Source of the DNA: Stenotrophomonas aracearum
GTDB taxonomy: Bacteria; Pseudomonadota; Gammaproteobacteria; Xanthomonadales; Xanthomonadaceae
Reading direction: 5' to 3'
NCBI RefSeq assembly: GCF_031834615.1
Contig: NZ_CP115543.1
Location: 2,243,001 to 2,307,000 of the forward strand
Length of the DNA stretch: 64,000 bases
Below are positions 1 through 64,000 of this stretch, piece by piece (positions within the stretch are counted from its first letter, which is position 1; each line of letters begins with the position of its first letter). The notes under the pieces are model-generated. The model did not search any database and was not told the DNA's origin. It saw only the letters and a program-made list of their open reading frames with translations. Made by a program: the position numbers and the translations under genes.

Positions 1-2
1 CC

Positions 3-1691
3 GGCCTGCACGTGGTGGCGCTGGAGCGCGGCGGCGACCGCGATACCCAGCCGGACTTCGCCTATCCAAAGGTGGTCGACGAGCTCGAAGGCTCGGTGCA
101 CCGCCGTTACCTGCAGAGCCTCAACCAGGAGACCGTGACGGTCCGGCATTCCATCGCCGACACCGCAGTGCCCTACCGGCAGATGGGCTCGTTCAAGCCC
201 GGCACTGGCGTGGGCGGCGCAGGAAGCCACTGGAGCGGCGCGCATTTCCGTCCGCTGCCGGAAGACCTGGTGCTGCGCTCCAACGTGGAACAGCGTTATG
301 GCAAGGCCTTCATCCCCGACGACATGACCATCCAGGATTTCCCGGTCACCTATGCCGAACTTGAACCGCACCTGGACATGTTCGAACGGGTCTGCGGCAC
401 CTCCGGCAAGGCCGGCGTGATCCAGGGCGCCGTGCAGCCGGGCGGCAATCCCTTCGAAGGCTCGCGCTCGCGCGAGTATCCGTTGGGGCCCAACCCGAAC
501 TACCTGGGCGGCGAGCTCTTCTACAAGGCCGCCAAGGAAATGGGCTGGCACCCCTACCCTATTCCGGCCTCGAATGCGTCCGGTCCCTATGTGAATCCCT
601 ACGGCTGCCAGCTCGGCCCGTGCAACGCCTGCGGCTTCTGCAGCGACTACGGCTGCCTGAACTACTCCAAGGCCAGCCCGAATGCCTGCATCCTGCCGGT
701 CCTGCGCCAGCGCCCGAAGTTCGAACTGCGCACGCATTCGCAGGTGCTGCGGGTCAACCTGGACAGCAGCAAGACCAAGGCCACCGGCGTGACCTACCTG
801 GACGCGCAGGGCCGCGAGGTGGAACAGCCGGCCGACATGGTGCTGCTGTGCGCGTTCCAGCTCTACAACGTGCACCTGATGCTGGTCTCCGGCATCGGCG
901 AGGCTTACGACCCGGTCACCAACACCGGCACCATCGGCCGCAATTACTCGTACCAGAACCTCAACCGCGTGGTGCTGTTCTTCGACAAGGACGTGCAGGC
1001 CAACGGCTTCATCGGCATCGGCGGCGCCGGCACCACCATGGATGACCTCAACGGCAACCAGCTCGACAACGCCAAGGCCGGCTTCGTCGGCGGTGGCCTG
1101 GTCTGGGCGCGCCAGCCTGGCGCCGGCCCGGTGCGTGGCATCAATGTGCCCTCCGGCACACCGAACTGGGGCGCCGCCTGGAAGAAGGCGGCGGCGGACA
1201 ACTTCCGCCACAACTTCTATTACGAAGTCCAGGGCGCGTGCATGTCCTACCGGCAGCACTACCTGAGCCTGGACCCGAACTACAAGGATTCCTTCGGGCG
1301 GCCGCTGCTGCGCATGACCTTCGACTGGCACCCGAACGAGATCAAGGCCTCGCAGTTCTTCGTCGACCAGGCCATGCAGATGAGCCGCACGCTCAACCCG
1401 CTGTCGATGAGTGGCGACGCCAAGAAGAACGGCGAGCACTACAACATCACCAAGTACCAGAGCACGCATACCTGCGGTGGCGCGATCATGGGCGCGGACC
1501 CGAAGACGTCGGCCCTCAACCGCTACCTGCAGAGCTGGGACGTGCCGAATGTGTTCGTGATCGGCGCCAATGCCTTCCCGCAGAACAACGGCTACAACCC
1601 CACCGGGCTGGTTGGCGGGCTGGCGTACTGGGCGGCTACCGCCATCCGCGAGAAGTACCTGCCCGACCCGGGCCCGATGGTCCAGGCCTGA
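3..1691 (+). CDS. GMC family oxidoreductase, flavoprotein subunit (5' end outside window)
   Basis: The frame is already open at the window edge, so the N-terminus with the FAD-binding GxGxxG motif lies upstream. What remains (about 560 residues) resembles the large flavoprotein of membrane-bound gluconate/sorbitol-type dehydrogenases. It has a Cys-rich segment (CNACGFCSDYGCLNY, about residue 205). The GMC C-terminal signature ends in GANAFPQNNGYNPTGLVGG and supplies the catalytic His/Asn region after STHTCGG. The triheme cytochrome c begins 10 nt downstream, as in dehydrogenases that oxidise sugars or polyols in the periplasm and pass electrons to ubiquinone through the cytochrome. A small third subunit would be expected just upstream. 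The substrate cannot be told from the sequence. Confidence 0.9.
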   Translation, partial: GLHVVALERGGDRDTQPDFAYPKVVDELEGSVHRRYLQSLNQETVTVRHSIADTAVPYRQMGSFKPGTGVGGAGSHWSGAHFRPLPEDLVLRSNVEQRYGKAFIPDDMTIQDFPVTYAELEPHLDMFERVCGTSGKAGVIQGAVQPGGNPFEGSRSREYPLGPNPNYLGGELFYKAAKEMGWHPYPIPASNASGPYVNPYGCQLGPCNACGFCSDYGCLNYSKASPNACILPVLRQRPKFELRTHSQVLRVNLDSSKTKATGVTYLDAQGREVEQPADMVLLCAFQLYNVHLMLVSGIGEAYDPVTNTGTIGRNYSYQNLNRVVLFFDKDVQANGFIGIGGAGTTMDDLNGNQLDNAKAGFVGGGLVWARQPGAGPVRGINVPSGTPNWGAAWKKAAADNFRHNFYYEVQGACMSYRQHYLSLDPNYKDSFGRPLLRMTFDWHPNEIKASQFFVDQAMQMSRTLNPLSMSGDAKKNGEHYNITKYQSTHTCGGAIMGADPKTSALNRYLQSWDVPNVFVIGANAFPQNNGYNPTGLVGGLAYWAATAIREKYLPDPGPMVQA

Positions 1692-1701
1692 GGAGGCGCA
1701 C

Positions 1702-3087
1702 ATGAAGAAGCTCCTGCTCTGGATCGTGGTGATCGGCCTGGTGGTTCTGCTTGCCGCGTTGGCCTATGCCTTTATCCCCACCAGGACGCGCGTCCTGGCC
1801 GAAGGGCCTGCGGCAGACGCCGCCCTGATAGAGCGTGGCCGCTACCTGGCCGATGCCGGCGACTGCACCGCCTGCCACACCCGGCCGGGCGGCAAGCCGT
1901 TCGCCGGCGGCCTGCCGGTGGCCTCGCCGCTGGGCAACATCTACAGCACCAACATCACCCCGGACAAGGAAACCGGCATCGGCGCGTACTCGCTGGACGA
2001 CTTCGACCGCGCGCTCCGCCACGGTATCGCGGCTGATGGTCGCACGCTGTATCCGGCCATGCCCTATCCCTCCTATGCCCGGGTCAGCGACGACGACGTG
2101 CGCGCCCTGCACGCTTACTTCCTGCACGGGGATATCGCGCCGGTGCATGAAGCCAACCGTGCAACAGACATCACCTGGCCGCTGTCGATGCGCTGGCCGC
2201 TGGCGATATGGCGCAAGACCTTCGCACCCGACGCCGATGCGGTGGCGTTCGATCCCAACCGCTACAGCGACCCCCAGCTCGCTCGCGGCGCCTATCTGGT
2301 CCAGGGCCTGGGCCACTGCGGCAGCTGCCACACCCCGCGCGGCTTCACGCTGCAGGAAAAGGCGCTGGATGAAAGCGGCGCTGCCTACCTCTCCGGCGGC
2401 CAGGTCATCGACGGCTGGAACGCGGTGAACCTGCGCGGCAATGACGCCGACGGGCTCGGGCGCTGGTCCACCCAGGACATCGTCGACACCCTGCGCACCG
2501 CTCGCAACGCGCACAGTGCCGTGGTGGGCACGCCGATGGCCGACGTGGTCACCCACAGCACCCAGAAGCTCACCGACCAGGACCTGCAGGCGATTGCCGT
2601 GTACCTGAAGCAGCTGCCCGCCAGCGGCCATGACCCGTCCCGGTACACCGCGAGCGACGCCACCGCGCGCAAGCTGCAGGCCGGCGTCAACGACAGCCGC
2701 GGCGCGGAATTGTTCGTGGACAACTGCGCGGCCTGCCACCGTACCGATGCCAACGGTTACACGAATGTGTTCCCGTCCATCGCCGGCAACCCGACCGTGC
2801 TGGCCGACGACCCGACCTCGGTGATCCGCCTCCTTCTGGACGGCAGCTCGCTGCCTTCCACCACCCAGCGCCCGTCCAACCTGGGCATGCCCGGCTTCGC
2901 TGAACGCCTGTCGGACAAGGAAATCGCCCAGCTCGCCACCTTCATCCGCCAGGACTTCGGCAACCAGGCCGGCGCAGTGACCCCGGAACAGGCGGCCAAG
3001 GTGCGCAGGCACCTGCAGGACGAGGCCAAGGCGGCCAAGGATGCGCACGACCCGACCACGGCCCGGGACGGCGAAGACGCCGGCTGA
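1702..3087 (+). CDS. Triheme cytochrome c subunit of the GMC dehydrogenase
   Basis: The protein has 461 residues. An N-terminal hydrophobic segment (residues 4-24) acts as signal or membrane anchor. Three CxxCH heme-c motifs follow: CTACH near residue 54, CGSCH near 206 and CAACH near 341. Length and motif spacing match the cytochrome subunit of gluconate 2-dehydrogenase and alcohol dehydrogenase type complexes. The ATG at 1702 is chosen because GAGGAGG-like sequence lies just upstream and a signal peptide follows directly; the frame stays open further upstream but overlaps the flavoprotein. The gene forms an operon with the flavoprotein and probably transfers its electrons to the quinone pool. 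The C-terminal tail (last 40 residues) is charged and Ala-rich. Confidence 0.92.
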   Translation: MKKLLLWIVVIGLVVLLAALAYAFIPTRTRVLAEGPAADAALIERGRYLADAGDCTACHTRPGGKPFAGGLPVASPLGNIYSTNITPDKETGIGAYSLDDFDRALRHGIAADGRTLYPAMPYPSYARVSDDDVRALHAYFLHGDIAPVHEANRATDITWPLSMRWPLAIWRKTFAPDADAVAFDPNRYSDPQLARGAYLVQGLGHCGSCHTPRGFTLQEKALDESGAAYLSGGQVIDGWNAVNLRGNDADGLGRWSTQDIVDTLRTARNAHSAVVGTPMADVVTHSTQKLTDQDLQAIAVYLKQLPASGHDPSRYTASDATARKLQAGVNDSRGAELFVDNCAACHRTDANGYTNVFPSIAGNPTVLADDPTSVIRLLLDGSSLPSTTQRPSNLGMPGFAERLSDKEIAQLATFIRQDFGNQAGAVTPEQAAKVRRHLQDEAKAAKDAHDPTTARDGEDAG

Positions 3088-3181
3088 CGGGGCGGTTCAG
3101 GCCCCGCCTGCATGAATGCCCCGGATCAGGGAGAATAGCGGCCCGCTGTACGCCCGCCTGCCGCTCTCTCCCGGATCCAAC

Positions 3182-4783
3182 GTGAACGCTATCGCTTCTT
3201 CCCCCGCCGACGCCCTGCCCCAGGTCGAGTCGCCCCTTGATGACCGCATCCGTGCTGCGATGGAGCTCCTCGCCGCCATCGACGTCGACCGCACCCTGCT
3301 GGATGTGCTGCCGGTAGAGGAGCGCCAGCGCTTCCACCAGGTGGTGGCCCAGGTCTACCACCCGGAACCGAAGGAGCGCCGGGCCAAGCTCAAGCAGCAG
3401 GCCAAGGTGCGCCTGCGCGAAGAGAGCATCCGCAAGGAAGAAGCCAAGCTGGACAACACTGGCATCCGCACGCTGCGCCGCAAGCCGGTGTTCACGACCC
3501 CCAACTACTTCCCGCCGCACGCCGCCGGCCTGCACGACCCGCACAACGGTGAGAACGCGGCGGATGCACCGGAAGAAGTTCACGCGTCCGAAGCGCGCCA
3601 CTGCTATGTGTGCAAGCAGAAGTACACCCAGCTGCACCACTTCTACGACCAGATGTGCGTCAGCTGTGGCGACGTGAACTTCATCAAGCGCACCGAAACC
3701 GCCGACCTGCGCGGCCGTGTTGCGCTGCTGACCGGCGGCCGGGTCAAGATCGGCTACCAGGCCGGCCTGAAGCTGCTGCGTGCCGGTGCCGAGCTGATCG
3801 TCACCACCCGTTTCCCGCGCGACTCGGCCGCCCGCTATGCGGAAGAGCCGGACTTCGCCGAATGGGGCCACCGCCTGCAGGTGTACGGCCTCGACCTGCG
3901 CCACACGCCCAGCGTGGAAGCGTTCTGCAGCGAACTGCTGGCTACCCGCACGCGCCTGGACTTCATCATCAACAACGCCTGCCAGACCGTGCGCCGCCCG
4001 CCGCAGTTCTACGCGCACATGATGGCCGGTGAAACCGTGGCCAGCCAGGACCTGCCGGAAACCATCCGCAAGCTGGTCGGCCAGTACGAAGGCCTGCGCA
4101 GCTCGGAAATGCTGGCGCTGGGCGCGGAAGCGTCCGCACTCGCAGTAAAGGACGCCGCCCTGCTGGGTGCCGATGGCCTGACCCGCGCCGCCGAGCTCTC
4201 GCAGGTACCGTTGCTGGCCGACGAACTGCTGGGCCAGCAGCATCTGTTCCCGGAAGGGCAGCTGGACAAGGACCTGCAGCAGGTCGACCTGCGCGGTCGC
4301 AATTCGTGGCGCCTGCAGCTGGACGAAGTGTCGTCGGTGGAGCTGCTGGAAACCCAGCTGGTCAACGCCGTTGCACCCTTCATCATCAATGCGCGCCTGA
4401 AGCCGCTGATGCTGCGCTCGCCCGAGCACGACAAGCACATCGTCAACGTGTCGGCGATGGAGGGGCAGTTCTACCGCAACTTCAAGACCACCCGCCACCC
4501 GCACACCAACATGGCCAAGGCCGCGTTGAACATGATGACGCGCACCTCGGCCGCCGATTACCACGGCGACGGCATCCACATGAACAGCGTGGATACCGGC
4601 TGGGTGACCGACGAGGACGTGGCGGAGATCGCCAAGCGCAAAGTGGAGGAAGAGCGTTTCCACCCGCCGCTGGATATCGTGGACGGCGCTGCGCGCATCG
4701 TCGATCCGATCATCCATGGCTTCAATACCGGCGAGCACGTGTGGGGCCAGTTCCTGAAGGATTACGTGCCTACCGATTGGTAA
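3182..4783 (+). CDS. Divergent SDR-like protein with a four-cysteine insert
   Basis: About 533 residues from a GTG at 3182; an in-frame ATG at 3116 is possible but less likely, and the start is uncertain. The N-terminal 140 residues are charged and helical. A CxxC-x14-CxxC element (CYVCKQKYTQLHHFYDQMC then VSC, about residues 141-162) looks like a zinc knuckle. A Rossmann-type segment follows (ALLTGGRVKIGYQAG, about residue 183) and continues to the C-terminus. The usual SDR catalytic YxxxK reads TNMAK here (about 442-446), so the Tyr is Thr; the Ser in NVSAMEG is kept. The cofactor glycines are also reduced (TGGRVKIG). An SDR fold is well supported, but classical dehydrogenase activity is doubtful. 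It sits alone between operons. Confidence 0.75.
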   Translation: MNAIASSPADALPQVESPLDDRIRAAMELLAAIDVDRTLLDVLPVEERQRFHQVVAQVYHPEPKERRAKLKQQAKVRLREESIRKEEAKLDNTGIRTLRRKPVFTTPNYFPPHAAGLHDPHNGENAADAPEEVHASEARHCYVCKQKYTQLHHFYDQMCVSCGDVNFIKRTETADLRGRVALLTGGRVKIGYQAGLKLLRAGAELIVTTRFPRDSAARYAEEPDFAEWGHRLQVYGLDLRHTPSVEAFCSELLATRTRLDFIINNACQTVRRPPQFYAHMMAGETVASQDLPETIRKLVGQYEGLRSSEMLALGAEASALAVKDAALLGADGLTRAAELSQVPLLADELLGQQHLFPEGQLDKDLQQVDLRGRNSWRLQLDEVSSVELLETQLVNAVAPFIINARLKPLMLRSPEHDKHIVNVSAMEGQFYRNFKTTRHPHTNMAKAALNMMTRTSAADYHGDGIHMNSVDTGWVTDEDVAEIAKRKVEEERFHPPLDIVDGAARIVDPIIHGFNTGEHVWGQFLKDYVPTDW

Positions 4784-4789
4784 CGCCGC

Positions 4790-4820
4790 GCGTGTGGTCG
4801 GGCAATGCCCGGCCACACGC
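4790..4820. terminator. Strong hairpin after the SDR-like gene
   Basis: GCGTGTGG and CCACACGC, plus inner arms CGGGC and GCCCG, form a 14-pair stem with one T:G pair and an AAT loop, starting 7 nt after the stop codon. There is no T-run. It may be a Rho-independent-like end or a degenerate REP element (it begins GTAAC instead of GTAG). Confidence 0.5.
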
Positions 4821-4849
4821 CGCGTGACAACCTGTCGCAATGTGTCAAA

Positions 4850-4864
4850 TGCGAATGGTTCGTG
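4850..4864. promoter_or_regulatory. Possible Fur box upstream of the first TonB receptor
   Basis: TGCGAATGGTTCGTG resembles the 7-1-7 Fur pattern TGCGAAT-N-ATTCGCA, perfect in the left arm and four of seven in the right. It lies 86 nt before the ATG of a siderophore-type receptor, a fitting place for iron-dependent repression. The match is partial. Confidence 0.35.
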
Positions 4865-4949
4865 ATACGATTGTTAACGTTTTCATAAACACGTACACGG
4901 ACGTCCCAGCCATCGCCAGCGGACCCTTTAACCCAGGAGTTTGCTCTCG

Positions 4950-6998
4950 ATGCATGTTTCATCCCCCACGCTTGCCCATTCCCTGGCCGCACTCACTGCC
5001 GCCATCGCCCTTGCCCTGTCCTCGCAGGCCCACGCCAACGGCGAAGCCGCTGCCGACACCAGGGACCTCGACACCGTCGTGGTCACCGCCACCGGCGCCC
5101 AGCAGTGGATCCGCGACGCGCCCGCCAGCATCAGCGTCATCACCCGCCAGGAGATCGAGCGCAAGCCGGTCAGCAGCATCGGCCAGCTGCTCAGCACCGT
5201 GCCCGGCGTGACCGGTGGCTATGCGCTCTCCGGCGCGCAGTCCAAGATCCGCCTGCGCGGCCTGCCCGAGCAGTACACCCTGATCCTCATCGACGGTCGC
5301 CGCCAGGGCAATTCGGCCGGCGTCAACTACCGCGACGACCTGGGCCCGCAGGACCTCAACTGGCTGTCGCCGGACATGATCGAGCGCATCGAAGTGGTGC
5401 GCGGCCCGATGTCGTCGCTGTATGGCTCCGACGCCATGGGTGGGGTGATCAACATCATCACCCGCAAGATCGGCACCGAATGGGGTGGCTCGGTTACCTA
5501 CAACTACAGCAAGCCCGATGCGAAGTCGCGCGGCAACACCACCCAGATGGGCGGATTGTTCAGTGGCCCGCTGACTGACAACCTGGGGCTGCGCGTGGGC
5601 GCCAACGTCACCGACCGCGAATCCGACCGCGGCCGCAGCCAGACCCCGGGCAACAAGGCGGAGAATGCCAACGCCCTGCTCAACTGGGCGATCAACGGCG
5701 ACCACATGCTGGGTTTTGAAGCCTCGCACGGCGTGCAGCGCAACAGTGGCGCCGGCAATGTAAACGCATGGGGCCTCTCCAAGCTGGTGCACACCGGTTA
5801 CGTGGTCACCCACGACGGCCGTTACGGCGACACCAGCACCTCCAAGACCACGCTGACCCAGAACGATTACGAGGACAAGGGCAGCGCGGTGGGCAACCAC
5901 TCCAAGGAAACCGTGTTCGACACCGCGTTCGCCACCGGCTTCCATTGGGGCTTCGAGCACAGCTTGAACGTGGGCGGCCAGTGGAAGCGCGAAGAGCTGC
6001 AGAACACCGACACCATCGGCACCGTACCGGTGACCTGGAGCGGCACCGGTCGGATCAGCCCGACCAATGAGGCCGACTCCTGGGCGTTGTTCGCCGAAGA
6101 CCACATCACCCTGCACGAGCGCTTCACCCTGACCCTGGGCCTGCGCTGGGACAACACCGAGAACTACGACGGCAACCTGAGTCCGCGCATCTACGGGGTG
6201 TGGCACCCGTCCGACGCGTGGACGGTGCGGGGTGGCGTGTCACAGGGCTTCCGCGCCCCCAACCTCAAACAGGGCAGCGCCGGTGCGGCCACCCAGTCCG
6301 GCGGCAACGGCTGTCGCAGCCTGACCGTGGAAGGCTGGACCAACCGCTCGGTCAGCGCCGACGGCACCACCGGCTGCTACATGACCGGCAACCCGAACCT
6401 GGAACCGGAAACCAGCACCAACTACGAGCTGGGCGTTGGTTTCGACCGAAGCGGCTGGTCGGCCTCGGCCACCTACTTCCTGACCGACTTCGACGACAAG
6501 ATCGAACAGGTGCCGCTGCGTGACATCGCCGGGTTCGACTCCAGCTTCGTCAACGGCTTCTGGTGGACGGTCGCGCAGAACATCCAGGAGGCGCGCACCC
6601 GCGGCGTGGAAGCCAGCGTCACGATTCCGCTGCATGAGCGTTTGAGCTGGACCACCAACGCCACCCGCATGCTGGAGTCGAAGAACCGCACGACCGGTGC
6701 CAACCTGCTGGTGGTGCCGAAGCTGACTGCCAATACCTCGCTGGATTGGCAGGTCACCGACGCGTGGTCGTTGAACCTGAGCGCGCAGCATGTGGGTGAG
6801 CAGCTGGTCTCCAGCACCAGCCCGACCTTCGCCAAGGCGTACACCACGTGGGACCTGGTGACCGGGTTCGATGTCAACGAGCACCTGACGTTGCGTGCAG
6901 GCGTGCTCAATGCCGGTGATGTCTCCACCATCGACGACGGCAACAGCTACGACACAGGCTCGCGCACGTTCTTTGTCGGTGCAACTGCCCGTTTCTGA
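4950..6998 (+). CDS. TonB-dependent outer-membrane receptor, siderophore/heme type
   Basis: The 682-residue protein has a signal peptide (to about residue 31, ending SQAHA), a TonB-box-like segment (LDTVVVTATG), a plug domain (PASISVITRQEI through VVRGPMSSLYGSDAMGGVIN), a beta barrel and a terminal Phe (ATARF), as expected for outer-membrane barrels. The plug resembles the FepA/CirA group that imports ferric catecholates or colicins. ATG 4950 is preferred because AGGAG lies 10 nt upstream; the TTG at 4941 would be too close to it. The gene is alone, with a Fur-like site upstream and an inverted REP pair downstream. The ligand cannot be fixed from sequence. Confidence 0.92.
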   Translation: MHVSSPTLAHSLAALTAAIALALSSQAHANGEAAADTRDLDTVVVTATGAQQWIRDAPASISVITRQEIERKPVSSIGQLLSTVPGVTGGYALSGAQSKIRLRGLPEQYTLILIDGRRQGNSAGVNYRDDLGPQDLNWLSPDMIERIEVVRGPMSSLYGSDAMGGVINIITRKIGTEWGGSVTYNYSKPDAKSRGNTTQMGGLFSGPLTDNLGLRVGANVTDRESDRGRSQTPGNKAENANALLNWAINGDHMLGFEASHGVQRNSGAGNVNAWGLSKLVHTGYVVTHDGRYGDTSTSKTTLTQNDYEDKGSAVGNHSKETVFDTAFATGFHWGFEHSLNVGGQWKREELQNTDTIGTVPVTWSGTGRISPTNEADSWALFAEDHITLHERFTLTLGLRWDNTENYDGNLSPRIYGVWHPSDAWTVRGGVSQGFRAPNLKQGSAGAATQSGGNGCRSLTVEGWTNRSVSADGTTGCYMTGNPNLEPETSTNYELGVGFDRSGWSASATYFLTDFDDKIEQVPLRDIAGFDSSFVNGFWWTVAQNIQEARTRGVEASVTIPLHERLSWTTNATRMLESKNRTTGANLLVVPKLTANTSLDWQVTDAWSLNLSAQHVGEQLVSSTSPTFAKAYTTWDLVTGFDVNEHLTLRAGVLNAGDVSTIDDGNSYDTGSRTFFVGATARF

Positions 6999-7012
6999 CG
7001 GCACCGGAATAC

Positions 7013-7034
7013 GTAGTGCCGGCCGCCGGCCGGC
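7013..7034 (+). repeat. GTAG (SMAG-type) REP element
   Basis: Begins GTAGTGCCGGCCGCCGGCCG: GTAG followed by a GC-rich palindrome. It pairs with an oppositely oriented copy at 7062-7083. Together they fill the gap between two convergent receptor genes and could fold as one long hairpin. Confidence 0.85.
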
Positions 7035-7061
7035 TCCAGGCGATGCCGGATTCCCCGAGGA

Positions 7062-7083
7062 GCCGGCCAGCGGCCGGCACTAC
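7062..7083 (-). repeat. GTAG REP element overlapping a stop codon
   Basis: On the minus strand it reads GTAGTGCCGGCCGCTGGCCG. The TAG of its GTAG head (7080-7082) is also the stop codon of the minus-strand TonB receptor. It is the inverted partner of 7013-7034, with 27 nt between them. Confidence 0.85.
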
Positions 7084-9125
7084 AGTTTCATGTTGACTGC
7101 CAGGTATAGGGATCGCCCTGCAGCCGGTGAAAACATCGGCTGCGGCTGCTCCCAGAAGAAGCTGTCGTACCACGCATACGCGTACTCACGGTCCGTCACA
7201 TTCTTCACCTGCACATCCACGCTCCAGCGCGGGCTGATGTCATACCGCGCACTCAGATCCAACACCGCGAAGCCGCCATACTTGCCGGCCACATTGCGCT
7301 CTTCCAGGTAATAATCCCCCTGCGCCCTGCCCTGCAGCCCAAACTGCAACGCCTCGGTCGCCTGGAAATCCACCCCGATGTTGCTGATGTAACGCGGCGT
7401 GGCCGCCACCTCACGCCCCTCCAGCGACAGACTCGCATCGCGGTTATCCCGCTCGATCTTCGCCTCCTGGTACGCGTGCGACGCCCACACTGTCCAGCGC
7501 TCGCCCAAGCTGGCACTGACCTGCGCGTCCACGCCCCGCCGCCGAGTCTTGCCCAACGTCACGGTGGTGCCAGTGGCCGGCATATTGGACACCTCATTGG
7601 CCGCGTCCTGCTGCCACACCGCAACACGCGCCTGGCTGCCCGCGAAGGGGCTGAACTTCATGCCCAGCTCCATGCCGGTGTTGGTGGAAGCGCCCATCGG
7701 ATCCTGGCCGGGAGTCAGGTACGCCGGCGGCGTCGAACCGGTCAGCACCTGGAAGGTGCGACCCCAGTTGGCGTACACATTGGCCGTGTCGGTGAAGGCA
7801 TACACCACGCTGAGCTTTGGCTGCCCGATGGTGCCGTAGCGCTGCAACGGCCCGGTCACGCCACCCTGCAACTGCGTATTGCCATCAAACCGGTCCACCC
7901 GGTACGCCGGCACGATCTTCAGCGCTTCGATGGGCTGGTAGATCGCCTGCGCGTATGCACCCCAGTTGTCGAACGTGTGGCGGTCGTTGTTCTGCACCCG
8001 CGCAGGCGGTGCCGAGAAGTCGGTGGGCTCTGCGTAGCTGAAACGCTCGCGGATATAGCCGTTGTCCTGATGCTCGTAGTTGAGCCCACCTTCCAGCGTG
8101 AGGGTGTCCGCTGGCTGCCAGGTCAACGTGGTCAGCATGCCGGTCTGCTTTTCATCCCATACCCGTCGCTGGCGCGGCGCGTTGCCGGTCGGCAGGTCGC
8201 TGAAGGTGACCTTGCGGTCGTCTTCGTACCGGTTGTAATAGAGCTTGCTGCCCAGGAACAGGTTGTCCGCCAGCTTCAGGTCCAGGTGCACGCCAATCTG
8301 GCGCATGTCGCGCTCGTCGACGTCATTGGCGTTTCGCAGCTGCGAGCCACGGCGGTCCGTACGCAGTTCTTCCGCCGTCATGAAACCCGGCTCGTCTGCT
8401 TCCTGATGGTAGGTGCGAGCGGTCAGCCCGACCCGCATGCCATCGTCCAGGCTGCCATAAAACCACTTCCCGCCCAGCGCGTACTTGCGCGAGGTGTCGT
8501 GGTCCCTATAGCCGTCGGAGGCCTGGGTGCCGAAGAAGTAGTTCTGCGCGACGCCGTTGCTCTCGCGGCCGACCGCCAGCTGTGCGTCGCGGGTGTTGTA
8601 GCTACCGTAGCTGAGCCGGCCGTCGGTGTAGTTGCCGCCCTGGCGGGTACCGAAGTTCACATTGCCGCCGATGTTGTGCAGGCCATAGCGCGGGTCGTTG
8701 GTACCGCGCACCACTTCGATGTAGCTGATCTCCAGCGGGAACAGCATGTCGATGAAGCGCTGGTTGCCGCTGTTGACGTTGCTGGGCACGCCGTCGATCA
8801 GGGTCTTGATCGCATTGAGGTAGCCCTCGCCATTGAAGGCCCGGAAGCTGACCTTGCCCGACTCGGCGCCCTGGCGGAATTCGGTCAGCTGGATCCCGGG
8901 CATCTGGCCGAGCAGCTCCCAGCTCTGCGAGACATTCTTGTCCTCGATCTGGTCGGCGCCGAGCACATCCACCGAGGTCAGCACCTGATGGGCCGTGAGC
9001 TGGCCTTCGGTGTGCTGGTGTACGTCGACCTTGCCGAGCGTGAGGGCGGAGTCGGACGACTGGGCGCGGGTTTGGGGCGCGAACAGGATGGCGGCAGTGG
9101 CGGCCACCAAGGCATGGATCTTCAT
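7080..9125 (-). CDS. TonB-dependent receptor, probably Zur-controlled (zinc or zincophore uptake)
   Basis: The 681-residue protein has a signal peptide (to about residue 22, FAPQTRAQ), a plug (QMPGIQLTEFR through IEVVRGTNDPRYGLHNIGGN) and a large barrel. It is a different subfamily from the neighbouring receptor at 4950. Its ATG (9125) follows a 19-bp near-palindrome at 9154-9172 that fits the Zur operator, so the likely cargo is zinc or a zinc-binding metallophore rather than iron. It ends in NMKL rather than the usual terminal Phe, and its stop codon is part of a REP element. There is no clear Shine-Dalgarno sequence. Assignment as a TonB receptor is secure; the cargo is inferred only from the operator. 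Confidence 0.9.
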   Translation of the reverse strand: MKIHALVAATAAILFAPQTRAQSSDSALTLGKVDVHQHTEGQLTAHQVLTSVDVLGADQIEDKNVSQSWELLGQMPGIQLTEFRQGAESGKVSFRAFNGEGYLNAIKTLIDGVPSNVNSGNQRFIDMLFPLEISYIEVVRGTNDPRYGLHNIGGNVNFGTRQGGNYTDGRLSYGSYNTRDAQLAVGRESNGVAQNYFFGTQASDGYRDHDTSRKYALGGKWFYGSLDDGMRVGLTARTYHQEADEPGFMTAEELRTDRRGSQLRNANDVDERDMRQIGVHLDLKLADNLFLGSKLYYNRYEDDRKVTFSDLPTGNAPRQRRVWDEKQTGMLTTLTWQPADTLTLEGGLNYEHQDNGYIRERFSYAEPTDFSAPPARVQNNDRHTFDNWGAYAQAIYQPIEALKIVPAYRVDRFDGNTQLQGGVTGPLQRYGTIGQPKLSVVYAFTDTANVYANWGRTFQVLTGSTPPAYLTPGQDPMGASTNTGMELGMKFSPFAGSQARVAVWQQDAANEVSNMPATGTTVTLGKTRRRGVDAQVSASLGERWTVWASHAYQEAKIERDNRDASLSLEGREVAATPRYISNIGVDFQATEALQFGLQGRAQGDYYLEERNVAGKYGGFAVLDLSARYDISPRWSVDVQVKNVTDREYAYAWYDSFFWEQPQPMFSPAAGRSLYLAVNMKL

Positions 9126-9153
9126 CAAGGACTGTCGTTATGAATAGGCAGTG

Positions 9154-9172
9154 GATGTAACACTATAACATC
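9154..9172 (-). promoter_or_regulatory. Zur-type operator overlapping a -10 box
   Basis: GATGTAACACTATAACATC has one arm (TATAACATC) identical to the known Zur half-site consensus and the other (GATGTAACA) two mismatches away. Read on the minus strand it contains TATAGT, a good -10 hexamer (9162-9167), so repressor binding would block RNA polymerase for the receptor gene that starts 28 nt downstream. Confidence 0.7.
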
Positions 9173-9313
9173 ACGCTGGGTCCCTCATACCACACAATGG
9201 AACCACGACCCCACTTCTCTCCCCGCCAGTTTCACCGGACCCTGCCCGGGAGAAACCTAGGATGGGACAGTCGCAGCGGAGGGCTGCGCCGTAACAGGCT
9301 GTGGAGGCGTGCA

Positions 9314-10639
9314 GTGACCGAACGCGAGCGTCAAGCTGCAGTGGAGTACCTGCGGATTCTGGATTCCGACCCGGAGCCATTCTTCGACGCCCTGACCCGT
9401 GCAGCCCACGCCATGACCGGGATGCCGATCGCGATGATTTCGCTGATCGACGGCAACCGCCAGTGGTTCAAGTCGCTGGTGGGCATCGATGCCGCGTCGG
9501 AAACCGCCCGCGACATCTCCTTCTGCACCTGGGCGATCCAGTCGGACATGGTGCTGGAGGTGCAGGACGCCAGCGAGGATCCCCGGTTTGCCGACAACCC
9601 TATCGTGCAGGGGCCGCCCTTCGTGCGTCATTACCTGGGCGCACCGATCCGGGTACAGGGCGGCAACCGGATCGGCACCCTGTGCCTGCTCGACACCGCG
9701 CCGGGCCAGGCCAGCGCGGGCCAGCGTGAAGCGTTGGCATGGCTGGCACAGGTCGCCGCCTTCGCCATGGAGCAGCGCGCCAGCCTGCTGAACCGGATGG
9801 CCGAGCAACGACAGGCCAGCGAGGCACTGTCACAAAGCGAGGCGCGCTACCGCCGGCTGTTCCAGCACAGCCTGGGACTGATCTGCACGCATACGCTGGA
9901 CGGCATCATCACCTCCGTCAATCCGGCCGCCTCCGCCTCGCTGGACCGGCCTGAATCGGAGCTGGTCGGTCATTCGCTGGCTGAGATCATTCCCGAAGAG
10001 CGGCAACATCTGCTGCAGGAATACCTGCAGCGCATCGCCGAGAACCAGAGCGATTCAGGCGTAATGGAGCTGCTGGCCGAAGACGGCTCGCGCCGCTACT
10101 GGGCGTATCACAACATCCTCGACACCGAAGCCAGCCCGCAGTACGTACTCGGGCACGCGCAGGACATCACCACCCAGCACCTGCAGGAGCGTCAGCTGAT
10201 GGAACTGTCCATCCGCGACCCGCTCACCCGCTCCTTCAACCGCCGCTACCTCGCCGAGCTTGCCGAAAACCAGCCCGAAGCCTGGGGCTGCCTGGTGTTC
10301 GACCTGGACCACTTCAAGGAAATCAACGACACGCAGGGCCATGCGCATGGCGACGCTGTACTGGTGGACTTCGTCTCGTTCATGTCCGAACCGCTGCAGG
10401 AAGGCGAAGTGGTGGTGCGACTCGGCGGCGACGAATTCCTTGTGTTCGTACCGGGCGCCACGTTGGAACGCCTGCAGGCACTGGAGACCGAGTACCAGGA
10501 CCGCGCCTACCTCTCCCCCATCCGCTTCTCCGGCGGCTGCGCTATCAATCGCCCTTCGGAGACCGTAGCCGACACCATCAATCGGGCCGACATGAAGCTT
10601 TACGAGCGTCGGCGGCGAGAGCGTCCGCCCTCCAACTGA
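9314..10639 (+). CDS. GAF-PAS-GGDEF diguanylate cyclase
   Basis: The 441-residue cytosolic protein starts at GTG 9314, which has GGAGG about 6 nt upstream. A GAF domain (about 20-155; PIAMISLIDGNRQWFKS, IGTLCLLDT) is followed by a PAS domain (about 175-290; YRRLFQHSLGLICTHTLDG) and a GGDEF domain (about 300-435). The active-site motif RLGGDEF is intact, so it should make cyclic-di-GMP. No RxxD inhibitory site is seen at its usual position before GGDEF, so product feedback may be weak. There is no EAL domain and no membrane segment. It stands alone at the left border of the AT-richer island. The sensed signal is unknown. Confidence 0.9.
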   Translation: MTERERQAAVEYLRILDSDPEPFFDALTRAAHAMTGMPIAMISLIDGNRQWFKSLVGIDAASETARDISFCTWAIQSDMVLEVQDASEDPRFADNPIVQGPPFVRHYLGAPIRVQGGNRIGTLCLLDTAPGQASAGQREALAWLAQVAAFAMEQRASLLNRMAEQRQASEALSQSEARYRRLFQHSLGLICTHTLDGIITSVNPAASASLDRPESELVGHSLAEIIPEERQHLLQEYLQRIAENQSDSGVMELLAEDGSRRYWAYHNILDTEASPQYVLGHAQDITTQHLQERQLMELSIRDPLTRSFNRRYLAELAENQPEAWGCLVFDLDHFKEINDTQGHAHGDAVLVDFVSFMSEPLQEGEVVVRLGGDEFLVFVPGATLERLQALETEYQDRAYLSPIRFSGGCAINRPSETVADTINRADMKLYERRRRERPPSN

Positions 10640-10685
10640 GCGCTTGGCACAGCCGCAGCCGCATCGCGCACTGAATCAGCCCCAA

Positions 10686-11162
10686 TCAAACCGCGGACGC
10701 TACAACTTCGAGATCGTTCACATCGAGGTAAAGTCGTGCTCTCACGTACAAGCCTGCGATCATGTCCAGCTCGGATTCCTTGTCGGCGTGGTGGGTCACC
10801 AGTCTTTCGCCAGGAAGCATGCCTTGTGTGACTGCGTGCTGTCGAAGCCCGGCAAGGTTGGCCTGAAGAAGTTCGCCCGACATGACGCCGCCAATCCCCC
10901 CTTTGAAGGTGACCAGGCAATTCCCGTCCTCATGGCGTTGAACCCTGAAATCAGGGTCTTGAAGAGTGACCGCACGGAGTCGTTCATTTGCCTCAGTAAC
11001 ACCGAGCTCCCCATCGCCAATCCAGACCACGCAGGTCCCGTGAGAGTAAAGCGTAAACGCGCGACCACCCAAGTACTTGCGCAGATGCGACATCGTCCAT
11101 TCGCGCGCAGGCACGACGCTTGGACGCCATTTCGGCTTGGGAACTTCAGTTTGCATATTCAT
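10686..11162 (-). CDS. Hypothetical protein, last gene of the immunity-like array
   Basis: 158 residues with no recognised domain and no signal peptide or membrane segment; likely a small cytosolic globular protein (MNMQTEVPKPKWRPSVVPAR start). ATG 11162 is chosen because AGGA lies just upstream and because it overlaps the TGA of the preceding gene by 4 nt (ATGA), which implies translational coupling. The size, strand and surroundings match the small immunity genes carried in arrays beside polymorphic toxins. No toxin is adjacent, so this is inference from context. It converges with the GGDEF gene, 46 nt away. Confidence 0.65.
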   Translation of the reverse strand: MNMQTEVPKPKWRPSVVPAREWTMSHLRKYLGGRAFTLYSHGTCVVWIGDGELGVTEANERLRAVTLQDPDFRVQRHEDGNCLVTFKGGIGGVMSGELLQANLAGLRQHAVTQGMLPGERLVTHHADKESELDMIAGLYVRARLYLDVNDLEVVASAV

Positions 11163-11464
11163 CCTTGTCCTGTTTGATATATATAACAAGTATGCGGAGA
11201 GGGACAACTGCGCGCCGCATTAAGGCAAATGAGAGGAGAGCTATGCCAAGGATGTAAGCTCGGGCTCCTTGAGGCAGCGTATGACAGATCATCCAAGTAG
11301 CTTTTGCCTCGCGCCGCGCACTCCCTCAGCTCAGCCTCGGAGAGCACGAAGGTCACTTCATACATTGCGATACCACCCATTATAACGTCGAGGCAAATGG
11401 CGCCCTCAGAGCTTGCGAACAATCGGTACATCAGTGTTGAATCAACGAGTAGATCCTGCTCCAT
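11159..11464 (-). CDS. Hypothetical protein, possibly frameshifted near its end
   Basis: 101 residues from ATG 11464, which has a strong GGGAGG 8 nt upstream. The first 65 residues look like a compact domain (MEQDLLVDSTLMYRLFASSE through YLDDLSYAAS). The last 35 are rich in Ser, Pro, His and Cys (SPSLHPWHSSPLICLNAARS), which is unlike a folded domain. In the +2 frame the same DNA ends soon after as LKEPELTSLA, so a small indel near 11265-11275 may have destroyed the original C-terminus. It overlaps the next gene by 4 nt. No family is recognised; the context suggests an immunity-type protein. Confidence 0.6.
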   Translation of the reverse strand: MEQDLLVDSTLMYRLFASSEGAICLDVIMGGIAMYEVTFVLSEAELRECAARGKSYLDDLSYAASRSPSLHPWHSSPLICLNAARSCPSPHTCYIYQTGQG

Positions 11465-11632
11465 ACCGATCGCCTCCCGATGCAAGGAGAATGTAGCCTG
11501 CGGAGCGCACGTCCATGCCGCGACATGCACACCACGGCTTGGGATCTCAACGTCCCGGCACCTTCTAGAATCTTCAAGGTGACGAAGCCTTGCGCCTACC
11601 GGTGACTTTAAGGCGCAGCTCTGCAACTCTCG

Positions 11633-12100
11633 TTAGCGAATGTCATGATCGTCGTTGAATGAAGTCTCAAGTTTCCTTCCGGACATCGCCTGCATGCCAT
11701 GCACAGCAATCTCTGCCAGGAAGCACCTCCAGTGATTCAATATGGTGGAGAGTTGCGCGTGGGAAAACTGCGGCGGCTCTCCTCCTACATCGAGCTCCGG
11801 GTAGATGTCATTGGTAAAGCATGCAAACCCTGGCTTGGCTACGGGCGGATCCAGCCAGATCGCGACCACGTTGTAACCCCAGTTCGCCCACCCAGTTCCC
11901 GATGGCTCGCGCCCCGGGTCTTCCATCGTGTCGAGCAAGTGAGCCACTTCCTCCAACTGTTCCTGGTCAAGTTCTGTGATCAGCGACAGAACTGTTAGAT
12001 TCACTGCACGGCAATAGCTGTCATCCGGCCCTACACAGTAGTAGGTACTCCGGAAATATCCCGGTGAGTGCTCGTAGACTGAAGCAATGAACGTAATCAT
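11633..12100 (-). CDS. Hypothetical protein in the immunity-like array
   Basis: 155 residues from ATG 12100 (MITFIASVYEHSPGYFRSTY); a GTG at 12109 in frame is the alternative start and neither has a convincing Shine-Dalgarno sequence. It is a soluble acidic protein with no signal peptide (LITELDQEQLEEVAHLLDTM is an amphipathic helix). No domain is recognised. It lies 168 nt before the gene at 11464 in the same direction. Size, acidity and position fit an immunity protein, but this is inference. Confidence 0.65.
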   Translation of the reverse strand: MITFIASVYEHSPGYFRSTYYCVGPDDSYCRAVNLTVLSLITELDQEQLEEVAHLLDTMEDPGREPSGTGWANWGYNVVAIWLDPPVAKPGFACFTNDIYPELDVGGEPPQFSHAQLSTILNHWRCFLAEIAVHGMQAMSGRKLETSFNDDHDIR

Positions 12101-12212
12101 GGATTGCACTCGGGGACTCCACGTCGTCTTAGAACAGCGCTACCATTCGGCACGAACGAACGCAAGCCGATCTGGGCGTGCTCGGCCGGCAAAAAATATG
12201 TGGCACCAGCGT

Positions 12213-12560
12213 TCATTCCTCTCCAGAGTCATCCAACTCAACCCTCATTGCTTGGACGAATCTATCAACATCCGATACCTGCTGCCCAGAGGGAAGCTGA
12301 ATCCTGGAGAAGACGTGCTCCAACTCTGCCGTTGACCAGTACTCGGACGCTCTAAGGACCTCCAACATATCATCGCGCCCTACCCTGTTCCATGCGAGAA
12401 AATTCGGTCTCAGCCAATCCCTCATCAAACGTGCCAGCTGTACGTCATCCTCGATGTCCACCCCGGCAATCAGGTCTGCCTCCCTGTCACTCAGCCCATT
12501 AACGTCGAAATATCTAAGCAAGACCATCAGGTCTCTGGGCTCGAGCTTGCGCAAGATCAT
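12213..12560 (-). CDS. Hypothetical protein in the immunity-like array
   Basis: 115 residues from ATG 12560; GGAG lies too close to this ATG to be an ideal ribosome site, so the start is uncertain. The protein is all-helical in appearance and acidic (ADLIAGVDIEDDVQLARLMR; WSTAELEHVFSRI), without signal peptide or membrane segment. No known family is recognised. It follows the paralogue pair in the same direction, with 70 nt between its start and the stop of the gene at 12631. Confidence 0.6.
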   Translation of the reverse strand: MILRKLEPRDLMVLLRYFDVNGLSDREADLIAGVDIEDDVQLARLMRDWLRPNFLAWNRVGRDDMLEVLRASEYWSTAELEHVFSRIQLPSGQQVSDVDRFVQAMRVELDDSGEE

Positions 12561-12630
12561 TCTCCACAATCGAAAGAACAGCGATAATGACCGGGCTCGA
12601 ACGCATCAAGAACGGCATCCAATCCCTTCC

Positions 12631-12963
12631 TCATGGTACCGCAGCTGAATCATACCTTGGATCCATAACAATCCTTCCTTCAAGCTCATCCCAGTACTCC
12701 TTATAGAGCGAGAAATCATCAGCAGTCCGGGCTTCCTTGTGTGCACCTCTCACGGCTCGGGCGAAAGCCGCAAATTCATCCGGACGCAGTCCATCAGCGG
12801 AGATTGCTGACATTCCACCCTCGTCATGGTGCCAAAATACCTGCGCGGCAACGGCCCTCTCACCGGCTCCGAAATGACACCGTATGGCATCACTTAACCG
12901 ATCAAACACGATCGAGCTGAGCGCGACACCTTCTTCATACGTTACAAAGATTGTCCCTGCCAT
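12631..12963 (-). CDS. Immunity-like paralogue B
   Basis: 110 residues from ATG 12963; an upstream in-frame GTG at 12972 is possible. It begins MAGTIFVTYEEGVALS and ends EGRIVMDPRYDSAAVP. It can be aligned by eye along its length with the protein at 13274-13594 (MAGSMVFSNENGVGMS, then VF..H/F D.GG, an Ala/Arg helix, and a D-x-RY end), so the two are diverged copies of one gene. No named family is recognised. Tandem diverged copies of about 110 residues without a toxin are typical of immunity-gene arrays. Confidence 0.7.
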   Translation of the reverse strand: MAGTIFVTYEEGVALSSIVFDRLSDAIRCHFGAGERAVAAQVFWHHDEGGMSAISADGLRPDEFAAFARAVRGAHKEARTADDFSLYKEYWDELEGRIVMDPRYDSAAVP

Positions 12964-13060
12964 TTCACTCACATATGAAGAATGAATTGTCCGATGAACT
13001 TCAAGACCTCAGAAATCAAAGGTGTTGAGGACATCTCCCCCGAAGAGTAGCTCTGGCCCA

Positions 13061-13273
13061 TTACCGCGGATATCGAGCATCACACCTCATCGCGTCGAGG
13101 ATCTCTACCCACAACCACTTACCATCCAGTACGAACCCGCCGTCGCGGCTTGCGGAATAGGCTCTCTCACTGGCACGACAGAAGGCCAAGAAATTGTAGG
13201 CCTCCAACTCCGTCGAAGAGAGGAAGTACAGCCCACCCTCGCCATGGGGGCTGAACACTTCCTCGTGCACATC
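13061..13273 (-). pseudogene. Truncated paralogue C, in frame behind the stop of copy A
   Basis: Directly after the TAG that ends copy A (13274-13276), the same frame continues as DVHEEVFSPHGEGGLYFLSS and runs to a normal end (ILDAMRCDARYPR, stop at 13061). It matches residues 37-106 of copy A (DVLEEVFDPFDGGALNYLY to DSRYQK) but lacks the first 36 residues. There is no space for a ribosome site, though a GTG at 13270 could be used by re-initiation. It looks like the scar of unequal recombination between tandem copies. Alternatively, the two-copy frame may once have been one protein now interrupted by TAG. Confidence 0.7.
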
Positions 13274-13594
13274 CTACTTCTGATATCTGGAATCTGCCGC
13301 CATCGCGTCAAATATTTCCGCCCACAGCCCTTCATCGACCAGTTCGCCCCCGCTCTCCCTACCTGCAACATGCGCTCGGTTGATCGCCCCACAAAGGATC
13401 AAGTACTTGTCACCGTCCAGATCGGCTGCGTACAGGTAGTTCAAGGCTCCCCCGTCAAATGGATCAAACACCTCCTCGAGAACATCCTGCTCTGCAGGCA
13501 GGAACGCGTCACGCACAAGGCGTGCGAAACACCTGAATTGAAACGTGCTCATTCCTACGCCGTTCTCATTAGAAAAAACCATGGAGCCAGCCAT
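13274..13594 (-). CDS. Immunity-like paralogue A
   Basis: 106 residues from ATG 13594, with GAGG about 6 nt upstream. The protein is small, acidic and soluble (MAGSMVFSNENGVGMSTF; EGLWAEIFDAMAADSRYQK). It is the most complete member of a local family of three (A here, C at 13061-13273, B at 12631-12963). No domain name is recognised. It is the first minus-strand gene of the group, so a promoter should lie between 13595 and 13771. A role in neutralising a partner toxin is inferred only from the array layout. Confidence 0.7.
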   Translation of the reverse strand: MAGSMVFSNENGVGMSTFQFRCFARLVRDAFLPAEQDVLEEVFDPFDGGALNYLYAADLDGDKYLILCGAINRAHVAGRESGGELVDEGLWAEIFDAMAADSRYQK

Positions 13595-13771
13595 TACTAC
13601 CTCACAGTTATGATCTTAGCCTGCTGATCCGGCGACAGGCCGGCAGTGTGCTTCAAAAGATGGCAAGTGCGAAGAGCTCTTCCGAATCAAGAAATCCATA
13701 TTTCGTACCAGGCGCTCTCCATTGGGCCGCAGAAGAACGCCATGTCTGATCGACAGCGACAGCTCTAGCAC

Positions 13772-14092
13772 TCAATCATCACGATGACCGTCACCGCGGG
13801 TGAGCTGCCGAAGCACCCCAACCGCTAGAGCCACTGTCCAGCCCACCGCCCAGGCGATGAAGCCAGACTCTCTCAGGAGGGTGTCTCTCGGAATCACTGA
13901 GATAAAGAACCCGAGAACCGCTAGCCCCACCACCAGCAGCGGCGCCACCACCGGCCCACGCCATGCAACAACTGCAGCCACCGGTAGAGAGATCAAGGGA
14001 AAGAACACACCCCCGCCGAATGGCGCAGCCCCAACCACGGCGAAGAACGCCGAGACCACCACCAACACCCACCCCATCACCTTGAACTGCAT
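13772..14092 (-). CDS. Small four-helix membrane protein
   Basis: 106 residues made almost entirely of four hydrophobic segments (about 5-24, 27-45, 48-68 and 77-96), with a charged C-terminal tail (RQLTRGDGHRDD). AGGAG lies 9 nt before the ATG. No family is recognised. It lies 177 nt upstream of the paralogue array in the same direction and has higher GC than its neighbours. Membrane immunity proteins exist, but nothing specific supports that role here. Confidence 0.7.
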   Translation of the reverse strand: MQFKVMGWVLVVVSAFFAVVGAAPFGGGVFFPLISLPVAAVVAWRGPVVAPLLVVGLAVLGFFISVIPRDTLLRESGFIAWAVGWTVALAVGVLRQLTRGDGHRDD

Positions 14093-14242
14093 CCTGGCTT
14101 ACTCCTGTCCATGCGGCCCGGCGACAGCGCCTTAACCTGCATTGCCTATCCTAGCAACGCGCCACGGGCATGACGCTCGGCGTTTCAATCGCCTTTCTCG
14201 ATTCGATAGACAGGCGCTAACGAACACTGCAAAGGAGTAGCA

Positions 14243-14518
14243 ATGAAGAAGCGTTACGCTGCCGTTCTCACCGCATGCCTCTTGGGCACCAGTGCCCTCG
14301 CCTTCGCCGAAGTCGCCAACCTGACCAACAGCGCCGAGGGTGCGAATCGCGACGCGGGACTGGCCGCAGTCAAGAAAAAGCTCCAGGACGCCTGCACCGA
14401 CCGCAAGGGTACGCCCGACGCGGCCTCCTTCGAAGTGGTGTTCGAAAAGACCAGCGACAACCCCGACGTACCCAAGCCGTACTACGTTGACGGCAAGATG
14501 AAGTGTGATCTTCCCTGA
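14243..14518 (+). CDS. Small secreted protein of unknown function
   Basis: 91 residues with a clear signal peptide (MKKRYAAVLTACLLGTSALAFA, about 22 residues). The mature part of about 70 residues is polar and contains two Cys (DACTDRKG and KMKCDLP) that could form a disulphide. AAAGGAG precedes the ATG by 6 nt. It is the only plus-strand gene in the island and ends at a likely terminator (14528-14547). No family is recognised; the location is probably periplasmic. Confidence 0.8.
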   Translation: MKKRYAAVLTACLLGTSALAFAEVANLTNSAEGANRDAGLAAVKKKLQDACTDRKGTPDAASFEVVFEKTSDNPDVPKPYYVDGKMKCDLP

Positions 14519-14527
14519 TCCTACCTT

Positions 14528-14547
14528 GGGCTTTCGCCTGAAGGCCC
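14528..14547. terminator. Likely Rho-independent terminator
   Basis: GGGCTTTC-gcct-GAAGGCCC makes an 8-pair stem with one T:G pair, followed by TTCTTC. It begins 10 nt after the stop of the secreted protein, between two convergent genes. Confidence 0.5.
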
Positions 14548-14600
14548 TTCTTCGACTTCCGTGAAACTGGCCGCGCCTCCGGGCCGCAGCCGGTCAGCCC

Positions 14601-14903
14601 TCACGGTTCGGACAGATTTCCCTCACCCGTTTCCGGGTCTGTCAGCACCCTGATAGAGGAGCCGTCATAGAAATCGCCCCTGGTCATGTGTGAGCCTGTT
14701 GCGATGAGCTCACTCTCCCTGAGACTCCAACTTTCGCCACTCTCCATCATATGGACCGAGTAGGACCACGTGCCGGTCTCGTCATTCCGAGCCATACCCA
14801 GAACAGCCCCTCTCCACCCGACTATAGCGCCAGTCATCGACCTTCCCGCTATCACCTCTACGACTTCATAGAACGCAAACAGGGAGCCACCATCTCTGTT
14901 CAT
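14601..14903 (-). CDS. Imm31-like immunity protein
   Basis: 100 residues. The sequence FYEVVEVIAG, then RGAVLGMA, ESWSLRESELIATGS and a final DFYDGSSIRV resembles, from memory, the Imm31 family of polymorphic-toxin immunity proteins. GAGGG lies 8 nt before the ATG. It follows the gene at 14929 by 25 nt in the same direction, so the two probably form an operon. The matching toxin is not in this window. The family call is by pattern recognition and was not checked by a search. Confidence 0.6.
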   Translation of the reverse strand: MNRDGGSLFAFYEVVEVIAGRSMTGAIVGWRGAVLGMARNDETGTWSYSVHMMESGESWSLRESELIATGSHMTRGDFYDGSSIRVLTDPETGEGNLSEP

Positions 14904-14928
14904 TACGCGGCCCTCACGTCACCCAACC

Positions 14929-15342
14929 TCATTTTCGACGGAAATCAATCTCACCTGAGAACTCCCGTATCGGATCCCTCTCGATGATGGTAGTGAATCG
15001 AAGCGGAAAGAGTGACGACGCCTCTGGCAGTCCAAGTGCAGGATCGTCGGCTGAAAGCTCTGCAAGACTTTCAGTTGAAAACTTTGGGAAGTTCGAATTG
15101 ACTGGGTACATCTTTCCATTCGCGAAAATCCCCATCCCTACGTCACCCATGCCATTCACGCATCCATCGAATTGAAATCCCTGCGCGGTGGTGATCCGAA
15201 CTCTAAAGAAAAGGTCATCGATACTCTCTATCTGCTCATCAAGAGTGATGACAGGCGAATAGACTTCCGTATCCCTATCTTGCATCCAGACAGAGAACGC
15301 GAGGAAATCACTGAGTTCAAGAAACTGTTTTGACGCAGTCAT
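14929..15342 (-). CDS. Hypothetical protein, upstream partner of the Imm31-like gene
   Basis: 137 residues from ATG 15342 (MTASKQFLELSDFLAFSV), or 141 from a GTG at 15354. It is soluble and acidic, with a beta-rich middle (DDLFFRVRITTAQGFQFDGC; MGMGIFANGKMYPV). No family is recognised. Its position directly before an Imm31-like gene suggests a second immunity protein or a toxin-related remnant. GC content is visibly lower than in the flanking metabolic genes, consistent with acquired DNA. Confidence 0.65.
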   Translation of the reverse strand: MTASKQFLELSDFLAFSVWMQDRDTEVYSPVITLDEQIESIDDLFFRVRITTAQGFQFDGCVNGMGDVGMGIFANGKMYPVNSNFPKFSTESLAELSADDPALGLPEASSLFPLRFTTIIERDPIREFSGEIDFRRK

Positions 15343-15681
15343 GAGTAGCTTCACCAGGTCTAGTCGGCATCCCTCAAAGCAACATCAGGAGCAGCACGCT
15401 CCCATCGGTACTCCCCTGCCACTCACCGATGCATGAAGGCTTGTTTCATCCATCGGCCCCGCTCCAAATAATTAGTCGGTTACAGGCGGCCATCACTATC
15501 GCCGATTATCCAGCAGTTGGTACAGCGCTACGGAGGTTCTGACCCGCAAGCGTGGGTGCGCTGCGGTCAGGAAATCCGCCCGCCCCTGCCGGAAACGCCC
15601 ATCTCCACCCCACCCCTCGCTGCTATAGTCGGTCCATCGTGACGGGCACCCCGCCCGTCCTTGGATCGCAGGGAGCGGGTC
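15343..15681. other. Intergenic region at the right border of the island
   Basis: These 339 nt separate the AT-richer immunity-like genes from the SPFH operon. No supported gene was found; one short minus frame overlaps the SPFH start and lacks coding character. The last 60 nt carry TATAGT near 15622 as a possible -10 box and GGGAG (15671-15675) as ribosome site for the SPFH gene. Confidence 0.5.
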
Positions 15682-16842
15682 ATGGGTCTCATTCAAGCAG
15701 TCAAGGGTGCAGTGGGCGGCGTGCTGGCCGACCAGTGGAAGGACTTCTACACCGTCCCGGCTGGGCTGCCGGCTACTGCGGCGCTGTTCGCGGCGGTGCC
15801 GCAGGGCACCAACGCAGGGCGCGGGTCCAACACCAGCGGCTCGTCCAACATCATCACCAATGGCTCGAAGATCGTGGTGCCGGAAGGCTACGGCCTGCTG
15901 CTGTTCCAGGACGGCGCGATCACCGGCTTCGTGGCCGAGCCGGGTGGTTATGAATGGCGTTCGGATGACCTGAATTCGCAGTCGATCTTCGCCGGCGACG
16001 GCATCGTCACCCCGCTGATCAAGCAGAGCTGGGAGCGCTTCAAGTTCGGCGGCCAGCCGGGCGGCCAGCAGCAGGCGTTCTTCGTCTCGCTGAAGGAACT
16101 GCCGGACAACCGCTTCGGCACCCAGTCGGAAATCTACTGGGACGACGGCTTCCTCAACACCCAGGTCGGCGCGGTCACGCGCGGCTCGTACACGTTGAAG
16201 ATCGTCGACCCGATCCTGTTCGTGAAGAACTTCGTGCCGGCCAGCTACCTGCAGCCCGGCAAGGTGTTCGACTTCACCGACATGGACAACGCAGCTGCCA
16301 CCCAGCTCTTCAATGAAGTGGTGGGCTCACTGGCACCTGCCTTCAGCCTGTATACGAACGATCCCGGCAAGGGCAACCGCATCACCAAGCTGCAGCAGGA
16401 CTCGCTGGGCTTCGCCCAGAGCCTCTCCGCTGCGGTGGAACAGGGCTACCAGTGGAAGTCTGACCGCGGCCTGGCCATCGTCAAGACCGCCATTGTCTCC
16501 ATCGAATACGACGCCAACACCCGCGAGCTGCTCAAGACCGTGCAGCGTGCCGATGCGCTGTCCGGTGGGCGTGGCAATTCCAACCTGCAGGCCAGCGTTG
16601 CGCAGGGCATCCAGTCCGCTGGCGAGAACGGCGGCGCGGCCGGCATCATGGGCGTAGGCATGGCCTCGGGCATGATGGGAGGAATTGGTTCGCTGCAGCA
16701 GCCGGTTGCGCCTTCCGCTCCCGCCGCGCCGGCTGCAGACGACCCGGTGGCCAAGCTGACCAAGGCCAAGGAAATGCTCGACCTCGGCCTGATCACCCAG
16801 GCCGACTACGACGCGCTCAAGGCCAAGGCGCTGGGTCTCTAA
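15682..16842 (+). CDS. SPFH-domain protein with C-terminal SHOCT-like segment (YdjI-like)
   Basis: 386 residues. After a short N-terminal region, residues about 55-290 form an SPFH/band-7 type domain (NGSKIVVPEGYGLLLFQDGA; GSYTLKIVDPILFVKNFVP). A Gly/Met-rich linker (MGVGMASGMMGGIG) and a Pro/Ala linker follow. The final 30 residues (KLTKAKEMLDLGLITQADYDALKAK) are a SHOCT-like motif. This layout matches the so-called virion core family that includes Bacillus YdjI. GGGAG lies 6 nt before ATG 15682. Its partner zinc-ribbon gene begins 18 nt downstream. In Bacillus the related genes lie with pspA and act in the envelope stress response; no pspA is present here. Confidence 0.8.
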   Translation: MGLIQAVKGAVGGVLADQWKDFYTVPAGLPATAALFAAVPQGTNAGRGSNTSGSSNIITNGSKIVVPEGYGLLLFQDGAITGFVAEPGGYEWRSDDLNSQSIFAGDGIVTPLIKQSWERFKFGGQPGGQQQAFFVSLKELPDNRFGTQSEIYWDDGFLNTQVGAVTRGSYTLKIVDPILFVKNFVPASYLQPGKVFDFTDMDNAAATQLFNEVVGSLAPAFSLYTNDPGKGNRITKLQQDSLGFAQSLSAAVEQGYQWKSDRGLAIVKTAIVSIEYDANTRELLKTVQRADALSGGRGNSNLQASVAQGIQSAGENGGAAGIMGVGMASGMMGGIGSLQQPVAPSAPAAPAADDPVAKLTKAKEMLDLGLITQADYDALKAKALGL

Positions 16843-16860
16843 GGCGGACACTACAGACCC

Positions 16861-18195
16861 ATGTCCGACCCCAGAACCCCGCCCCCGTTGCCCGGGGCTC
16901 CACCGCCGTTGCCGGAGGCCGATACCGGCCCCGGCTCGCCGCGTGACGTACCGCCGCTGCCGGGCAGCTTTCCGCTCGACCCGGCCACCCTGCCCGACCC
17001 GATCCGCGCCGAGATCGAGGCGCCGGATCCGGTCGCCCTCGACACCCGTGCCGAAGAGCTCAAGGACGGCCTGAACCGCTGCCCGAAGTGCGGCTCGACC
17101 GACGTGCGGCTCAAGCTCGGCACCGACGTGCTGATCTGCCAGTTCTGCCGTCACGAATGGCACGGCGCCTCGGTTGAACAGGAATATAGTCTGGGCGAAG
17201 GCTTGGACCAGCTGCGTGGCACGATCATCGCTTCGGGCGCACGCGACATCGAAGCCGGCACGGCCAGCCTGATGAGCTTCAAGTGCACCGGCTGCGGTGC
17301 GGAAGTGACCATCAATACCGAAACCACCATGACCGCACGCTGCCACTGGTGCCGCCATGTGTTCGGGGTCAACGAGCAGGTCGCCAACGGCGCGGTGCCC
17401 GACGCGGTGCTGCCGTTCCGGATCAGCAAGGACGACGCGGTTTCGCGCATCCGCCAGTTCGTGGACAAGCGCCGGCTGTTCGCGCTCAAGGCGTTCAAGG
17501 ACCAGTTCACCCCGGAAAACGTGGTCGGCGTGTACATGCCGTACATGATCGTGGACAGCAACGTCAGCGCCAGCGTGACCGGCAAGGGCGAGATCCAGAC
17601 CCGCCAGTACACGCGGGGCGAGGGTGACAAGAAGAAGACTTACTACGACGCGGACGTGTACCAGGTGGAGCGGTCGGTGGATTTCACCGTGGACGACCTG
17701 CCCATGGAATCCTCTGCCGAGCGTGGCAATCTGGACATCAAGGCCAACACCAACAACATCATCAACACGATCCTGCCGTTTGATACCAAGAACGCGCTGA
17801 AGTGGAACGCCTCGTACCTGCTGGGCTTCAGCTCGGAAAAGCGCAACCTGGATGTGGAGAAGATGAAGCCGCGGCTTGAAGACCAGCTGCTGTCCATCGC
17901 CCGCTCGCAGGTGGAAGGCTCGGTACGCCGCTATGACCGTGGCGTGCGCTGGGAGACTGAGCAGGTGGACGTGCACGGCTCGCGCTGGGTCTCCATGTAC
18001 CTGCCGGTGTGGCTGTACTCGTACCACCAGCCCGGCCGCAACGGCGGCATGCTGCATTACATCGCGGTCAACGGGCGTACCGGTGAAACCATGGGCAGCG
18101 TGCCGGTGCAGCAGTGGAAACTGCTGCTGGCCGCGCTCACCACCGGCACGATTGTTGAAGCCATCACCCTCTGGTTCCTGGTAGCGGCCTCATGA
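16861..18195 (+). CDS. Zinc-ribbon membrane protein (YdjG-like), partner of the SPFH protein
   Basis: 444 residues. A Pro-rich N-terminus (PPPLPGAPPPLPE) is followed by two zinc ribbons: CPKCG...CQFC at about 74-96 and CTGCG...CHWC at about 141-163. A large soluble middle region (YMPYMIVDSNVSASVTGKGE) and a C-terminal transmembrane helix (LLLAALTTGTIVEAITLWFL) complete it. It is related to TFIIB-type zinc-ribbon proteins found beside SPFH proteins, such as YdjG of Bacillus. Its TGA overlaps the next ATG by 4 nt. It is probably a membrane-anchored adaptor that recruits partners under envelope stress; the exact role is unproven. Confidence 0.8.
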   Translation: MSDPRTPPPLPGAPPPLPEADTGPGSPRDVPPLPGSFPLDPATLPDPIRAEIEAPDPVALDTRAEELKDGLNRCPKCGSTDVRLKLGTDVLICQFCRHEWHGASVEQEYSLGEGLDQLRGTIIASGARDIEAGTASLMSFKCTGCGAEVTINTETTMTARCHWCRHVFGVNEQVANGAVPDAVLPFRISKDDAVSRIRQFVDKRRLFALKAFKDQFTPENVVGVYMPYMIVDSNVSASVTGKGEIQTRQYTRGEGDKKKTYYDADVYQVERSVDFTVDDLPMESSAERGNLDIKANTNNIINTILPFDTKNALKWNASYLLGFSSEKRNLDVEKMKPRLEDQLLSIARSQVEGSVRRYDRGVRWETEQVDVHGSRWVSMYLPVWLYSYHQPGRNGGMLHYIAVNGRTGETMGSVPVQQWKLLLAALTTGTIVEAITLWFLVAAS

Positions 18196-18446
18196 GCGAC
18201 GATAGTGGACTCTGGTTGCTGTTGGCTGGCCCCGCCAGCGCAACGGCGTTGTATTGGGGCTTGTACCGGTATTACCGCAATACCGACAAGTCGCATGCGT
18301 TCGAACGCGAAACCACGGTGGAGGCCAAGCCGGTGACCGGCTCGGACCGGCAGGTGGACACCAACAACGGTACGAAGGAGACGCGGATCCGCGGGGATAA
18401 CGTGCGGGAGTATCGAAAGCGCGTCGTGCGCGGCGGAGGCGGATGA
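18192..18446 (+). CDS. Small single-pass membrane protein of the SPFH module
   Basis: 84 residues: one N-terminal hydrophobic helix (LWLLLAGPASATALYWGLYR) and a basic, polar tail (ETRIRGDNVREYRKRVVRGG). The ATG overlaps the stop of the zinc-ribbon gene (ATGA), so it is translationally coupled and the third member of that operon. No named family is recognised. Confidence 0.75.
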   Translation: MSDDSGLWLLLAGPASATALYWGLYRYYRNTDKSHAFERETTVEAKPVTGSDRQVDTNNGTKETRIRGDNVREYRKRVVRGGGG

Positions 18447-18510
18447 ATGTGACCGCCTTCGCGCCACCTGCATCAACCGTGCACCCTGACTAGACAACCC
18501 ATGGCACACC

Positions 18511-18526
18511 GTAGGGCGAATCGCCC
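18511..18526 (+). repeat. Possible degenerate GTAG element
   Basis: GTAGGGCGAATCGCCC has the GTAG head and a 5-bp stem (GGGCG/CGCCC, loop AAT), 15 nt before the first FeS subunit gene. The stem is short compared with the other elements in the window. Confidence 0.3.
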
Positions 18527-18540
18527 CAGCCGGAACTGCC

Positions 18541-19122
18541 ATGAGCGAGCCTGTCGCATCACCCCGTGTTACTCCGCCGCCCCGCCCTTCCCCGGGTCCG
18601 CGCGTACTGTACCCGCTCAGCCTCACCGTCAATGGCGAGCAGCAAACGCTCCAGGTGGAGTCCACGGTCAGCCTGCTCGACCTGCTGCGTGAACGGCTTC
18701 AGCTGACCGGAACCAAAAAGGGCTGCGACCACGGCCAGTGCGGCGCATGCACGGTGCTGGTGGATGGCCGCCGCATCAACAGCTGTCTGACCTTGGCCGT
18801 GATGCAGGACGGTGCCGAAATCCAGACCATCGAAGGGTTTGCCGACGGCGACGCCCTGCACCCACTGCAACAGGCCTTCATCGCCTGCGATGCACTGCAA
18901 TGCGGCTACTGCACCCCCGGACAGATCTGCTCCGCGCAGGGCCTGATCAACGAAGGCAAGGCGTGTAGCCGGGATCAGGTGCGCGAACTGATGAGCGGCA
19001 ACATCTGCCGCTGCGGCGCGTATCCGCAGATCACTGAAGCGGTGATGTCGGTAGCCGGCATCGCGCCAACGCAGGATGCCGCCACGCCGAAGCAGTGGGT
19101 GCCCGGGACGGTGCCGGCATGA
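18541..19122 (+). CDS. Molybdo-hydroxylase [2Fe-2S] subunit, copy 1 (no Tat signal)
   Basis: 193 residues of the xanthine dehydrogenase/aldehyde oxidase small subunit family. Plant-type ferredoxin cluster ligands are in [20 protein letters not shown] and the following C; the second cluster uses [11 protein letters not shown] and CRCG. The N-terminus (MSEPVASPRVTPPPRPSPGP) has no twin-arginine signal, unlike copy 2 at 22524, so this enzyme should stay in the cytoplasm unless it is exported in another way. It is followed by its FAD and Mo subunits with 4-nt overlaps. Substrate is unknown; aldehydes or N-heterocycles are usual for this family. Confidence 0.9.
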   Translation: MSEPVASPRVTPPPRPSPGPRVLYPLSLTVNGEQQTLQVESTVSLLDLLRERLQLTGTKKGCDHGQCGACTVLVDGRRINSCLTLAVMQDGAEIQTIEGFADGDALHPLQQAFIACDALQCGYCTPGQICSAQGLINEGKACSRDQVRELMSGNICRCGAYPQITEAVMSVAGIAPTQDAATPKQWVPGTVPA

Positions 19123-20138
19123 TCCCCGCCACCTACGAACGCGCCTCGTCGATCCGGCAGGCCCTGCAGACCATGGCCACCGCGGGGGACGACTCCCGCT
19201 TCATTGCCGGCGGCACCAACCTGCTCGACCTGATGGAGCTGCAGCTGATGACTCCGGAGACGCTGGTCGACGTGAACCGGCTGCCGCTCGACACCATCGA
19301 ACGGCGCGACGATGGCGGCCTGCGCCTGGGCGCAACCGCGCGCAACGCGGACACCGCCTGGCACCCGCTGGTCGAGCGCGACTACCCGCTGCTGTCAGCC
19401 GCCATGCTGGCAGCCGCCTCGCCGCAGATCCGCAACATGGCCAGCAACGGCGGCAACCTGCTGCAGCGGACCCGTTGCACCTATTTCTACGACCGTGCCA
19501 CGCCGTGCAACAAGCGCGAGCCGGGCAGCGGCTGCTCGGCCATCGGCGGCCTCACCCGCCACCACGCCATCCTGGGCGCCAGCGAGCACTGCATCGCCAC
19601 CCACCCTTCCGACATGTGCGTGGCCTTGGCGGCGCTCGACGCCACCGTGCACGTGGCCAGCGTGCGCGGCGAGCGCAGCATTCCGTTCCTCGATTTCCAC
19701 CGGCTGCCGGGCGACATCCCGCACATCGACAGCACGCTGGAAGCCGACGAACTGATCCTGCGCATCGAACTGCCGCCTGCCACGCAGTACGCCGCGCACA
19801 GCGCCTACCTGAAGATCCGCGAGCGCCTGTCCTACGCCTTTGCGCTGGTGTCCGTAGCGGCAGCACTGGATCTTGACGAAGACGGCAACGTCCGTAGCGC
19901 GCGGCTGGCGCTGGGCGGGGTCGCACACAAACCGTGGCGGAGCCTGGAAGCGGAATCGCTGTTGGCCGGCGCGAAGCCGTCCCCGGCCACTTTCGCGCTC
20001 GCGGCCGATCGCCTGTTGAAAGGCGCGGTCTCGCAGGGCCAGAACGCCTTCAAGATTCCGCTGGCGCACCGCGCCATCGTGCGCGCGCTCGAAACCGCAG
20101 CGAAGGGCACAGTCATCAATCAGGGAGATGCCGCATGA
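19119..20138 (+). CDS. Molybdo-hydroxylase FAD subunit, copy 1
   Basis: 339 residues with the FAD-binding motif of the CoxM/PaoB family ([20 protein letters not shown] segment near residue 35, [20 protein letters not shown] near 105). A Cys-rich insert (CTYFYDRATPCNKREPGSGC) matches the extra [4Fe-4S] site known from E. coli PaoB. It starts in the stop of the FeS gene and overlaps the Mo-subunit gene by 4 nt. It passes electrons from the FeS clusters to an acceptor. Confidence 0.9.
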   Translation: MIPATYERASSIRQALQTMATAGDDSRFIAGGTNLLDLMELQLMTPETLVDVNRLPLDTIERRDDGGLRLGATARNADTAWHPLVERDYPLLSAAMLAAASPQIRNMASNGGNLLQRTRCTYFYDRATPCNKREPGSGCSAIGGLTRHHAILGASEHCIATHPSDMCVALAALDATVHVASVRGERSIPFLDFHRLPGDIPHIDSTLEADELILRIELPPATQYAAHSAYLKIRERLSYAFALVSVAAALDLDEDGNVRSARLALGGVAHKPWRSLEAESLLAGAKPSPATFALAADRLLKGAVSQGQNAFKIPLAHRAIVRALETAAKGTVINQGDAA

Positions 20139-22405
20139 ACCTGCCACTGCAGCCTCCCGTCGCCATACCCGGCACTGGCCATGTACCCACCGGCACCGGC
20201 ACCCCGCGCATCGACGGCCGCGCCAAGGTCACCGGCCAGGCGCGTTACGCGGCCGAATGGCCCGCGACGGACCTTGTCTACGGCGTCGCCGTCAACAGCA
20301 CCATCGCCAAGGGTCGCATCCTGGGCTTCAGTCTCCAGGAAGCCGAGGCCGTGCCCGGGGTGCTGAAGATCATCACCCATCTCAACCGCCCGCACATGCG
20401 TGGCAACGGCCTGTTCTACAAGGACATGACCGCCCCCGCCGGCAAACCCTTCCGTGCGTTGTACGACGACGTAGTGCGCTACAGCGGCCAGCCGGTTGCG
20501 CTGGTGCTGGCCGAGACGTTCGAGGCCGCGCGGGAAGCGGCCGGGCGCGTCGAAACGCATTACGAGGTGGAAGAACACGATACCAACCTGCTCGCCGCCA
20601 TGGGCCGGGCGCGCGAGCCGCGCAAGATGAAGGCCGGCTTTTCCGCACCACCGAAGGACAAGGGCGACCCGACCGCAGCCTTCGCCAACGCACCCCACCA
20701 GGTGGTGGCCGACTTCTACCACGGCGTGGAACACCACAACCCGATGGAGCTGTTCGCCAGCACGGTGATCCGCGACGCCGACGGCCACCTCACCATCTAC
20801 GACAAGACCCAGGGCTCGCAGAACAGCCGCTGGTACGTGTCGCAGGTGTTTGGCCTGCCAAAGAAAAAGGTCACCGTGCGCAACCCCTATGTCGGCGGCG
20901 CATTCGGTTCCGGGCTGCGCCCGCAGTACCAGTTGCCTCTGGCCGTGATGGGCAGCCTGGCGCTGGAACGGTCAGTCCGCGTGGTGCTGACCCGGCAGCA
21001 GATGTTCACCTTTGGCCACCGCCCTGAAACCGTGCAGCGGGTGAAGCTGGCGGCCGACGCGGACGGCACGCTGCGCTCCATTTCGCATGACGCGGTGGCC
21101 GAGACGTCACGGTTCGAAGATTACGTGGAAGTAGTGGTCAACTGGAGCGGGCAGCTGTACGCCTGCGACAACGTGCACCTGGGCTACAAGCTGGTGGACC
21201 TGGACCAGTACACCCCCATTGACATGCGCGCGCCGGGTGCTGCCCACGGCATGCATGCACTGGAAGTGGCGATGGACGAGCTGGCGGCGGACATCGGCAT
21301 GGACCCGCTGGCGCTCCGGTTGAAGAACTACGCCGAGGTCAACCCCGCTGACGGAAAGCCGTTCTCCACCAAGGCACTGCGAGACTGCTACCGGTTGGGT
21401 GCCGAGCGCTTCGGCTGGAGCGATCGCGCACCGCTGCCGCGCGCTCGACGCGAAGGCCATGAATGGGTCGGCTGGGGCATGGCCACCGGGCAATGGGATG
21501 CACTGCAGATGTTCGCGCGCGCCCATGCCCGGTTGCACGCCGACGGTCGGCTGGTGGTGAGCAGCGCCGCCAGCGATATCGGCACCGGTACCTACACGGT
21601 GATGAGCATGATTGCGGCGGAGGCACTGGGCCTGCCGCTCGAGCAGGTGAGCTTCCAGATGGGCGACTCGACCCTGCCGGTGGCGCCCATCGAAGGCGGC
21701 TCCTCGCATGTCACCACGGTGGGCTCGGCGGTCCAGGGCGCCTGCGAAAAGCTGCAGAAACAGCTTCTGGCACTCGCCCGCAAGCAAGGCCGCGCCGCCT
21801 TCGCCCGCGCCCGGGTACACGATCTGGTGTTCGCGCGCGGCAGCATGGCCCTGCGCGACGATCCTGGGAGTGCGGTGCCGCTGACGGCCCTGCTTGCCGA
21901 CGGCCAGTTGGATGGCATCGAGGCGAAGTACCTGCTGTTGCCGAACCTCCTGGAACAGCGCAAGTTCGTGCGTGCCACCCATAGCGCAGTCTTCGTGGAG
22001 GTCCGGGTCGACGAAGAGCTCGGCACGGTTCGGGTGATGCGCGTGGTCAGCGCGGTCGCCGCCGGGCGCATCCTGAACCCGACCACCGCGCGCAGCCAGA
22101 TCGTCGGCGGCGTGATCTGGGGCATCGGCGAGGCACTGCATGAACATAGCGAGGCGGATCATCGCTTCGGCCGGTTCATGAACCACGACCTGGCCCAATA
22201 CCACGTCTCCGTGAATGCGGACATCCACGATATCGACGTCCTGTTCGCCGACGAGGACGACAGGGTGGTGAGCAGCCTGGGCGCGAAGGGGGTGGGCGAA
22301 ATTGGACTGGTGGGGGTATCCGCAGCGGTCAGCAATGCCATCTACCACGCCACCGGCAAGCGCGTCCGCAGCACGCCGATCACCCCGGACAAGGTCATGC
22401 GCTGA
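20135..22405 (+). CDS. Molybdo-hydroxylase molybdenum-binding subunit, copy 1
   Basis: 756 residues, the catalytic large subunit. It shows the family's substrate/Moco motifs: GGAFGSGLRPQYQLPLAV, DMRAPGAAHGMHALEVAMDE, SDIGTGTYTVM and, at the end, AKGVGEIGLVGVSAAVSNAI, whose Glu is the base used in hydroxylation. All expected elements are present, so the enzyme should be active. It is coupled to the FAD subunit by a 4-nt overlap. Copy 2 begins 118 nt downstream. Confidence 0.9.
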   Translation: MNLPLQPPVAIPGTGHVPTGTGTPRIDGRAKVTGQARYAAEWPATDLVYGVAVNSTIAKGRILGFSLQEAEAVPGVLKIITHLNRPHMRGNGLFYKDMTAPAGKPFRALYDDVVRYSGQPVALVLAETFEAAREAAGRVETHYEVEEHDTNLLAAMGRAREPRKMKAGFSAPPKDKGDPTAAFANAPHQVVADFYHGVEHHNPMELFASTVIRDADGHLTIYDKTQGSQNSRWYVSQVFGLPKKKVTVRNPYVGGAFGSGLRPQYQLPLAVMGSLALERSVRVVLTRQQMFTFGHRPETVQRVKLAADADGTLRSISHDAVAETSRFEDYVEVVVNWSGQLYACDNVHLGYKLVDLDQYTPIDMRAPGAAHGMHALEVAMDELAADIGMDPLALRLKNYAEVNPADGKPFSTKALRDCYRLGAERFGWSDRAPLPRARREGHEWVGWGMATGQWDALQMFARAHARLHADGRLVVSSAASDIGTGTYTVMSMIAAEALGLPLEQVSFQMGDSTLPVAPIEGGSSHVTTVGSAVQGACEKLQKQLLALARKQGRAAFARARVHDLVFARGSMALRDDPGSAVPLTALLADGQLDGIEAKYLLLPNLLEQRKFVRATHSAVFVEVRVDEELGTVRVMRVVSAVAAGRILNPTTARSQIVGGVIWGIGEALHEHSEADHRFGRFMNHDLAQYHVSVNADIHDIDVLFADEDDRVVSSLGAKGVGEIGLVGVSAAVSNAIYHATGKRVRSTPITPDKVMR

Positions 22406-22523
22406 GCGGCGTTTCACCGTATGCCTACCCGGGCTCCCCGATGATGGGGGCATCGGCGCGCTTGGGGCGTGGCCGTGCCCCACCCCGTGAGCCAGGCTGC
22501 AGCAGCCAACGAGGAGCCAATCG

Positions 22524-23168
22524 ATGAGCACCCCTCCGCACCTTTCCCTCTCGCGCCGCGACGTACTGAAACTCGGCGCCGGCTCGGCTACCACCATGGT
22601 GCTGCCGGCCGCGGTAGCCGAGGCGCAGGGGAATACCCCGGGTGCGCGCGCCCCGGTCACCGCCGAGGTCGCTTTCGAGGTGAACGGCCGTCCCCGTACC
22701 CTGCAACTGGACACGCGCGTGACCCTGCTCGACGCCCTGCGCGAGCACCTGCACCTGACCGGCACCAAGAAGGGCTGCGACCACGGCCAGTGCGGTGCCT
22801 GCACGGTGCTGGTCGACGGGCGCCGGATCAATGCCTGCCTGACCCTGGCGGTGATGCACCAGGGCGCGAAGATCACCACCATCGAAGGGCTGGGCAGCCC
22901 GGACAACCTGCACGCCATGCAGGCCGCGTTCGTGAAGCACGACGGCTGCCAGTGCGGCTACTGCACGCCTGGCCAGATCTGTTCGGCCGTTGCGGTGCTC
23001 CAGGAAGTGCGCGACAACATTCCCAGCCACGTGACCGGCGACCTGGAGGCGCGCACCGCGCTGTCCACCGACGAGATCCGGGAGCGCATGAGCGGCAACC
23101 TCTGCCGCTGCGGTGCCTACTCCAACATCGTCGAAGCCATTGAAGACGTCGGAGGCAACCGCGCATGA
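22524..23168 (+). CDS. paoA: PaoA-like [2Fe-2S] subunit with Tat signal, copy 2
   Basis: 214 residues. The N-terminus carries a twin-arginine signal ([21 protein letters not shown]), so the folded trimer should be exported to the periplasm with this subunit as carrier, as for PaoABC of E. coli. Both [2Fe-2S] motifs are intact ([28 protein letters not shown]). An 18-residue insert before the last cluster ([18 protein letters not shown]) is absent from copy 1. GAGGAG lies before the ATG. It overlaps the FAD gene by 4 nt. Confidence 0.9.
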
Positions 23169-24115
23169 GAGCCTTCAGCTACGAACGCGCCACCTCGCCT
23201 GCCGAAGCCGCTGCTGCGGCCGCGCGCACCCAGGGCGCACGCTTCATCGCCGGCGGCACCAACCTGCTCGACCTGATGAAGCTGGAGATCGAAACCCCGA
23301 CCCACCTGATCGACGTCAACGGGCTGCAGCTGGATACGATCGAAGCCACCGAAGACGGCGGCCTGCGCGTCGGCGCACTGGTGCGCAACACCGACCTGGC
23401 CGCCGACACGCGCATCCGCAGCGACTATGCGCTGCTGACCCGCGCATTGGTGGCGGGTGCTTCCGGCCAGCTTCGCAACAAGGCGACCACTGCCGGCAAC
23501 CTCCTGCAGCGCACCCGCTGCCCCTACTTCTACGACACCGCGCAGCCCTGCAACAAGCGCCTGCCCGGCAGCGGTTGCGGGGCGATTGGCGGCATCAGCC
23601 GGCAGTTGGCCGTGGTCGGTACCAGCCCCGCCTGCATTGCCACCCACCCGAGCGACATGGCGGTGGCGATGATGGCGCTGGATGCCGTGGTGGAAACCAT
23701 CCGCCCGGATGGTTCCAGCCGGCGCATTCCGTTGAACGACCTGTACCGCCCGCCGGGCACTACCCCGCAGCTGGAAACCGTGCTCGAGAAGGGCGAGCTG
23801 ATCGCGGCGGCCGTGCTGCCTGCCCCGCTCGGCGGCACCCATATCTACCGCAAGGTGCGCGACCGCGCGTCGTATGCGTTTGCGCTGGTATCGGTGGCTG
23901 CGGTGGTCCAGCGCGACGGCACTGGCCGCGTGGCGCTTGGTGGCGTGGCCTACAAACCGTGGCGCACGCCGGAGGCGGATGCGCTGCTTCCACGGGGCGC
24001 AAGCGCAGTGATGGCCAAGCTGCTGGAAGGCGCGACGCCCTCGTCACAGAATGCCTTCAAGGTGCAGCTGGCCGAACGCACGCTCGCCGCCGTGCTGCTG
24101 GAAGCGAAGGGGTAA
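23165..24115 (+). CDS. paoB: PaoB-like FAD/[4Fe-4S] subunit, copy 2
   Basis: 316 residues. The FAD motif ([16 protein letters not shown]) and the [4Fe-4S] Cys segment ([20 protein letters not shown]) are intact. It is a clear paralogue of the protein at 19119. It sits between the FeS gene (4-nt overlap) and the Mo gene (3 nt gap, AAGGGG ribosome site within its end). It has no signal of its own and would be exported with the Tat-tagged subunit. Confidence 0.9.
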
Positions 24116-24118
24116 GCC

Positions 24119-26313
<2,195 letters not shown>

Positions 26314-26317
<4 letters not shown>

Positions 26318-27360
26318 GCGCCGGCCTGGTCACTGCGCCGCTGGACGCGGACGACGGCAATCCCGGCCGGGTCCTGCAGGCCACGCTGGACGCGCTGCGT
26401 GCCGGTCGGCGCGCGGCCTTGGCGGTGGTACTGGAAACCGAAGGTTCCACCTATACCCGCGCCGGCACCGTGGTTCTGTTCACTGACGAGGGCCATGTAG
26501 GTTGGCTGAGTGGAGGCTGCCTGGAACCGGAGATCGAGCGTCGCGCGATGCAGGCCGTCGACCAGGCTGCGCTGGACTGGATGGAGATCGACACCCGCGA
26601 CGATGACGCGTTGTTCTCGGCCAACGCGGTGGGGTGCCGGGGACTGCAGCGGATCGTGTTGATTCCCCTTGCCGCCCTGGAGGGCGTCGGCGGCGTATTG
26701 GCGTGCTGGCTGCGCGGTAACGGAACGCTGACGTTGCAGCTGGAGGCTGAAGGCCGGCTTGGCTGGCGGTGCGAGGACAGCGAAGTTGCGGGTTCGCTGC
26801 ACAGCCTCCCCCTCGAGTGGGGCGGCACCCGTGCGCAGTGGCAGATCCAGTGGCGTGCCGCACCGAGCGTAGTGATGCTGGGTGCAGGGCCAGAGGCCAC
26901 CCCCTTGCTGCCGCTGCTGCGCGGATTGGGGTGGCGGGTACAGTTGGTTGAACCACGTGAGCGTTGGCGCGAGCGTTTGTCGGGCGGTTGCTCGTTGGGT
27001 GCGTCTGCGTTCGCCGGCCAACGGCCGGCGCTACCGGGGCATGAGGTCGGCGCCACGGCAGTTCTGTGGCATGCGCCGTTGCCCGATGCGGTGTTGGTGA
27101 TGCATCACAATTTCGAGCTGGACCGCGAGGCGCTGGAGCAACTGGCCGACCTGCCCATCCCCTTCATCGGGCTGCTGGGGCCACGCCGCCGTCGCGACGA
27201 TCTGTTCAAGGTGCTGCCCCCGCAGGCCTGTGCGTCCCTCTCCCCCCGGCTGCGCTCGCCGGTGGGACTTGCACTGGGTGGTCGGGGTCCCGAGGCGATC
27301 GCATTGAGCATTGCCGCGCAGTTGCAGGCCTGGCGCCATGCGGCGGCAGGCCTGTCATGA
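26314..27360 (+). CDS. XdhC/CoxI-family Moco insertion chaperone
   Basis: 348 residues. An N-terminal XdhC/CoxI domain (LAVVLETEGSTYTRAGTVVL; GCLEPEIERRAM) is followed by a C-terminal Rossmann-like domain (VVMLGAGPEATPLLPLLRGL; PFIGLLGPRRRRDDLF). Proteins of this type (PaoD, XdhC) bind the molybdenum cofactor, have it sulfurated and insert it into XDH-family enzymes. The stretch FAGQRPALPG (about residues 233-242) is encoded by a GTAG REP palindrome inside the gene. Overlaps of 4 nt on both sides place it in the paoABC operon. Confidence 0.88.
27012..27034 (-). repeat. GTAG REP element inside a coding sequence
   Basis: On the minus strand: GTAGCGCCGGCCGTTGGCCG, with an 8-bp stem. It is read through in frame as part of the XdhC-type gene without breaking it. 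Confidence 0.8.
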
Positions 27361-27989
27361 CGGGCGGCGGGACGTTGGACCATGCCGTGGTGGTGCTGGC
27401 CGCCGGTGCCAGTGCGCGACTGGGGCAGCCCAAGCAGCTGCTTCGCATCGATGGAGAAACGCTCTTGCATCGCGTGGTGCGGTTGGCACGCAGTACCAAC
27501 CCTGCGGCGCTGGTGGTGGTGCTGCCGCCGGATGCGAACGCCATTGGGGAAGCGTTGGGCGACCAGGCGCTGACGATGGTCATCAACCCGGAGCCGCAGC
27601 GGGGCATGCGCAGCAGTCTTGAGGTGGCTGCGCCGCTGGTGGCGGGGTTTGCGCGGGTGCTGGTGGTGACGTGCGATCAGCCTGCGCTGGAGGCGGCGCA
27701 TCTGCATGCGTTGTTGCGGGGGGCTTGCAACGCGTTGTCGGGGTGTGCGGGGACGCGGCTTTCGGTTGGGGCCGATGCGGATGCGGGGACGGTGGGTGTG
27801 CCTGCGGTGGTGCCCGGGCACTGGTTTGGCGATCTGGCCGGCCGCAGCGGCGACAGCGGGTTCCGCGCGCGGCTGCGCGCGCTGGATCCCGCGAGCGTCT
27901 ACCTGCTCGACGCGCCGGCACTCGCACTCGACATCGACACCCCCGACAACCTGCGCGCCGCCCAATCCCTGGGCCTCATCGACGCGTAG
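27357..27989 (+). CDS. mocA: MocA/MobA-type molybdenum cofactor nucleotidyltransferase
   Basis: 210 residues of the NTP-transferase fold. The nucleotide-binding start VVLAAGASARLGQPKQLL matches the MocA pattern (LAAGxSxRxGxxK), and VTCDQPAL holds the metal-binding Asp. MocA makes the cytosine-dinucleotide form of the cofactor (MCD) that PaoABC-type aldehyde oxidases use, so its place at the end of this operon fits well. Its TAG stop is part of a REP element that follows. Confidence 0.85.
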   Translation: MTGGGTLDHAVVVLAAGASARLGQPKQLLRIDGETLLHRVVRLARSTNPAALVVVLPPDANAIGEALGDQALTMVINPEPQRGMRSSLEVAAPLVAGFARVLVVTCDQPALEAAHLHALLRGACNALSGCAGTRLSVGADADAGTVGVPAVVPGHWFGDLAGRSGDSGFRARLRALDPASVYLLDAPALALDIDTPDNLRAAQSLGLIDA

Positions 27990-28013
27990 GGCCGGGCTCT
28001 GCCCGGCCCACGC
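27986..28013 (+). repeat. GTAG REP element supplying a stop codon
   Basis: GTAGGGCCGGGCTCTGCCCG and on: a 9-bp perfect stem (GGGCCGGGC/GCCCGGCCC, loop TCT). The TAG of GTAG is the stop of the mocA-like gene. It lies between convergent genes and may also end transcription. Confidence 0.8.
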
Positions 28014-28029
28014 ACACCGACGTCGCCCG

Positions 28030-31000
28030 TCACGGATCCCACCCCAACCCCTTCGGCGCACTGGCAAACCCCACCGCCCGCAATGCCTCGGTCACCGCAT
28101 CGCGACGCACCGGCTGGTCATCGATCAGCTCCAGCGTGAACGACACCCGCCGTCCTCGGCGCAGCGCAATCGCAAGCGCCTGAGCGGCCGCCGTCAACAC
28201 GGCATCGGCGTCGGCCGCATCGGCATCGAACCAGGTCAACAGCTGCCGGCCACCCTGCGCCAGGTACATGCGCAACCGGCCGCCACCGATCACCACGATC
28301 GCGCCAGCTCGGCGCACGGGTCGCAGTACCGCGCGGTGCGCAGGCCACGGCAGCACCGGGCCGAACGGGTTGGCAGGGTCCACCGCGGACAATCCGATGG
28401 TCGCACCCGGACCCTCCGGCACCTGCGCATCGGCCACCTCGCGCAACGCATCCACCAACCCTCGCTCGGCGAACTGCGCCCCGCCCATGCCCTCGACGAA
28501 CCGTCCACGCAGCACGCGGCCCGCATCCTCCATGCCGCGATACACCTGCACCAACGCGGGGAAGCCACCGGCAACACCCTCGGCGATTGCGGCGCCACGC
28601 GTCACGATGCCGTGCCGATCCAGCAGCCCTTCGGCCAGCGCTATGGCGCGCACGGTGTCGCTCGTGCCGGGACGCTGCACCAGCGACCAGCGCCCGGCCA
28701 GGGTGGCGCCGGAGGCCGCATCGCGAAGTGCGCCCAGCGCATCGTCGCTGCCCGGCGGATGCATCATCGCCCTGCCCCGCGCGTACCGCCCCTGCCTGGC
28801 CGAGCTGACCACGCGCGGCCGCACCGGGCGGGCGCCGGAAAGATGGCGTAGCGGCGTCCAGATATCGGTCGTGACCCGGCCCGCCCAGACCAGTTCCCAC
28901 AGTGCGTCGTGCAGTGCATCCGGATCGCTGCCTACCGCCTCCCCGCGGGCCGCGACGGCCGCCAGCAGCTGCCGTGCAAAGTAGGCGCCGCCATCGGCCA
29001 GCACCTGCAGGATGGCGGCCTGCAACGAGGAGGGTTCGAAGGACTCGACGGATGGCAGCGACTCCGCCGCAAGCTCCTGTGGGTGCAACGAGACCAGCCC
29101 ATCGTCCTCGCCAAGTTTGCCGTGTCCTGCCCACACCACGGTGCCGCTGGCGAGCAGTCCGTCCAGCATCGAGGGCGCGTAGTCGGTCACGCGCGCCGGC
29201 AGGATCTGGTTCTCCCAGGCAGACGCCGGCAGCGGTACACCGGCAAGCAGCTCCACCACGCGCAGCACGCCGTCGGCGCCCTGCAACGGGCCGTGCGCAG
29301 GCACCGCACGGGTACGTGTGGCCACCGCCGCGTCGGCAATCAGCGCCTGGCGCTGCAGCAACAACGCAACGTAGGCCTCGCGCGTGGCCGGCCGCGTGGC
29401 CTCGCGCGCCGCCTGCAGCGAACGCAGTCGCAGGCGTTGGAACACGCCCTCGCCTACCCATTCCCGGCGCGCCAACGACAGGGGTTCGGCCACCGCGTCC
29501 AGCCCGGCACGCTGCGCTGCACCGAAATGCCCCCCCAACACCTTGCCCTGTGCCGACAAGGCATCCAGTCCCGCATCCGCTACTGCCACGCCCAGGCCCC
29601 AGTGCTGCGCAGCGTCGGCCGTCGTGAACGGTGCATGGGTGCGCGCGTAGCGGCCCAGAAGGTCCCCAACAGGATCTGCGCTTTCCTTCAGGAATGCAGC
29701 AGGCAGCCCTTCGGGCAGCACCACGCCCAGCGCGTCGCGCAGGCGTGCGGCATCTTCCACCGCCGCCCAGCACGGGCGAGTGGCAAGCAGTACCTTGAAG
29801 GCGCGTTGTTCGCGCTGCAGTGCCAGCAGATGGGCGCGCGCCTTTGCGCCATCGGTCAGCCGCTGCGCTACTGCATCCTCGCTCATGGGCCCCAGCTCGC
29901 GCAGCAGGTCGGCCACGCCCTCCCTGCCCGTCGCCTGTCGCTGCGGTGCCAGGCGCTGAAGCTCCTGCCCCACCTGCTCCACCACGCCAGCATCCAGCAG
30001 TTCGCCCAGATCCACCTGCCCGAGCAGGTCGCCAAGCAAACCGGTGTCCAGCGACAACACCGACGCGCGACGCTCGGCCAGCGGGACGTCGGTGCCGTAC
30101 ATGAACTCGGCCACATAGCCGAACAGCAGGTTGGCGGCGAATGGCGACGGCACCTCGGTGGTGACCTCGGCGATCTCCACGCTGCCCTCGGCCAAGCGCT
30201 GCATCAACGCGTCGAGCGCATCCAGGTCATAGACGTCCTGCAGGCACTCGCGCGCGGTCTCGATCAGGATCGGGAAGTCCGGGTAACGCTGCGCGATGCC
30301 CAGCAGTTCGGCCGAGCGCAGGCGTTGCTGCCACAGCGGGGAACGGCGACCGGGCTTGGTCCGGGGCAGCAACAGGGCGCGCGCGGCGCACTCACGGAAG
30401 CGGGCCGCGAACAGCGCCGAGCTGCCGACCGACTGGTTCACCTCGCGACGCAAGCGTTCCGGATCGAACAGGAACAGCTCCGCGCCGGGCAGGCGCCCGG
30501 TGGAATCGGGAATGCGCAGGATGATGCCGTCGTCGCTGGCCACCACCGCCGGATCGATGCCCCAGCGGTCCTGGATGCGCCCGGCGAGGGCGAGCGCCCA
30601 CGGGTCGTGCACGCGACGCCCATACGGCGAATGCAGCATCACCCGCCAGTCGCCGGACTCGTCGCGGCAGCGCTCCACCACCAGCCGGCGGTCGGTGGGC
30701 AGCACGCCGGTGGCCTCGCGCTGTTCGTCCAGCAGGCCGACGATGTTGGCGATGGCGTTCGGCTGCAACCCGCAGCGTCGCAGGTCCTGCAGATGCGCGG
30801 GCGCGATCTCGCCGGTGGCAGCATCCGTGTCCATCGCCGCCAGGAAGGCACCCACCGCCTCGCCCAGCTCGGCCGGGCGACCCACGCCCTCGCCGCGCCA
30901 GAACGGCAGCCGCGCCGAACGCCCGGGCGCCGGGGTCACCACCACCTGGTCGTGGGTGATCTGCTCGATCCGCCACGACGTTGCACCCAGGGTGATCACA

Positions 31001-32748
31001 TCATTGACCCGTGACTCGTGCACCATTTCCTCATCGAGCTCGCCCACCCGACGCGAACCGGCGCGCTCCTCGCCTTCCGGCAGCATCACGCTGTACATGC
31101 CCCGGTCGGGAATGGTGCCGGCGCTGGTCACGGCCAGCAGCTTGGCGCCGGGCCGCGCGCTCAGTTCGCCGCTCTGCCGGTTCCAGACCAGGCGCGGGCG
31201 AAAGCCGGCGAAGTCGTCGGAGGGATAGCGCCCGGCCAGCATGTCCAGGGTCGCGTCGAACGCACTGCGCGGCAGGGTCACGTACGGCGCCGCGCGGCGC
31301 ACCGTGGCGTACCACTGCTCCACGTCCAGCGTGTCCATCGAGGCCGCGGCCACGGTCTGCTGGGCCAGCACGTCCAGGGGGTTGCGTGGCGGGTCGACCG
31401 CCTCGATCTGTCCCGCCAGCATCCGCTGGATCGCCACGGTCGCATCGATCAGGTCGCGCCGCGTGCGCGGATATACCAACCCGGTGGACGTGCCACCCAC
31501 CTGGTGGCTGGCGCGGCCGATGCGCTGCAGGGCGCTGGCGACCGACGGCGGCGCCGCAACCTGGATCACCAGATCGACCAGGCCCATGTCGATGCCGAGC
31601 TCCAGACTGGAGGTGGCCACGACGCAGCGCAGGCTGCCGTCCTTGAGCGACCGTTCGATTTCGCGGCGTTGTTCCTTCGAGACCGAGCCGTGGTGTGAGC
31701 GCGCGATCACCTCCGGACTGTCGAGCACGCGCGACACGGTGCTGCCGGTGAACGAGCCGTACTGCTCCGGTACCGCCGTGGGCACGGGGAGCCCGGCGGC
31801 ACGCGCAGTGCGGTCGGCGTACAACTCGTTGAGGCGCGCGGTCAGCTTTTCGGCCACCCCACGCGAATTGGCGAACACGATGGTCGAGCGGCGCTGCAGC
31901 ACCTGGTCCAGGATGCTGGCCTCCACATGCGGCCAGATCGACCCGGCGCGCGCGTGCCCGTCGTGCTCCCCGCCGGGTCCTGCCTGCGCCGGCAGGTCGG
32001 CCATGTCCTCCACCGGGACTACGATGCGCACGTCCAGCTGGCGCGGGCTGTCCGGGTCGACCACCGTCACCGGCCGGTCGCCCCCCAGGAAGGCCGCAAC
32101 CCGTTCCACCGGCCGCACCGTGGCAGACAGCCCGATGCGCTGCGCCGGCACCGGCAGCAGCGCGTCCAGCCGCTCCAGGCTGAGCGCCAGGTGGGTGCCG
32201 CGCTTGCTGCCGGCCACCGCGTGGATCTCGTCGACGATCACGGTGTCGACCTCGCGCAGCGTCTCGCGTGCCTGCGAGGTCAGCATCAGGAACAGCGATT
32301 CCGGGGTGGTGATCAGGATATCCGGCGGGCGCCGCACCATCCGCGCGCGTTCGGCGCTGGGCGTGTCGCCCGTGCGGACTGCGACGGTAAGGGTGACCGG
32401 CGGATCGCCGCGGCGCTCGCGCTCGGCATCCACGCCCAGCAAGGGCACCTGCAGGTTGCGCTGGACGTCGGCCCCCAGCGCCTTGATCGGGGAAATGTAA
32501 AGAACGCGTGTGCGCCGTGGTCCGGTGTCGTGCAGGCGCTGGCGGTACAGCTGGTCTATCGCGTGCAGGAACGCTGCCAACGTCTTGCCCGAGCCGGTGG
32601 GCGCTATCACCAGGGTGTGCTGGCGCTGGCCGATGGCCGCCCATGCCGCCGTTTGCACGGGCGTGGGCGCTGGGAAGGCCGAGGCGAACCAGTCGCGGGT
32701 GGCGGGTTCAAACGGAACGAGCGCGTGATGGGGAGGCGACTGTCTCAT
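28030..32748 (-). CDS. lhr: Lhr-type large DNA/RNA helicase
   Basis: 1572 residues from ATG 32748. Superfamily 2 helicase motifs are in the N-terminal 450 residues: Q-motif region (FPAPTPVQTAAWAAI), Walker A (APTGSGKTLAAF), DEIH box (VIVDEIHAVAGSKRG), SAT (GLSATVRPVERV) and motif VI (QRIGRASHQVGG). The Lhr-specific winged-helix and beta-barrel core and a long C-terminal extension follow, which gives about the length of E. coli Lhr (1538). Lhr enzymes unwind 3'-tailed DNA and RNA:DNA hybrids in DNA repair. No nuclease or phosphoesterase partner gene adjoins. It converges with the mocA-like gene across a REP. Confidence 0.93.
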   Translation of the reverse strand: MRQSPPHHALVPFEPATRDWFASAFPAPTPVQTAAWAAIGQRQHTLVIAPTGSGKTLAAFLHAIDQLYRQRLHDTGPRRTRVLYISPIKALGADVQRNLQVPLLGVDAERERRGDPPVTLTVAVRTGDTPSAERARMVRRPPDILITTPESLFLMLTSQARETLREVDTVIVDEIHAVAGSKRGTHLALSLERLDALLPVPAQRIGLSATVRPVERVAAFLGGDRPVTVVDPDSPRQLDVRIVVPVEDMADLPAQAGPGGEHDGHARAGSIWPHVEASILDQVLQRRSTIVFANSRGVAEKLTARLNELYADRTARAAGLPVPTAVPEQYGSFTGSTVSRVLDSPEVIARSHHGSVSKEQRREIERSLKDGSLRCVVATSSLELGIDMGLVDLVIQVAAPPSVASALQRIGRASHQVGGTSTGLVYPRTRRDLIDATVAIQRMLAGQIEAVDPPRNPLDVLAQQTVAAASMDTLDVEQWYATVRRAAPYVTLPRSAFDATLDMLAGRYPSDDFAGFRPRLVWNRQSGELSARPGAKLLAVTSAGTIPDRGMYSVMLPEGEERAGSRRVGELDEEMVHESRVNDVITLGATSWRIEQITHDQVVVTPAPGRSARLPFWRGEGVGRPAELGEAVGAFLAAMDTDAATGEIAPAHLQDLRRCGLQPNAIANIVGLLDEQREATGVLPTDRRLVVERCRDESGDWRVMLHSPYGRRVHDPWALALAGRIQDRWGIDPAVVASDDGIILRIPDSTGRLPGAELFLFDPERLRREVNQSVGSSALFAARFRECAARALLLPRTKPGRRSPLWQQRLRSAELLGIAQRYPDFPILIETARECLQDVYDLDALDALMQRLAEGSVEIAEVTTEVPSPFAANLLFGYVAEFMYGTDVPLAERRASVLSLDTGLLGDLLGQVDLGELLDAGVVEQVGQELQRLAPQRQATGREGVADLLRELGPMSEDAVAQRLTDGAKARAHLLALQREQRAFKVLLATRPCWAAVEDAARLRDALGVVLPEGLPAAFLKESADPVGDLLGRYARTHAPFTTADAAQHWGLGVAVADAGLDALSAQGKVLGGHFGAAQRAGLDAVAEPLSLARREWVGEGVFQRLRLRSLQAAREATRPATREAYVALLLQRQALIADAAVATRTRAVPAHGPLQGADGVLRVVELLAGVPLPASAWENQILPARVTDYAPSMLDGLLASGTVVWAGHGKLGEDDGLVSLHPQELAAESLPSVESFEPSSLQAAILQVLADGGAYFARQLLAAVAARGEAVGSDPDALHDALWELVWAGRVTTDIWTPLRHLSGARPVRPRVVSSARQGRYARGRAMMHPPGSDDALGALRDAASGATLAGRWSLVQRPGTSDTVRAIALAEGLLDRHGIVTRGAAIAEGVAGGFPALVQVYRGMEDAGRVLRGRFVEGMGGAQFAERGLVDALREVADAQVPEGPGATIGLSAVDPANPFGPVLPWPAHRAVLRPVRRAGAIVVIGGGRLRMYLAQGGRQLLTWFDADAADADAVLTAAAQALAIALRRGRRVSFTLELIDDQPVRRDAVTEALRAVGFASAPKGLGWDP

Positions 32749-32819
32749 TGACGTCCAGATTACCCGCAGGGGCGTAGAAATACTGATCACAACCCGCTGT
32801 TTACTGACCGGCCACCGCC

Positions 32820-33260
32820 ATGAACCGCCATCCGCATCCCGCCCTGAAAGTCGCCCTCTCCCTCGGTCTGTGTGTCCTGTTCGCGGGCAGCTCAACGGCG
32901 ATGGCGCAGTTCGCGCCCGTGCTCACCCCGCGTGCCACCGACATGCCGCGCCCGAAGGCCGCCAACAGCTGGCGCCTGGCGATCCATGACGCCGCCGAAT
33001 CGAACGGCACCGTGAGCTTCCGCATCTGGTTGCAGGAAGAGTCGCCGATGCACATCGACGTGCCGATCAGCGAAGGGGACTCCGAGACGCTGATTGCCAA
33101 CGCCGCCCGCGCCGCCATCAGTGCGCGACTGGGCGACCGCTACAAGGTCATGGTCGAGAACGGCGATGTAGTCGTCATAGAAGCCCAACGCGGCGCCCCC
33201 GACTTCACCGTAGAACTGCTACGCGACACGGCCCGAGACGTGCGGGTCGCAATAGAGTAG
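32820..33260 (+). CDS. Small exported protein of unknown function
   Basis: 146 residues with a signal peptide (to about residue 29, GSSTAMAQ). The mature part has a pattern of strands around VIVE/VELL segments and no known motif (SWRLAIHDAAESNGTVSFRI; NGDVVVIEAQRGAPDFTVEL). It is divergent from lhr, with starts only 71 nt apart. Its TAG stop is the head of a REP element. No function can be proposed. Confidence 0.8.
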   Translation: MNRHPHPALKVALSLGLCVLFAGSSTAMAQFAPVLTPRATDMPRPKAANSWRLAIHDAAESNGTVSFRIWLQEESPMHIDVPISEGDSETLIANAARAAISARLGDRYKVMVENGDVVVIEAQRGAPDFTVELLRDTARDVRVAIE

Positions 33261-33278
33261 CGACACGCCGCGCGTGTC
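33257..33278 (+). repeat. GTAG REP element supplying a stop codon
   Basis: GTAGCGACACGCCGCGCGTG and on: stem GACACGC/GCGTGTC with loop CGC. TAG (33258-33260) ends the small exported protein. Confidence 0.7.
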
Positions 33279-33329
33279 CCACGGAACCTCTGGGCTATGC
33301 TGGACCAACACCCCGCCCAAGCCCTACGA

Positions 33330-34283
33330 ATGCGCACCCTCTACCCTTCCATCATCCCCTATCGCGAACACACCCTCGCGGTAGATGCGCTCCACACCCT
33401 GCACGTAGAGGAATGCGGCACCCCCACCGGCATCCCGGTCGTGTTCCTGCACGGTGGCCCAGGCGCAGGGATCTCCCCGACGCACCACCGTTTCTTCGAT
33501 CCCACCCGTTACCGCATCGTCCTGATCGACCAACGTGGCAGCGGCCGTTCCACGCCGTTCGGCGAACTGCGCGACAACACCACCGCGCACCTGGTTGCCG
33601 ATATCGAAACCGTTCGCACCGAACTCGGCATCGACCGCTGGCTGGTCTTCGGCGGCTCATGGGGCTCCACCCTCGCCCTTGCCTACGCGCAGGCCCACCC
33701 CGACCGCGCCACCGGCCTGATCGTGCGCGGCGTCTACCTCGGCCGCGCAGACGAAAATAGATGGTTTGCCGAGGCCGACGGCGGCGCCCGCTGGATCTTC
33801 CCAGAACGCTGGGCGCGCTACGCCGCCTATCTGCCGGCGGACGAACACGGCGAGATGATCGAAGCCTACTGGAAGCGGCTCGACAGCGACGATCAGGCAA
33901 CCCGGATCGCGGCGGCGCAAGCCTGGCTCGGCTGGGAAGACTTCGCCGCCACGCTGGTGCATGACGTGGACGCCGTCTCCGACGCAGACCCGCTCGACAC
34001 CCTGGCCAAGGCGCGCATCGAAGCCCACTACTTCCGCCACAACGCGTTTCTCGAGCACGGCCAGCTGCTGCGCGACATCGACCGCATCCGCCACCTGCCG
34101 GGGGTGATCGTGCAGGGTCGCTACGACATCATCTGCCCGCCGCGCAGCGCCTGGGACCTGTCACAGGCATGGCCGGAGGCTCGCCTGGAGATGGTGCTGT
34201 CCGGCCACGGCGCCACCGAACCGGCTACGGTGGACGCGCTGGTGCGCGCCACCGATGCATTCGCCGATCAGGCGGCTGCGTAG
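33330..34283 (+). CDS. pip: Proline iminopeptidase
   Basis: 317 residues of the alpha/beta-hydrolase S33 family, cleaving N-terminal proline from peptides. Seen: oxyanion motif HGGPGAGISP, nucleophile elbow FGGSWGSTLALAY, Asp in GRYDIICP and His in SGHGATEP near the end. The length matches the Xanthomonas enzyme. ATG 33330 gives the usual start (MRTLYPSIIPYREHTLAV). It has no signal peptide, so it is cytosolic. Its last 16 nt overlap the end of the convergent OYE gene. Confidence 0.95.
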   Translation: MRTLYPSIIPYREHTLAVDALHTLHVEECGTPTGIPVVFLHGGPGAGISPTHHRFFDPTRYRIVLIDQRGSGRSTPFGELRDNTTAHLVADIETVRTELGIDRWLVFGGSWGSTLALAYAQAHPDRATGLIVRGVYLGRADENRWFAEADGGARWIFPERWARYAAYLPADEHGEMIEAYWKRLDSDDQATRIAAAQAWLGWEDFAATLVHDVDAVSDADPLDTLAKARIEAHYFRHNAFLEHGQLLRDIDRIRHLPGVIVQGRYDIICPPRSAWDLSQAWPEARLEMVLSGHGATEPATVDALVRATDAFADQAAA

Positions 34284-35401
34284 CTCGGGTAATCGATGTA
34301 ACCTTCCGCGCCGCCACCGTAGAAGGTGGTGCGGTCTGCAGTCGCGAGCGGCCAGCCGTTCTGCAGGCGGGCAACCAGATCGGGATTGCTGATGAAGGGC
34401 GCACCGAACGCCGCCAGGTCGATCAGGCCCGCATCGATCAGCTGCTCGGCACGCGCGCGGTCCAGGCCACCGGCCAGGATCAATGCGGTGTTCGGCAGGT
34501 TGCCGCGGATCGTGCGCAGCAGCGCCTGGAAGCCGGTTTCAGCGCCCCCAGCCATCACCTTCTCGCCCATCTGGTAACCGGACTGGTCCATCAGGTGCAC
34601 GTAGGCCAGCCCGCGCTGGCCGATCGCCTCGGTCAGCGCGCTGTAGGTACTGTCGATCCCGTCGTGCAGCGGCATGTCGAACAACTGACCGTATGGCGAC
34701 AGGCGAATGCCGGTGCGCGCCGCACCAATGCGGGCCACCACCGCGTCGATCACCTCCAGGGTGAAGCGAAGGCGGTTTTCCATGGTGTCGGCGGCGTACT
34801 GGTCGGTGCGGTCGTTGACCAGCGGGTTCATGAACTGCTCGAACAGGTAGCCGTTGGCGCCGTGGATCTCCACGCCGTCGAAGCCGGCCTCGATGGCGTT
34901 GGCCGCGGCCTGTGCGAACTCGCTGACGATCCGTGCGATCTCATCCGTTGCAAGCTGGCGCGGCGCGGGCGGCGCAACCAGCGCAGGTGTGCCGCTTTCG
35001 TCGTAACCAAAGGCCTGCGCGCCCATGGGCTGCTTCGAACTGGCGCTGACCGGCTGGCCGCCATCTGCCTGGATGGTCGGGTGCGAAACGCGGCCGACGT
35101 GCCACAGCTGGGCCACGATCTTCCCACCCACCGCATGCACGGAGTTGGTGGTCAGGCGCCAGCCCTCGATCTGCTCGGGGCGGAAGATGCCCGGATTGAA
35201 CAGGTATCCCTGCCCTTCCTGCGAGATCGGCGTGCCCTCGCTGACGATCAGGCCGGCCGTGGCGCGCTGGGCGTAGTACAGCGCGATGCGCTCGTCGGCG
35301 ATGTCATTGGGCGCGCGGGCACGGGTCAGCGGCGCCATCACCACCCGGTTGCGCAGTGGCGTGCCGGCGAGGTCGAACGGGGTAAACAGGGAAGCAGTCA
35401 T
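34268..35401 (-). CDS. Old yellow enzyme family NADH:flavin oxidoreductase
   Basis: 377 residues, an FMN-dependent TIM barrel. The typical motifs are MAPLTRARA near the start, QLWHVGRVSHP, EIHGANGYLFEQFMNP (FMN and substrate His/Asn) and NRLRFTLEVIDAV. Members such as NemA and XenA/B reduce electrophilic alkenes, nitro compounds and N-ethylmaleimide. A divergent LysR regulator starts 128 nt upstream, a common arrangement for stress-inducible OYE genes. The enzyme assignment is secure; the natural substrate is not known. Confidence 0.94.
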   Translation of the reverse strand: MTASLFTPFDLAGTPLRNRVVMAPLTRARAPNDIADERIALYYAQRATAGLIVSEGTPISQEGQGYLFNPGIFRPEQIEGWRLTTNSVHAVGGKIVAQLWHVGRVSHPTIQADGGQPVSASSKQPMGAQAFGYDESGTPALVAPPAPRQLATDEIARIVSEFAQAAANAIEAGFDGVEIHGANGYLFEQFMNPLVNDRTDQYAADTMENRLRFTLEVIDAVVARIGAARTGIRLSPYGQLFDMPLHDGIDSTYSALTEAIGQRGLAYVHLMDQSGYQMGEKVMAGGAETGFQALLRTIRGNLPNTALILAGGLDRARAEQLIDAGLIDLAAFGAPFISNPDLVARLQNGWPLATADRTTFYGGGAEGYIDYPSYAAA

Positions 35402-35496
35402 GGCAGGGTTCCTGGGGAGGGGCCCGACGGTGCGGGCAGGCGTCCATGCTAGGTAGATGCTGATGGAGCTACAATCCGGCCAATCGTCAAATCACA

Positions 35497-35513
35497 ATTG
35501 CGTAAATCGCAAT
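35497..35513. promoter_or_regulatory. Candidate LysR operator between OYE and LysR genes
   Basis: ATTGCGTAAATCGCAAT is an inverted repeat of 6 bp with a 5-bp spacer, 16 nt before the regulator's ATG. Position and symmetry suit a site for the adjacent LysR protein (autorepression and control of the divergent gene). Confidence 0.5.
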
Positions 35514-35528
35514 CATGGAGCCCAGCCG

Positions 35529-36461
35529 ATGCAGCTCAAGGCCCTGCGCTACTTCCTGATGGTGGCCAGCAACCGCAGTTTCCTGGCTACCGCCCGCCAC
35601 TTCCGGGTACCCGCGTCATCGGTGTCGCGCTTCATCGCCGGACTGGAAAAGGACCTGGGCCACCAGCTGTTCTATCGCAGCACCCGCGCGGTGCGGCTGA
35701 CCGAAGAAGGCGAACGTTTTCATCAGCAGGCCCGCGAAGCCATCGACCTGCTGGATGCGGCGGTGGACGATCTGGGCCACAACGAGGGCGCCCTGAGCGG
35801 GCGGCTGCGGATCAACGCCCCTGAAGCGTTCGGCCGCCTGCACGTGGCCCGCCTGATCGGCGCGCTGCAGGCCGAGCACCCCGCACTGGATGTCGAACTG
35901 CAGCTCACCGATGTCTTCATCGACCCGGTGCAGGAAGGCGTGGACATCACGGTACGGATCGGAGCGCAGGTCGACTCCGGGCTGATCGGGCGCACAGTGG
36001 CCGCGCAACGGCAGATCGTGGCGGCCAGCCCGGCCTACCTGGCCGCGCATGGCGTACCGCAAACACCTGCCGACCTGCTGGATCACCGCTGCCTGCTCTA
36101 CAAGGGCCAGTTCGGCACCCAGCGCTGGTATTTCCGGCAGGATGCCTCCGCCGCGTTCGAGGGCATCAATGTCAGTGGCCCGCTGTGCAGCAACAACGCG
36201 GAAGTGTTGCTGGACGCCGCGATGGAAGGTCGCGGCGTGGTGCTGTTTCCGAGCTGGCTGTATCGACAAGGCAGCTTTGAGCGTACGCAGCTGGTGCCAT
36301 TGCTCGGCACGTGGGAGGGCTCGGCAAGCGTCGAGAGCTCCTACATCCAGCTGTTGTCCCCCGAGAACAAGCTGCGCTCACGCAAGGTGCGCGAAGTGAC
36401 GGCATTCCTGTTGGACGGCTTTGGGTCACCTGCGTACTGGGATGAAGCTGCCGACACGTGA
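35529..36461 (+). CDS. LysR family transcriptional regulator
   Basis: 310 residues. N-terminal winged helix-turn-helix (ALRYFLMVASNRSFLATARH; PASSVSRFIAGLEKDLGHQL) and the typical YRSTRAVRLTEEGERF end of that domain are followed by a LysR substrate-binding domain of the PBP2 type. GGAG lies 8 nt before ATG 35529. It probably controls the divergent OYE gene and itself, sensing an electrophile or a related effector. This role is inferred from gene order. Confidence 0.93.
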   Translation: MQLKALRYFLMVASNRSFLATARHFRVPASSVSRFIAGLEKDLGHQLFYRSTRAVRLTEEGERFHQQAREAIDLLDAAVDDLGHNEGALSGRLRINAPEAFGRLHVARLIGALQAEHPALDVELQLTDVFIDPVQEGVDITVRIGAQVDSGLIGRTVAAQRQIVAASPAYLAAHGVPQTPADLLDHRCLLYKGQFGTQRWYFRQDASAAFEGINVSGPLCSNNAEVLLDAAMEGRGVVLFPSWLYRQGSFERTQLVPLLGTWEGSASVESSYIQLLSPENKLRSRKVREVTAFLLDGFGSPAYWDEAADT

Positions 36462-36502
36462 TGAAATCGGGACGACACGCATAAATGCGGATGCATGCTC
36501 TG

Positions 36503-36525
36503 GTAGGGTTGGTTCCCAAACAACC
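36503..36525 (+). repeat. GTAG REP element
   Basis: GTAGGGTTGGTTCCCAAACA and on: stem GGTTG/CAACC with a TTCCCAA-type centre. Its inverted relative lies at 36625-36647. Confidence 0.6.
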
Positions 36526-36624
36526 GCCGACCGTGTTGATCAGCGCGACGAACGCATGACCCACTCCGAAGGGCACGTTCCTTCCCGACGTCATGCCCCA
36601 ACAGATCGATGCACCGTTATCGGC

Positions 36625-36647
36625 GGTCGATTGGGATGCGACCCTAC
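36625..36647 (-). repeat. GTAG REP element, inverted partner
   Basis: Minus strand: GTAGGGTCGCATCCCAATCG and on: stem GGTCG/CGACC. Both elements of this pair continue into ACCGCCGA, so they belong to one subgroup. They flank 99 nt upstream of the patatin gene. Confidence 0.6.
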
Positions 36648-36727
36648 CAGCGCCGGCGAGCGGCAGGTCCCGCACTCTGCGGGTTTTACTGTGGACCCGC
36701 CTCCCCTTCTGGTGCCACGCTTGCGGC

Positions 36728-37951
36728 GTGGACGCATCCAACGCCCGCCACCGCGCGTTTGCCTGGCTTGCCTTGTTCCTGGGCTGCCTGCTGCTGGCCG
36801 GGTGCGCCACCCTGCCCCGCAACCCCGTGCCCGCCGATCAGGTTGCCTGGGCGGCCGTGCCGGGGATGCCCGATGTGCGGGGCTGGGCCGGGCGGCCGAA
36901 TCGCGACATGGAACTGGATTTTGAACGCTCGATCCGCGATGAGCGGCCGGACGACTTTCCGGTGGGTGGCGATGGACGCATCCACTATCCGCACCTTGCG
37001 CTGTCAGGTGGGGGCGCGAATGGGGCATTCGGGGCCGGGTTCCTCAATGGCTGGACCGCAACGGGCACCCGGCCGACGTTCAAGATCGTCACCGGGGTTT
37101 CGACCGGGGCGTTGATGGCGCCTTATGCTTTCCTCGGCCCGGACTACGACGCGGCGTTGCGGCGCTTCTACACCACCACCTCCGACGCGGATGTTTTCAG
37201 TGCCGGCAATCCGTTGATGGCACTGCTGCGCCGCGAGTCGCTTGCGAATACGGCACCGCTGGAGGCGCTCGTCGCCCGTGCCATCGACGCACCTCTGCTG
37301 CGGAAGATCGCCGCCGAGCACCGTGCAGGGCGACGGCTGTACATGGGCACCGCAGACCTCGATTCCCGCCACTTCGTGGTCTGGAACATGGGCCTGATTG
37401 CCACTCGCGGGTCTCCCGAGGCGCTCGCGCTGTTCCGCCGGGTAATGCTGGCCTCCGCCTCGATTCCGATTGCATTCCCACCGGTGCTGATCGAAGTGGA
37501 GGCCCACGGCAAACGCTACGACGAGATGCACGTGGACGGCTTCGTCGCCGCCAACATCTTCCTGCATGCCGGCATCATTGATCCCCAGCAGATCTACAAC
37601 CGCGTATCGCGGGCACCCGCCACCTACGACACCTACCTGATCCACAACGGCCAGCTCGCCGCAGCGTCCGACCCGGCGGAACGCTCGCTGCGCGGCATCG
37701 CGTTCCGCACCATCGAAGTGGCCGGGCGCGCGGGCATGATCGGCGACCTGTTCCGTGAGTACGCCTACGCACGGCGCGACCGGGCGCGCTTTGCCTGGGT
37801 CACCATCGACTCGACATTGGATTTGCCCGAGGCGACCAGCTTCAATCCGGTGCAGATGAAGGTGCTGTATGACCTGGGCTACCAACGCGCCCGCGCGGGA
37901 CCGGTGTGGCTGTCCCGCCCACCCGGAATGACGCCTGGCGACGATCCCTGA
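36728..37951 (+). CDS. Patatin-like phospholipase lipoprotein
   Basis: 407 residues from GTG 36728, which gives a lipoprotein signal directly (AFAWLALFLGCLLLAGCATL, lipobox LLAGC). The patatin domain has the oxyanion loop GGGANGAFGAGFLNG, nucleophile motif GVSTG (Ser) and the catalytic Asp in HVDGFVAAN, so a Ser-Asp dyad is intact. It should be a membrane-anchored acyl hydrolase facing the periplasm. The start could be further upstream in the open frame, but that would bury the signal. A hairpin at its stop separates it from the convergent glycogen operon. Confidence 0.9.
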   Translation: MDASNARHRAFAWLALFLGCLLLAGCATLPRNPVPADQVAWAAVPGMPDVRGWAGRPNRDMELDFERSIRDERPDDFPVGGDGRIHYPHLALSGGGANGAFGAGFLNGWTATGTRPTFKIVTGVSTGALMAPYAFLGPDYDAALRRFYTTTSDADVFSAGNPLMALLRRESLANTAPLEALVARAIDAPLLRKIAAEHRAGRRLYMGTADLDSRHFVVWNMGLIATRGSPEALALFRRVMLASASIPIAFPPVLIEVEAHGKRYDEMHVDGFVAANIFLHAGIIDPQQIYNRVSRAPATYDTYLIHNGQLAAASDPAERSLRGIAFRTIEVAGRAGMIGDLFREYAYARRDRARFAWVTIDSTLDLPEATSFNPVQMKVLYDLGYQRARAGPVWLSRPPGMTPGDDP

Positions 37952-37961
37952 TCGCCAGGCG
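37932..37961. terminator. Convergent hairpin between patatin gene and glgX
   Basis: CGCCTGGCGA and TCGCCAGGCG form a perfect 10-bp stem with a 10-nt loop. It overlaps the patatin stop and lies 15 nt past the glgX stop, so it may end both transcripts. No T-run. Confidence 0.55.
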
Positions 37962-37975
37962 CCTGTACCTCACCG

Positions 37976-40096
37976 TTACTGGCCGCTGCCCACGCGGCTG
38001 GCCAACAGCGCGATCGCGCGGTCCGGCAGATGCCACTGTCCATGCTCGTCGGGCTGCACCGGCGTGTCGTCCACTGAGGTGATCAGCAGGCGCCACGGGG
38101 TGTTGTCGGCGCTTGGCGGCGCGAATGCCTGGCTTTCAGCTGCCGCATTGACCAGCAACAACAGCTGGGTGGACTCGACCACGGTTGATTCGCCGTCGTG
38201 CGGCAGCGCCGGCAGCTGCAGCATCAACGCGCGATGCTGCGGTTCATGCCAGTCCGCCTCCTGCATCGGCTGCCCGTCCGGGCGCAGCCAATGTGCGGCA
38301 TCGGCCCCTTGGCCGTCGCGCGCATCCAGGAACCGACTGCGCCGCAGCTGCGGGTAGCGGCGACGCAGCGCCAGCAGGCGGCGAACGAACTGCGACTGCT
38401 GCTGCCCGTCCTCGCTCGCCGCCCGTTCCCAGTCGATCCAGTTGATCGGGTTGTCCTGGCAATACGCATTGTTGTTGCCGTTCTGGGTGCGGCCGAACTC
38501 ATCGCCGGCCAGCAGCATCGGCGTGCCCTGCGCCAGCAGCAGGCTGGCCAGCAGGTTGCGCATCTGGCGACGGCGCAGCGCCAGGATCCCGGGATCGTCG
38601 GTGGCGCCCTCCACCCCATGGTTCCAGGAGATGTTGTGGTCGCTGCCGTCGCGCCCGTCTTCGCCGTTCTCGATGTTGTGCTTGTCGTTGTAGCTGACCA
38701 GGTCGTGCAGGGTGAACCCGTCATGCGCGGTCACGAAATTGACCGACGCTGCAGGTCGCCGCCCGTTGTGGTCGAACAGGTCGGCCGAGCCCATCAGGCG
38801 CGTGGCGAACTCGGACAACTGGCCCTCGTCGCCCTTCCAGAACGCGCGCAGGTTGTCTCGGAAGCGGTCGTTCCACTCGGCCCAGCCCGGCGCGAAATTG
38901 CCCAGCTGGTAGCCGCCCGGGCCGATGTCCCACGGCTCCGCGATCAGCTTCACCTGGCTCAGCACCGGGTCCTGCCGCACCGCGTCGAGGAAGCTGCCGG
39001 ACGCATCGAAACCCGCGCGCTCACGGCCGAGGATCGTGGCCAGGTCGAAACGGAAGCCGTCGACGTGCATGTCCTGCACCCAGTAGCGCAGCGAGTCCAT
39101 CACCATCCGCAGCGCACCGGCGTTGGTCAGGTCGAACGTATTGCCGGTGCCGGTGTCGTTGATGTAGTAACGCCGGTCTTCTGCCAGGCGATAATAGCTG
39201 GCGTTGTCGATGCCCTTGAACGACAGGGTCGGGCCGAGCTCGTTGCCCTCGGCGGTGTGGTTGTAGACCACGTCCAGGATCAGCTCCAGGCCTGCGCTGT
39301 GCAGGCTTGCCACCATCTGCTTGAACTCGGCGATGGTGCTGGTCGACATGAACACCGGATCCGGCGCGAAGAAGCCCAGGGTGTTGTAGCCCCAATAGTT
39401 CTTCAGCCCCTTGTCCACCAGATACTGATCGTCGACATGTGCGTGCACCGGCAGCAGTTCCAGCGCGGTGATCCCCAGGTGCTTGAGGTGGTCGGTGACC
39501 GCCTCCGAGCGCAGCGCCGAGAACGTGCCGCGCGAAGCCTCCGGCACGGCCGGGTGCTGCATGGACAGACCGCGCAGGTGCGCTTCATAGATCACCGTGC
39601 GGTCCCAGGGTACCGCCGGGCTACGATCCGCGCCCCAGGTGAAGGCGGGGTCCACCACCACGCAGCGCGGCATGTAGCCGGCACTGTCGCGACGGTCGAA
39701 GCTGAGGTCCTTGTCCTTGTGGCCAATGGTGTAGCCGAACAGGTGCGGGGCCCACTTGATCTGACCCACCAGTTGCTTCGCGTACGGATCCAGCACCAGC
39801 TTGTTGGGGTTGAAACGGTGACCGGCGTCCGGCGCGTACGGGCCATGCACGCGGTAGCCGTAGCGCTGGCCGGGCCGCGCGTCCGGCAGGTAACCGTGCC
39901 AGATCTCGTCGGTGTACTCCGGCAAGGTGATCCGCTCGATCTCGCGGCCACGTTCATTGAACAGGCACAGCTCGACCCGGGTGGCATGCCGGCTGTAGAG
40001 CGAGAAGTTGACCCCCAGCCCGTCCCAGGTGGCGCCCAGCGGATACGGTCGACCGGCCTTGACCCGCGAGTGCGCGGCGCCACTGGCACGGCTCAT
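37976..40096 (-). CDS. glgX: Glycogen debranching enzyme GlgX
   Basis: 706 residues, GH13 isoamylase type, with an N-terminal CBM48-like domain (YPLGATWDGLGVNFSLYSRHA) and the catalytic barrel. Seen: DVVYNHTAEGNE, GFRFDLATILGRE (Asp nucleophile), AEPWDIGPGGYQLG (Glu acid/base) and TAHDGFTLHDLVSYN. It removes short branches from alpha-glucan, feeding maltooligosaccharides to TreY/TreZ and MalQ. ATG 40096 has GGAGG 8 nt upstream, placed inside the small DUF2934 gene that it overlaps by 4 nt. It is the last gene of the operon. Confidence 0.95.
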   Translation of the reverse strand: MSRASGAAHSRVKAGRPYPLGATWDGLGVNFSLYSRHATRVELCLFNERGREIERITLPEYTDEIWHGYLPDARPGQRYGYRVHGPYAPDAGHRFNPNKLVLDPYAKQLVGQIKWAPHLFGYTIGHKDKDLSFDRRDSAGYMPRCVVVDPAFTWGADRSPAVPWDRTVIYEAHLRGLSMQHPAVPEASRGTFSALRSEAVTDHLKHLGITALELLPVHAHVDDQYLVDKGLKNYWGYNTLGFFAPDPVFMSTSTIAEFKQMVASLHSAGLELILDVVYNHTAEGNELGPTLSFKGIDNASYYRLAEDRRYYINDTGTGNTFDLTNAGALRMVMDSLRYWVQDMHVDGFRFDLATILGRERAGFDASGSFLDAVRQDPVLSQVKLIAEPWDIGPGGYQLGNFAPGWAEWNDRFRDNLRAFWKGDEGQLSEFATRLMGSADLFDHNGRRPAASVNFVTAHDGFTLHDLVSYNDKHNIENGEDGRDGSDHNISWNHGVEGATDDPGILALRRRQMRNLLASLLLAQGTPMLLAGDEFGRTQNGNNNAYCQDNPINWIDWERAASEDGQQQSQFVRRLLALRRRYPQLRRSRFLDARDGQGADAAHWLRPDGQPMQEADWHEPQHRALMLQLPALPHDGESTVVESTQLLLLVNAAAESQAFAPPSADNTPWRLLITSVDDTPVQPDEHGQWHLPDRAIALLASRVGSGQ

Positions 40097-40257
40097 CGGC
40101 TCGCCTCCTGGTCGTATTGCGCCGCTTCCACCTCGGCCGCTACCAACCGCTCGGCCATGTGCCAATGGCGGGCCGAATGTCCGTCCGGGCGGCCTTCGGC
40201 TTCCCATATCTGGCGGGCAAGTTCCCGGGTTCGCGCTGCCTTCTGTTCGTCGTCCAT
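40093..40257 (-). CDS. DUF2934-like small protein within the glycogen operon
   Basis: 54 residues. Motifs ELARQIWEAEGRPDG and HWHMAERLVAAE match the short DUF2934 pattern (R..AY.LWE..GRP.G....HW..AE). The start is 10 nt after treY ends, and its TGA overlaps the glgX ATG. It also carries the glgX ribosome site. Such proteins are common beside carbohydrate enzymes in Proteobacteria, but no function is established. It could serve as a translational coupler or a small regulator. Confidence 0.75.
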   Translation of the reverse strand: MDDEQKAARTRELARQIWEAEGRPDGHSARHWHMAERLVAAEVEAAQYDQEASR

Positions 40258-40267
40258 CGTCGTGCTC

Positions 40268-42775
40268 TTACCAGGTCGAGTAGATCGCTACCGGGCTGCC
40301 GTTGAACAGCTGCCGCAGTCGCGTGGGGGCACCGTCGCTTGTGAATTCTGCGCCGGTGAGGAGATTGCGGTAGCGTCCGGGAGGCACGGACAACGCCGCG
40401 CCGCGCCAGTGCGCGTCGCCCAGGGCCGCACCCACGCGGGCCGGCTCGGCGCCGGTGTGGTGGGCCACGGTCACCAGCAGGCGTGCGCCCGCACCGCTAC
40501 GAACGAAGGCGAGCATCGGCACCTCCCGATCCGCATGCAGCGGTTGGTAGTCGCCGTCACGGAAAAGTGCGGGCTGCTGGCGACGCGCCTCAAGCAGGCG
40601 ACGCAACAGGCGCGCCTTCACCGCGCCGTCCTGCCACTGCGCAAGCAGCTGCGGCCAGCTGCGCGGGTCGGCGAGCCATCCGCGCCGCTGGGCGTAGTCC
40701 ACCGGACGGCGGTTGTCAGGGTCGACCAGCGAGAGATCCCATCCCTCGGTGCCCTGGTACAGATCGGGCACGCCCGGCAGGGTCAGGCGCAGCGCAAGCT
40801 GTGCGAGCCCGTTGCGCGCACCGGCGGCCGCGATGTGCAGCACGGACTGTTCAAGCACGCGACGCACGGGGGCCGCGGCGCGATGCGAGAGCAGGTCATG
40901 GGTGAACGCTTCCAGCCGCGCTTCGAAGCCGGCGTCCGGATCGGTCCACGAGGACCACAGGTCGCCCTCGCGCATCGCCTTGACCTGCCACTGCAGGATG
41001 CGCGCGGAGAAGGCGACCGGCTCTGCCAGGCCCTGTACCGGCCACGCGCCGACCAGGGTCTGCCACAGCATCTGGGCGACCGGCGCGGGCGGCAGGCGCA
41101 GTCCGATCCGCTTCGCGGTCCGCTCGAGGGTCCGGGTCTGCCGCGTCCACCACTGCGGGTGCTCGGACAGCACCGCCAGCCGCGCGCGACTGTCTTCCCC
41201 GCGCTTGTGGTCATGGGTGGCGGTGGCCAGCATCGCCTGCGGGTGTCGGTGCGCCCGCATCAGCGCACGGGTATGCAAGGCGCGGGTGGACAGCGCGAAC
41301 TGGTCGGGGCGGCTGCCCACTTCGTTGCGCGACAGCAGCACGCCATAACGGTAAAAGGCGCGGTCTTCGACCGCCTTGGCGTTGAGGGGCGCGCTCAACT
41401 GCTGGAACCGCACACGCAGCGCGTCGCGGGCAGGATCTGCCGCCTCCGCCCAGAAGCGCGCCGCGATCCACTGCGCGGCAAGCGCGGTATCCGGTCGTTC
41501 CTCACGCACCACCCCTTCCAGCACTTCCGACCACCACGCGTGATCGCCTTCGCTGCAGCCGTGGTCGGTGGCGTAGCTGCGATAGACCGGGAAGCGCACC
41601 AGCAGTGCGGCCAACGCACGCGCCATGACCGTACGCCCCCAGCGGGCATCGGCGGCGACGGTGTCGCGCTCCATGCCCAGCAGGTGGCGCAGCACGGCAT
41701 CGAACTCGCTGCGCAGGCCGCGCTCCAGCACCTCCTGCCGTGCCAGCCGCTCTTCAATGGCGAAGCTGGCGGGGCGACCACTGCGTGCCTGCCAGTGTGC
41801 GGCCAGCGCCGCTTCGCCGGTCGGCTGGTGCAGCCAGGCCGACACCTGGTCCATGAAATCGTAGCCGGTGGTGCCGTCGCACATCCACTCCGGGGGCAGT
41901 TCTTCGTCAGGCGCCAGGATTTTCTCCACCCACAGCAGAGGCGGATGTTCGCGACCCGCGCAGGCTGCATCCATCGCGCCACGCAGGCGCTGCAGGTACG
42001 CCTGCGGATCGGCCAGCCCGTCCACGTGATCCACGCGCAGGCCATCGGCCACGCCTTCGGCCAGCAGCGCCAGCGGCAGCCGATGCACGGTCTCGAACAC
42101 ATCGTCGTGCTGCACCTGCAGCCCGGCGAGCGAGGAGATGGTGAAGAAGCGCCGGTAGTTGATGCGGTCATCGCCCAGGCGCCACCAGATCGGTCGGTAC
42201 GCCTGGGCGTCAAGCAGTTCCGGAACACCGGCGCTCGCTGCGTCGGGCGCACCTGCGCCAGCCAGCGGCAGGCGGCTGTCATGATGCAGCAGCGTCGGCG
42301 CTTCGCCGTCGCCGTCACGGTCGACCTGCAGCACGCCGTCGGACATCGCATCCTGCAACGGCCGATCGAGAACGGGCAGCTGCACCCTGCCCTCCGCCAG
42401 CGGCGCGTTCCACTGGATATCGAACCAGTGCGCGCAGCCGCTGCGCTGACCGTGCAGCAGCACGTCCCACCACCAGCGGTTGTCGGCGTGCGCGGCCATG
42501 TGGTTCGGTACGATGTCCAGCACCAGGCCCATGCCGTGCGCGCGTGCAGTGGCCGACAGTGCACGCAGTGCCGCCTCTCCCCCCAGCTCCGGATTGACTT
42601 CGGTCGGGTCGACTACATCGTACCCGTGTGTGGAGCCCGATACCGCACGCCAGATCGGCGACAGATACAGATGGCTGATGCCCAGCGCGGCGTAGTAGTC
42701 GACCTGGCGCGCTGCATCGGCGAGGGTGAACCCGGCATGCAGCTGCAGCCGCACGGTGGCCCGAACGGGCGTCAT
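40268..42775 (-). CDS. treY: Maltooligosyltrehalose synthase TreY
   Basis: 835 residues, GH13. It isomerises the reducing-end alpha-1,4 bond of maltodextrin to alpha-1,1, making maltooligosyl trehalose. Seen: ATVRLQLHAGFTLADAARQV at the start, DIVPNHMAAH, GLRVDHVDGLADPQAYL (Asp nucleophile), VEKILAPDEELP (Glu) and YQGTEGWDLSLVDPDNRRPV near the end, all TreY features. It overlaps the malQ stop by 4 nt and works with TreZ in the same operon. Confidence 0.96.
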   Translation of the reverse strand: MTPVRATVRLQLHAGFTLADAARQVDYYAALGISHLYLSPIWRAVSGSTHGYDVVDPTEVNPELGGEAALRALSATARAHGMGLVLDIVPNHMAAHADNRWWWDVLLHGQRSGCAHWFDIQWNAPLAEGRVQLPVLDRPLQDAMSDGVLQVDRDGDGEAPTLLHHDSRLPLAGAGAPDAASAGVPELLDAQAYRPIWWRLGDDRINYRRFFTISSLAGLQVQHDDVFETVHRLPLALLAEGVADGLRVDHVDGLADPQAYLQRLRGAMDAACAGREHPPLLWVEKILAPDEELPPEWMCDGTTGYDFMDQVSAWLHQPTGEAALAAHWQARSGRPASFAIEERLARQEVLERGLRSEFDAVLRHLLGMERDTVAADARWGRTVMARALAALLVRFPVYRSYATDHGCSEGDHAWWSEVLEGVVREERPDTALAAQWIAARFWAEAADPARDALRVRFQQLSAPLNAKAVEDRAFYRYGVLLSRNEVGSRPDQFALSTRALHTRALMRAHRHPQAMLATATHDHKRGEDSRARLAVLSEHPQWWTRQTRTLERTAKRIGLRLPPAPVAQMLWQTLVGAWPVQGLAEPVAFSARILQWQVKAMREGDLWSSWTDPDAGFEARLEAFTHDLLSHRAAAPVRRVLEQSVLHIAAAGARNGLAQLALRLTLPGVPDLYQGTEGWDLSLVDPDNRRPVDYAQRRGWLADPRSWPQLLAQWQDGAVKARLLRRLLEARRQQPALFRDGDYQPLHADREVPMLAFVRSGAGARLLVTVAHHTGAEPARVGAALGDAHWRGAALSVPPGRYRNLLTGAEFTSDGAPTRLRQLFNGSPVAIYSTW

Positions 42776-44688
42776 GCAGGCACCCTCGAACGTGCAGCGG
42801 CGAAGCGCGCCATCGAATCGACCAGCACCGCCTCGTGACCGTCACGCGGCAACCGCTGACGCCAGTTGGGATGCGTCCCCACCGTCCCCGGCAGATTGAC
42901 CTGCTCGGCAAGGCCCAGTGCGTCCTCCACCGGGAGCAAGGCCAGCACACTGGGGCCGGATGCCACGAATTCCAGTGCCGCCCCGCGCCGATCCTGCGGC
43001 TCCGCGCGTTCCACGCCGAGCGCCGTGTCCAGCAGGGCCACGTCGGCCGCCCTGGCAGACAGCTGCTGCCCAAGGCCTGGCTGGTCAAGCTCGCCGAGCC
43101 GGTGGCGCCAGGCCAAGTCCAGGCCTCGCCGCCACCCGACCAGCGTCGGCAGGTCGTGGGTGCCGGTCATCGCCACCGCATCGGCACGCCAGTCCGCCGC
43201 AGGCAGGAAGCGGCCGGTGTCGTCGCGGGTGAAGGCCAGCACATCCATCCCCATCACGCCTCGCGCGGCCAGGGTCTGGCGGATGCCGGGTGGTACCACG
43301 CCGAGGTCTTCGCCGATCACGATGCAACGGTGCCGCCACGACTCGATCGCCGCAATGTTCAACAGATCCTGCAGCGGGTAGCGCAGGTAGGCGCCCTGCC
43401 CGGCATCGGCGCCCTCCGGCACGACCCACAGGCGCTGCCAGCCCAGGATATGGTCGACCCGGATCCCGCCGCGGTCGCGCATCACCGCGCGCAGCAGCGC
43501 GATGAACGGTGCATAGCCCTGCACCTGCAGCCCGGAGGGGGAATAGCTGCTGACGCCCCACACCTGCCCGCCGGCACAGAACGCATCCGGCGGCGCACCC
43601 AGAACCAGACCGCGCAGGCAGGCGTCGGCGCCTGCGGCGGCCTCTGCGCCGGAGGGGTCGAATCCCACTGCCAGGTCGGCGATCAGCCCGAGCCGCATGC
43701 CGCTTCCAAGCGCCTGGGACTGCGCCTGCTGCCAGCCGCGGGTCACCAGCCACTGACCGAACACATACAGTGACCGGGGCAGTGCGAGGCGTGCATGCAT
43801 GAAGTCCACGTGCGCGGCCAATGCCGCGCCGCCTTCGTGTTCGAAACGCTGCAGTGCTTGCGCGGTCGCGACATCACCCGCGACGGCGCGCTGCACTTCG
43901 GACAGCCACGACCACTTGGCAGAGGCCACGGCAGGCCAGTCGATCAGCTCCGCGTTGCGCAGCAGGTGCAGCTCCGCGCGCAGCACCGGGTGTTCATCCA
44001 GCGCCCGCAGCGCAACCTCTCCCAGCGCCTGCACCGGCGCGGCGTACAGCGCCTCCAGGTAGCGGCGGTCCCCGGGCGAGTACGGGCTGTAGTCTTGATC
44101 CACCGCGTTGGCCGCATGCACCGGGCCCAGCGCCATTGCGTCAGCGCCTGCCGCGGCCACGCGCACGGCCCAAGCTGCACAGGCGGCGGTGTCGCCGATA
44201 CCGGCGTCATGTTCCCCGCGCGCAGCGTAGGGCTGCAGCACCAGCCCCCATGCGCGTGCATCCGCGCCAAGGGCATCGGTGACGCCGAAGCAACGCACCG
44301 GCGCCACCGCCACCCGCTGCACCACGCCGGCGCAGGCCACGGTCCAGTAGCCCGGACGTGCAGGCGCATCCACGCGGCCGCCCGCGTCGGTCCGCGTGGA
44401 CTCGCTGCTGCCATCTTCATGCACCCACACGCAGGCCGAATCGACCGGTCCGACCGCAACGCTTTCGCGCACGATGGCGGTCCGCAGCACGCCAGCCTGG
44501 TGTCGCACCGCCAGGGCGTGCAGCGCGTCGCGCCGCTGCAGCGAGGTCGCCGCCGGCAACGCCAGACGCTCAAGGATGGCCGCCAGGGCGTGGTCGTCGA
44601 CCCGTTGCGGCATGCCCGCAACATCGGTCCAATCGACCATCACACCGGCGGCAGCGGCTACGTCAGCCAGCGAGGGGGCACTGTTCAT
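42772..44688 (-). CDS. malQ: 4-alpha-glucanotransferase MalQ
   Basis: 638 residues, GH77 amylomaltase. Seen: LGLIADLAVGFDPSGAEA, GIRVDHILGWQRLWVVPEGA (Asp nucleophile), VIGEDLGVVPPGIRQTL (Glu) and MTGTHDLPTLVGW. It transfers glucan segments between maltodextrins and releases glucose, keeping chain lengths suitable for TreY. It lies between treZ and treY with 4-nt overlaps on both sides. The start at 44688 follows directly from the overlap with the treZ stop. Confidence 0.95.
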   Translation of the reverse strand: MNSAPSLADVAAAAGVMVDWTDVAGMPQRVDDHALAAILERLALPAATSLQRRDALHALAVRHQAGVLRTAIVRESVAVGPVDSACVWVHEDGSSESTRTDAGGRVDAPARPGYWTVACAGVVQRVAVAPVRCFGVTDALGADARAWGLVLQPYAARGEHDAGIGDTAACAAWAVRVAAAGADAMALGPVHAANAVDQDYSPYSPGDRRYLEALYAAPVQALGEVALRALDEHPVLRAELHLLRNAELIDWPAVASAKWSWLSEVQRAVAGDVATAQALQRFEHEGGAALAAHVDFMHARLALPRSLYVFGQWLVTRGWQQAQSQALGSGMRLGLIADLAVGFDPSGAEAAAGADACLRGLVLGAPPDAFCAGGQVWGVSSYSPSGLQVQGYAPFIALLRAVMRDRGGIRVDHILGWQRLWVVPEGADAGQGAYLRYPLQDLLNIAAIESWRHRCIVIGEDLGVVPPGIRQTLAARGVMGMDVLAFTRDDTGRFLPAADWRADAVAMTGTHDLPTLVGWRRGLDLAWRHRLGELDQPGLGQQLSARAADVALLDTALGVERAEPQDRRGAALEFVASGPSVLALLPVEDALGLAEQVNLPGTVGTHPNWRQRLPRDGHEAVLVDSMARFAAARSRVPA

Positions 44689-46424
44689 GCGGCCTCCACG
44701 ACGACGGCATACAGGCCGTCGGGCTCCAGCTGCCCATCGCGGCACGGCGCGCCGAGTCGAAAGACTTCCCTGCCCTGCGGCAGCTCGAGGGCAACCGGCG
44801 CATCACCGCTGTTGAACCCGATCCACCATTGCGCGCCCGGCACCTGCCAGCCGGCACGGAGTGCGCCCGGTGCAATGATGTCGGCACCGAGCGCATGCAC
44901 CTCCCCTTCCGCCACCAGGTGCGCCCTGCGAACGGCCAGCAGGCTCCTGAATCCCTCGAGCCAGGTCGCTGCGTCGTTGTCATCCGGCGATGGCCACACG
45001 CTACGCGAAAGCGCGTACGTCTCCAGCGCATTGGGGTCCGGAATGAGCGAACGTCGCTGCTCGTCCCGGAAACTGCTGAAATGACCGAACTCACTGCGGC
45101 GACCTTCCCGCACCTGTTCGTCCAGCGGCGCGCGGTGGTCCGTGAAGTACAGGAACGGCGAGTGCGCGCCCCATGGCTCGCCCAGGAAAAACAGCGGAAT
45201 CATGGGGGTCAACGCGGTCAGCGCCATCGCCAGCGCCGCCTTGCGCGGCCCCACCAGCTGGATCAGGCGCTCGCCCTGCGCGCGGTTGCCGATCTGGTCA
45301 TGGTTCTGTGCAAACAGCACGAACTGGCGCGGCGACACATCACCGCTGGGCTCGCCGCGCGTCTGGCCGCTGCCATTCACTTCACCCTGCCAGGCAAACC
45401 CCTCGGCCAGGACGCGGCGCAACCGTTCCGAAGGATCATCGGCGAAGTCACGGTAGTAGCCTTCGCTCTCGCCGGTCAGCAGCGCGTGCAGCGCGTTGTG
45501 GAAGTCATCATTCCATTGCGCGGTAAAGCCACTGGCCAGCAGCGAGGCCTGGTTGCGCTCGTTCTCGAGCACCAGCGCGATCTCCCGATCCGGCAGCGCG
45601 CTGTGCACGCGCTCCCGCAGGATGTCCAGGAAGGCAGGCGGGTGGATGGCGTGCACCGCGTCCAGGCGCAATCCGTCGAAGCGGTATTCCTGCAGCCACA
45701 TCAGGGCATTGTCGATGAAATACTGCTGCACCTCCGGGCGACGGAAATCCACCGCCGCGCCCCAGGGGGTGCGCACTTCCTCACGGAAGAACGCCGGCGC
45801 CAGTGCAGGCAGCACGTTGCCATCGGGACCGAAATGGTTGTACACCACGTCCAGCAGCACCATCAGGCCATGGCCATGCGCCGCATCGACCAGCGCTTTC
45901 AGGTCATCCGGCGTGCCGTAGGCCGCTGCGGGGGCGTACTGCAGCACCCCGTCATAGCCCCAGTTGCGGGTACCGGGAAAGGTGGCCACCGGCATCAGCT
46001 CAATGGCGGTTATGCCCAGCGCGGCCAGCTGCGGCAACTGTTCGCGCACCGCCGCGTAGGAGCCACCAGCCGCGCCGACGTGCACTTCGTAGATCACCGC
46101 CTCGCGCCACGGCCGACCGCGCCATTCGGTGCGCTGCCAGGGGAAGTCGTCGCGCAGCAGCGCGCTCGGCCCGAACACGCCCTCCGGTTGCGAGCGCGAC
46201 GCCGGGTCGGCCAGCGTCCGTTCGCCGTCGATCCGGAAACGATAGTGCATGCCCGCCGAGGCAGGTGCGGACAGCCGGAACCAGCCGCCACCCGCCGGCT
46301 GCATCGCCAGCGCTTCACCGTCCAGCAGCAGTTCCAGGGACTGAGCGCCCGGTGCCCATGTTGCGAATTCCCATTGCCCCTGCCCGCCTTCGTGGGCGCC
46401 CCATCGCGGAACGGCTACGCTCAT
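44685..46424 (-). CDS. treZ: Maltooligosyltrehalose trehalohydrolase TreZ
   Basis: 579 residues, GH13. An N-terminal CBM48-like domain ([17 protein letters not shown]) precedes the barrel: [29 protein letters not shown] (Asp nucleophile), VLENERNQ (Glu) and [17 protein letters not shown]. It cuts free trehalose from maltooligosyl trehalose made by TreY. ATG 46424 overlaps the glgB stop by 4 nt; the frame stays open upstream but runs through glgB. Confidence 0.95.
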
Positions 46425-48658
46425 TCGGCCGCCTGCAGGTAAATCACCGAGAGCGGCGGCAGGGTCAGCGGCAGGCTCTGCGCATGGCCGTGCATGGGCC
46501 GGTCGATGGTGCTCACGCGGCCCGCGTTGCCCACGTTGCCGCCGCCGTAGTGCGCGCTGTCGGTATTGAGAATCTCCGACCACTCGCCGGCGGACGGCAC
46601 CCCGAGCAGGTAGCCATCTCGCGCCACCGGGGTGAAGTTGCACACCACCAGGGTGGAGCGGCCCTGGCCGTCGGGTGCATGCCGGACGAACGCCAGCACG
46701 CTGTTGCGGTGATCGTCGCTCACGCTCCACTCGAAGCCGGCTTCACTGTCGTTGGCCAGGCGCAGGCTGGGTTCCTGCTGCAGCAGGCGGTTGAGGTCGC
46801 CCACCAGTCGCGCCATGCCGGCATGCGCCGGGTCGGCAGCGGCCGCCCAGTCCAGCGCGGCGTCGTGGTTCCACTCCGCCGGCTGTGCGAATTCGCCGCC
46901 CATGAACAACAGCTTGCTGCCCGGGTGCGCCCACATGAAACCGTAGCAGGCGCGCAGGTTGGCGAACTGCTGGCTGCGGTCGCCCGGCATCTTCGCCAGC
47001 AGCGAACCCTTGCCGTGCACCACCTCGTCGTGCGACAGCGGCAGGATGAAGCGCTCGCTGAAGGCGTAGATGGCGCTGAAGGTCATTTCGCCGTGGTGGT
47101 GGGCGCGATGGATCGGGTCACGGTGCAGGTAGGCCAGCGTGTCGTGCATCCAGCCCATGTTCCACTTGTGGGTGAAGCCGAGCCCCTGGGCTGCAGTAGG
47201 GGCGGTCACACCCGGCCACGCCGTCGATTCTTCGGCCATGACCAGCACGTCCGGGAAGCGCGCTCGAATGGCGTCGTTCAGCTGGCGCAGGAACGCCACG
47301 GCTTCCAGGTTCTCGCGCCCGCCGTTGACGTTCGGCAACCACTCGCCCTCCGCGCGGCTGTAGTCGCGGTATAGCATCGACGCGACAGCGTCCACGCGCA
47401 GGCCGTCCACATGGAACCGGTCGATCCACTCCAGCGCGCTGCCGATGAGGAACGCAGCCACTTCGGCGCGGCCGTAGTTGTAGATCAGCGTGTTCCAGTC
47501 CGGGTGCAGGCCGAGCCGGGGGTCATCGTGTTCGTACAGGGCGGTGCCGTCGAACCGGTTCATGCCATGGGCATCGGTCGGGAAATGGGCGCCCACCCAG
47601 TCGATGATGACCCCGAGCCCGGCAGCATGGCAGCGGTCCACGAACGCGGCGAAATCCTGCGGGCGTCCATAGCGCGCGGTCGGCGCATACAGGCCCAGCG
47701 GCTGGTAGCCCCACGACCCGCCGAATGGATGCTCGCTCACGGGCAGCAGCTCGATATGGGTAAAGCCCAGGCCGGTGACGTAGGGAATCAGCTGGTCGCC
47801 CAAGGCATTCCAGTCCAGCGGGGCGCCGGTGGCGTCATGTCGCCAGGAACCGGCATGCACCTCGTACACCGATATGGCCTGCCCGGGCGCCAGCGCACGG
47901 TGTGCCATCCACGCGGCGTCCTTCCAGACATGCGCGCACGGTGCCGACACCCGCGACGCGGTGTCCGGGGGAAGCTCGCACGCGCGTGCCAACGGGTCGG
48001 CCTTGAGCACCACGGACTGTCCATCGGCTGCGGTCAGTGCGAACTTGTACCGGGCACCGGCCTTCGCACGCGGCAGGAACAGTTCCCACACCCCGGCATC
48101 ATGGCGAAGGCGCATCGGATGACGGCGTTGATCCCAGCTGTTGAAGTCGCCCACCACGGCCACCCGGCTGGCGTTGGGCGCCCACACCGCAAAGCGCACA
48201 CCGGGCACGCCTTCGCAGGTTGCCGTGACCGCACCCAGCGAACGGCGAACCGCGTCCGGATTGCCGTCCCGCAACCGCTGCAGTTCGCCGTCATCCAGCT
48301 GGGTACCGAACGCGTAGGCGTCTTCGACTTCCTGGGTGCCATCAGGCCATTGAATGCGCAGCAGCCCGGTGCCGCGCTGTCCGGTCCGGAGCTGGAACAG
48401 GCCTTCGGCGGCCCCCCGCTGCATGGCACGCCAGGCGCCTTCTGCCAGCTGGGCCTCTACCTGGCGCGCGCCGGGCAGGTACACCGTATGCCGCCAGCCA
48501 CTAACGTCCCGGTGCGGCCCCAGCACGGCAAACGCATCGCAGGGTTGGCCCGCCAACAGGGGCAGCAGCGCCGGTTCCAGCGGCTGCGGCGATACTTCCG
48601 GCATGCCGGCATCGTCAGGGGTGACCGCATCCCGAAGGTTCAGTGCGTCCTCGCTCAT
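46421..48658 (-). CDS. glgB: 1,4-alpha-glucan branching enzyme GlgB
   Basis: 745 residues, GH13. Two N-terminal beta domains ([40 protein letters not shown]) come before the barrel with the motifs [45 protein letters not shown] and [16 protein letters not shown]. It makes the alpha-1,6 branches of glycogen. ATG 48658 overlaps the glgA stop by 4 nt. It is the second gene of the operon. Confidence 0.96.
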
Positions 48659-50220
48659 GCGCGCTGCTCCATCGCGCGGTCGTACAGATTCAGGTAATGC
48701 GACCCGGCCTGCTCCCAGCTGCTTGGCCGCAACATCGCGGCGCGACGCATCGCAGACAGCAGGCTCGGCAGGCGATAGGTCCGGAACGCCCGCTGCACGC
48801 AGCGGCGCAGCGAGTCGGCGTCTGCGGAATCGAACAGCAACCCGGTGACGCCGTCCTCGATCGTGTCGATCAGGCCACCAGTGGCATGCGCGATCGGCAG
48901 GCAGCCGAACCGCTGCGCATACATCTGGCTCAACCCGCACGGCTCGAAGCGCGACGGCATCAGCAGGAAGTCGGCGCCGGCGAACATCTTGCGGGCCAGC
49001 GCTTCGTCGAACCCGGCAAACACGCCCACCGACGACGGGAACCGGCGCGACAGGGTCGCCACCTCGGCGGCAATGCGCGGGTCGCCATCGCCGATGATCG
49101 CCAGCTGTCCACCTGCAGCGGCGATCTGGTGCGCCACCGCGCAGCTCAGGTCCAACCCCTTCTGGTGCACCAGCCGCGACACCACCGCAAACAGCGGACC
49201 ATCGCCATGCGGCAGGCCGAGCGCGCGCTGCACGCGGCGCTTGTTGGCCACGCGGCCTTCCCAACGGTGCAGGTCGAAGTGCTCGGTCAGGTGCAGGTCG
49301 GTACGCGGGTCCCAACTATTGTCGATGCCGTTGACGATGCCACTCAGGCGACCGCTCGCGGCGTGTCCGGACAGCAGCACGTCCAGGCCGCAGCCCTGCT
49401 CCGGGCCCGTGATCTGCCGCGCATAGCTGACGCTGACCGTGTTCACCTGGTCGGCATGGACGATGCCCGCCTGCAGGAACGACAGCCTGCCGTGGAACAG
49501 GATGCTCTCCGCCTGTTCCGGGGAAACGCCAAGCGCCTCGGCCAGCTCAACCGGGAACAGGCCCTGGTACGCCAGGTTGTGGATGGTCAGCAATGCCGGT
49601 ACGTCCGAGCCGTACCAACGCAGGTAGGCCGCCGCCAGCGCGCACGGCCAGTCGTTCAGGTGCAGCAGCTCCGGCTGCCAGCCCAGCCCGGCGCTGCCGC
49701 AGGCGATCACCGCGGCGGCGCGCGACAGGGCGGCGAAACGTACCGCGTTGTCGCTCCAGTCCTGGCCGGCGCCGTCCACGTACGGGCTGCCGCCGCGCTG
49801 GTACAGCTCCGGGCAGACCAGCACCAGCACCGGCAGGCCATCGGCCAGGGTCGCCTCGCCGATGTCGCAGGCGGGAATGCCGGCACGCGCCGGCACCCGT
49901 CCGACCAGGCGCAGGTCGGGTGCGCGGGCGATCACATCGTCGTAGCCGGGAATCAACACACGCACGTCCGAGCGACCGCGCAGCGCACGCGGCAGCGAGG
50001 CAGCTACGTCGCCGAGGCCGCCGGCCTTGATGTAGTCGGCCATTTCGGAGGTGACGAACAGTACCCGCCGCGCACGCTCGATGCGGGCCGTGACACTCGG
50101 GGCGCCGCCCTCGACCGCGCGCAGCTTCGGCGCACGCCGTACACGGATGCCACGTTCACCGTTGTCGGCAGCGGGCACGAGCGGAATCGCAGGAACAGCG
50201 GACAGACGCGGAGGCGACAT
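48655..50220 (-). CDS. glgA: Glycogen synthase GlgA
   Basis: 521 residues, GT5 family. The ADP-glucose-binding motif KAGGLGDV is at about residue 67, and the C-terminal active site ends [20 protein letters not shown]. An N-terminal extension of about 50 residues precedes the usual start of the family ([16 protein letters not shown]). It is the first gene of the operon, so the promoter must lie in the 311-nt region above 50220. No glgC (ADP-glucose supply) is present in the window. Confidence 0.95.
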
Positions 50221-50531
50221 GGGGGCAATCTCAGAGGTGTAACGCGGTGGGGGAACCGCTCATCGGCATTGCGCCGCAAGCTGTCGGGGCGTGGGCCCTG
50301 ATTGGAATCTACCTGCGTGCCGAATAAACAACGTGTGAACCCGTTGCGACAGCTTCGTGACTTGACCGGATTACAAGGCCAGATTGCGCCGGAAAACGCA
50401 GCTGTGCGTGCATGCGGTGATTCGAATATCCCATCTGCACATCACCTCGCGGCATATGGGACTTCGCGCAGCGCCTGATTCGCGACGGAACCTGAAGGCT
50501 TCACACAGTGAGCGGAAGTGTCATCGCAGTC
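50221..50531. other. Intergenic region upstream of the glycogen/trehalose operon
   Basis: The 311 nt between glgA and xthA hold no supported gene. They are less GC-rich than the flanks and should contain the operon promoter (minus strand). The only symmetry noted is TCCCAT (50429-50434) facing ATGGGA (50456-50461). No clear -10/-35 pair could be fixed. Confidence 0.45.
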
Positions 50532-51332
50532 TCACGACTGCGGCGCGAGCACCTCGATCCAGGTGGGCGCGTGGTCGCTCGCCTTTTCCAGTCCGCGCAC
50601 CCAACGGTCCACGCCGGCGTCCTTCAGGCCGACTGAAAGCACCGGGTTCACGAGCAGATGATCGATCCGGAGTCCGCGGTCGCGCTCGTAGTGCTGCCGG
50701 AAGTAGTCCCAGAAAGTGAAGATCTGCGCCTCGCCATGCACCTGGCGCAGGCTGTCGGTCCAGCCCTGCGCCAGCAGGTTGAAATACGCCTCGCGCGCCT
50801 CCGGCTGCAGCAGGGCATCGCGCCGCCAGGATTTCGGATCGTAGATGTCGGCGTCTGTCGGTACCACGTTGAAGTCGCCGATCAGGGCGACCGGGTGCGG
50901 CAACCCGACCAGCCCGGAAGCGTGCTTGTGCAGCCGCTGCATCCACTTGAGCTTGTAGTCGAACTTCGGTCCCGGCTGCGGGTTGCCGTTGGGCAGGTAC
51001 AGGCCACCCACGAGCACGCCGTGCGCAGCCGCCTCCAGGTACCGGCTCTGGTCGTCGCTGCGGTCGCCCGGCAGGCCGCGCCGGCTTTCGATGGGGTCCT
51101 GCGCACGGGCAAGCATCGCAACGCCGTTCCATGAGCGCTGGCCGTGCCAGATGCAGCCATAGCCGGCGTCACGGATCTCCTTTTCAGGAAAGCTCTCCTG
51201 CGTTGCCTTGAGCTCCTGCACGGCCACGATGTGGGGCTTTTCGCGTTCCAGCCAGGCCAGCAGATGCGGCAGGCGGGACTTGATGCCGTTGACATTGAAC
51301 GTGGCGATCTTCAGTCGCTTGCGGCGGCCCAT
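50532..51332 (-). CDS. xthA: Exodeoxyribonuclease III
   Basis: 266 residues of the Xth/APE1 endonuclease-exonuclease-phosphatase fold. Seen: IATFNVNGIKSRLPHLLAWL, VQELKA (metal-binding Glu), LPNGNP, LIGDFNVVPTDADIYDP (Asp/Asn) and SDHAPTWIEV (catalytic Asp-His). It repairs abasic sites and trims 3' ends. ATG 51332 is chosen for GGAG 7 nt upstream and the family's usual start. It is alone on its strand. Confidence 0.96.
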   Translation of the reverse strand: MGRRKRLKIATFNVNGIKSRLPHLLAWLEREKPHIVAVQELKATQESFPEKEIRDAGYGCIWHGQRSWNGVAMLARAQDPIESRRGLPGDRSDDQSRYLEAAAHGVLVGGLYLPNGNPQPGPKFDYKLKWMQRLHKHASGLVGLPHPVALIGDFNVVPTDADIYDPKSWRRDALLQPEAREAYFNLLAQGWTDSLRQVHGEAQIFTFWDYFRQHYERDRGLRIDHLLVNPVLSVGLKDAGVDRWVRGLEKASDHAPTWIEVLAPQS

Positions 51333-51485
51333 GGCGTGCTCCTTCTGCGTGGCATGAGTATCCACCGGCCGTCGCACGTGCGCGTCAACGTCCAGCTCAC
51401 GCGGTCGTCCCGCCGACATCGGTGTTCACCCCCTGCAACGCAGCCAGGCGCATGCTGGCTGCGTCCGCCTTCCATGGAGCTCCGC

Positions 51486-52157
51486 ATGCACACCTCCCTG
51501 CGCACCTCGTTGATGGTCGCGCTGCTGGCCAGTCCCCTGGTCGGGTGCGGTCGCAGCCCGGATCCTGCGCCTGTCGCGCCGCCGAGCGGCGCCGATCCGG
51601 GTGCCGCCAAGGCGGTCGCGGTCACGGAGCAGAAGGCTGCAACCGTGGCGCCCGTGTTCGCGGAAGACGCGCCAGGCATTGCGCTGGATGCGGTTCCGGG
51701 CATGCAGGTGCGCCGCGACTTCACCCGCAGCTACCTGGCGCTGGACAGCTGGAAGCTGTTCGCGGAACCGGACAGTGAAGGCGAGCCGCTGGCGGCGCTT
51801 GTGCTGGAGGGGTCCAACGAGGTCACCGCCGCCGAGGTTCGGTTGGGGCGCAGTGTCGATGCCGATGCGGTGAAGCGATGCCTGGATCTGCCGGCCGAAG
51901 CAACCGGGAAGGCCGACACCGTGCGGATCGACGGCGTACCGTTTACCCACTTCAGCGCCGGCGATGCGGCGATGAGCCACTACGTGTCGGCGGAAAGCTA
52001 CCGCGCCGTGCAGGACGGGCGCTGTTATGCGATTGACCTGGTGGTGGCCGGGACGCGACCGGAAGTGTATGACCCGCCGAAGGTGCCGCCTTTCAGCAAT
52101 GAAGAGGCCAAGGAAAAGTTGGCGGCTGCGTTGAAAGCCGTTCGGTGGGTTCGTTGA
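51486..52157 (+). CDS. Lipoprotein of unknown function
   Basis: 223 residues with a lipoprotein signal (LMVALLASPLVGCGRSPDP, Cys near 25). A Pro/Ala-rich linker is followed by a mature domain with no recognised motif (RRDFTRSYLALDSWKLFAEP; FTHFSAGDAAMSHYVSAESY). ATG 51486 has GGAG 6 nt upstream; an ATG at 51474 is the alternative. Its TGA stop joins directly onto a REP element. Likely anchored in the outer membrane. Confidence 0.8.
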   Translation: MHTSLRTSLMVALLASPLVGCGRSPDPAPVAPPSGADPGAAKAVAVTEQKAATVAPVFAEDAPGIALDAVPGMQVRRDFTRSYLALDSWKLFAEPDSEGEPLAALVLEGSNEVTAAEVRLGRSVDADAVKRCLDLPAEATGKADTVRIDGVPFTHFSAGDAAMSHYVSAESYRAVQDGRCYAIDLVVAGTRPEVYDPPKVPPFSNEEAKEKLAAALKAVRWVR

Positions 52158-52179
52158 GCCACGCAGGGCGTGGCTCTAC
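52157..52179 (-). repeat. GTAG REP element, abutting a stop codon
   Basis: Minus strand: GTAGAGCCACGCCCTGCGTG and on. Identical over 23 nt to the copy at 52203-52225 in the other direction. Its far end reads through the TGA (52155-52157) of the lipoprotein gene. Confidence 0.85.
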
Positions 52180-52202
52180 CCATTGATCGCGAACGTTCCC
52201 TG

Positions 52203-52225
52203 GTAGAGCCACGCCCTGCGTGGCT
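52203..52225 (+). repeat. GTAG REP element, inverted identical copy
   Basis: GTAGAGCCACGCCCTGCGTG and on, a perfect inverted match to 52157-52179 with 23 nt between. The pair sits between convergent genes and can form one long hairpin. Confidence 0.85.
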
Positions 52226-52233
52226 TACCCAAG

Positions 52234-52259
52234 GCGCCTGCGACACGTGCCGCAGGCGC
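52234..52259. terminator. Hairpin after the sorbosone-dehydrogenase-like gene
   Basis: GCGCCTGCG and CGCAGGCGC form a perfect 9-bp stem with an 8-nt loop, 14 nt past the stop of the minus-strand gene. No T-run. Confidence 0.5.
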
Positions 52260-52272
52260 ATCCTCCCACCGC

Positions 52273-53634
52273 TTACTGCGCCGGAGGCGCAGGCGTAACC
52301 GGTGCAGGCGCAGCAGCCGGCGCCGGCGCCACAGCCCCCGGCGCCGGCGTAATCCGCCAGATCGTATTGGCCAGGTCATCGGCCACGATCACCGCGCCAC
52401 GCGGATCCACCGTGACACCCACCGGTCGGCCGCGGGTCTTGCCTTCATCCGTGCGGAACCCGGTAGCGAAATCGATCGCGTCCCCGGACGGCTTGCCGTC
52501 ACGGAACGGCACGAACACCACCTTGTAGCCCACCGGCGGATTGCGGTTCCAGCTGCCATGCTGGCCCACGAACACGCCGTCGGTGAAGTTTCCACCCACT
52601 GCAGGGTTGGAGAACGCAACGCCCAGCGCGGCCACGTGCGACCCCAGTGCGTAGTCCGGCGCAATCGCCGAGGCGACCTTGTCCGGGTTCTGCGGCATCA
52701 CGCGGGTGTCCACATTCTTGCCCCAGTAGCTGTAAGGCCAGCCATAGAAGCCGCCTTCGCGGACCGAGGTCAGGTAATCCGGCACCAGGTTCGGGCCGAT
52801 CTCATCGCGCTCGTTCACCACCGCGAACAACGTGCCGGTGCCCGGCTGCACCGCCAGCGCGGTGGGATTGCGGATACCCGTGGCGAACGGGCGGTGCGCG
52901 CCGGTCTGCGCGTCGATCTCCCAGACCTGGGCGCGGTCGAGCTCGACCGCCATGCCCCGTTCGGTGATGTTGCTGTTCGAACCGATACCCACGTACAGCT
53001 TGGTACCGTCTTCGCTGGCCGCGAGCGACTTGGTCCAGTGGTGGTTGATCGCCGACGGCAGGTCGGTGACCTTCACCGGCGCGCCACTGGCCTTGGTCTG
53101 GCCCTCGGCGTAATCGAAGCGCACCAGCGCGTCCTGGTTGGCCACGTACAGCGCATTGCCTACCAACGCCAGGCCATACGGCGCGTTGAGCTTGTCGGCA
53201 AACACCGTCTTCAGCTCATACACACCGTCGCCGTCGGCATCTCGCAGCAGCGTCAGGCGGTTGCCGCTCTTCACCTGGGTGTTTCCCTTGGCCTTGATCT
53301 TGCCGGCAATCACATCCTTCGGTTTCAGGTTCGGCGCACTGCCGCCGCGTCCTTCAGCCACCAGGATGTCGCCGTTGGGCAGCACCAGGGTCTGGCGCGG
53401 AATCGCCAGGTCGGTGGCGATTGCCGACACCTTGAAGCCGGCCGGCACCGTAGGCACGCTGTCGCCCCACGGGGTCGGCTTGGCGATGGTCATGTCCGGC
53501 ATTACCGCGCGGTGCGGCTTGGGCAGTTCCGGATTGCCACCGAGCTGCTGCAGCTCCGGCGCCTTGCCGCTGCAGGCGGCCAGCGCCACCGCGAGTGCGG
53601 AGACGGCGAGGATCTTCGTGGACGCGCGGTTCAC
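52273..53634 (-). CDS. PQQ-type sugar/sorbosone dehydrogenase family lipoprotein
   Basis: 453 residues from GTG 53634, with GGAGG 6 nt upstream. Lipoprotein signal (ILAVSALAVALAACSGKAP). The six-bladed propeller of the glucose/sorbosone dehydrogenase family has the segments VLPNGDILVAEGRGGSAPNL, LNAPYGLALVGNALYVANQD, TGIRNPTALAVQPGTGTLFA and GGFYGWPYSYWG. The C-terminus is a Pro/Ala-rich tail (AAPAPVTPAPPAQ type). It is expected to oxidise a sugar-like substrate on the periplasmic side, perhaps with PQQ. It overlaps the DUF2231 gene by 4 nt. Confidence 0.88.
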   Translation of the reverse strand: MNRASTKILAVSALAVALAACSGKAPELQQLGGNPELPKPHRAVMPDMTIAKPTPWGDSVPTVPAGFKVSAIATDLAIPRQTLVLPNGDILVAEGRGGSAPNLKPKDVIAGKIKAKGNTQVKSGNRLTLLRDADGDGVYELKTVFADKLNAPYGLALVGNALYVANQDALVRFDYAEGQTKASGAPVKVTDLPSAINHHWTKSLAASEDGTKLYVGIGSNSNITERGMAVELDRAQVWEIDAQTGAHRPFATGIRNPTALAVQPGTGTLFAVVNERDEIGPNLVPDYLTSVREGGFYGWPYSYWGKNVDTRVMPQNPDKVASAIAPDYALGSHVAALGVAFSNPAVGGNFTDGVFVGQHGSWNRNPPVGYKVVFVPFRDGKPSGDAIDFATGFRTDEGKTRGRPVGVTVDPRGAVIVADDLANTIWRITPAPGAVAPAPAAAPAPVTPAPPAQ

Positions 53635-54053
53635 AGGGCACCTCCCACGCGCACACGGACGCTGGCAAAGCCCAGCCAGGTGGCAATCAGTGCGAGCACG
53701 GTGACGATCACCGACCACACCAGCGCGCCGGGCATGATCGCCCACGCATCGCGCGCATGGTGCAGCGAATTGAGGAAGCCGACGATCCAGGTCGCCGCCA
53801 GCACGATCACGTAGAAGCCATTGCGGCTGCCGCGCAGACGCCCGAGCAGGCCAAACAACAGCGCCAGGGTCGTCATCACCATGGCCCCCACCAGCAGCCA
53901 GGACGCAAAGTTGCTCCACTGGATCTCATAGGTGTTCCAGTACGCGTAGTCCGCGAGCAGCGCGCCGAGGAACAGCGGCAGCACGCCGCCTAGCACGGCG
54001 GCATGGAACGGATGGATGACCCAGTGGCGGGTCACGACGGCAGTTGAGGCCAC
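53631..54053 (-). CDS. DUF2231 membrane protein
   Basis: 140 residues from GTG 54053 with GGAG 8 nt upstream. About four hydrophobic helices (AAVLGGVLPLFLGALLADYA; FASWLLVGAMVMTTLALLFG; GFYVIVLAATWIVGFLNSLH; GALVWSVIVTVLALIATWLG) with the DUF2231 start VIHPFHAAV. It is coupled to the dehydrogenase-like lipoprotein, so it may be the inner-membrane redox partner. That is inferred from gene order only. Confidence 0.82.
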   Translation of the reverse strand: MASTAVVTRHWVIHPFHAAVLGGVLPLFLGALLADYAYWNTYEIQWSNFASWLLVGAMVMTTLALLFGLLGRLRGSRNGFYVIVLAATWIVGFLNSLHHARDAWAIMPGALVWSVIVTVLALIATWLGFASVRVRVGGAL

Positions 54054-54288
54054 GGTTTGTCTCCTGTAGTGGGGCGGAACGCCTGCCATCGTGCCAGCCG
54101 CAGCGTGACGGCCTTATGGATGCAGGACGCCAGATCCGGCACAGCCTCCCAATGTCCTGAATGCGACGATGGCCGTCCGTATCGCGCGAGACGGCCGCCA
54201 GCGCCGGGCTTACGCTTTGCCGCTACCCTTCCCCACGGGTCCGGGTCGGTGCTGCCGACCGGGATCGCTGCTGCTGTTGATTGCCCCC
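54054..54288. other. Divergent promoter region
   Basis: These 235 nt separate the DUF2231 gene from the MFS gene. GGTCGG-tgctg-CCGACC (54244-54260) is a small hairpin in the MFS leader. No gene was seen. Confidence 0.4.
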
Positions 54289-55521
54289 ATGCGCCCAGAA
54301 ACTCCGCCGTCCGCCTCCCCTGTTGCCCCGGTAGTGCCCGCCGTCACCGAACCTGCGCAGCAGGGCTTTGCGATCCGCATCGTCGGTGCCGCTGCGTTCG
54401 CGCACCTGCTCAACGACATGATCCAGGCGGTGTTGCCCGCCGTGTACCCGATGTTTAAGAGCCAGTTCCAGCTGAGCTTCGGCCAGATCGGCACCATCGC
54501 GCTGGTCTACCAGTTCACCGCCTCGCTGCTGCAGCCGTGGGTGGGCATGTACACCGATAAGCGACCCATGCCCTACCTGCTGCCCTCGGGCATGGTCGCG
54601 ACCTTCGTCGGCATCGGCATGATGGCCATGGCCAACAGTTACGAAATGTTGCTGCTCGCCGCCGCCGTGGTCGGCGTGGGCTCGGCGACGTTCCACCCGG
54701 AGGCCTCGCGCGTCGCACGGATGGCGTCGGGCGGCCGCTTCGGTACCGCCCAGTCCACGTTCCAGGTCGGCGGCAACACCGGCTCGGCCATCGGCCCGCT
54801 GCTTGCCGCTGCAGTGGTGATCCCGCATGGGCAGCGTGCCATCGGCTGGTTCCTGCTGATCGCCGCCGTCGCCATCTTCGTGCTGTTCCGCCTTACCGGT
54901 TGGACCGTGCGTCACGGCCAGGCCAAGATGAACAGCCTGGCGCGTTCGCATGGCATCGGCCTGAGCCGCGGCAAGGTCGTGCAGGCCATCGCGGTGGTGG
55001 CGGTGCTGATGTTCGCCAAGTTCGTCTACATCGCCTCGATCACCAACTACTTCACCTTCTACCTGATCGAACGCTTCCACCTGAGTGTGCAGCAGAGCCA
55101 GATGTATCTCTTCATCTTCCTGGCCTCCATCGCGCTGGGCACCTTCATGGGCGGCCCCGTGGGCGACAAGATCGGCCGCAAGGCGGTGATATGGATTTCG
55201 TTCCTGGGCGTGGCCCCGTTCGCGCTCGCCCTGCCCTACGCCAACCTGATGGGCACGGCCATTCTCGCCGTCGCCGTCGGCCTGGTGATGTCCTCCGCAT
55301 TCGCCGCGCTGGTGGTGTACGCGCAGGAAGCCGTTCCTGGCCGCGTCGGCATGGTCTCGGGCCTGATGTTCGGCCTGATGTTCGGTATCGGCGGCATCGG
55401 CGCCGCCGGTCTCGGCAAGCTCGCCGACATCCACGGCATCGTGTGGGTCTACCACCTCACCTCGTTCCTGCCGCTGCTTGGATTGGCGACGGCGTTCCTG
55501 CCGAAGACATCGATGAAGTAG
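54289..55521 (+). CDS. MFS transporter, fosmidomycin-resistance (Fsr) type
   Basis: 410 residues with about 12 membrane helices. The N-terminal AAFAHLLNDMIQAVLPAVYP and FHPEASRVARMASGGRFGTA segments are typical of the Fsr family, as is GPVGDKIGRKAVIW between the halves. Such pumps export fosmidomycin and other small compounds by proton exchange. The real substrate in this organism is unknown. The gene stands alone. Confidence 0.92.
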   Translation: MRPETPPSASPVAPVVPAVTEPAQQGFAIRIVGAAAFAHLLNDMIQAVLPAVYPMFKSQFQLSFGQIGTIALVYQFTASLLQPWVGMYTDKRPMPYLLPSGMVATFVGIGMMAMANSYEMLLLAAAVVGVGSATFHPEASRVARMASGGRFGTAQSTFQVGGNTGSAIGPLLAAAVVIPHGQRAIGWFLLIAAVAIFVLFRLTGWTVRHGQAKMNSLARSHGIGLSRGKVVQAIAVVAVLMFAKFVYIASITNYFTFYLIERFHLSVQQSQMYLFIFLASIALGTFMGGPVGDKIGRKAVIWISFLGVAPFALALPYANLMGTAILAVAVGLVMSSAFAALVVYAQEAVPGRVGMVSGLMFGLMFGIGGIGAAGLGKLADIHGIVWVYHLTSFLPLLGLATAFLPKTSMK

Positions 55522-55642
55522 GCGCGGCTCCCAAGCCTGACGCTAGGTCCTACAACATCATTGATCGCGTATTGCGCTGCTCCAGGATGCATCGCGAAGA
55601 TCAATTGGACCCCATGTCCGGATCCATAGACTCTAGTCCACA

Positions 55643-55659
55643 CCGCATCGCCGATGCGG
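55643..55659. promoter_or_regulatory. Perfect palindrome before the Sel1-like lipoprotein
   Basis: CCGCATCGCCGATGCGG is an 8-bp perfect inverted repeat around one base, in the 213-nt gap upstream of 55735. Candidate operator, or the end of the MFS transcript. Confidence 0.35.
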
Positions 55660-55734
55660 TTGCATGGATTTCTGGAGCTCTGCATGGATGCCCTCTGCGC
55701 GGCGATGCCGCTGCTCGCCGATCAGTGCGAGCGT

Positions 55735-56586
55735 ATGAAGCTTGGCCAACTGACCTCGACAGCGCTCGCACTCTGCATCGCGCTTCTTGCTGGATGCGCT
55801 GACGACTCAATCCCCGCGCCAAGCGCAGGCCAGGTCAGGAAGGCTGCAGCGGTGCAGTCGAATCCGGCTTCGGCCGCCGAAGGCATGGATCGCGCAGCCA
55901 AGGCACAAAATCGCAATCTGCGAAATGGCATCACTACCCGTTCCTTGACGGGCCGCGCATATACCTTCATCGACATGGGAGGTGTTCCCGACGGGGATGC
56001 GGCAAGCGTAGTGCGAGACCTCTCATCGGCTGCGCTTGGAGGCGAGGCGAAGGCGTCCTACGCGATCCATCTCAAACTCCGCGAGTGTGCTGGAATGATG
56101 AAGCGCTTCGACAAGGAAGGCGCTTCCGCCGTTCGCCAAGCTACTTACGAGAACTGCAGGAGCCTGTCGGCAGAGCACTACGACTCCGCATCCGAATGGC
56201 TCTCCCTTGCCGCCGAACAGGGTCATGTCGGCGCGCAACTTCTCTACGTGTCAGACCCTGAGGCAACCCTCGGAAGCCCGGCGGACATGCTTCGAGACCC
56301 CGATGCCATCAAACAGTACAAAGCCACGGCAATGAAGTACCTGAAGGCTGCGTCATCCGACGGAAGTATCGATGCACTCATCCACCTGGGCGATGCGTAC
56401 CGGATCGGGGTGCTTGCCGATCAAGACCTCGTAGCCGCGTACGCCTATTACCAGGTTGCGGCCAGGGTGGAACCGCGGTTTGTGTCATCGACAAGAATGG
56501 AGGAAATCAGGAAACGGCTGACCCCGCAGGAGCTTCAACACTCACACACGAAAGGAAAGATGATTCATGATGAATGTTGCCGGTAA
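55735..56586 (+). CDS. Sel1-like repeat lipoprotein
   Basis: 283 residues from ATG 55735. Lipoprotein signal (TALALCIALLAGCADDS, Cys near 20). The mature part carries Sel1/TPR-like helices (SASEWLSLAAEQGHVGAQLL; YKATAMKYLKAASSDGSIDA; LAAYAYYQVAAR-like), which usually mediate protein binding. Frames stay open upstream, but only this start gives a signal. GC is lower than in the neighbours. It overlaps the next gene by 20 nt, so the two are co-translated and likely work together. Confidence 0.75.
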   Translation: MKLGQLTSTALALCIALLAGCADDSIPAPSAGQVRKAAAVQSNPASAAEGMDRAAKAQNRNLRNGITTRSLTGRAYTFIDMGGVPDGDAASVVRDLSSAALGGEAKASYAIHLKLRECAGMMKRFDKEGASAVRQATYENCRSLSAEHYDSASEWLSLAAEQGHVGAQLLYVSDPEATLGSPADMLRDPDAIKQYKATAMKYLKAASSDGSIDALIHLGDAYRIGVLADQDLVAAYAYYQVAARVEPRFVSSTRMEEIRKRLTPQELQHSHTKGKMIHDECCR

Positions 56587-57109
56587 ACGCAGTGGGAGCT
56601 GGAAGACCCGCGTGTTTGCGACCATAGTGATTGCGCTGGTTCTAGCGACGACGTGCTCGATTCTGTATGCCTGGGAGCGGGGGCCGATCCATTGTGACAA
56701 TGGTTGCCTCGTCCAAGCGCCCTACATAGATCCCTTGACGCAGCAATTCCTTGAGAGCATGCGGGCACCTGTCGATGACGTTCCCTTTTGGATGTTCGCC
56801 ACGGGGACATCCTATATGGTCTGCAACGCAACGCACTGCGCTACGTACCGCCAGACTTTCGAAGGAAAGTACATCACGGATGAACGGGTTCCGATCAATC
56901 CTCCGCCTTCGCCCCCAGGCGGCAATGGTGGTGGCTACGGAGTGCTCCCCGGCGGCGGGGGCGGCTCTGGCTGGACCGGTGCCGTCGACCTAGGTCCCAT
57001 CACTCCGCTGCCACCCGGTCAGAGTGGGTTTCCTCCGGGCGTGCCGCTGGTACCTTGCAGCCTGGGCGGCGGAATCCAATGGGTTCCGGTCGGGGGCTGC
57101 GACTTCTGA
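56567..57109 (+). CDS. Membrane-anchored Gly/Pro-rich protein of unknown function
   Basis: 180 residues. One N-terminal helix (VFATIVIALVLATTCSILYA), a small Cys-containing domain (HCDNGCLVQAPYIDPLTQQF; MVCNATHCATYRQ) and then a Gly/Pro-rich tail of about 70 residues (PPGGNGGGYGVLPGGGGGSG). Four Cys in the first domain may form disulphides in the periplasm. AAAGGAAAG precedes the ATG. No family is recognised. Coupling with the Sel1-like lipoprotein suggests a two-protein envelope unit. Confidence 0.75.
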   Translation: MMNVAGKRSGSWKTRVFATIVIALVLATTCSILYAWERGPIHCDNGCLVQAPYIDPLTQQFLESMRAPVDDVPFWMFATGTSYMVCNATHCATYRQTFEGKYITDERVPINPPPSPPGGNGGGYGVLPGGGGGSGWTGAVDLGPITPLPPGQSGFPPGVPLVPCSLGGGIQWVPVGGCDF

Positions 57110-57136
57110 GCGCAAGTCGTGATCGGCACAGCCGCG

Positions 57137-57934
57137 TCACTGGAAGAACTGACTCGGCAATTGCCCGAAGCGCTTCTTGAACATCGCGGTAAACGCACTT
57201 GGACTGGCGTAGCCCTGCGACAGGGCTACGTCGATCACCTTTTCGCCATGCGCGAGCCGCTCCAGCGCACGGACGAGGCGGATCTGCTGGCGCCATTGGC
57301 CGAACGTCATGTCCAGTTCGCGCGCGCACAGGCGCTGGATGGTCTTGGCGTCCACGCCCAGGCGCTGCGCCCAGTCCTGCAATGTTGAAGCGTCATCGGG
57401 CGTGCTGTCCCAGTAGTGTGCGATTTCCTGCAGGCGCGGGTCGGCCGGTTCGGGCACGTGCAGGGGCAGCACCGGCAGCGTTTGCAGTTCGTCCAGGATC
57501 AGCTGCATCAGGTGGCCGTCGCGGGAGTTCGTCGCGTAAGGCTGCTGCACGTTTGCCGCCGCTGCGATCAGCTCAGCAAGCAGTGGCGTGATCGATACAG
57601 TGGCCGCGGTTGTCGGCGCATCCGGCATGGCCTGCGGCTGGACGTAGAGGCTGCGCATGCGCACCGCCCCGATGCAGCTGACCTTGTGGCCGATGCCCGC
57701 CGGCATCCAGATCGCGCGCGTGCTTGGCACCACCCACCGACCGCTGCCGGCCTGTACCACCAGGACACCGGAGGCGGCGTAGACCAGCTGGTGGCGGTCC
57801 GGATGGTGGTGCAAGGCAATCACCGTGCCGGCCACGTAGTCGCGCGCCCGGCACAGCACCGCCGACTCGGGTCCCAACGGCAGGCGCTGGCCTGCGCTGT
57901 CTGCAGGCGGAATGTCTTTTTTACGACGCGGCAT
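57137..57934 (-). CDS. AraC family transcriptional regulator
   Basis: 265 residues from ATG 57934 (MPRRKKDIPPADSAGQ). An N-terminal cupin-like sensor (ALHHHPDRHQLVYAASGVLV; IWMPAGIGHKVSC) precedes a C-terminal double helix-turn-helix (LQDWAQRLGVDAKTIQRLCA; DVALSQGYASPSAFTAMFKK) with the usual family ending. No target is obvious; its neighbours are an envelope pair and the SRAP-like gene. Confidence 0.92.
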   Translation of the reverse strand: MPRRKKDIPPADSAGQRLPLGPESAVLCRARDYVAGTVIALHHHPDRHQLVYAASGVLVVQAGSGRWVVPSTRAIWMPAGIGHKVSCIGAVRMRSLYVQPQAMPDAPTTAATVSITPLLAELIAAAANVQQPYATNSRDGHLMQLILDELQTLPVLPLHVPEPADPRLQEIAHYWDSTPDDASTLQDWAQRLGVDAKTIQRLCARELDMTFGQWRQQIRLVRALERLAHGEKVIDVALSQGYASPSAFTAMFKKRFGQLPSQFFQ

Positions 57935-58028
57935 GGGCGGGTATCGCGAAACAACCACGCCCCGACTCTAGCGCCGACCCCGGTCCGGCTCAACCACGCG
58001 CTCACGCTCCGCCGCCTAGTCTGGGCTT

Positions 58029-58757
58029 ATGCGTCGCTTCGCACAGGCCATTGCCGAACCCGAGTCTATCCCCGAAGGCCTGCCGCGCGAGCTGGCTGAA
58101 GCGCTGGCGGCCGCGCCGGACCGCTACAACATCGGCAAGGGCTCGCCTGCGTCGGTCGTCGCGCGCGATGGCGACGGGGTGCTGCATGTGGCGGAGATGA
58201 TCTGGGGCCTGGTCCCGCGCTGGTCGAAGACACCGAGCACGACCTACACCACCGTTACCGCCCGTCTCGACCGCGCGCCCGCCAGCCGCATCTTCGCCAA
58301 GGCGTGGTCCGAACGCCCGTGCGTGGTGCCGCTGTCCGGATACTACAAACTCGACCGCAGCCGCCGCCCGCCGTGGCCGCTGTTCGTGCAGCGACGCGAC
58401 GGGCTTGCCCTGCTCGCGGCCGGCCTGTGGGAACACTGGGAGGACGGCGACGGCCTACAGCTGGACAGCTTTACCGTGCTGACCGCGCCCAACCGGGCCA
58501 TTCCCAAACCGCTGACCCCGGACGGGCCGGTGTTCCTTTCCGCAGCGCAGGCGATGGACTGGCTGTCCGGCGCGATCACCACGCCTGCCGGCCTGCACGT
58601 GCCCTCGCCCGCACTGGAGGCCTGCCCGGTAGGGCGCGCCTTCCGCGACCTCAAGCGCGACGACTACACCCTGCTGGAACCGGTCGACCCGGACCTGGAA
58701 ACGACATCGCCGCCCCCGGAAGACGGGGACGGCGATGGGTGGGACGACGACAGCTGA
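58029..58757 (+). CDS. SRAP (YedK/HMCES) homologue lacking catalytic residues
   Basis: 242 residues with the SRAP fold along its whole length. In YedK, Cys2 forms the bond to abasic DNA and Asn75, Glu105 and His160 assist. Here the start reads MRRFAQA instead of MCGRFAQ (no Cys2). The NAR motif is TAR in TVTARLDRAPASRIF. The GWFEW Glu is Lys in LSGYYKLDRS, and the region holding His160 reads IPKPLTPDGPVF with no His. Arg77 and the WGLVP segment remain. The C-terminal 25 residues are very acidic (PPPEDGDGDGWDDDS). It may still bind single-stranded or damaged DNA, but it cannot crosslink as YedK does. Confidence 0.85.
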   Translation: MRRFAQAIAEPESIPEGLPRELAEALAAAPDRYNIGKGSPASVVARDGDGVLHVAEMIWGLVPRWSKTPSTTYTTVTARLDRAPASRIFAKAWSERPCVVPLSGYYKLDRSRRPPWPLFVQRRDGLALLAAGLWEHWEDGDGLQLDSFTVLTAPNRAIPKPLTPDGPVFLSAAQAMDWLSGAITTPAGLHVPSPALEACPVGRAFRDLKRDDYTLLEPVDPDLETTSPPPEDGDGDGWDDDS

Positions 58758-58763
58758 AGGACG

Positions 58764-61106
58764 TCAGTGCGACATCGAGTACGGCTGCTCGGCACCCTGC
58801 CCCGGCCACGCGGTGTTGGCGTCGGCCTGCAGGGTGAAGTGCAGTTCGCCACCGGCCATGATTTCGGCGTGGCGCAGGAACGTGCGGTTGAGCGGCTTGC
58901 CGTTGAGCGTGACCGAACCGACGTACTCGTGGCCCTTGCCCATGCCGTCGGTGGTGATGCGGAAGGTCTTGCCGTTGGGCAGGTTCAGCACTGCCTTGGG
59001 CAGGAACGGACGGCCGATGATGTACTCGGCGCTGCCCGGGGCGACCGGATAGAAACCGAGCGCGGTGAACACGTACCACGCCGACATCTGGCCCAGGTCG
59101 TCATTGCCGGCCAGGCCATCGGGACGGTCAGCGTACTGGGTGTCCATGATCTGCTTGAGGCGGGCCTGGGTGCGCCACGGCTGCCCGGCATGCGCGTACA
59201 GGTAGGCGACGTGGTGGCTGGGCTCATTGCCGTGCGCGTACCAGCCGATCAGGCCGGTGATGTCTTCCATATGCTCGAAGATCGACGGGTCGACCTTGGC
59301 GTCGAACACCGCGTCCAGCCGCGCCAGCAGCTTGTCGGCGCCGCCGTGTGCAGCGGCCAGGCCGGCCACGTCCTGCGGGACATACCACGAGTACTGCCAG
59401 GCGTTGCCTTCGGTGTAGTCGGTGCCATAGCCGCTGGCGCTGGGATCGAACGGGGTGCGGAAGCTGCCGTCGCGCTTGCGGGCGCGCATGAAGCCGGTTT
59501 CCTCATCGAAGGCATGCCGCCAGTTGGTGGCGCGCTTGTCGAACTCGGTGGCGACATCGTTCTTGCCCATGGCCGTAGCCATGCGCGCGATGGTCCAGTC
59601 GTCGAAGGCGTATTCCAGCGTCTTGCTGGCGGCCTCGCCTTCTTCGTCGATCGGCACCCAGCCCAGTTCGCGGTACTGCGCGATGCCGTCGTAGGGGCCG
59701 TAGTTGGCGGTGGCGACCATCGCCTTGAGCGCCTTGTCGGCGTCGAAGCCACGGATGCCCTTGACGTACGCGTCGGCGATCACCGGCACCGCGTGGTAAC
59801 CGATCATGCACCAGGTTTCCTGGCCGTGGAACGCCCACACCGGCAGCATGCCGTAGGGGCTGTTGTGCTGGTGGGCAAGCAGCGAATTGACCATGTCGCT
59901 GGTGCGCTGTTCCGGCTGCACCAGGGTCAGCAGCGGGTGCAGTGCACGGTAGGTGTCCCACAGCGAGAACGTGGAGTAGTTGGTATAGCCCTCGGCGCGG
60001 TGCACGGCGTTGTCCGAACCGCGGTACTGGCCGTCCACGTCCATGAACAGCGTCGGTCCCAGCAGGCTGTGGTACAGCGTGGTGTAGGCACTGCGGCGAT
60101 CGTGCTGCGGTGCCTCGATGTCCAGCACCGACAGCGCCCGCTGCCACTGGGTGCGGGCGTCGGCGCGGATGCGGTCGAAGTCCTGGTCCTTGGCTTCGGC
60201 TTCAAGGTTGGCGATGGCGCCGGCTTCGCTGACCGGCGAAATGGCCACGCTGACCACCAGCGGTGCATCGAGCTTGCCGAAGTCGAACGTGCCGACCAGC
60301 TGGCGACCTTCAATCTGTGCGCGCTGGGTCGGATCGTTCTGGCCCGGCGGCGGGAAGCCCTTGTAGGGAATGTCCTTCTCGGTGTTGTGCAGCGCGTGGC
60401 CGGTCAGCGGGCGCGAGAAGCGCATCGCGAAATACAGCTGGCGGCCCGGCGCCCAGCCGCGGGTTTCGCGGAAGCCGGTGATGGTGCCGTCGTCGCGCAC
60501 GCGCAGCCGCGACCATGAGATCTTGCCCGGGTAGTCGTACAGGCTGGTGCGCAGGTCGAGCAGCAGCTTGGCCGACTCGCCCTTCGGGTAGGTATAGCGG
60601 TGCACGCCGGTGCGGGCGCTGGCGGTGAGTTCGGCGCGGACCTTGTAGTCCTGCAGGGTCACCGCGTAGTAACCGGGCTCGGCCTTTTCGTCCTTGTGGT
60701 CGAAGCGCGAGGCGTAGCCGCTGCGGGGCTTCTCCGGGTGGCCGCGCTCCAGGCCGGGGTCGCCGGTGAACGGCATCACCAGCACGTCGCCGAGGTCGGA
60801 GTGGCCGCTGCCGGAGAAGTGGGTATGCGAGAAGCCGACGATGCTGCTGTCGTCGTAACGGTAACCGGCGGCCCAGTCGTAGGCCTTTTCGCGCGGCTGG
60901 ATGCGGGTGTCGGGGCTGAGCTGGACCATGCCGAACGGCACCGTGGCGCCCGGATAGGTATGCCCTTCGCCACCGGTGCCGATGAACGGATCGACCGCGG
61001 CGTAGGCGCGTTCGCCTGCGGTCTGTGGCGCCGCGCTGGCGCCTCCTGCTGCCAGCATGGCGCCCATGGCCAATGCTACCCACCCCGTTGCCGCCGCTCT
61101 GGTCAT
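58764..61106 (-). CDS. GH92 alpha-1,2-mannosidase family protein
   Basis: 780 residues with a signal peptide (to about residue 25, GGASAAPQ). GH92 markers: VDPFIGTGGEGHTYPGATVP near the start, GFSHTHFSGSGHSDLGDVLV, WDTYRALHPLL and GNDDLGQMSAWYVFTALGFY in the catalytic domain. These calcium-dependent enzymes remove mannose from glycans in the periplasm. Xanthomonads use them on host N-glycans; here no other glycan genes adjoin. No clear ribosome site was seen before ATG 61106. Confidence 0.93.
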   Translation of the reverse strand: MTRAAATGWVALAMGAMLAAGGASAAPQTAGERAYAAVDPFIGTGGEGHTYPGATVPFGMVQLSPDTRIQPREKAYDWAAGYRYDDSSIVGFSHTHFSGSGHSDLGDVLVMPFTGDPGLERGHPEKPRSGYASRFDHKDEKAEPGYYAVTLQDYKVRAELTASARTGVHRYTYPKGESAKLLLDLRTSLYDYPGKISWSRLRVRDDGTITGFRETRGWAPGRQLYFAMRFSRPLTGHALHNTEKDIPYKGFPPPGQNDPTQRAQIEGRQLVGTFDFGKLDAPLVVSVAISPVSEAGAIANLEAEAKDQDFDRIRADARTQWQRALSVLDIEAPQHDRRSAYTTLYHSLLGPTLFMDVDGQYRGSDNAVHRAEGYTNYSTFSLWDTYRALHPLLTLVQPEQRTSDMVNSLLAHQHNSPYGMLPVWAFHGQETWCMIGYHAVPVIADAYVKGIRGFDADKALKAMVATANYGPYDGIAQYRELGWVPIDEEGEAASKTLEYAFDDWTIARMATAMGKNDVATEFDKRATNWRHAFDEETGFMRARKRDGSFRTPFDPSASGYGTDYTEGNAWQYSWYVPQDVAGLAAAHGGADKLLARLDAVFDAKVDPSIFEHMEDITGLIGWYAHGNEPSHHVAYLYAHAGQPWRTQARLKQIMDTQYADRPDGLAGNDDLGQMSAWYVFTALGFYPVAPGSAEYIIGRPFLPKAVLNLPNGKTFRITTDGMGKGHEYVGSVTLNGKPLNRTFLRHAEIMAGGELHFTLQADANTAWPGQGAEQPYSMSH

Positions 61107-61152
61107 TTGGATTTAGATCGATACAAGGTGGATCGATCCTAGCATTGGATGC

Positions 61153-61179
61153 CCCCGCGCCGCATGTTGCGGCGCGGGG
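61153..61179. terminator. Hairpin after the ProP-like gene
   Basis: CCCCGCGCCGCA and TGCGGCGCGGGG form a perfect 12-bp stem with a TGT loop, 6 nt past the stop of the minus-strand MFS gene. No T-run follows. Confidence 0.55.
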
Positions 61180-61185
61180 TCCAGT

Positions 61186-62670
61186 TTACGCGGGTCGCGC
61201 ATCCGGCAATGCCGCCTCGGGGAGCGTGGGCTGGTGCGGGTCTACGGTCACCGGCTCGTCGCTCTTCAGCAGGGCGTGGGCTTCGGCTTCGCTGGCCACG
61301 GCCGGCGGAGAGCCGCGCAGCGGCAGGTTGGCGGTTTCCTTGACGAACAGCATGGTGACCAGGCCGATCACGGCGGCGCCCATCAGGTAGTACGCCGGCA
61401 CCAGCGGGTCGCCGGTGCGCTCGACCAGCCAGGCAGTGATCAGCGGCGTGGTGCCCCCGAACAGAGAGACCGACACGTTGAAGGCGATCGACAGCGCGCT
61501 GTAGCGCACGGGCGTATAGAACAACGCCGGCAAGGTGGAGGGCATCGAACTGGTGAAACACACCAGTGCCAGGCCGAGCAGCATCAGCCCCAGGAAGATC
61601 AGCCAGTCGTTGCCGCTGCCGACCAGCAGCAGGCACGGGACGGCCAGCGCGAACAGGGCGATGCAGGCACCGATGATCATCGGGCGGCGGCCCAGCCGGT
61701 CACTGAACAACCCGCCGACCACGTTGAGCGGCATCATCACCAGCATCACGATGATGATCAGCAGCAGGCCCTTGCTCTCGGCGTAGCCCATGGTCACGCT
61801 CAGGTAGCTGGGCATGTAGGTCAGCAGCATGTAGTCGGTGACATTGAAGACGAGCACCAGGCCCACGCACTTGAGCAGCTGCGGCCAGTGCACGCGCAGC
61901 AGCGCGCCCAGGCCCGGGCGCTCCAGGTCGCGCTTGTCGGCTTCTTCGGCATACGCGCGGAAGGCCGGGGTTTCTTCCAGCTTCATGCGCATGTACAGCC
62001 CGAGCAGGCCCAACGGCCCGGCGATCAGGAACGGCAGGCGCCAGCCCCAGTCCAGCATCTGGCTGCTGCTCAGCGCCATGTGCAGCACGGTCACGGTGGC
62101 TGCACCGGCGATGTAGCCGCCCAGCGTGCCGAACTCCAGCCAGCTGCCCATCAGGCCGCGGTTGCGGTCGGTGGAGTATTCGGCAATGAAGGTCGCTGCA
62201 CCGCCGTACTCGCCGCCGGTGGAGAAGCCCTGCACCAGCCGCGCGATCAGCAGCAGCGCGGGCGCCCACATGCCGATGCTGTCGTAGGAGGGAATCAGGC
62301 CGATGCTGAAAGTGCCCAGCGCCATCAGGATCATGGTGAAGGCCAGCACTTTCTGTCGACCATAGCGGTCGCCGAGGGGACCGAACACCAGCCCGCCGAG
62401 CGGACGGACCAGGAAGGCCACGGTGAAGGTGGCGAAGGTGGCGATCAGCTGCGCGGTTGGGCTGCTGGTCGGAAAGAACACATGGCCCAGGGTAACGGCG
62501 AGATAGCCGTACACACCGAAGTCGAACCATTCCATCGCATTGCCGAGCGCGGCAGCGCCGACGGCTTTCTTCAACATGGGGCGGTCAACGACAGTGACTT
62601 CGTCGACCTTCATCTGGCGGCGGCGTTTGAACCAACCGAAATGCGCATGTGCGGCATGCACTTCCTGCAT
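61186..62670 (-). CDS. proP: MFS metabolite:proton symporter, ProP type
   Basis: 494 residues from ATG 62670, with GGAG 8 nt upstream. Twelve membrane helices. GNAMEWFDFGVYGYLAVTLG at the start and RLVQGFSTGGEYGGAATFIA are hallmarks of the ProP/ShiA/KgtP group of proton symporters for proline, betaine, shikimate or dicarboxylates. The C-terminal tail lacks the long coiled coil of E. coli ProP, so osmosensing of that kind is doubtful and the symbol is tentative. Confidence 0.85.
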   Translation of the reverse strand: MQEVHAAHAHFGWFKRRRQMKVDEVTVVDRPMLKKAVGAAALGNAMEWFDFGVYGYLAVTLGHVFFPTSSPTAQLIATFATFTVAFLVRPLGGLVFGPLGDRYGRQKVLAFTMILMALGTFSIGLIPSYDSIGMWAPALLLIARLVQGFSTGGEYGGAATFIAEYSTDRNRGLMGSWLEFGTLGGYIAGAATVTVLHMALSSSQMLDWGWRLPFLIAGPLGLLGLYMRMKLEETPAFRAYAEEADKRDLERPGLGALLRVHWPQLLKCVGLVLVFNVTDYMLLTYMPSYLSVTMGYAESKGLLLIIIVMLVMMPLNVVGGLFSDRLGRRPMIIGACIALFALAVPCLLLVGSGNDWLIFLGLMLLGLALVCFTSSMPSTLPALFYTPVRYSALSIAFNVSVSLFGGTTPLITAWLVERTGDPLVPAYYLMGAAVIGLVTMLFVKETANLPLRGSPPAVASEAEAHALLKSDEPVTVDPHQPTLPEAALPDARPA

Positions 62671-62962
62671 CTGCTTTCTCCTGCAAGCAGGGTCATCCCG
62701 ACGCCTGGCGTCCCCGCGCAAGGCACAGGAAAAGACCGCCTCTGGAAGAACGCGGCACGATGCGCGAAGAGGGGTGGCAACAGACGCTCCCGGACGGCCG
62801 CGAAAACACAACGGCGCTGCAGGAAGGATGACCGAGAGACGGGCAACGGCCCGGGACAATGATCAAGCGATGCATGTTACCACAGTTGACCCGCCGGGTC
62901 CTGGCCCTGTCTTCACATGTTGCAGAAAACGCCTGTTTTCAAGCGTTTTCCATGCACTGCGA
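62671..62962. other. Intergenic region between TA module and ProP-like gene
   Basis: 292 nt with no supported gene. It should hold the promoter of the ProP-like gene (minus strand). An inverted repeat at 62925-62950 lies just past the toxin gene. Confidence 0.45.
62925..62950. terminator. Inverted repeat after the toxin gene
   Basis: GAAAACGC and GCGTTTTC (8 bp, perfect) around a 10-nt loop, 12 nt past the zeta-type gene stop. The stem ends in A:T pairs as in bidirectional terminators. It could also be a protein site. Confidence 0.4.
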
Positions 62963-63589
62963 TCAACCGTTCGCGTGCAGTTCCATCGCACGCATCACGA
63001 TGGGTTTCGCCCAGTCCGGCGTCTTCAGCAGATCGATCACCGTCACCGGATGATGCAGCCCATCGCGATCCAGCTGCAGCAGCGGCAGCGGCGTTGCCCT
63101 GCCCTGCGCATCCACCGGCGCGCTGTTGTCGTACACGTGCAGCTCGGCAAGGTACGGCAACAACGCGATCAGGTTTTCGCGCGCGGAATCGTAACGCGCA
63201 CGGATCTTGTCCTGCGGAATGTCATGACCGCCCTGGCTGACCCGATCAGCCACGCGCTGCACGTGCAGTGCAACGCTCTGCAAGCCGCAGAACCAGATCG
63301 CCACCTCGTGGCTGTCGCACGCCTCGCGCAGCAGGCGCGGAATGGTGTTGCCCCCCAGCGTCGTCTCGAATGCGAAATCGGTGCCGTCGGCCATCGCCTG
63401 GCGCAGCCGTCGCGTACCTTCACTCCATGCCGCAGCATTGGCCTCGTCCAAGGGCCAGCCCTGCTCCACCAGTCGGCGGGTAAACGCGTCGGGGTTGAAC
63501 CAAGTCAGGCCGGCTTCGCGCAGCCACGTGCCCAGAAGCGAACTTTTACCGGCGCCGTTGACGCCGGCCAACACCAGGATCTTCGCCAC
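62963..63589 (-). CDS. Zeta-toxin-like P-loop kinase
   Basis: 208 residues from a GTG start 3 nt after the antitoxin stop, with no ribosome site of its own, so it depends on translational coupling. The Walker A motif LAGVNGAGKSSLLG is at the start; FNPDAFTRRL and FAFETTLGGNTIPRLLREAC resemble the substrate region of zeta toxins, which phosphorylate UDP-N-acetylglucosamine, and small relatives. It has no N-terminal membrane segment. It is the second gene of a toxin-antitoxin pair. The exact substrate is unproven. Confidence 0.8.
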   Translation of the reverse strand: MAKILVLAGVNGAGKSSLLGTWLREAGLTWFNPDAFTRRLVEQGWPLDEANAAAWSEGTRRLRQAMADGTDFAFETTLGGNTIPRLLREACDSHEVAIWFCGLQSVALHVQRVADRVSQGGHDIPQDKIRARYDSARENLIALLPYLAELHVYDNSAPVDAQGRATPLPLLQLDRDGLHHPVTVIDLLKTPDWAKPIVMRAMELHANG

Positions 63590-63592
63590 CGG

Positions 63593-63934
63593 TCAGAGCG
63601 ACGGGCCAAGGAGCGTCGCCTTGCCACGGCGGATCGGCTGGCCGAGCACCTTGCCCAGGCCGCCCTCGCGCTGCAGGCTGGACAGCGCGGTGTCGAACTC
63701 GGCGCGCAGGCGCTCGAGTTCGCCCTGGCGGCCGTCATCCTGGCTGCCGGCCGCGCGGGCCAGCAGCTCCTGATAGGCCTTGATGTCCACGATCACCGCT
63801 TCTGGATGGTTGTGGTTGGTGATCACCAACGCCTGCTTCTCGCGCACGGTGCGCATCAGGCTCGGCCAGCCGCGGGTCTTCACCGACGACGCGGTGGCCT
63901 TTTCAAGACCGGGCACATCCAAAGGCAGGCTCAT
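63593..63934 (-). CDS. Phd/YefM-type antitoxin
   Basis: 113 residues from ATG 63934 (GGAG 9 nt upstream). The N-terminal part (KATASSVKTRGWPSLMRTVR; ALVITNHNHPEAVIVDIKAY) matches the DNA-binding Phd/YefM fold, followed by a charged helical C-terminus (GELERLRAEFDTALSSLQRE) likely to bind the toxin. It precedes the zeta-like kinase by 3 nt. The usual antitoxin of zeta is epsilon, a three-helix protein, so this is a mixed-type module. Confidence 0.85.
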   Translation of the reverse strand: MSLPLDVPGLEKATASSVKTRGWPSLMRTVREKQALVITNHNHPEAVIVDIKAYQELLARAAGSQDDGRQGELERLRAEFDTALSSLQREGGLGKVLGQPIRRGKATLLGPSL

Positions 63935-63961
63935 GGCGGAACTCCAACGGTGGACGGGGCC

Positions 63962-63999
63962 AGTATACCCTTTTTGGACAAATTGGGAATTTTGGTATA
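63962..63999 (-). promoter_or_regulatory. Promoter and candidate operator of the Phd-zeta operon
   Basis: On the minus strand TTCCCA (63984-63989) and TATACT (63962-63967), 16 nt apart, form a plausible -35/-10 pair. TATACC (63964-63969) and GGTATA (63994-63999) form an inverted repeat around it, and TTGG recurs every 9 nt between them. This fits autorepression by the antitoxin. Confidence 0.5.
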
Positions 64000-64000
64000 T

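Follow-up and report, generated by a model that had tools for sequence, protein, structure and literature searches.

The interval between the GGDEF gene (9197-10639, plus strand) and the next operon (from 15661, plus strand) in the window, i.e. the whole 64,000-nucleotide stretch of Stenotrophomonas aracearum DNA that was analyzed, is very probably a heterogeneous orphan polyimmunity locus (probability of about 0.86), whose immunity members with family or linkage support are E, G, D and, beyond I and J, K. The initial annotation had described this island as nine small genes or remnants lying mainly on one strand. The strand bias holds for 11 of 12 ORFs (A-I, K and L are on the minus strand, J alone on the plus strand), but the ORFs number twelve, I and J are resident genes, and H lacks support. 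The ORFs, and the two stretches missing from a genome labelled as the same species (G014), are listed below.

A, 10686..11162, minus strand: 158 aa, unknown family, candidate immunity protein
B, 11159..11464, minus strand: about 101 aa, acidic, candidate immunity protein, ATGA overlap with A
C, 11633..12109, minus strand: 158 aa, acidic, candidate immunity protein
D, 12213..12569, minus strand: 118 aa, acidic, putative Rhs-type immunity protein, on the basis of an Rhs-linked homologue
E, 12631..12972, minus strand: 113 aa, predicted CdiI of the 5J4A (E479) family
F, 13061..13270, minus strand: 69 aa, a probable remnant that keeps only the C-terminal half of an E/G paralogue
G, 13274..13594, minus strand: 106 aa, predicted CdiI of the 5J4A (E479) family
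H, 13616..13771, minus strand: 51 aa ORF, basic, unsupported, probably a remnant or non-gene
I, 13772..14092, minus strand: 106 aa, hydrophobic (by eye), resident gene outside the cargo
J, 14243..14518, plus strand: 91 aa, exported-type (by eye), resident gene, present at the empty site
K, 14601..14903, minus strand: 100 aa, Imm31 protein (PF15591)
L, 14929..15354, minus strand: 141 aa, acidic, unknown family, candidate immunity protein
10627..14121, no strand: stretch missing from same-species G014 (A to I)
14515..15582, no strand: second stretch missing from G014 (K, L)

The lower GC content noted by the initial annotation was confirmed in 500-base bins (50-61% at 10750-15500 vs 61-70% at 7000-10750 and 15500-19000), as was the ATGA overlap of two genes, B and A, which amounts to 4 nt. 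Its description of the products as acidic applies to eight of the 12 ORFs (B, C, D, E, F, G, K and L; pI <5.0) and not to A (6.3), J (7.7) or the basic H and I. From G to A, all genes lie on the minus strand with intergenic gaps of -4 to 168, and L and K are spaced by 25; the exceptions to this tight same-strand layout are the K-I gap of 508 bases and J on the plus strand. No toxin family was detected in the ten island ORFs scanned (A and B as longer frames) or in J, no toxin or secretion family among the nine flanking ORFs scanned against Pfam, and no Pfam recombinase in any of these sets, in line with the earlier statement that no toxin, secretion gene or transposase is adjacent. A check for tRNA-linked integration found no tRNA in the window, and a search for flanking repeats returned a single short direct repeat of 18 nt. 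For the neighbor labelled SPFH, Pfam gave no match at 1e-5, and the label is therefore the initial annotation's own.

The strongest evidence concerns E, F and G. Although the families other than the Imm31-like one had been taken as undescribed, these three belong with the CdiI family of PDB 5J4A, of which E and G are members as judged from sequence matches and a structure model. The model of G aligned with 5j4a_B over 104 residues (rmsd 1.6, 25% identity), nearly the whole of G being covered, and the sequence matches to the same chain had E-values of 2.1e-7 for G, 7.5e-10 for E (phmmer) and 1.1e-23 for an E/G profile. The three had been read as tandem paralogues, which is correct except that F corresponds to the C-terminal half only: it starts in frame directly after the TAG stop of G and shares 42% identity with it over 67 aa. 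Inspection of the surroundings of homologues placed this family behind CdiA_C_tRNase genes. In one Stenotrophomonas genome (G005), an E/G homologue follows by 3 nt a CdiA ORF that spans at least 2964 aa and ends in PF18664 (E 8.1e-31), while in Rhizobium leguminosarum a homologue lies 2 nt behind a hemagglutinin-repeat gene also ending in PF18664 (E 4e-39); E itself matched a CdiA-linked Rhizobium homologue with a BLAST E-value of 9e-13. The window copies have no cdiA directly ahead and are orphans, whereas the homologues in G005 and Rhizobium occupy the cognate position. The E/G profile matched seven of the 91 genus genomes, whereas PF18664 (CdiA_C_tRNase) was found in G005 alone, the window's genome not being among the matches, and in 0 of 14 control genomes. 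CdiI of Burkholderia pseudomallei E479 (5J4A chain B) shares its fold and significant sequence similarity with G, but identity is 25%, and the island holds two intact copies plus a half copy with the toxin missing. According to PMC11893273, a CdiI with a predicted E479 fold from the S. maltophilia complex neutralises its own toxin in Escherichia coli. Orphan pieces left by CDI loci were also seen at two other loci (L124 and L125).

D is tied to a second delivery system. A homologue with 50% identity (L133:8989-9333) begins where an RHS_repeat ORF of at least 2934 aa ends in G032, the only genome in which the D-Rhs link was seen. The Rhs tip beside it was found in one of the 91 genus genomes, with the window's genome not among them, and matched no Pfam family. 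A further D match in G018 (E 3.5e-4) falls inside a 990-aa ORF that is helicase-like by eye and is probably spurious.

The reported resemblance of one gene to Imm31 was verified: K matched PF15591 with an E-value of 1.5e-7 and 31.6 bits, above the cut-off of 25. Imm31 is present in four of the 91 genus genomes, and a K homologue occurs in a pyocin/colicin-immunity cluster of Photobacterium. Ntox17 (PF15524) is given as an Imm31 partner in PMC3482391. Ntox17 was found in 0 of the 91 genus genomes but likewise in none of the controls, so this negative carries no weight; no toxin family was present among the scanned ORFs neighboring K. The toxin search of the window's genome comprised two toxin tips and Ntox17. 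The plasmid collection yielded one record each for G and K and no match for A, C, D or L.

Comparison of the same locus between relatives revealed patchy cargo and an empty site within one species, and the pattern that would speak against immunity, i.e. single-copy genes conserved in all relatives and having no toxin link, was absent. G014 has a 502-base gap in which J is the only window gene matched, both cargo blocks being missing, and the 814-base gap of G015 matches only I and J. I is also found in G076 and is duplicated in G061, and J has dN/dS values of 0.09 and 0.15. On these comparisons, I and J are resident genes and not cargo; H had no homologue in the compared loci. That the island of small genes between ordinary ones goes beyond chance is borne out by the homologues of A, B, C, K and L, whose dN/dS of 0.09-0.35 demonstrates purifying selection on these five genes. 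Relatives carry arrays of their own: that of G061 brings together C, K, L and a piece of E/G, one array of G031 (C361) contains Imm70 (4.1e-10) and an Imm31 piece, and another (C372) holds an A homologue (L123:607-1119) together with an E homologue. One of 20 proteins scanned from relatives' arrays exceeded the cut-off for an immunity family, and none of the six from C372 had a Pfam match at 0.01. A part of L123:1179-2132 that looked SUKH-like by eye was likewise unsupported by Pfam at 0.01.

The earlier reading of the whole as an immunity array is consequently supported for E/F/G, D and K and does not extend to I and J, while for A, B, C and L it is by association only that we infer immunity proteins. 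A was found in three of the 91 genus genomes, each time inside an array, and has a dN/dS of 0.13 against G061 (search scope, genus and plasmids); B, searched in the fetched loci, has a homologue in G061 with a dN/dS of 0.25 over 68 codons. C occurs in four of the 91 genomes, one of these being weak (dN/dS 0.17 and 0.23), and L in two (dN/dS 0.19). In a set of 5.8 billion proteins, C had 11 homologues and L five (for L, the window's own is among them), and their named protein matches were Stenotrophomonas throughout. A scan for C in named species genomes, which used short patterns and may omit the window's own genome, returned only S. rhizophila DE0483, where C is at a different address, next to genes of 410 and 94 aa and a RelA/SpoT-domain gene. 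The structure model of C (pLDDT 71) gave no Foldseek match at 0.001.

It is conceivable, though rather unlikely, that immunity genes are limited to E, G, D and K, with A, B, C and L being unrelated to them and sharing nothing but a common insertion hotspot. No toxin partner was found for any of the four, none had a meaningful-score match in Pfam, NCBIfam or PADLOC, PDB sequence searches with C, L and also D yielded no E-value below 0.65, and C in DE0483 does not follow a recognised polymorphic toxin. Against this stand the size of the proteins, the low pI of B, C and L, their patchy distribution, and the recurrent company of immunity genes in the L123 and G061 arrays. A, B, C and L form a short list of candidate new immunity families. 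Tentatively, and with somewhat less than even odds, we suggest that they are four undescribed immunity families and that, in Stenotrophomonas akin to S. rhizophila, the GGDEF-I-J interval serves as a dedicated recombinase-free immunity library. Such a library would draw its antidotes from CDI, Rhs and Imm31-type systems, and homologous recombination between I-J copies would rearrange it.

Decay has to be weighed as well. Partial decay of the array is evident from F, a half gene, from the unsupported H and from the E/G homologue of G061, which is split across two frames; with the orphan CDI pieces of L124 and L125, this could be taken to mean that the array is a functionless remnant of past CDI and Rhs loci. 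We regard that as improbable, since the frames of A, B, C, K and L are intact and under the constraint given above, no CdiA, Rhs or toxin family appears in the ten island ORFs scanned, and three families with different delivery routes would be hard to derive from one decayed locus. Still less credible is a role in phage defence or as toxin-antitoxin antidotes instead of immunity to contact-delivered toxins: a variable hotspot with low GC and small genes of unknown function does look like a defence island, but 0 of ten genes scanned (all except F and H) matched PADLOC, PHROG gave one weak match, to I, and otherwise no phage family in ten genes scanned, and the links to CDI, Rhs and Imm31 are positive. 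As an orphan polyimmunity locus, the island would hold immunity genes taken from the toxin-immunity pairs of other bacteria and stored without the toxins. The toxin tip, handed over by a neighboring cell on contact, would be that of a CdiA in the case of E and G, that of an Rhs protein in the case of D, and an Imm31-type partner in the case of K. The cognate immunity protein in the cytoplasm would then bind the toxin domain and block it, and the cell would survive; the genes may be expressed together, and cargo might be gained and lost via homologous recombination around I and J.

A Stenotrophomonas lineage thus has, at one site and with no recognised toxin beside them, at least three immunity families with links elsewhere to toxins of CDI and Rhs systems. 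One species offers both filled and empty versions of the site for comparison, and toxin tips are predicted as partners for E, G and D. Acquired interbacterial defence clusters of Bacteroidales are located on a mobile element or accompanied by a recombinase; at this island no recombinase was seen among the scanned ORFs, and the window is devoid of tRNA. Our search of the Stenotrophomonas literature on orphan immunity, polyimmunity and CdiI returned no title on the island locus. Closest in kind are the heterogeneous polyimmunity loci of Zhang et al. 2012 (PMC3482391), which are likewise toxin-free tandems of unrelated same-strand immunity genes with content variable within species. A recombinase adjoins those loci "in several cases" and is non-defining, whereas the island has none adjacent, is split by I and J, and includes several families outside the Pfam immunity families. 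The S. maltophilia complex has non-cognate cdiI genes that share with it the genus, E479-like tRNase immunity, low-GC modules and a proposed defence against foreign CDI. In PMC11893273, strains without full-length cdiA had no cdiI; our island is a separate site where this immunity is mixed with Rhs-type and Imm31 genes, in a genome where, of the cdiA types, CdiA_C_tRNase was the one searched for, and none was found. In Salmonella Typhi, a putative T6SS/CDI immunity islet (PMC7400221) is also chromosomal, with mostly orphan immunity genes and more than one delivery route, but it comprises 14 genes in another organism, and the likeness was drawn at the level of the islet. In the same genus, S. 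rhizophila CFBP13503 has poly-immunity clusters, at least one of them of low GC and made of immunity-type genes, which PMC13340143 ties to the vgrG3 and vgrG6 T6SS clusters, whereas the nine ORFs flanking the island contain no toxin or secretion family. A variant of the island site is also present in a different strain of S. rhizophila.

The island is a new instance of an already described kind, the polyimmunity loci. It has all features given for heterogeneous polyimmunity loci in the relevant passage of PMC3482391 except a recombinase, which that passage reports only "in several cases", and this assignment also draws on two reported examples, namely S. rhizophila CFBP13503 with its two T6SS vgrG cluster-associated poly-immunity clusters (PMC13340143) and S. 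Typhi with an islet consisting mainly of orphan T6SS/CDI immunity genes (PMC7400221). Among the papers listed in literature searches, none was a report of this particular locus.

Twelve ORFs, A to L in order of position, lie between a GAF-PAS-GGDEF gene (9197-10639, plus strand) and a gene at 15661 (plus strand) named SPFH by eye. The initial annotation had counted nine small genes or remnants mainly on one strand; the strand bias holds (11 of 12 ORFs on the minus strand). Its remarks on base composition and on an ATGA overlap were borne out: GC content is 50-61% inside versus 61-70% in the surroundings (500-base bins), and the overlap joins B and A. From G to A the ORFs follow on a single strand with intergenic gaps of -4 to 168 bases, L and K are spaced by 25 bases, and eight of the twelve ORFs have a pI below 5.0. 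Of the three tandem paralogues proposed (E, F and G, of the CdiI family of PDB 5J4A), F is indeed paralogous to G, but it comprises only a C-terminal half and is probably a remnant; within 13061-13594 it follows in frame after the single TAG stop of G, and its sequence is that of another paralogue with G's domain. H gained no support as a gene. When window genes were compared with homologues in relatives, dN/dS was 0.13 for A, 0.25 for B (68 codons), 0.17 and 0.23 for C (two comparisons), 0.40 for I, 0.09 and 0.15 for J, 0.35 and 0.09 for K (the latter with near-saturated dS), 0.19 for L and 0.04 for both flanking genes, while D, E, G and a second A comparison had saturated dS and yielded no ratio. 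Judged by these values, the island genes are not chance frames.

The locus was compared across the genus, as the initial annotation had proposed, and its cargo proved variable. The SPFH-named gene was found in 52 of 61 genus genomes, and the DNA upstream of it was compared in all 52 plus G061 and G076 (54 loci, a few stretches being truncated where a contig stops). In six loci (G000, G014, G015, G002, G061 and G076) the interval is closed on the far side by the same GGDEF gene; a different one (32-36% identity), farther away, was seen in four others.

Distance (bases) between the GGDEF gene and the SPFH-named gene
Window: 5025
G014 (same species): 502
G015: 814
G002 (S. rhizophila DE0483): 3676
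G061: 6327
G076: about 2460

Of the window's genes, the G014 interval holds only J and that of G015 only I and J, so that these two are residents of the site; the stretches absent from G014, A-to-I and K-L, flank J. The G002 site contains J, K, an E/G homologue and further small genes. The G061 site has, in a different arrangement, the genes A to C and I to L together with a frameshifted E/G homologue and an extra I-J copy; the duplicated I-J block (740 bases, 91% identical; L087:8147-8883 and 9872-10611) flanks K-L on both sides, which suggests that content changes by homologous recombination. Consistent with the earlier remark on transposases, neither a transposase nor a recombinase was recognised in the scan of island and flanking ORFs; searches for tRNA genes and long repeats found none. 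In G047 (L044), GC is 57-59% over the 2 kb adjoining the SPFH-named gene on its upstream side, versus 67-69% in the next 3 kb, so that this would represent another low-GC insert at that gene.

The Imm31 resemblance of one gene was confirmed for K, which scored above the Pfam cut-off. Imm31, associated with Ntox17 and Ntox7 by Zhang et al. (PMC3482391), occurs in 4 of 91 genus genomes. A K homologue (44%) is part of a cluster on a Photobacterium sp. GJ3 plasmid (L136, an unannotated record) that combines an Imm31 gene with repeated ankyrin genes, an S-type pyocin domain and genes with colicin-immunity domains. One answer to the search for toxins beside homologues came from D, matched in three of 91 genus genomes: the window's own, G032 (50% identity) and G018 (E 3.5e-4; set aside). 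The G032 homologue begins right at the terminus of a long ORF (at least 2934 aa) that carries RHS repeats (E 3.3e-52), a position expected of a cognate immunity gene, and through this one genome D appears Rhs-linked. This Rhs protein (L133:9323-18127) has a tip that matched no Pfam family and was found in 1 of 91 genus genomes. The data thereby establish the families, the toxin linkage of homologues, an orphan state for two toxin types, selection on the genes and the variation of their content. Most likely, its intact immunity proteins would wait in the cytoplasm, each blocking a toxin tip delivered by a neighbour cell, and several of them kept without toxins would protect against several competitor kinds; we infer binding, expression and protection.

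Homologues are not conserved single-copy genes of all relatives: A occurs in 3, C in 4 (one weak), L in 2 and Imm31 in 4 of 91 genus genomes. A search of 5.8 billion proteins returned 11 homologues of C and five of L, including the window's own. None of the four genes A, B, C and L could be paired with a toxin, and we infer their immunity role by company: they are candidates in view of two arrays of relatives, namely (i) G031 C372, with A and E homologues together, and (ii) G031 C361 (L094:109-6530), a run of about 13 small same-strand genes that include Imm70 (4.1e-10; 6114-6530) and, near 2250, a piece of Imm31. However, the array scans count against this status: that Imm70 protein was the sole immunity-family match over the cut-off among 20 relatives' array proteins scanned, ten others of L094 in that scan matched no immunity family, and six G031 C372 proteins gave no Pfam match at 0.01. 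The C372 array (L123:1-3445) lies at a contig edge and also encodes a 317-aa protein that is similar in its first part to a 157-aa protein encoded in the G002 array. S. rhizophila DE0483 has C at a further location, on the same strand as nearby 410-aa, 94-aa and RelA/SpoT-domain (PF04607) genes; this neighbourhood (L112:9854-12705, with a HELGH motif seen by eye in the 410-aa product) may form a toxin or defence module. Another variable spot, beside genes named ATPase-like and reductase-like by eye, was seen in G084 (L113:7230-8264) and G061 (L114:7494-9017); these share a small gene (52% identity) and hold distant relatives or pieces of C. Mutually similar CdiA-like pieces with small genes near a CdiI homologue occur in G005 (L124:3400-8700) and G089 (L125:11000-15400) and resemble orphan modules made up of CdiA tips and immunity genes.
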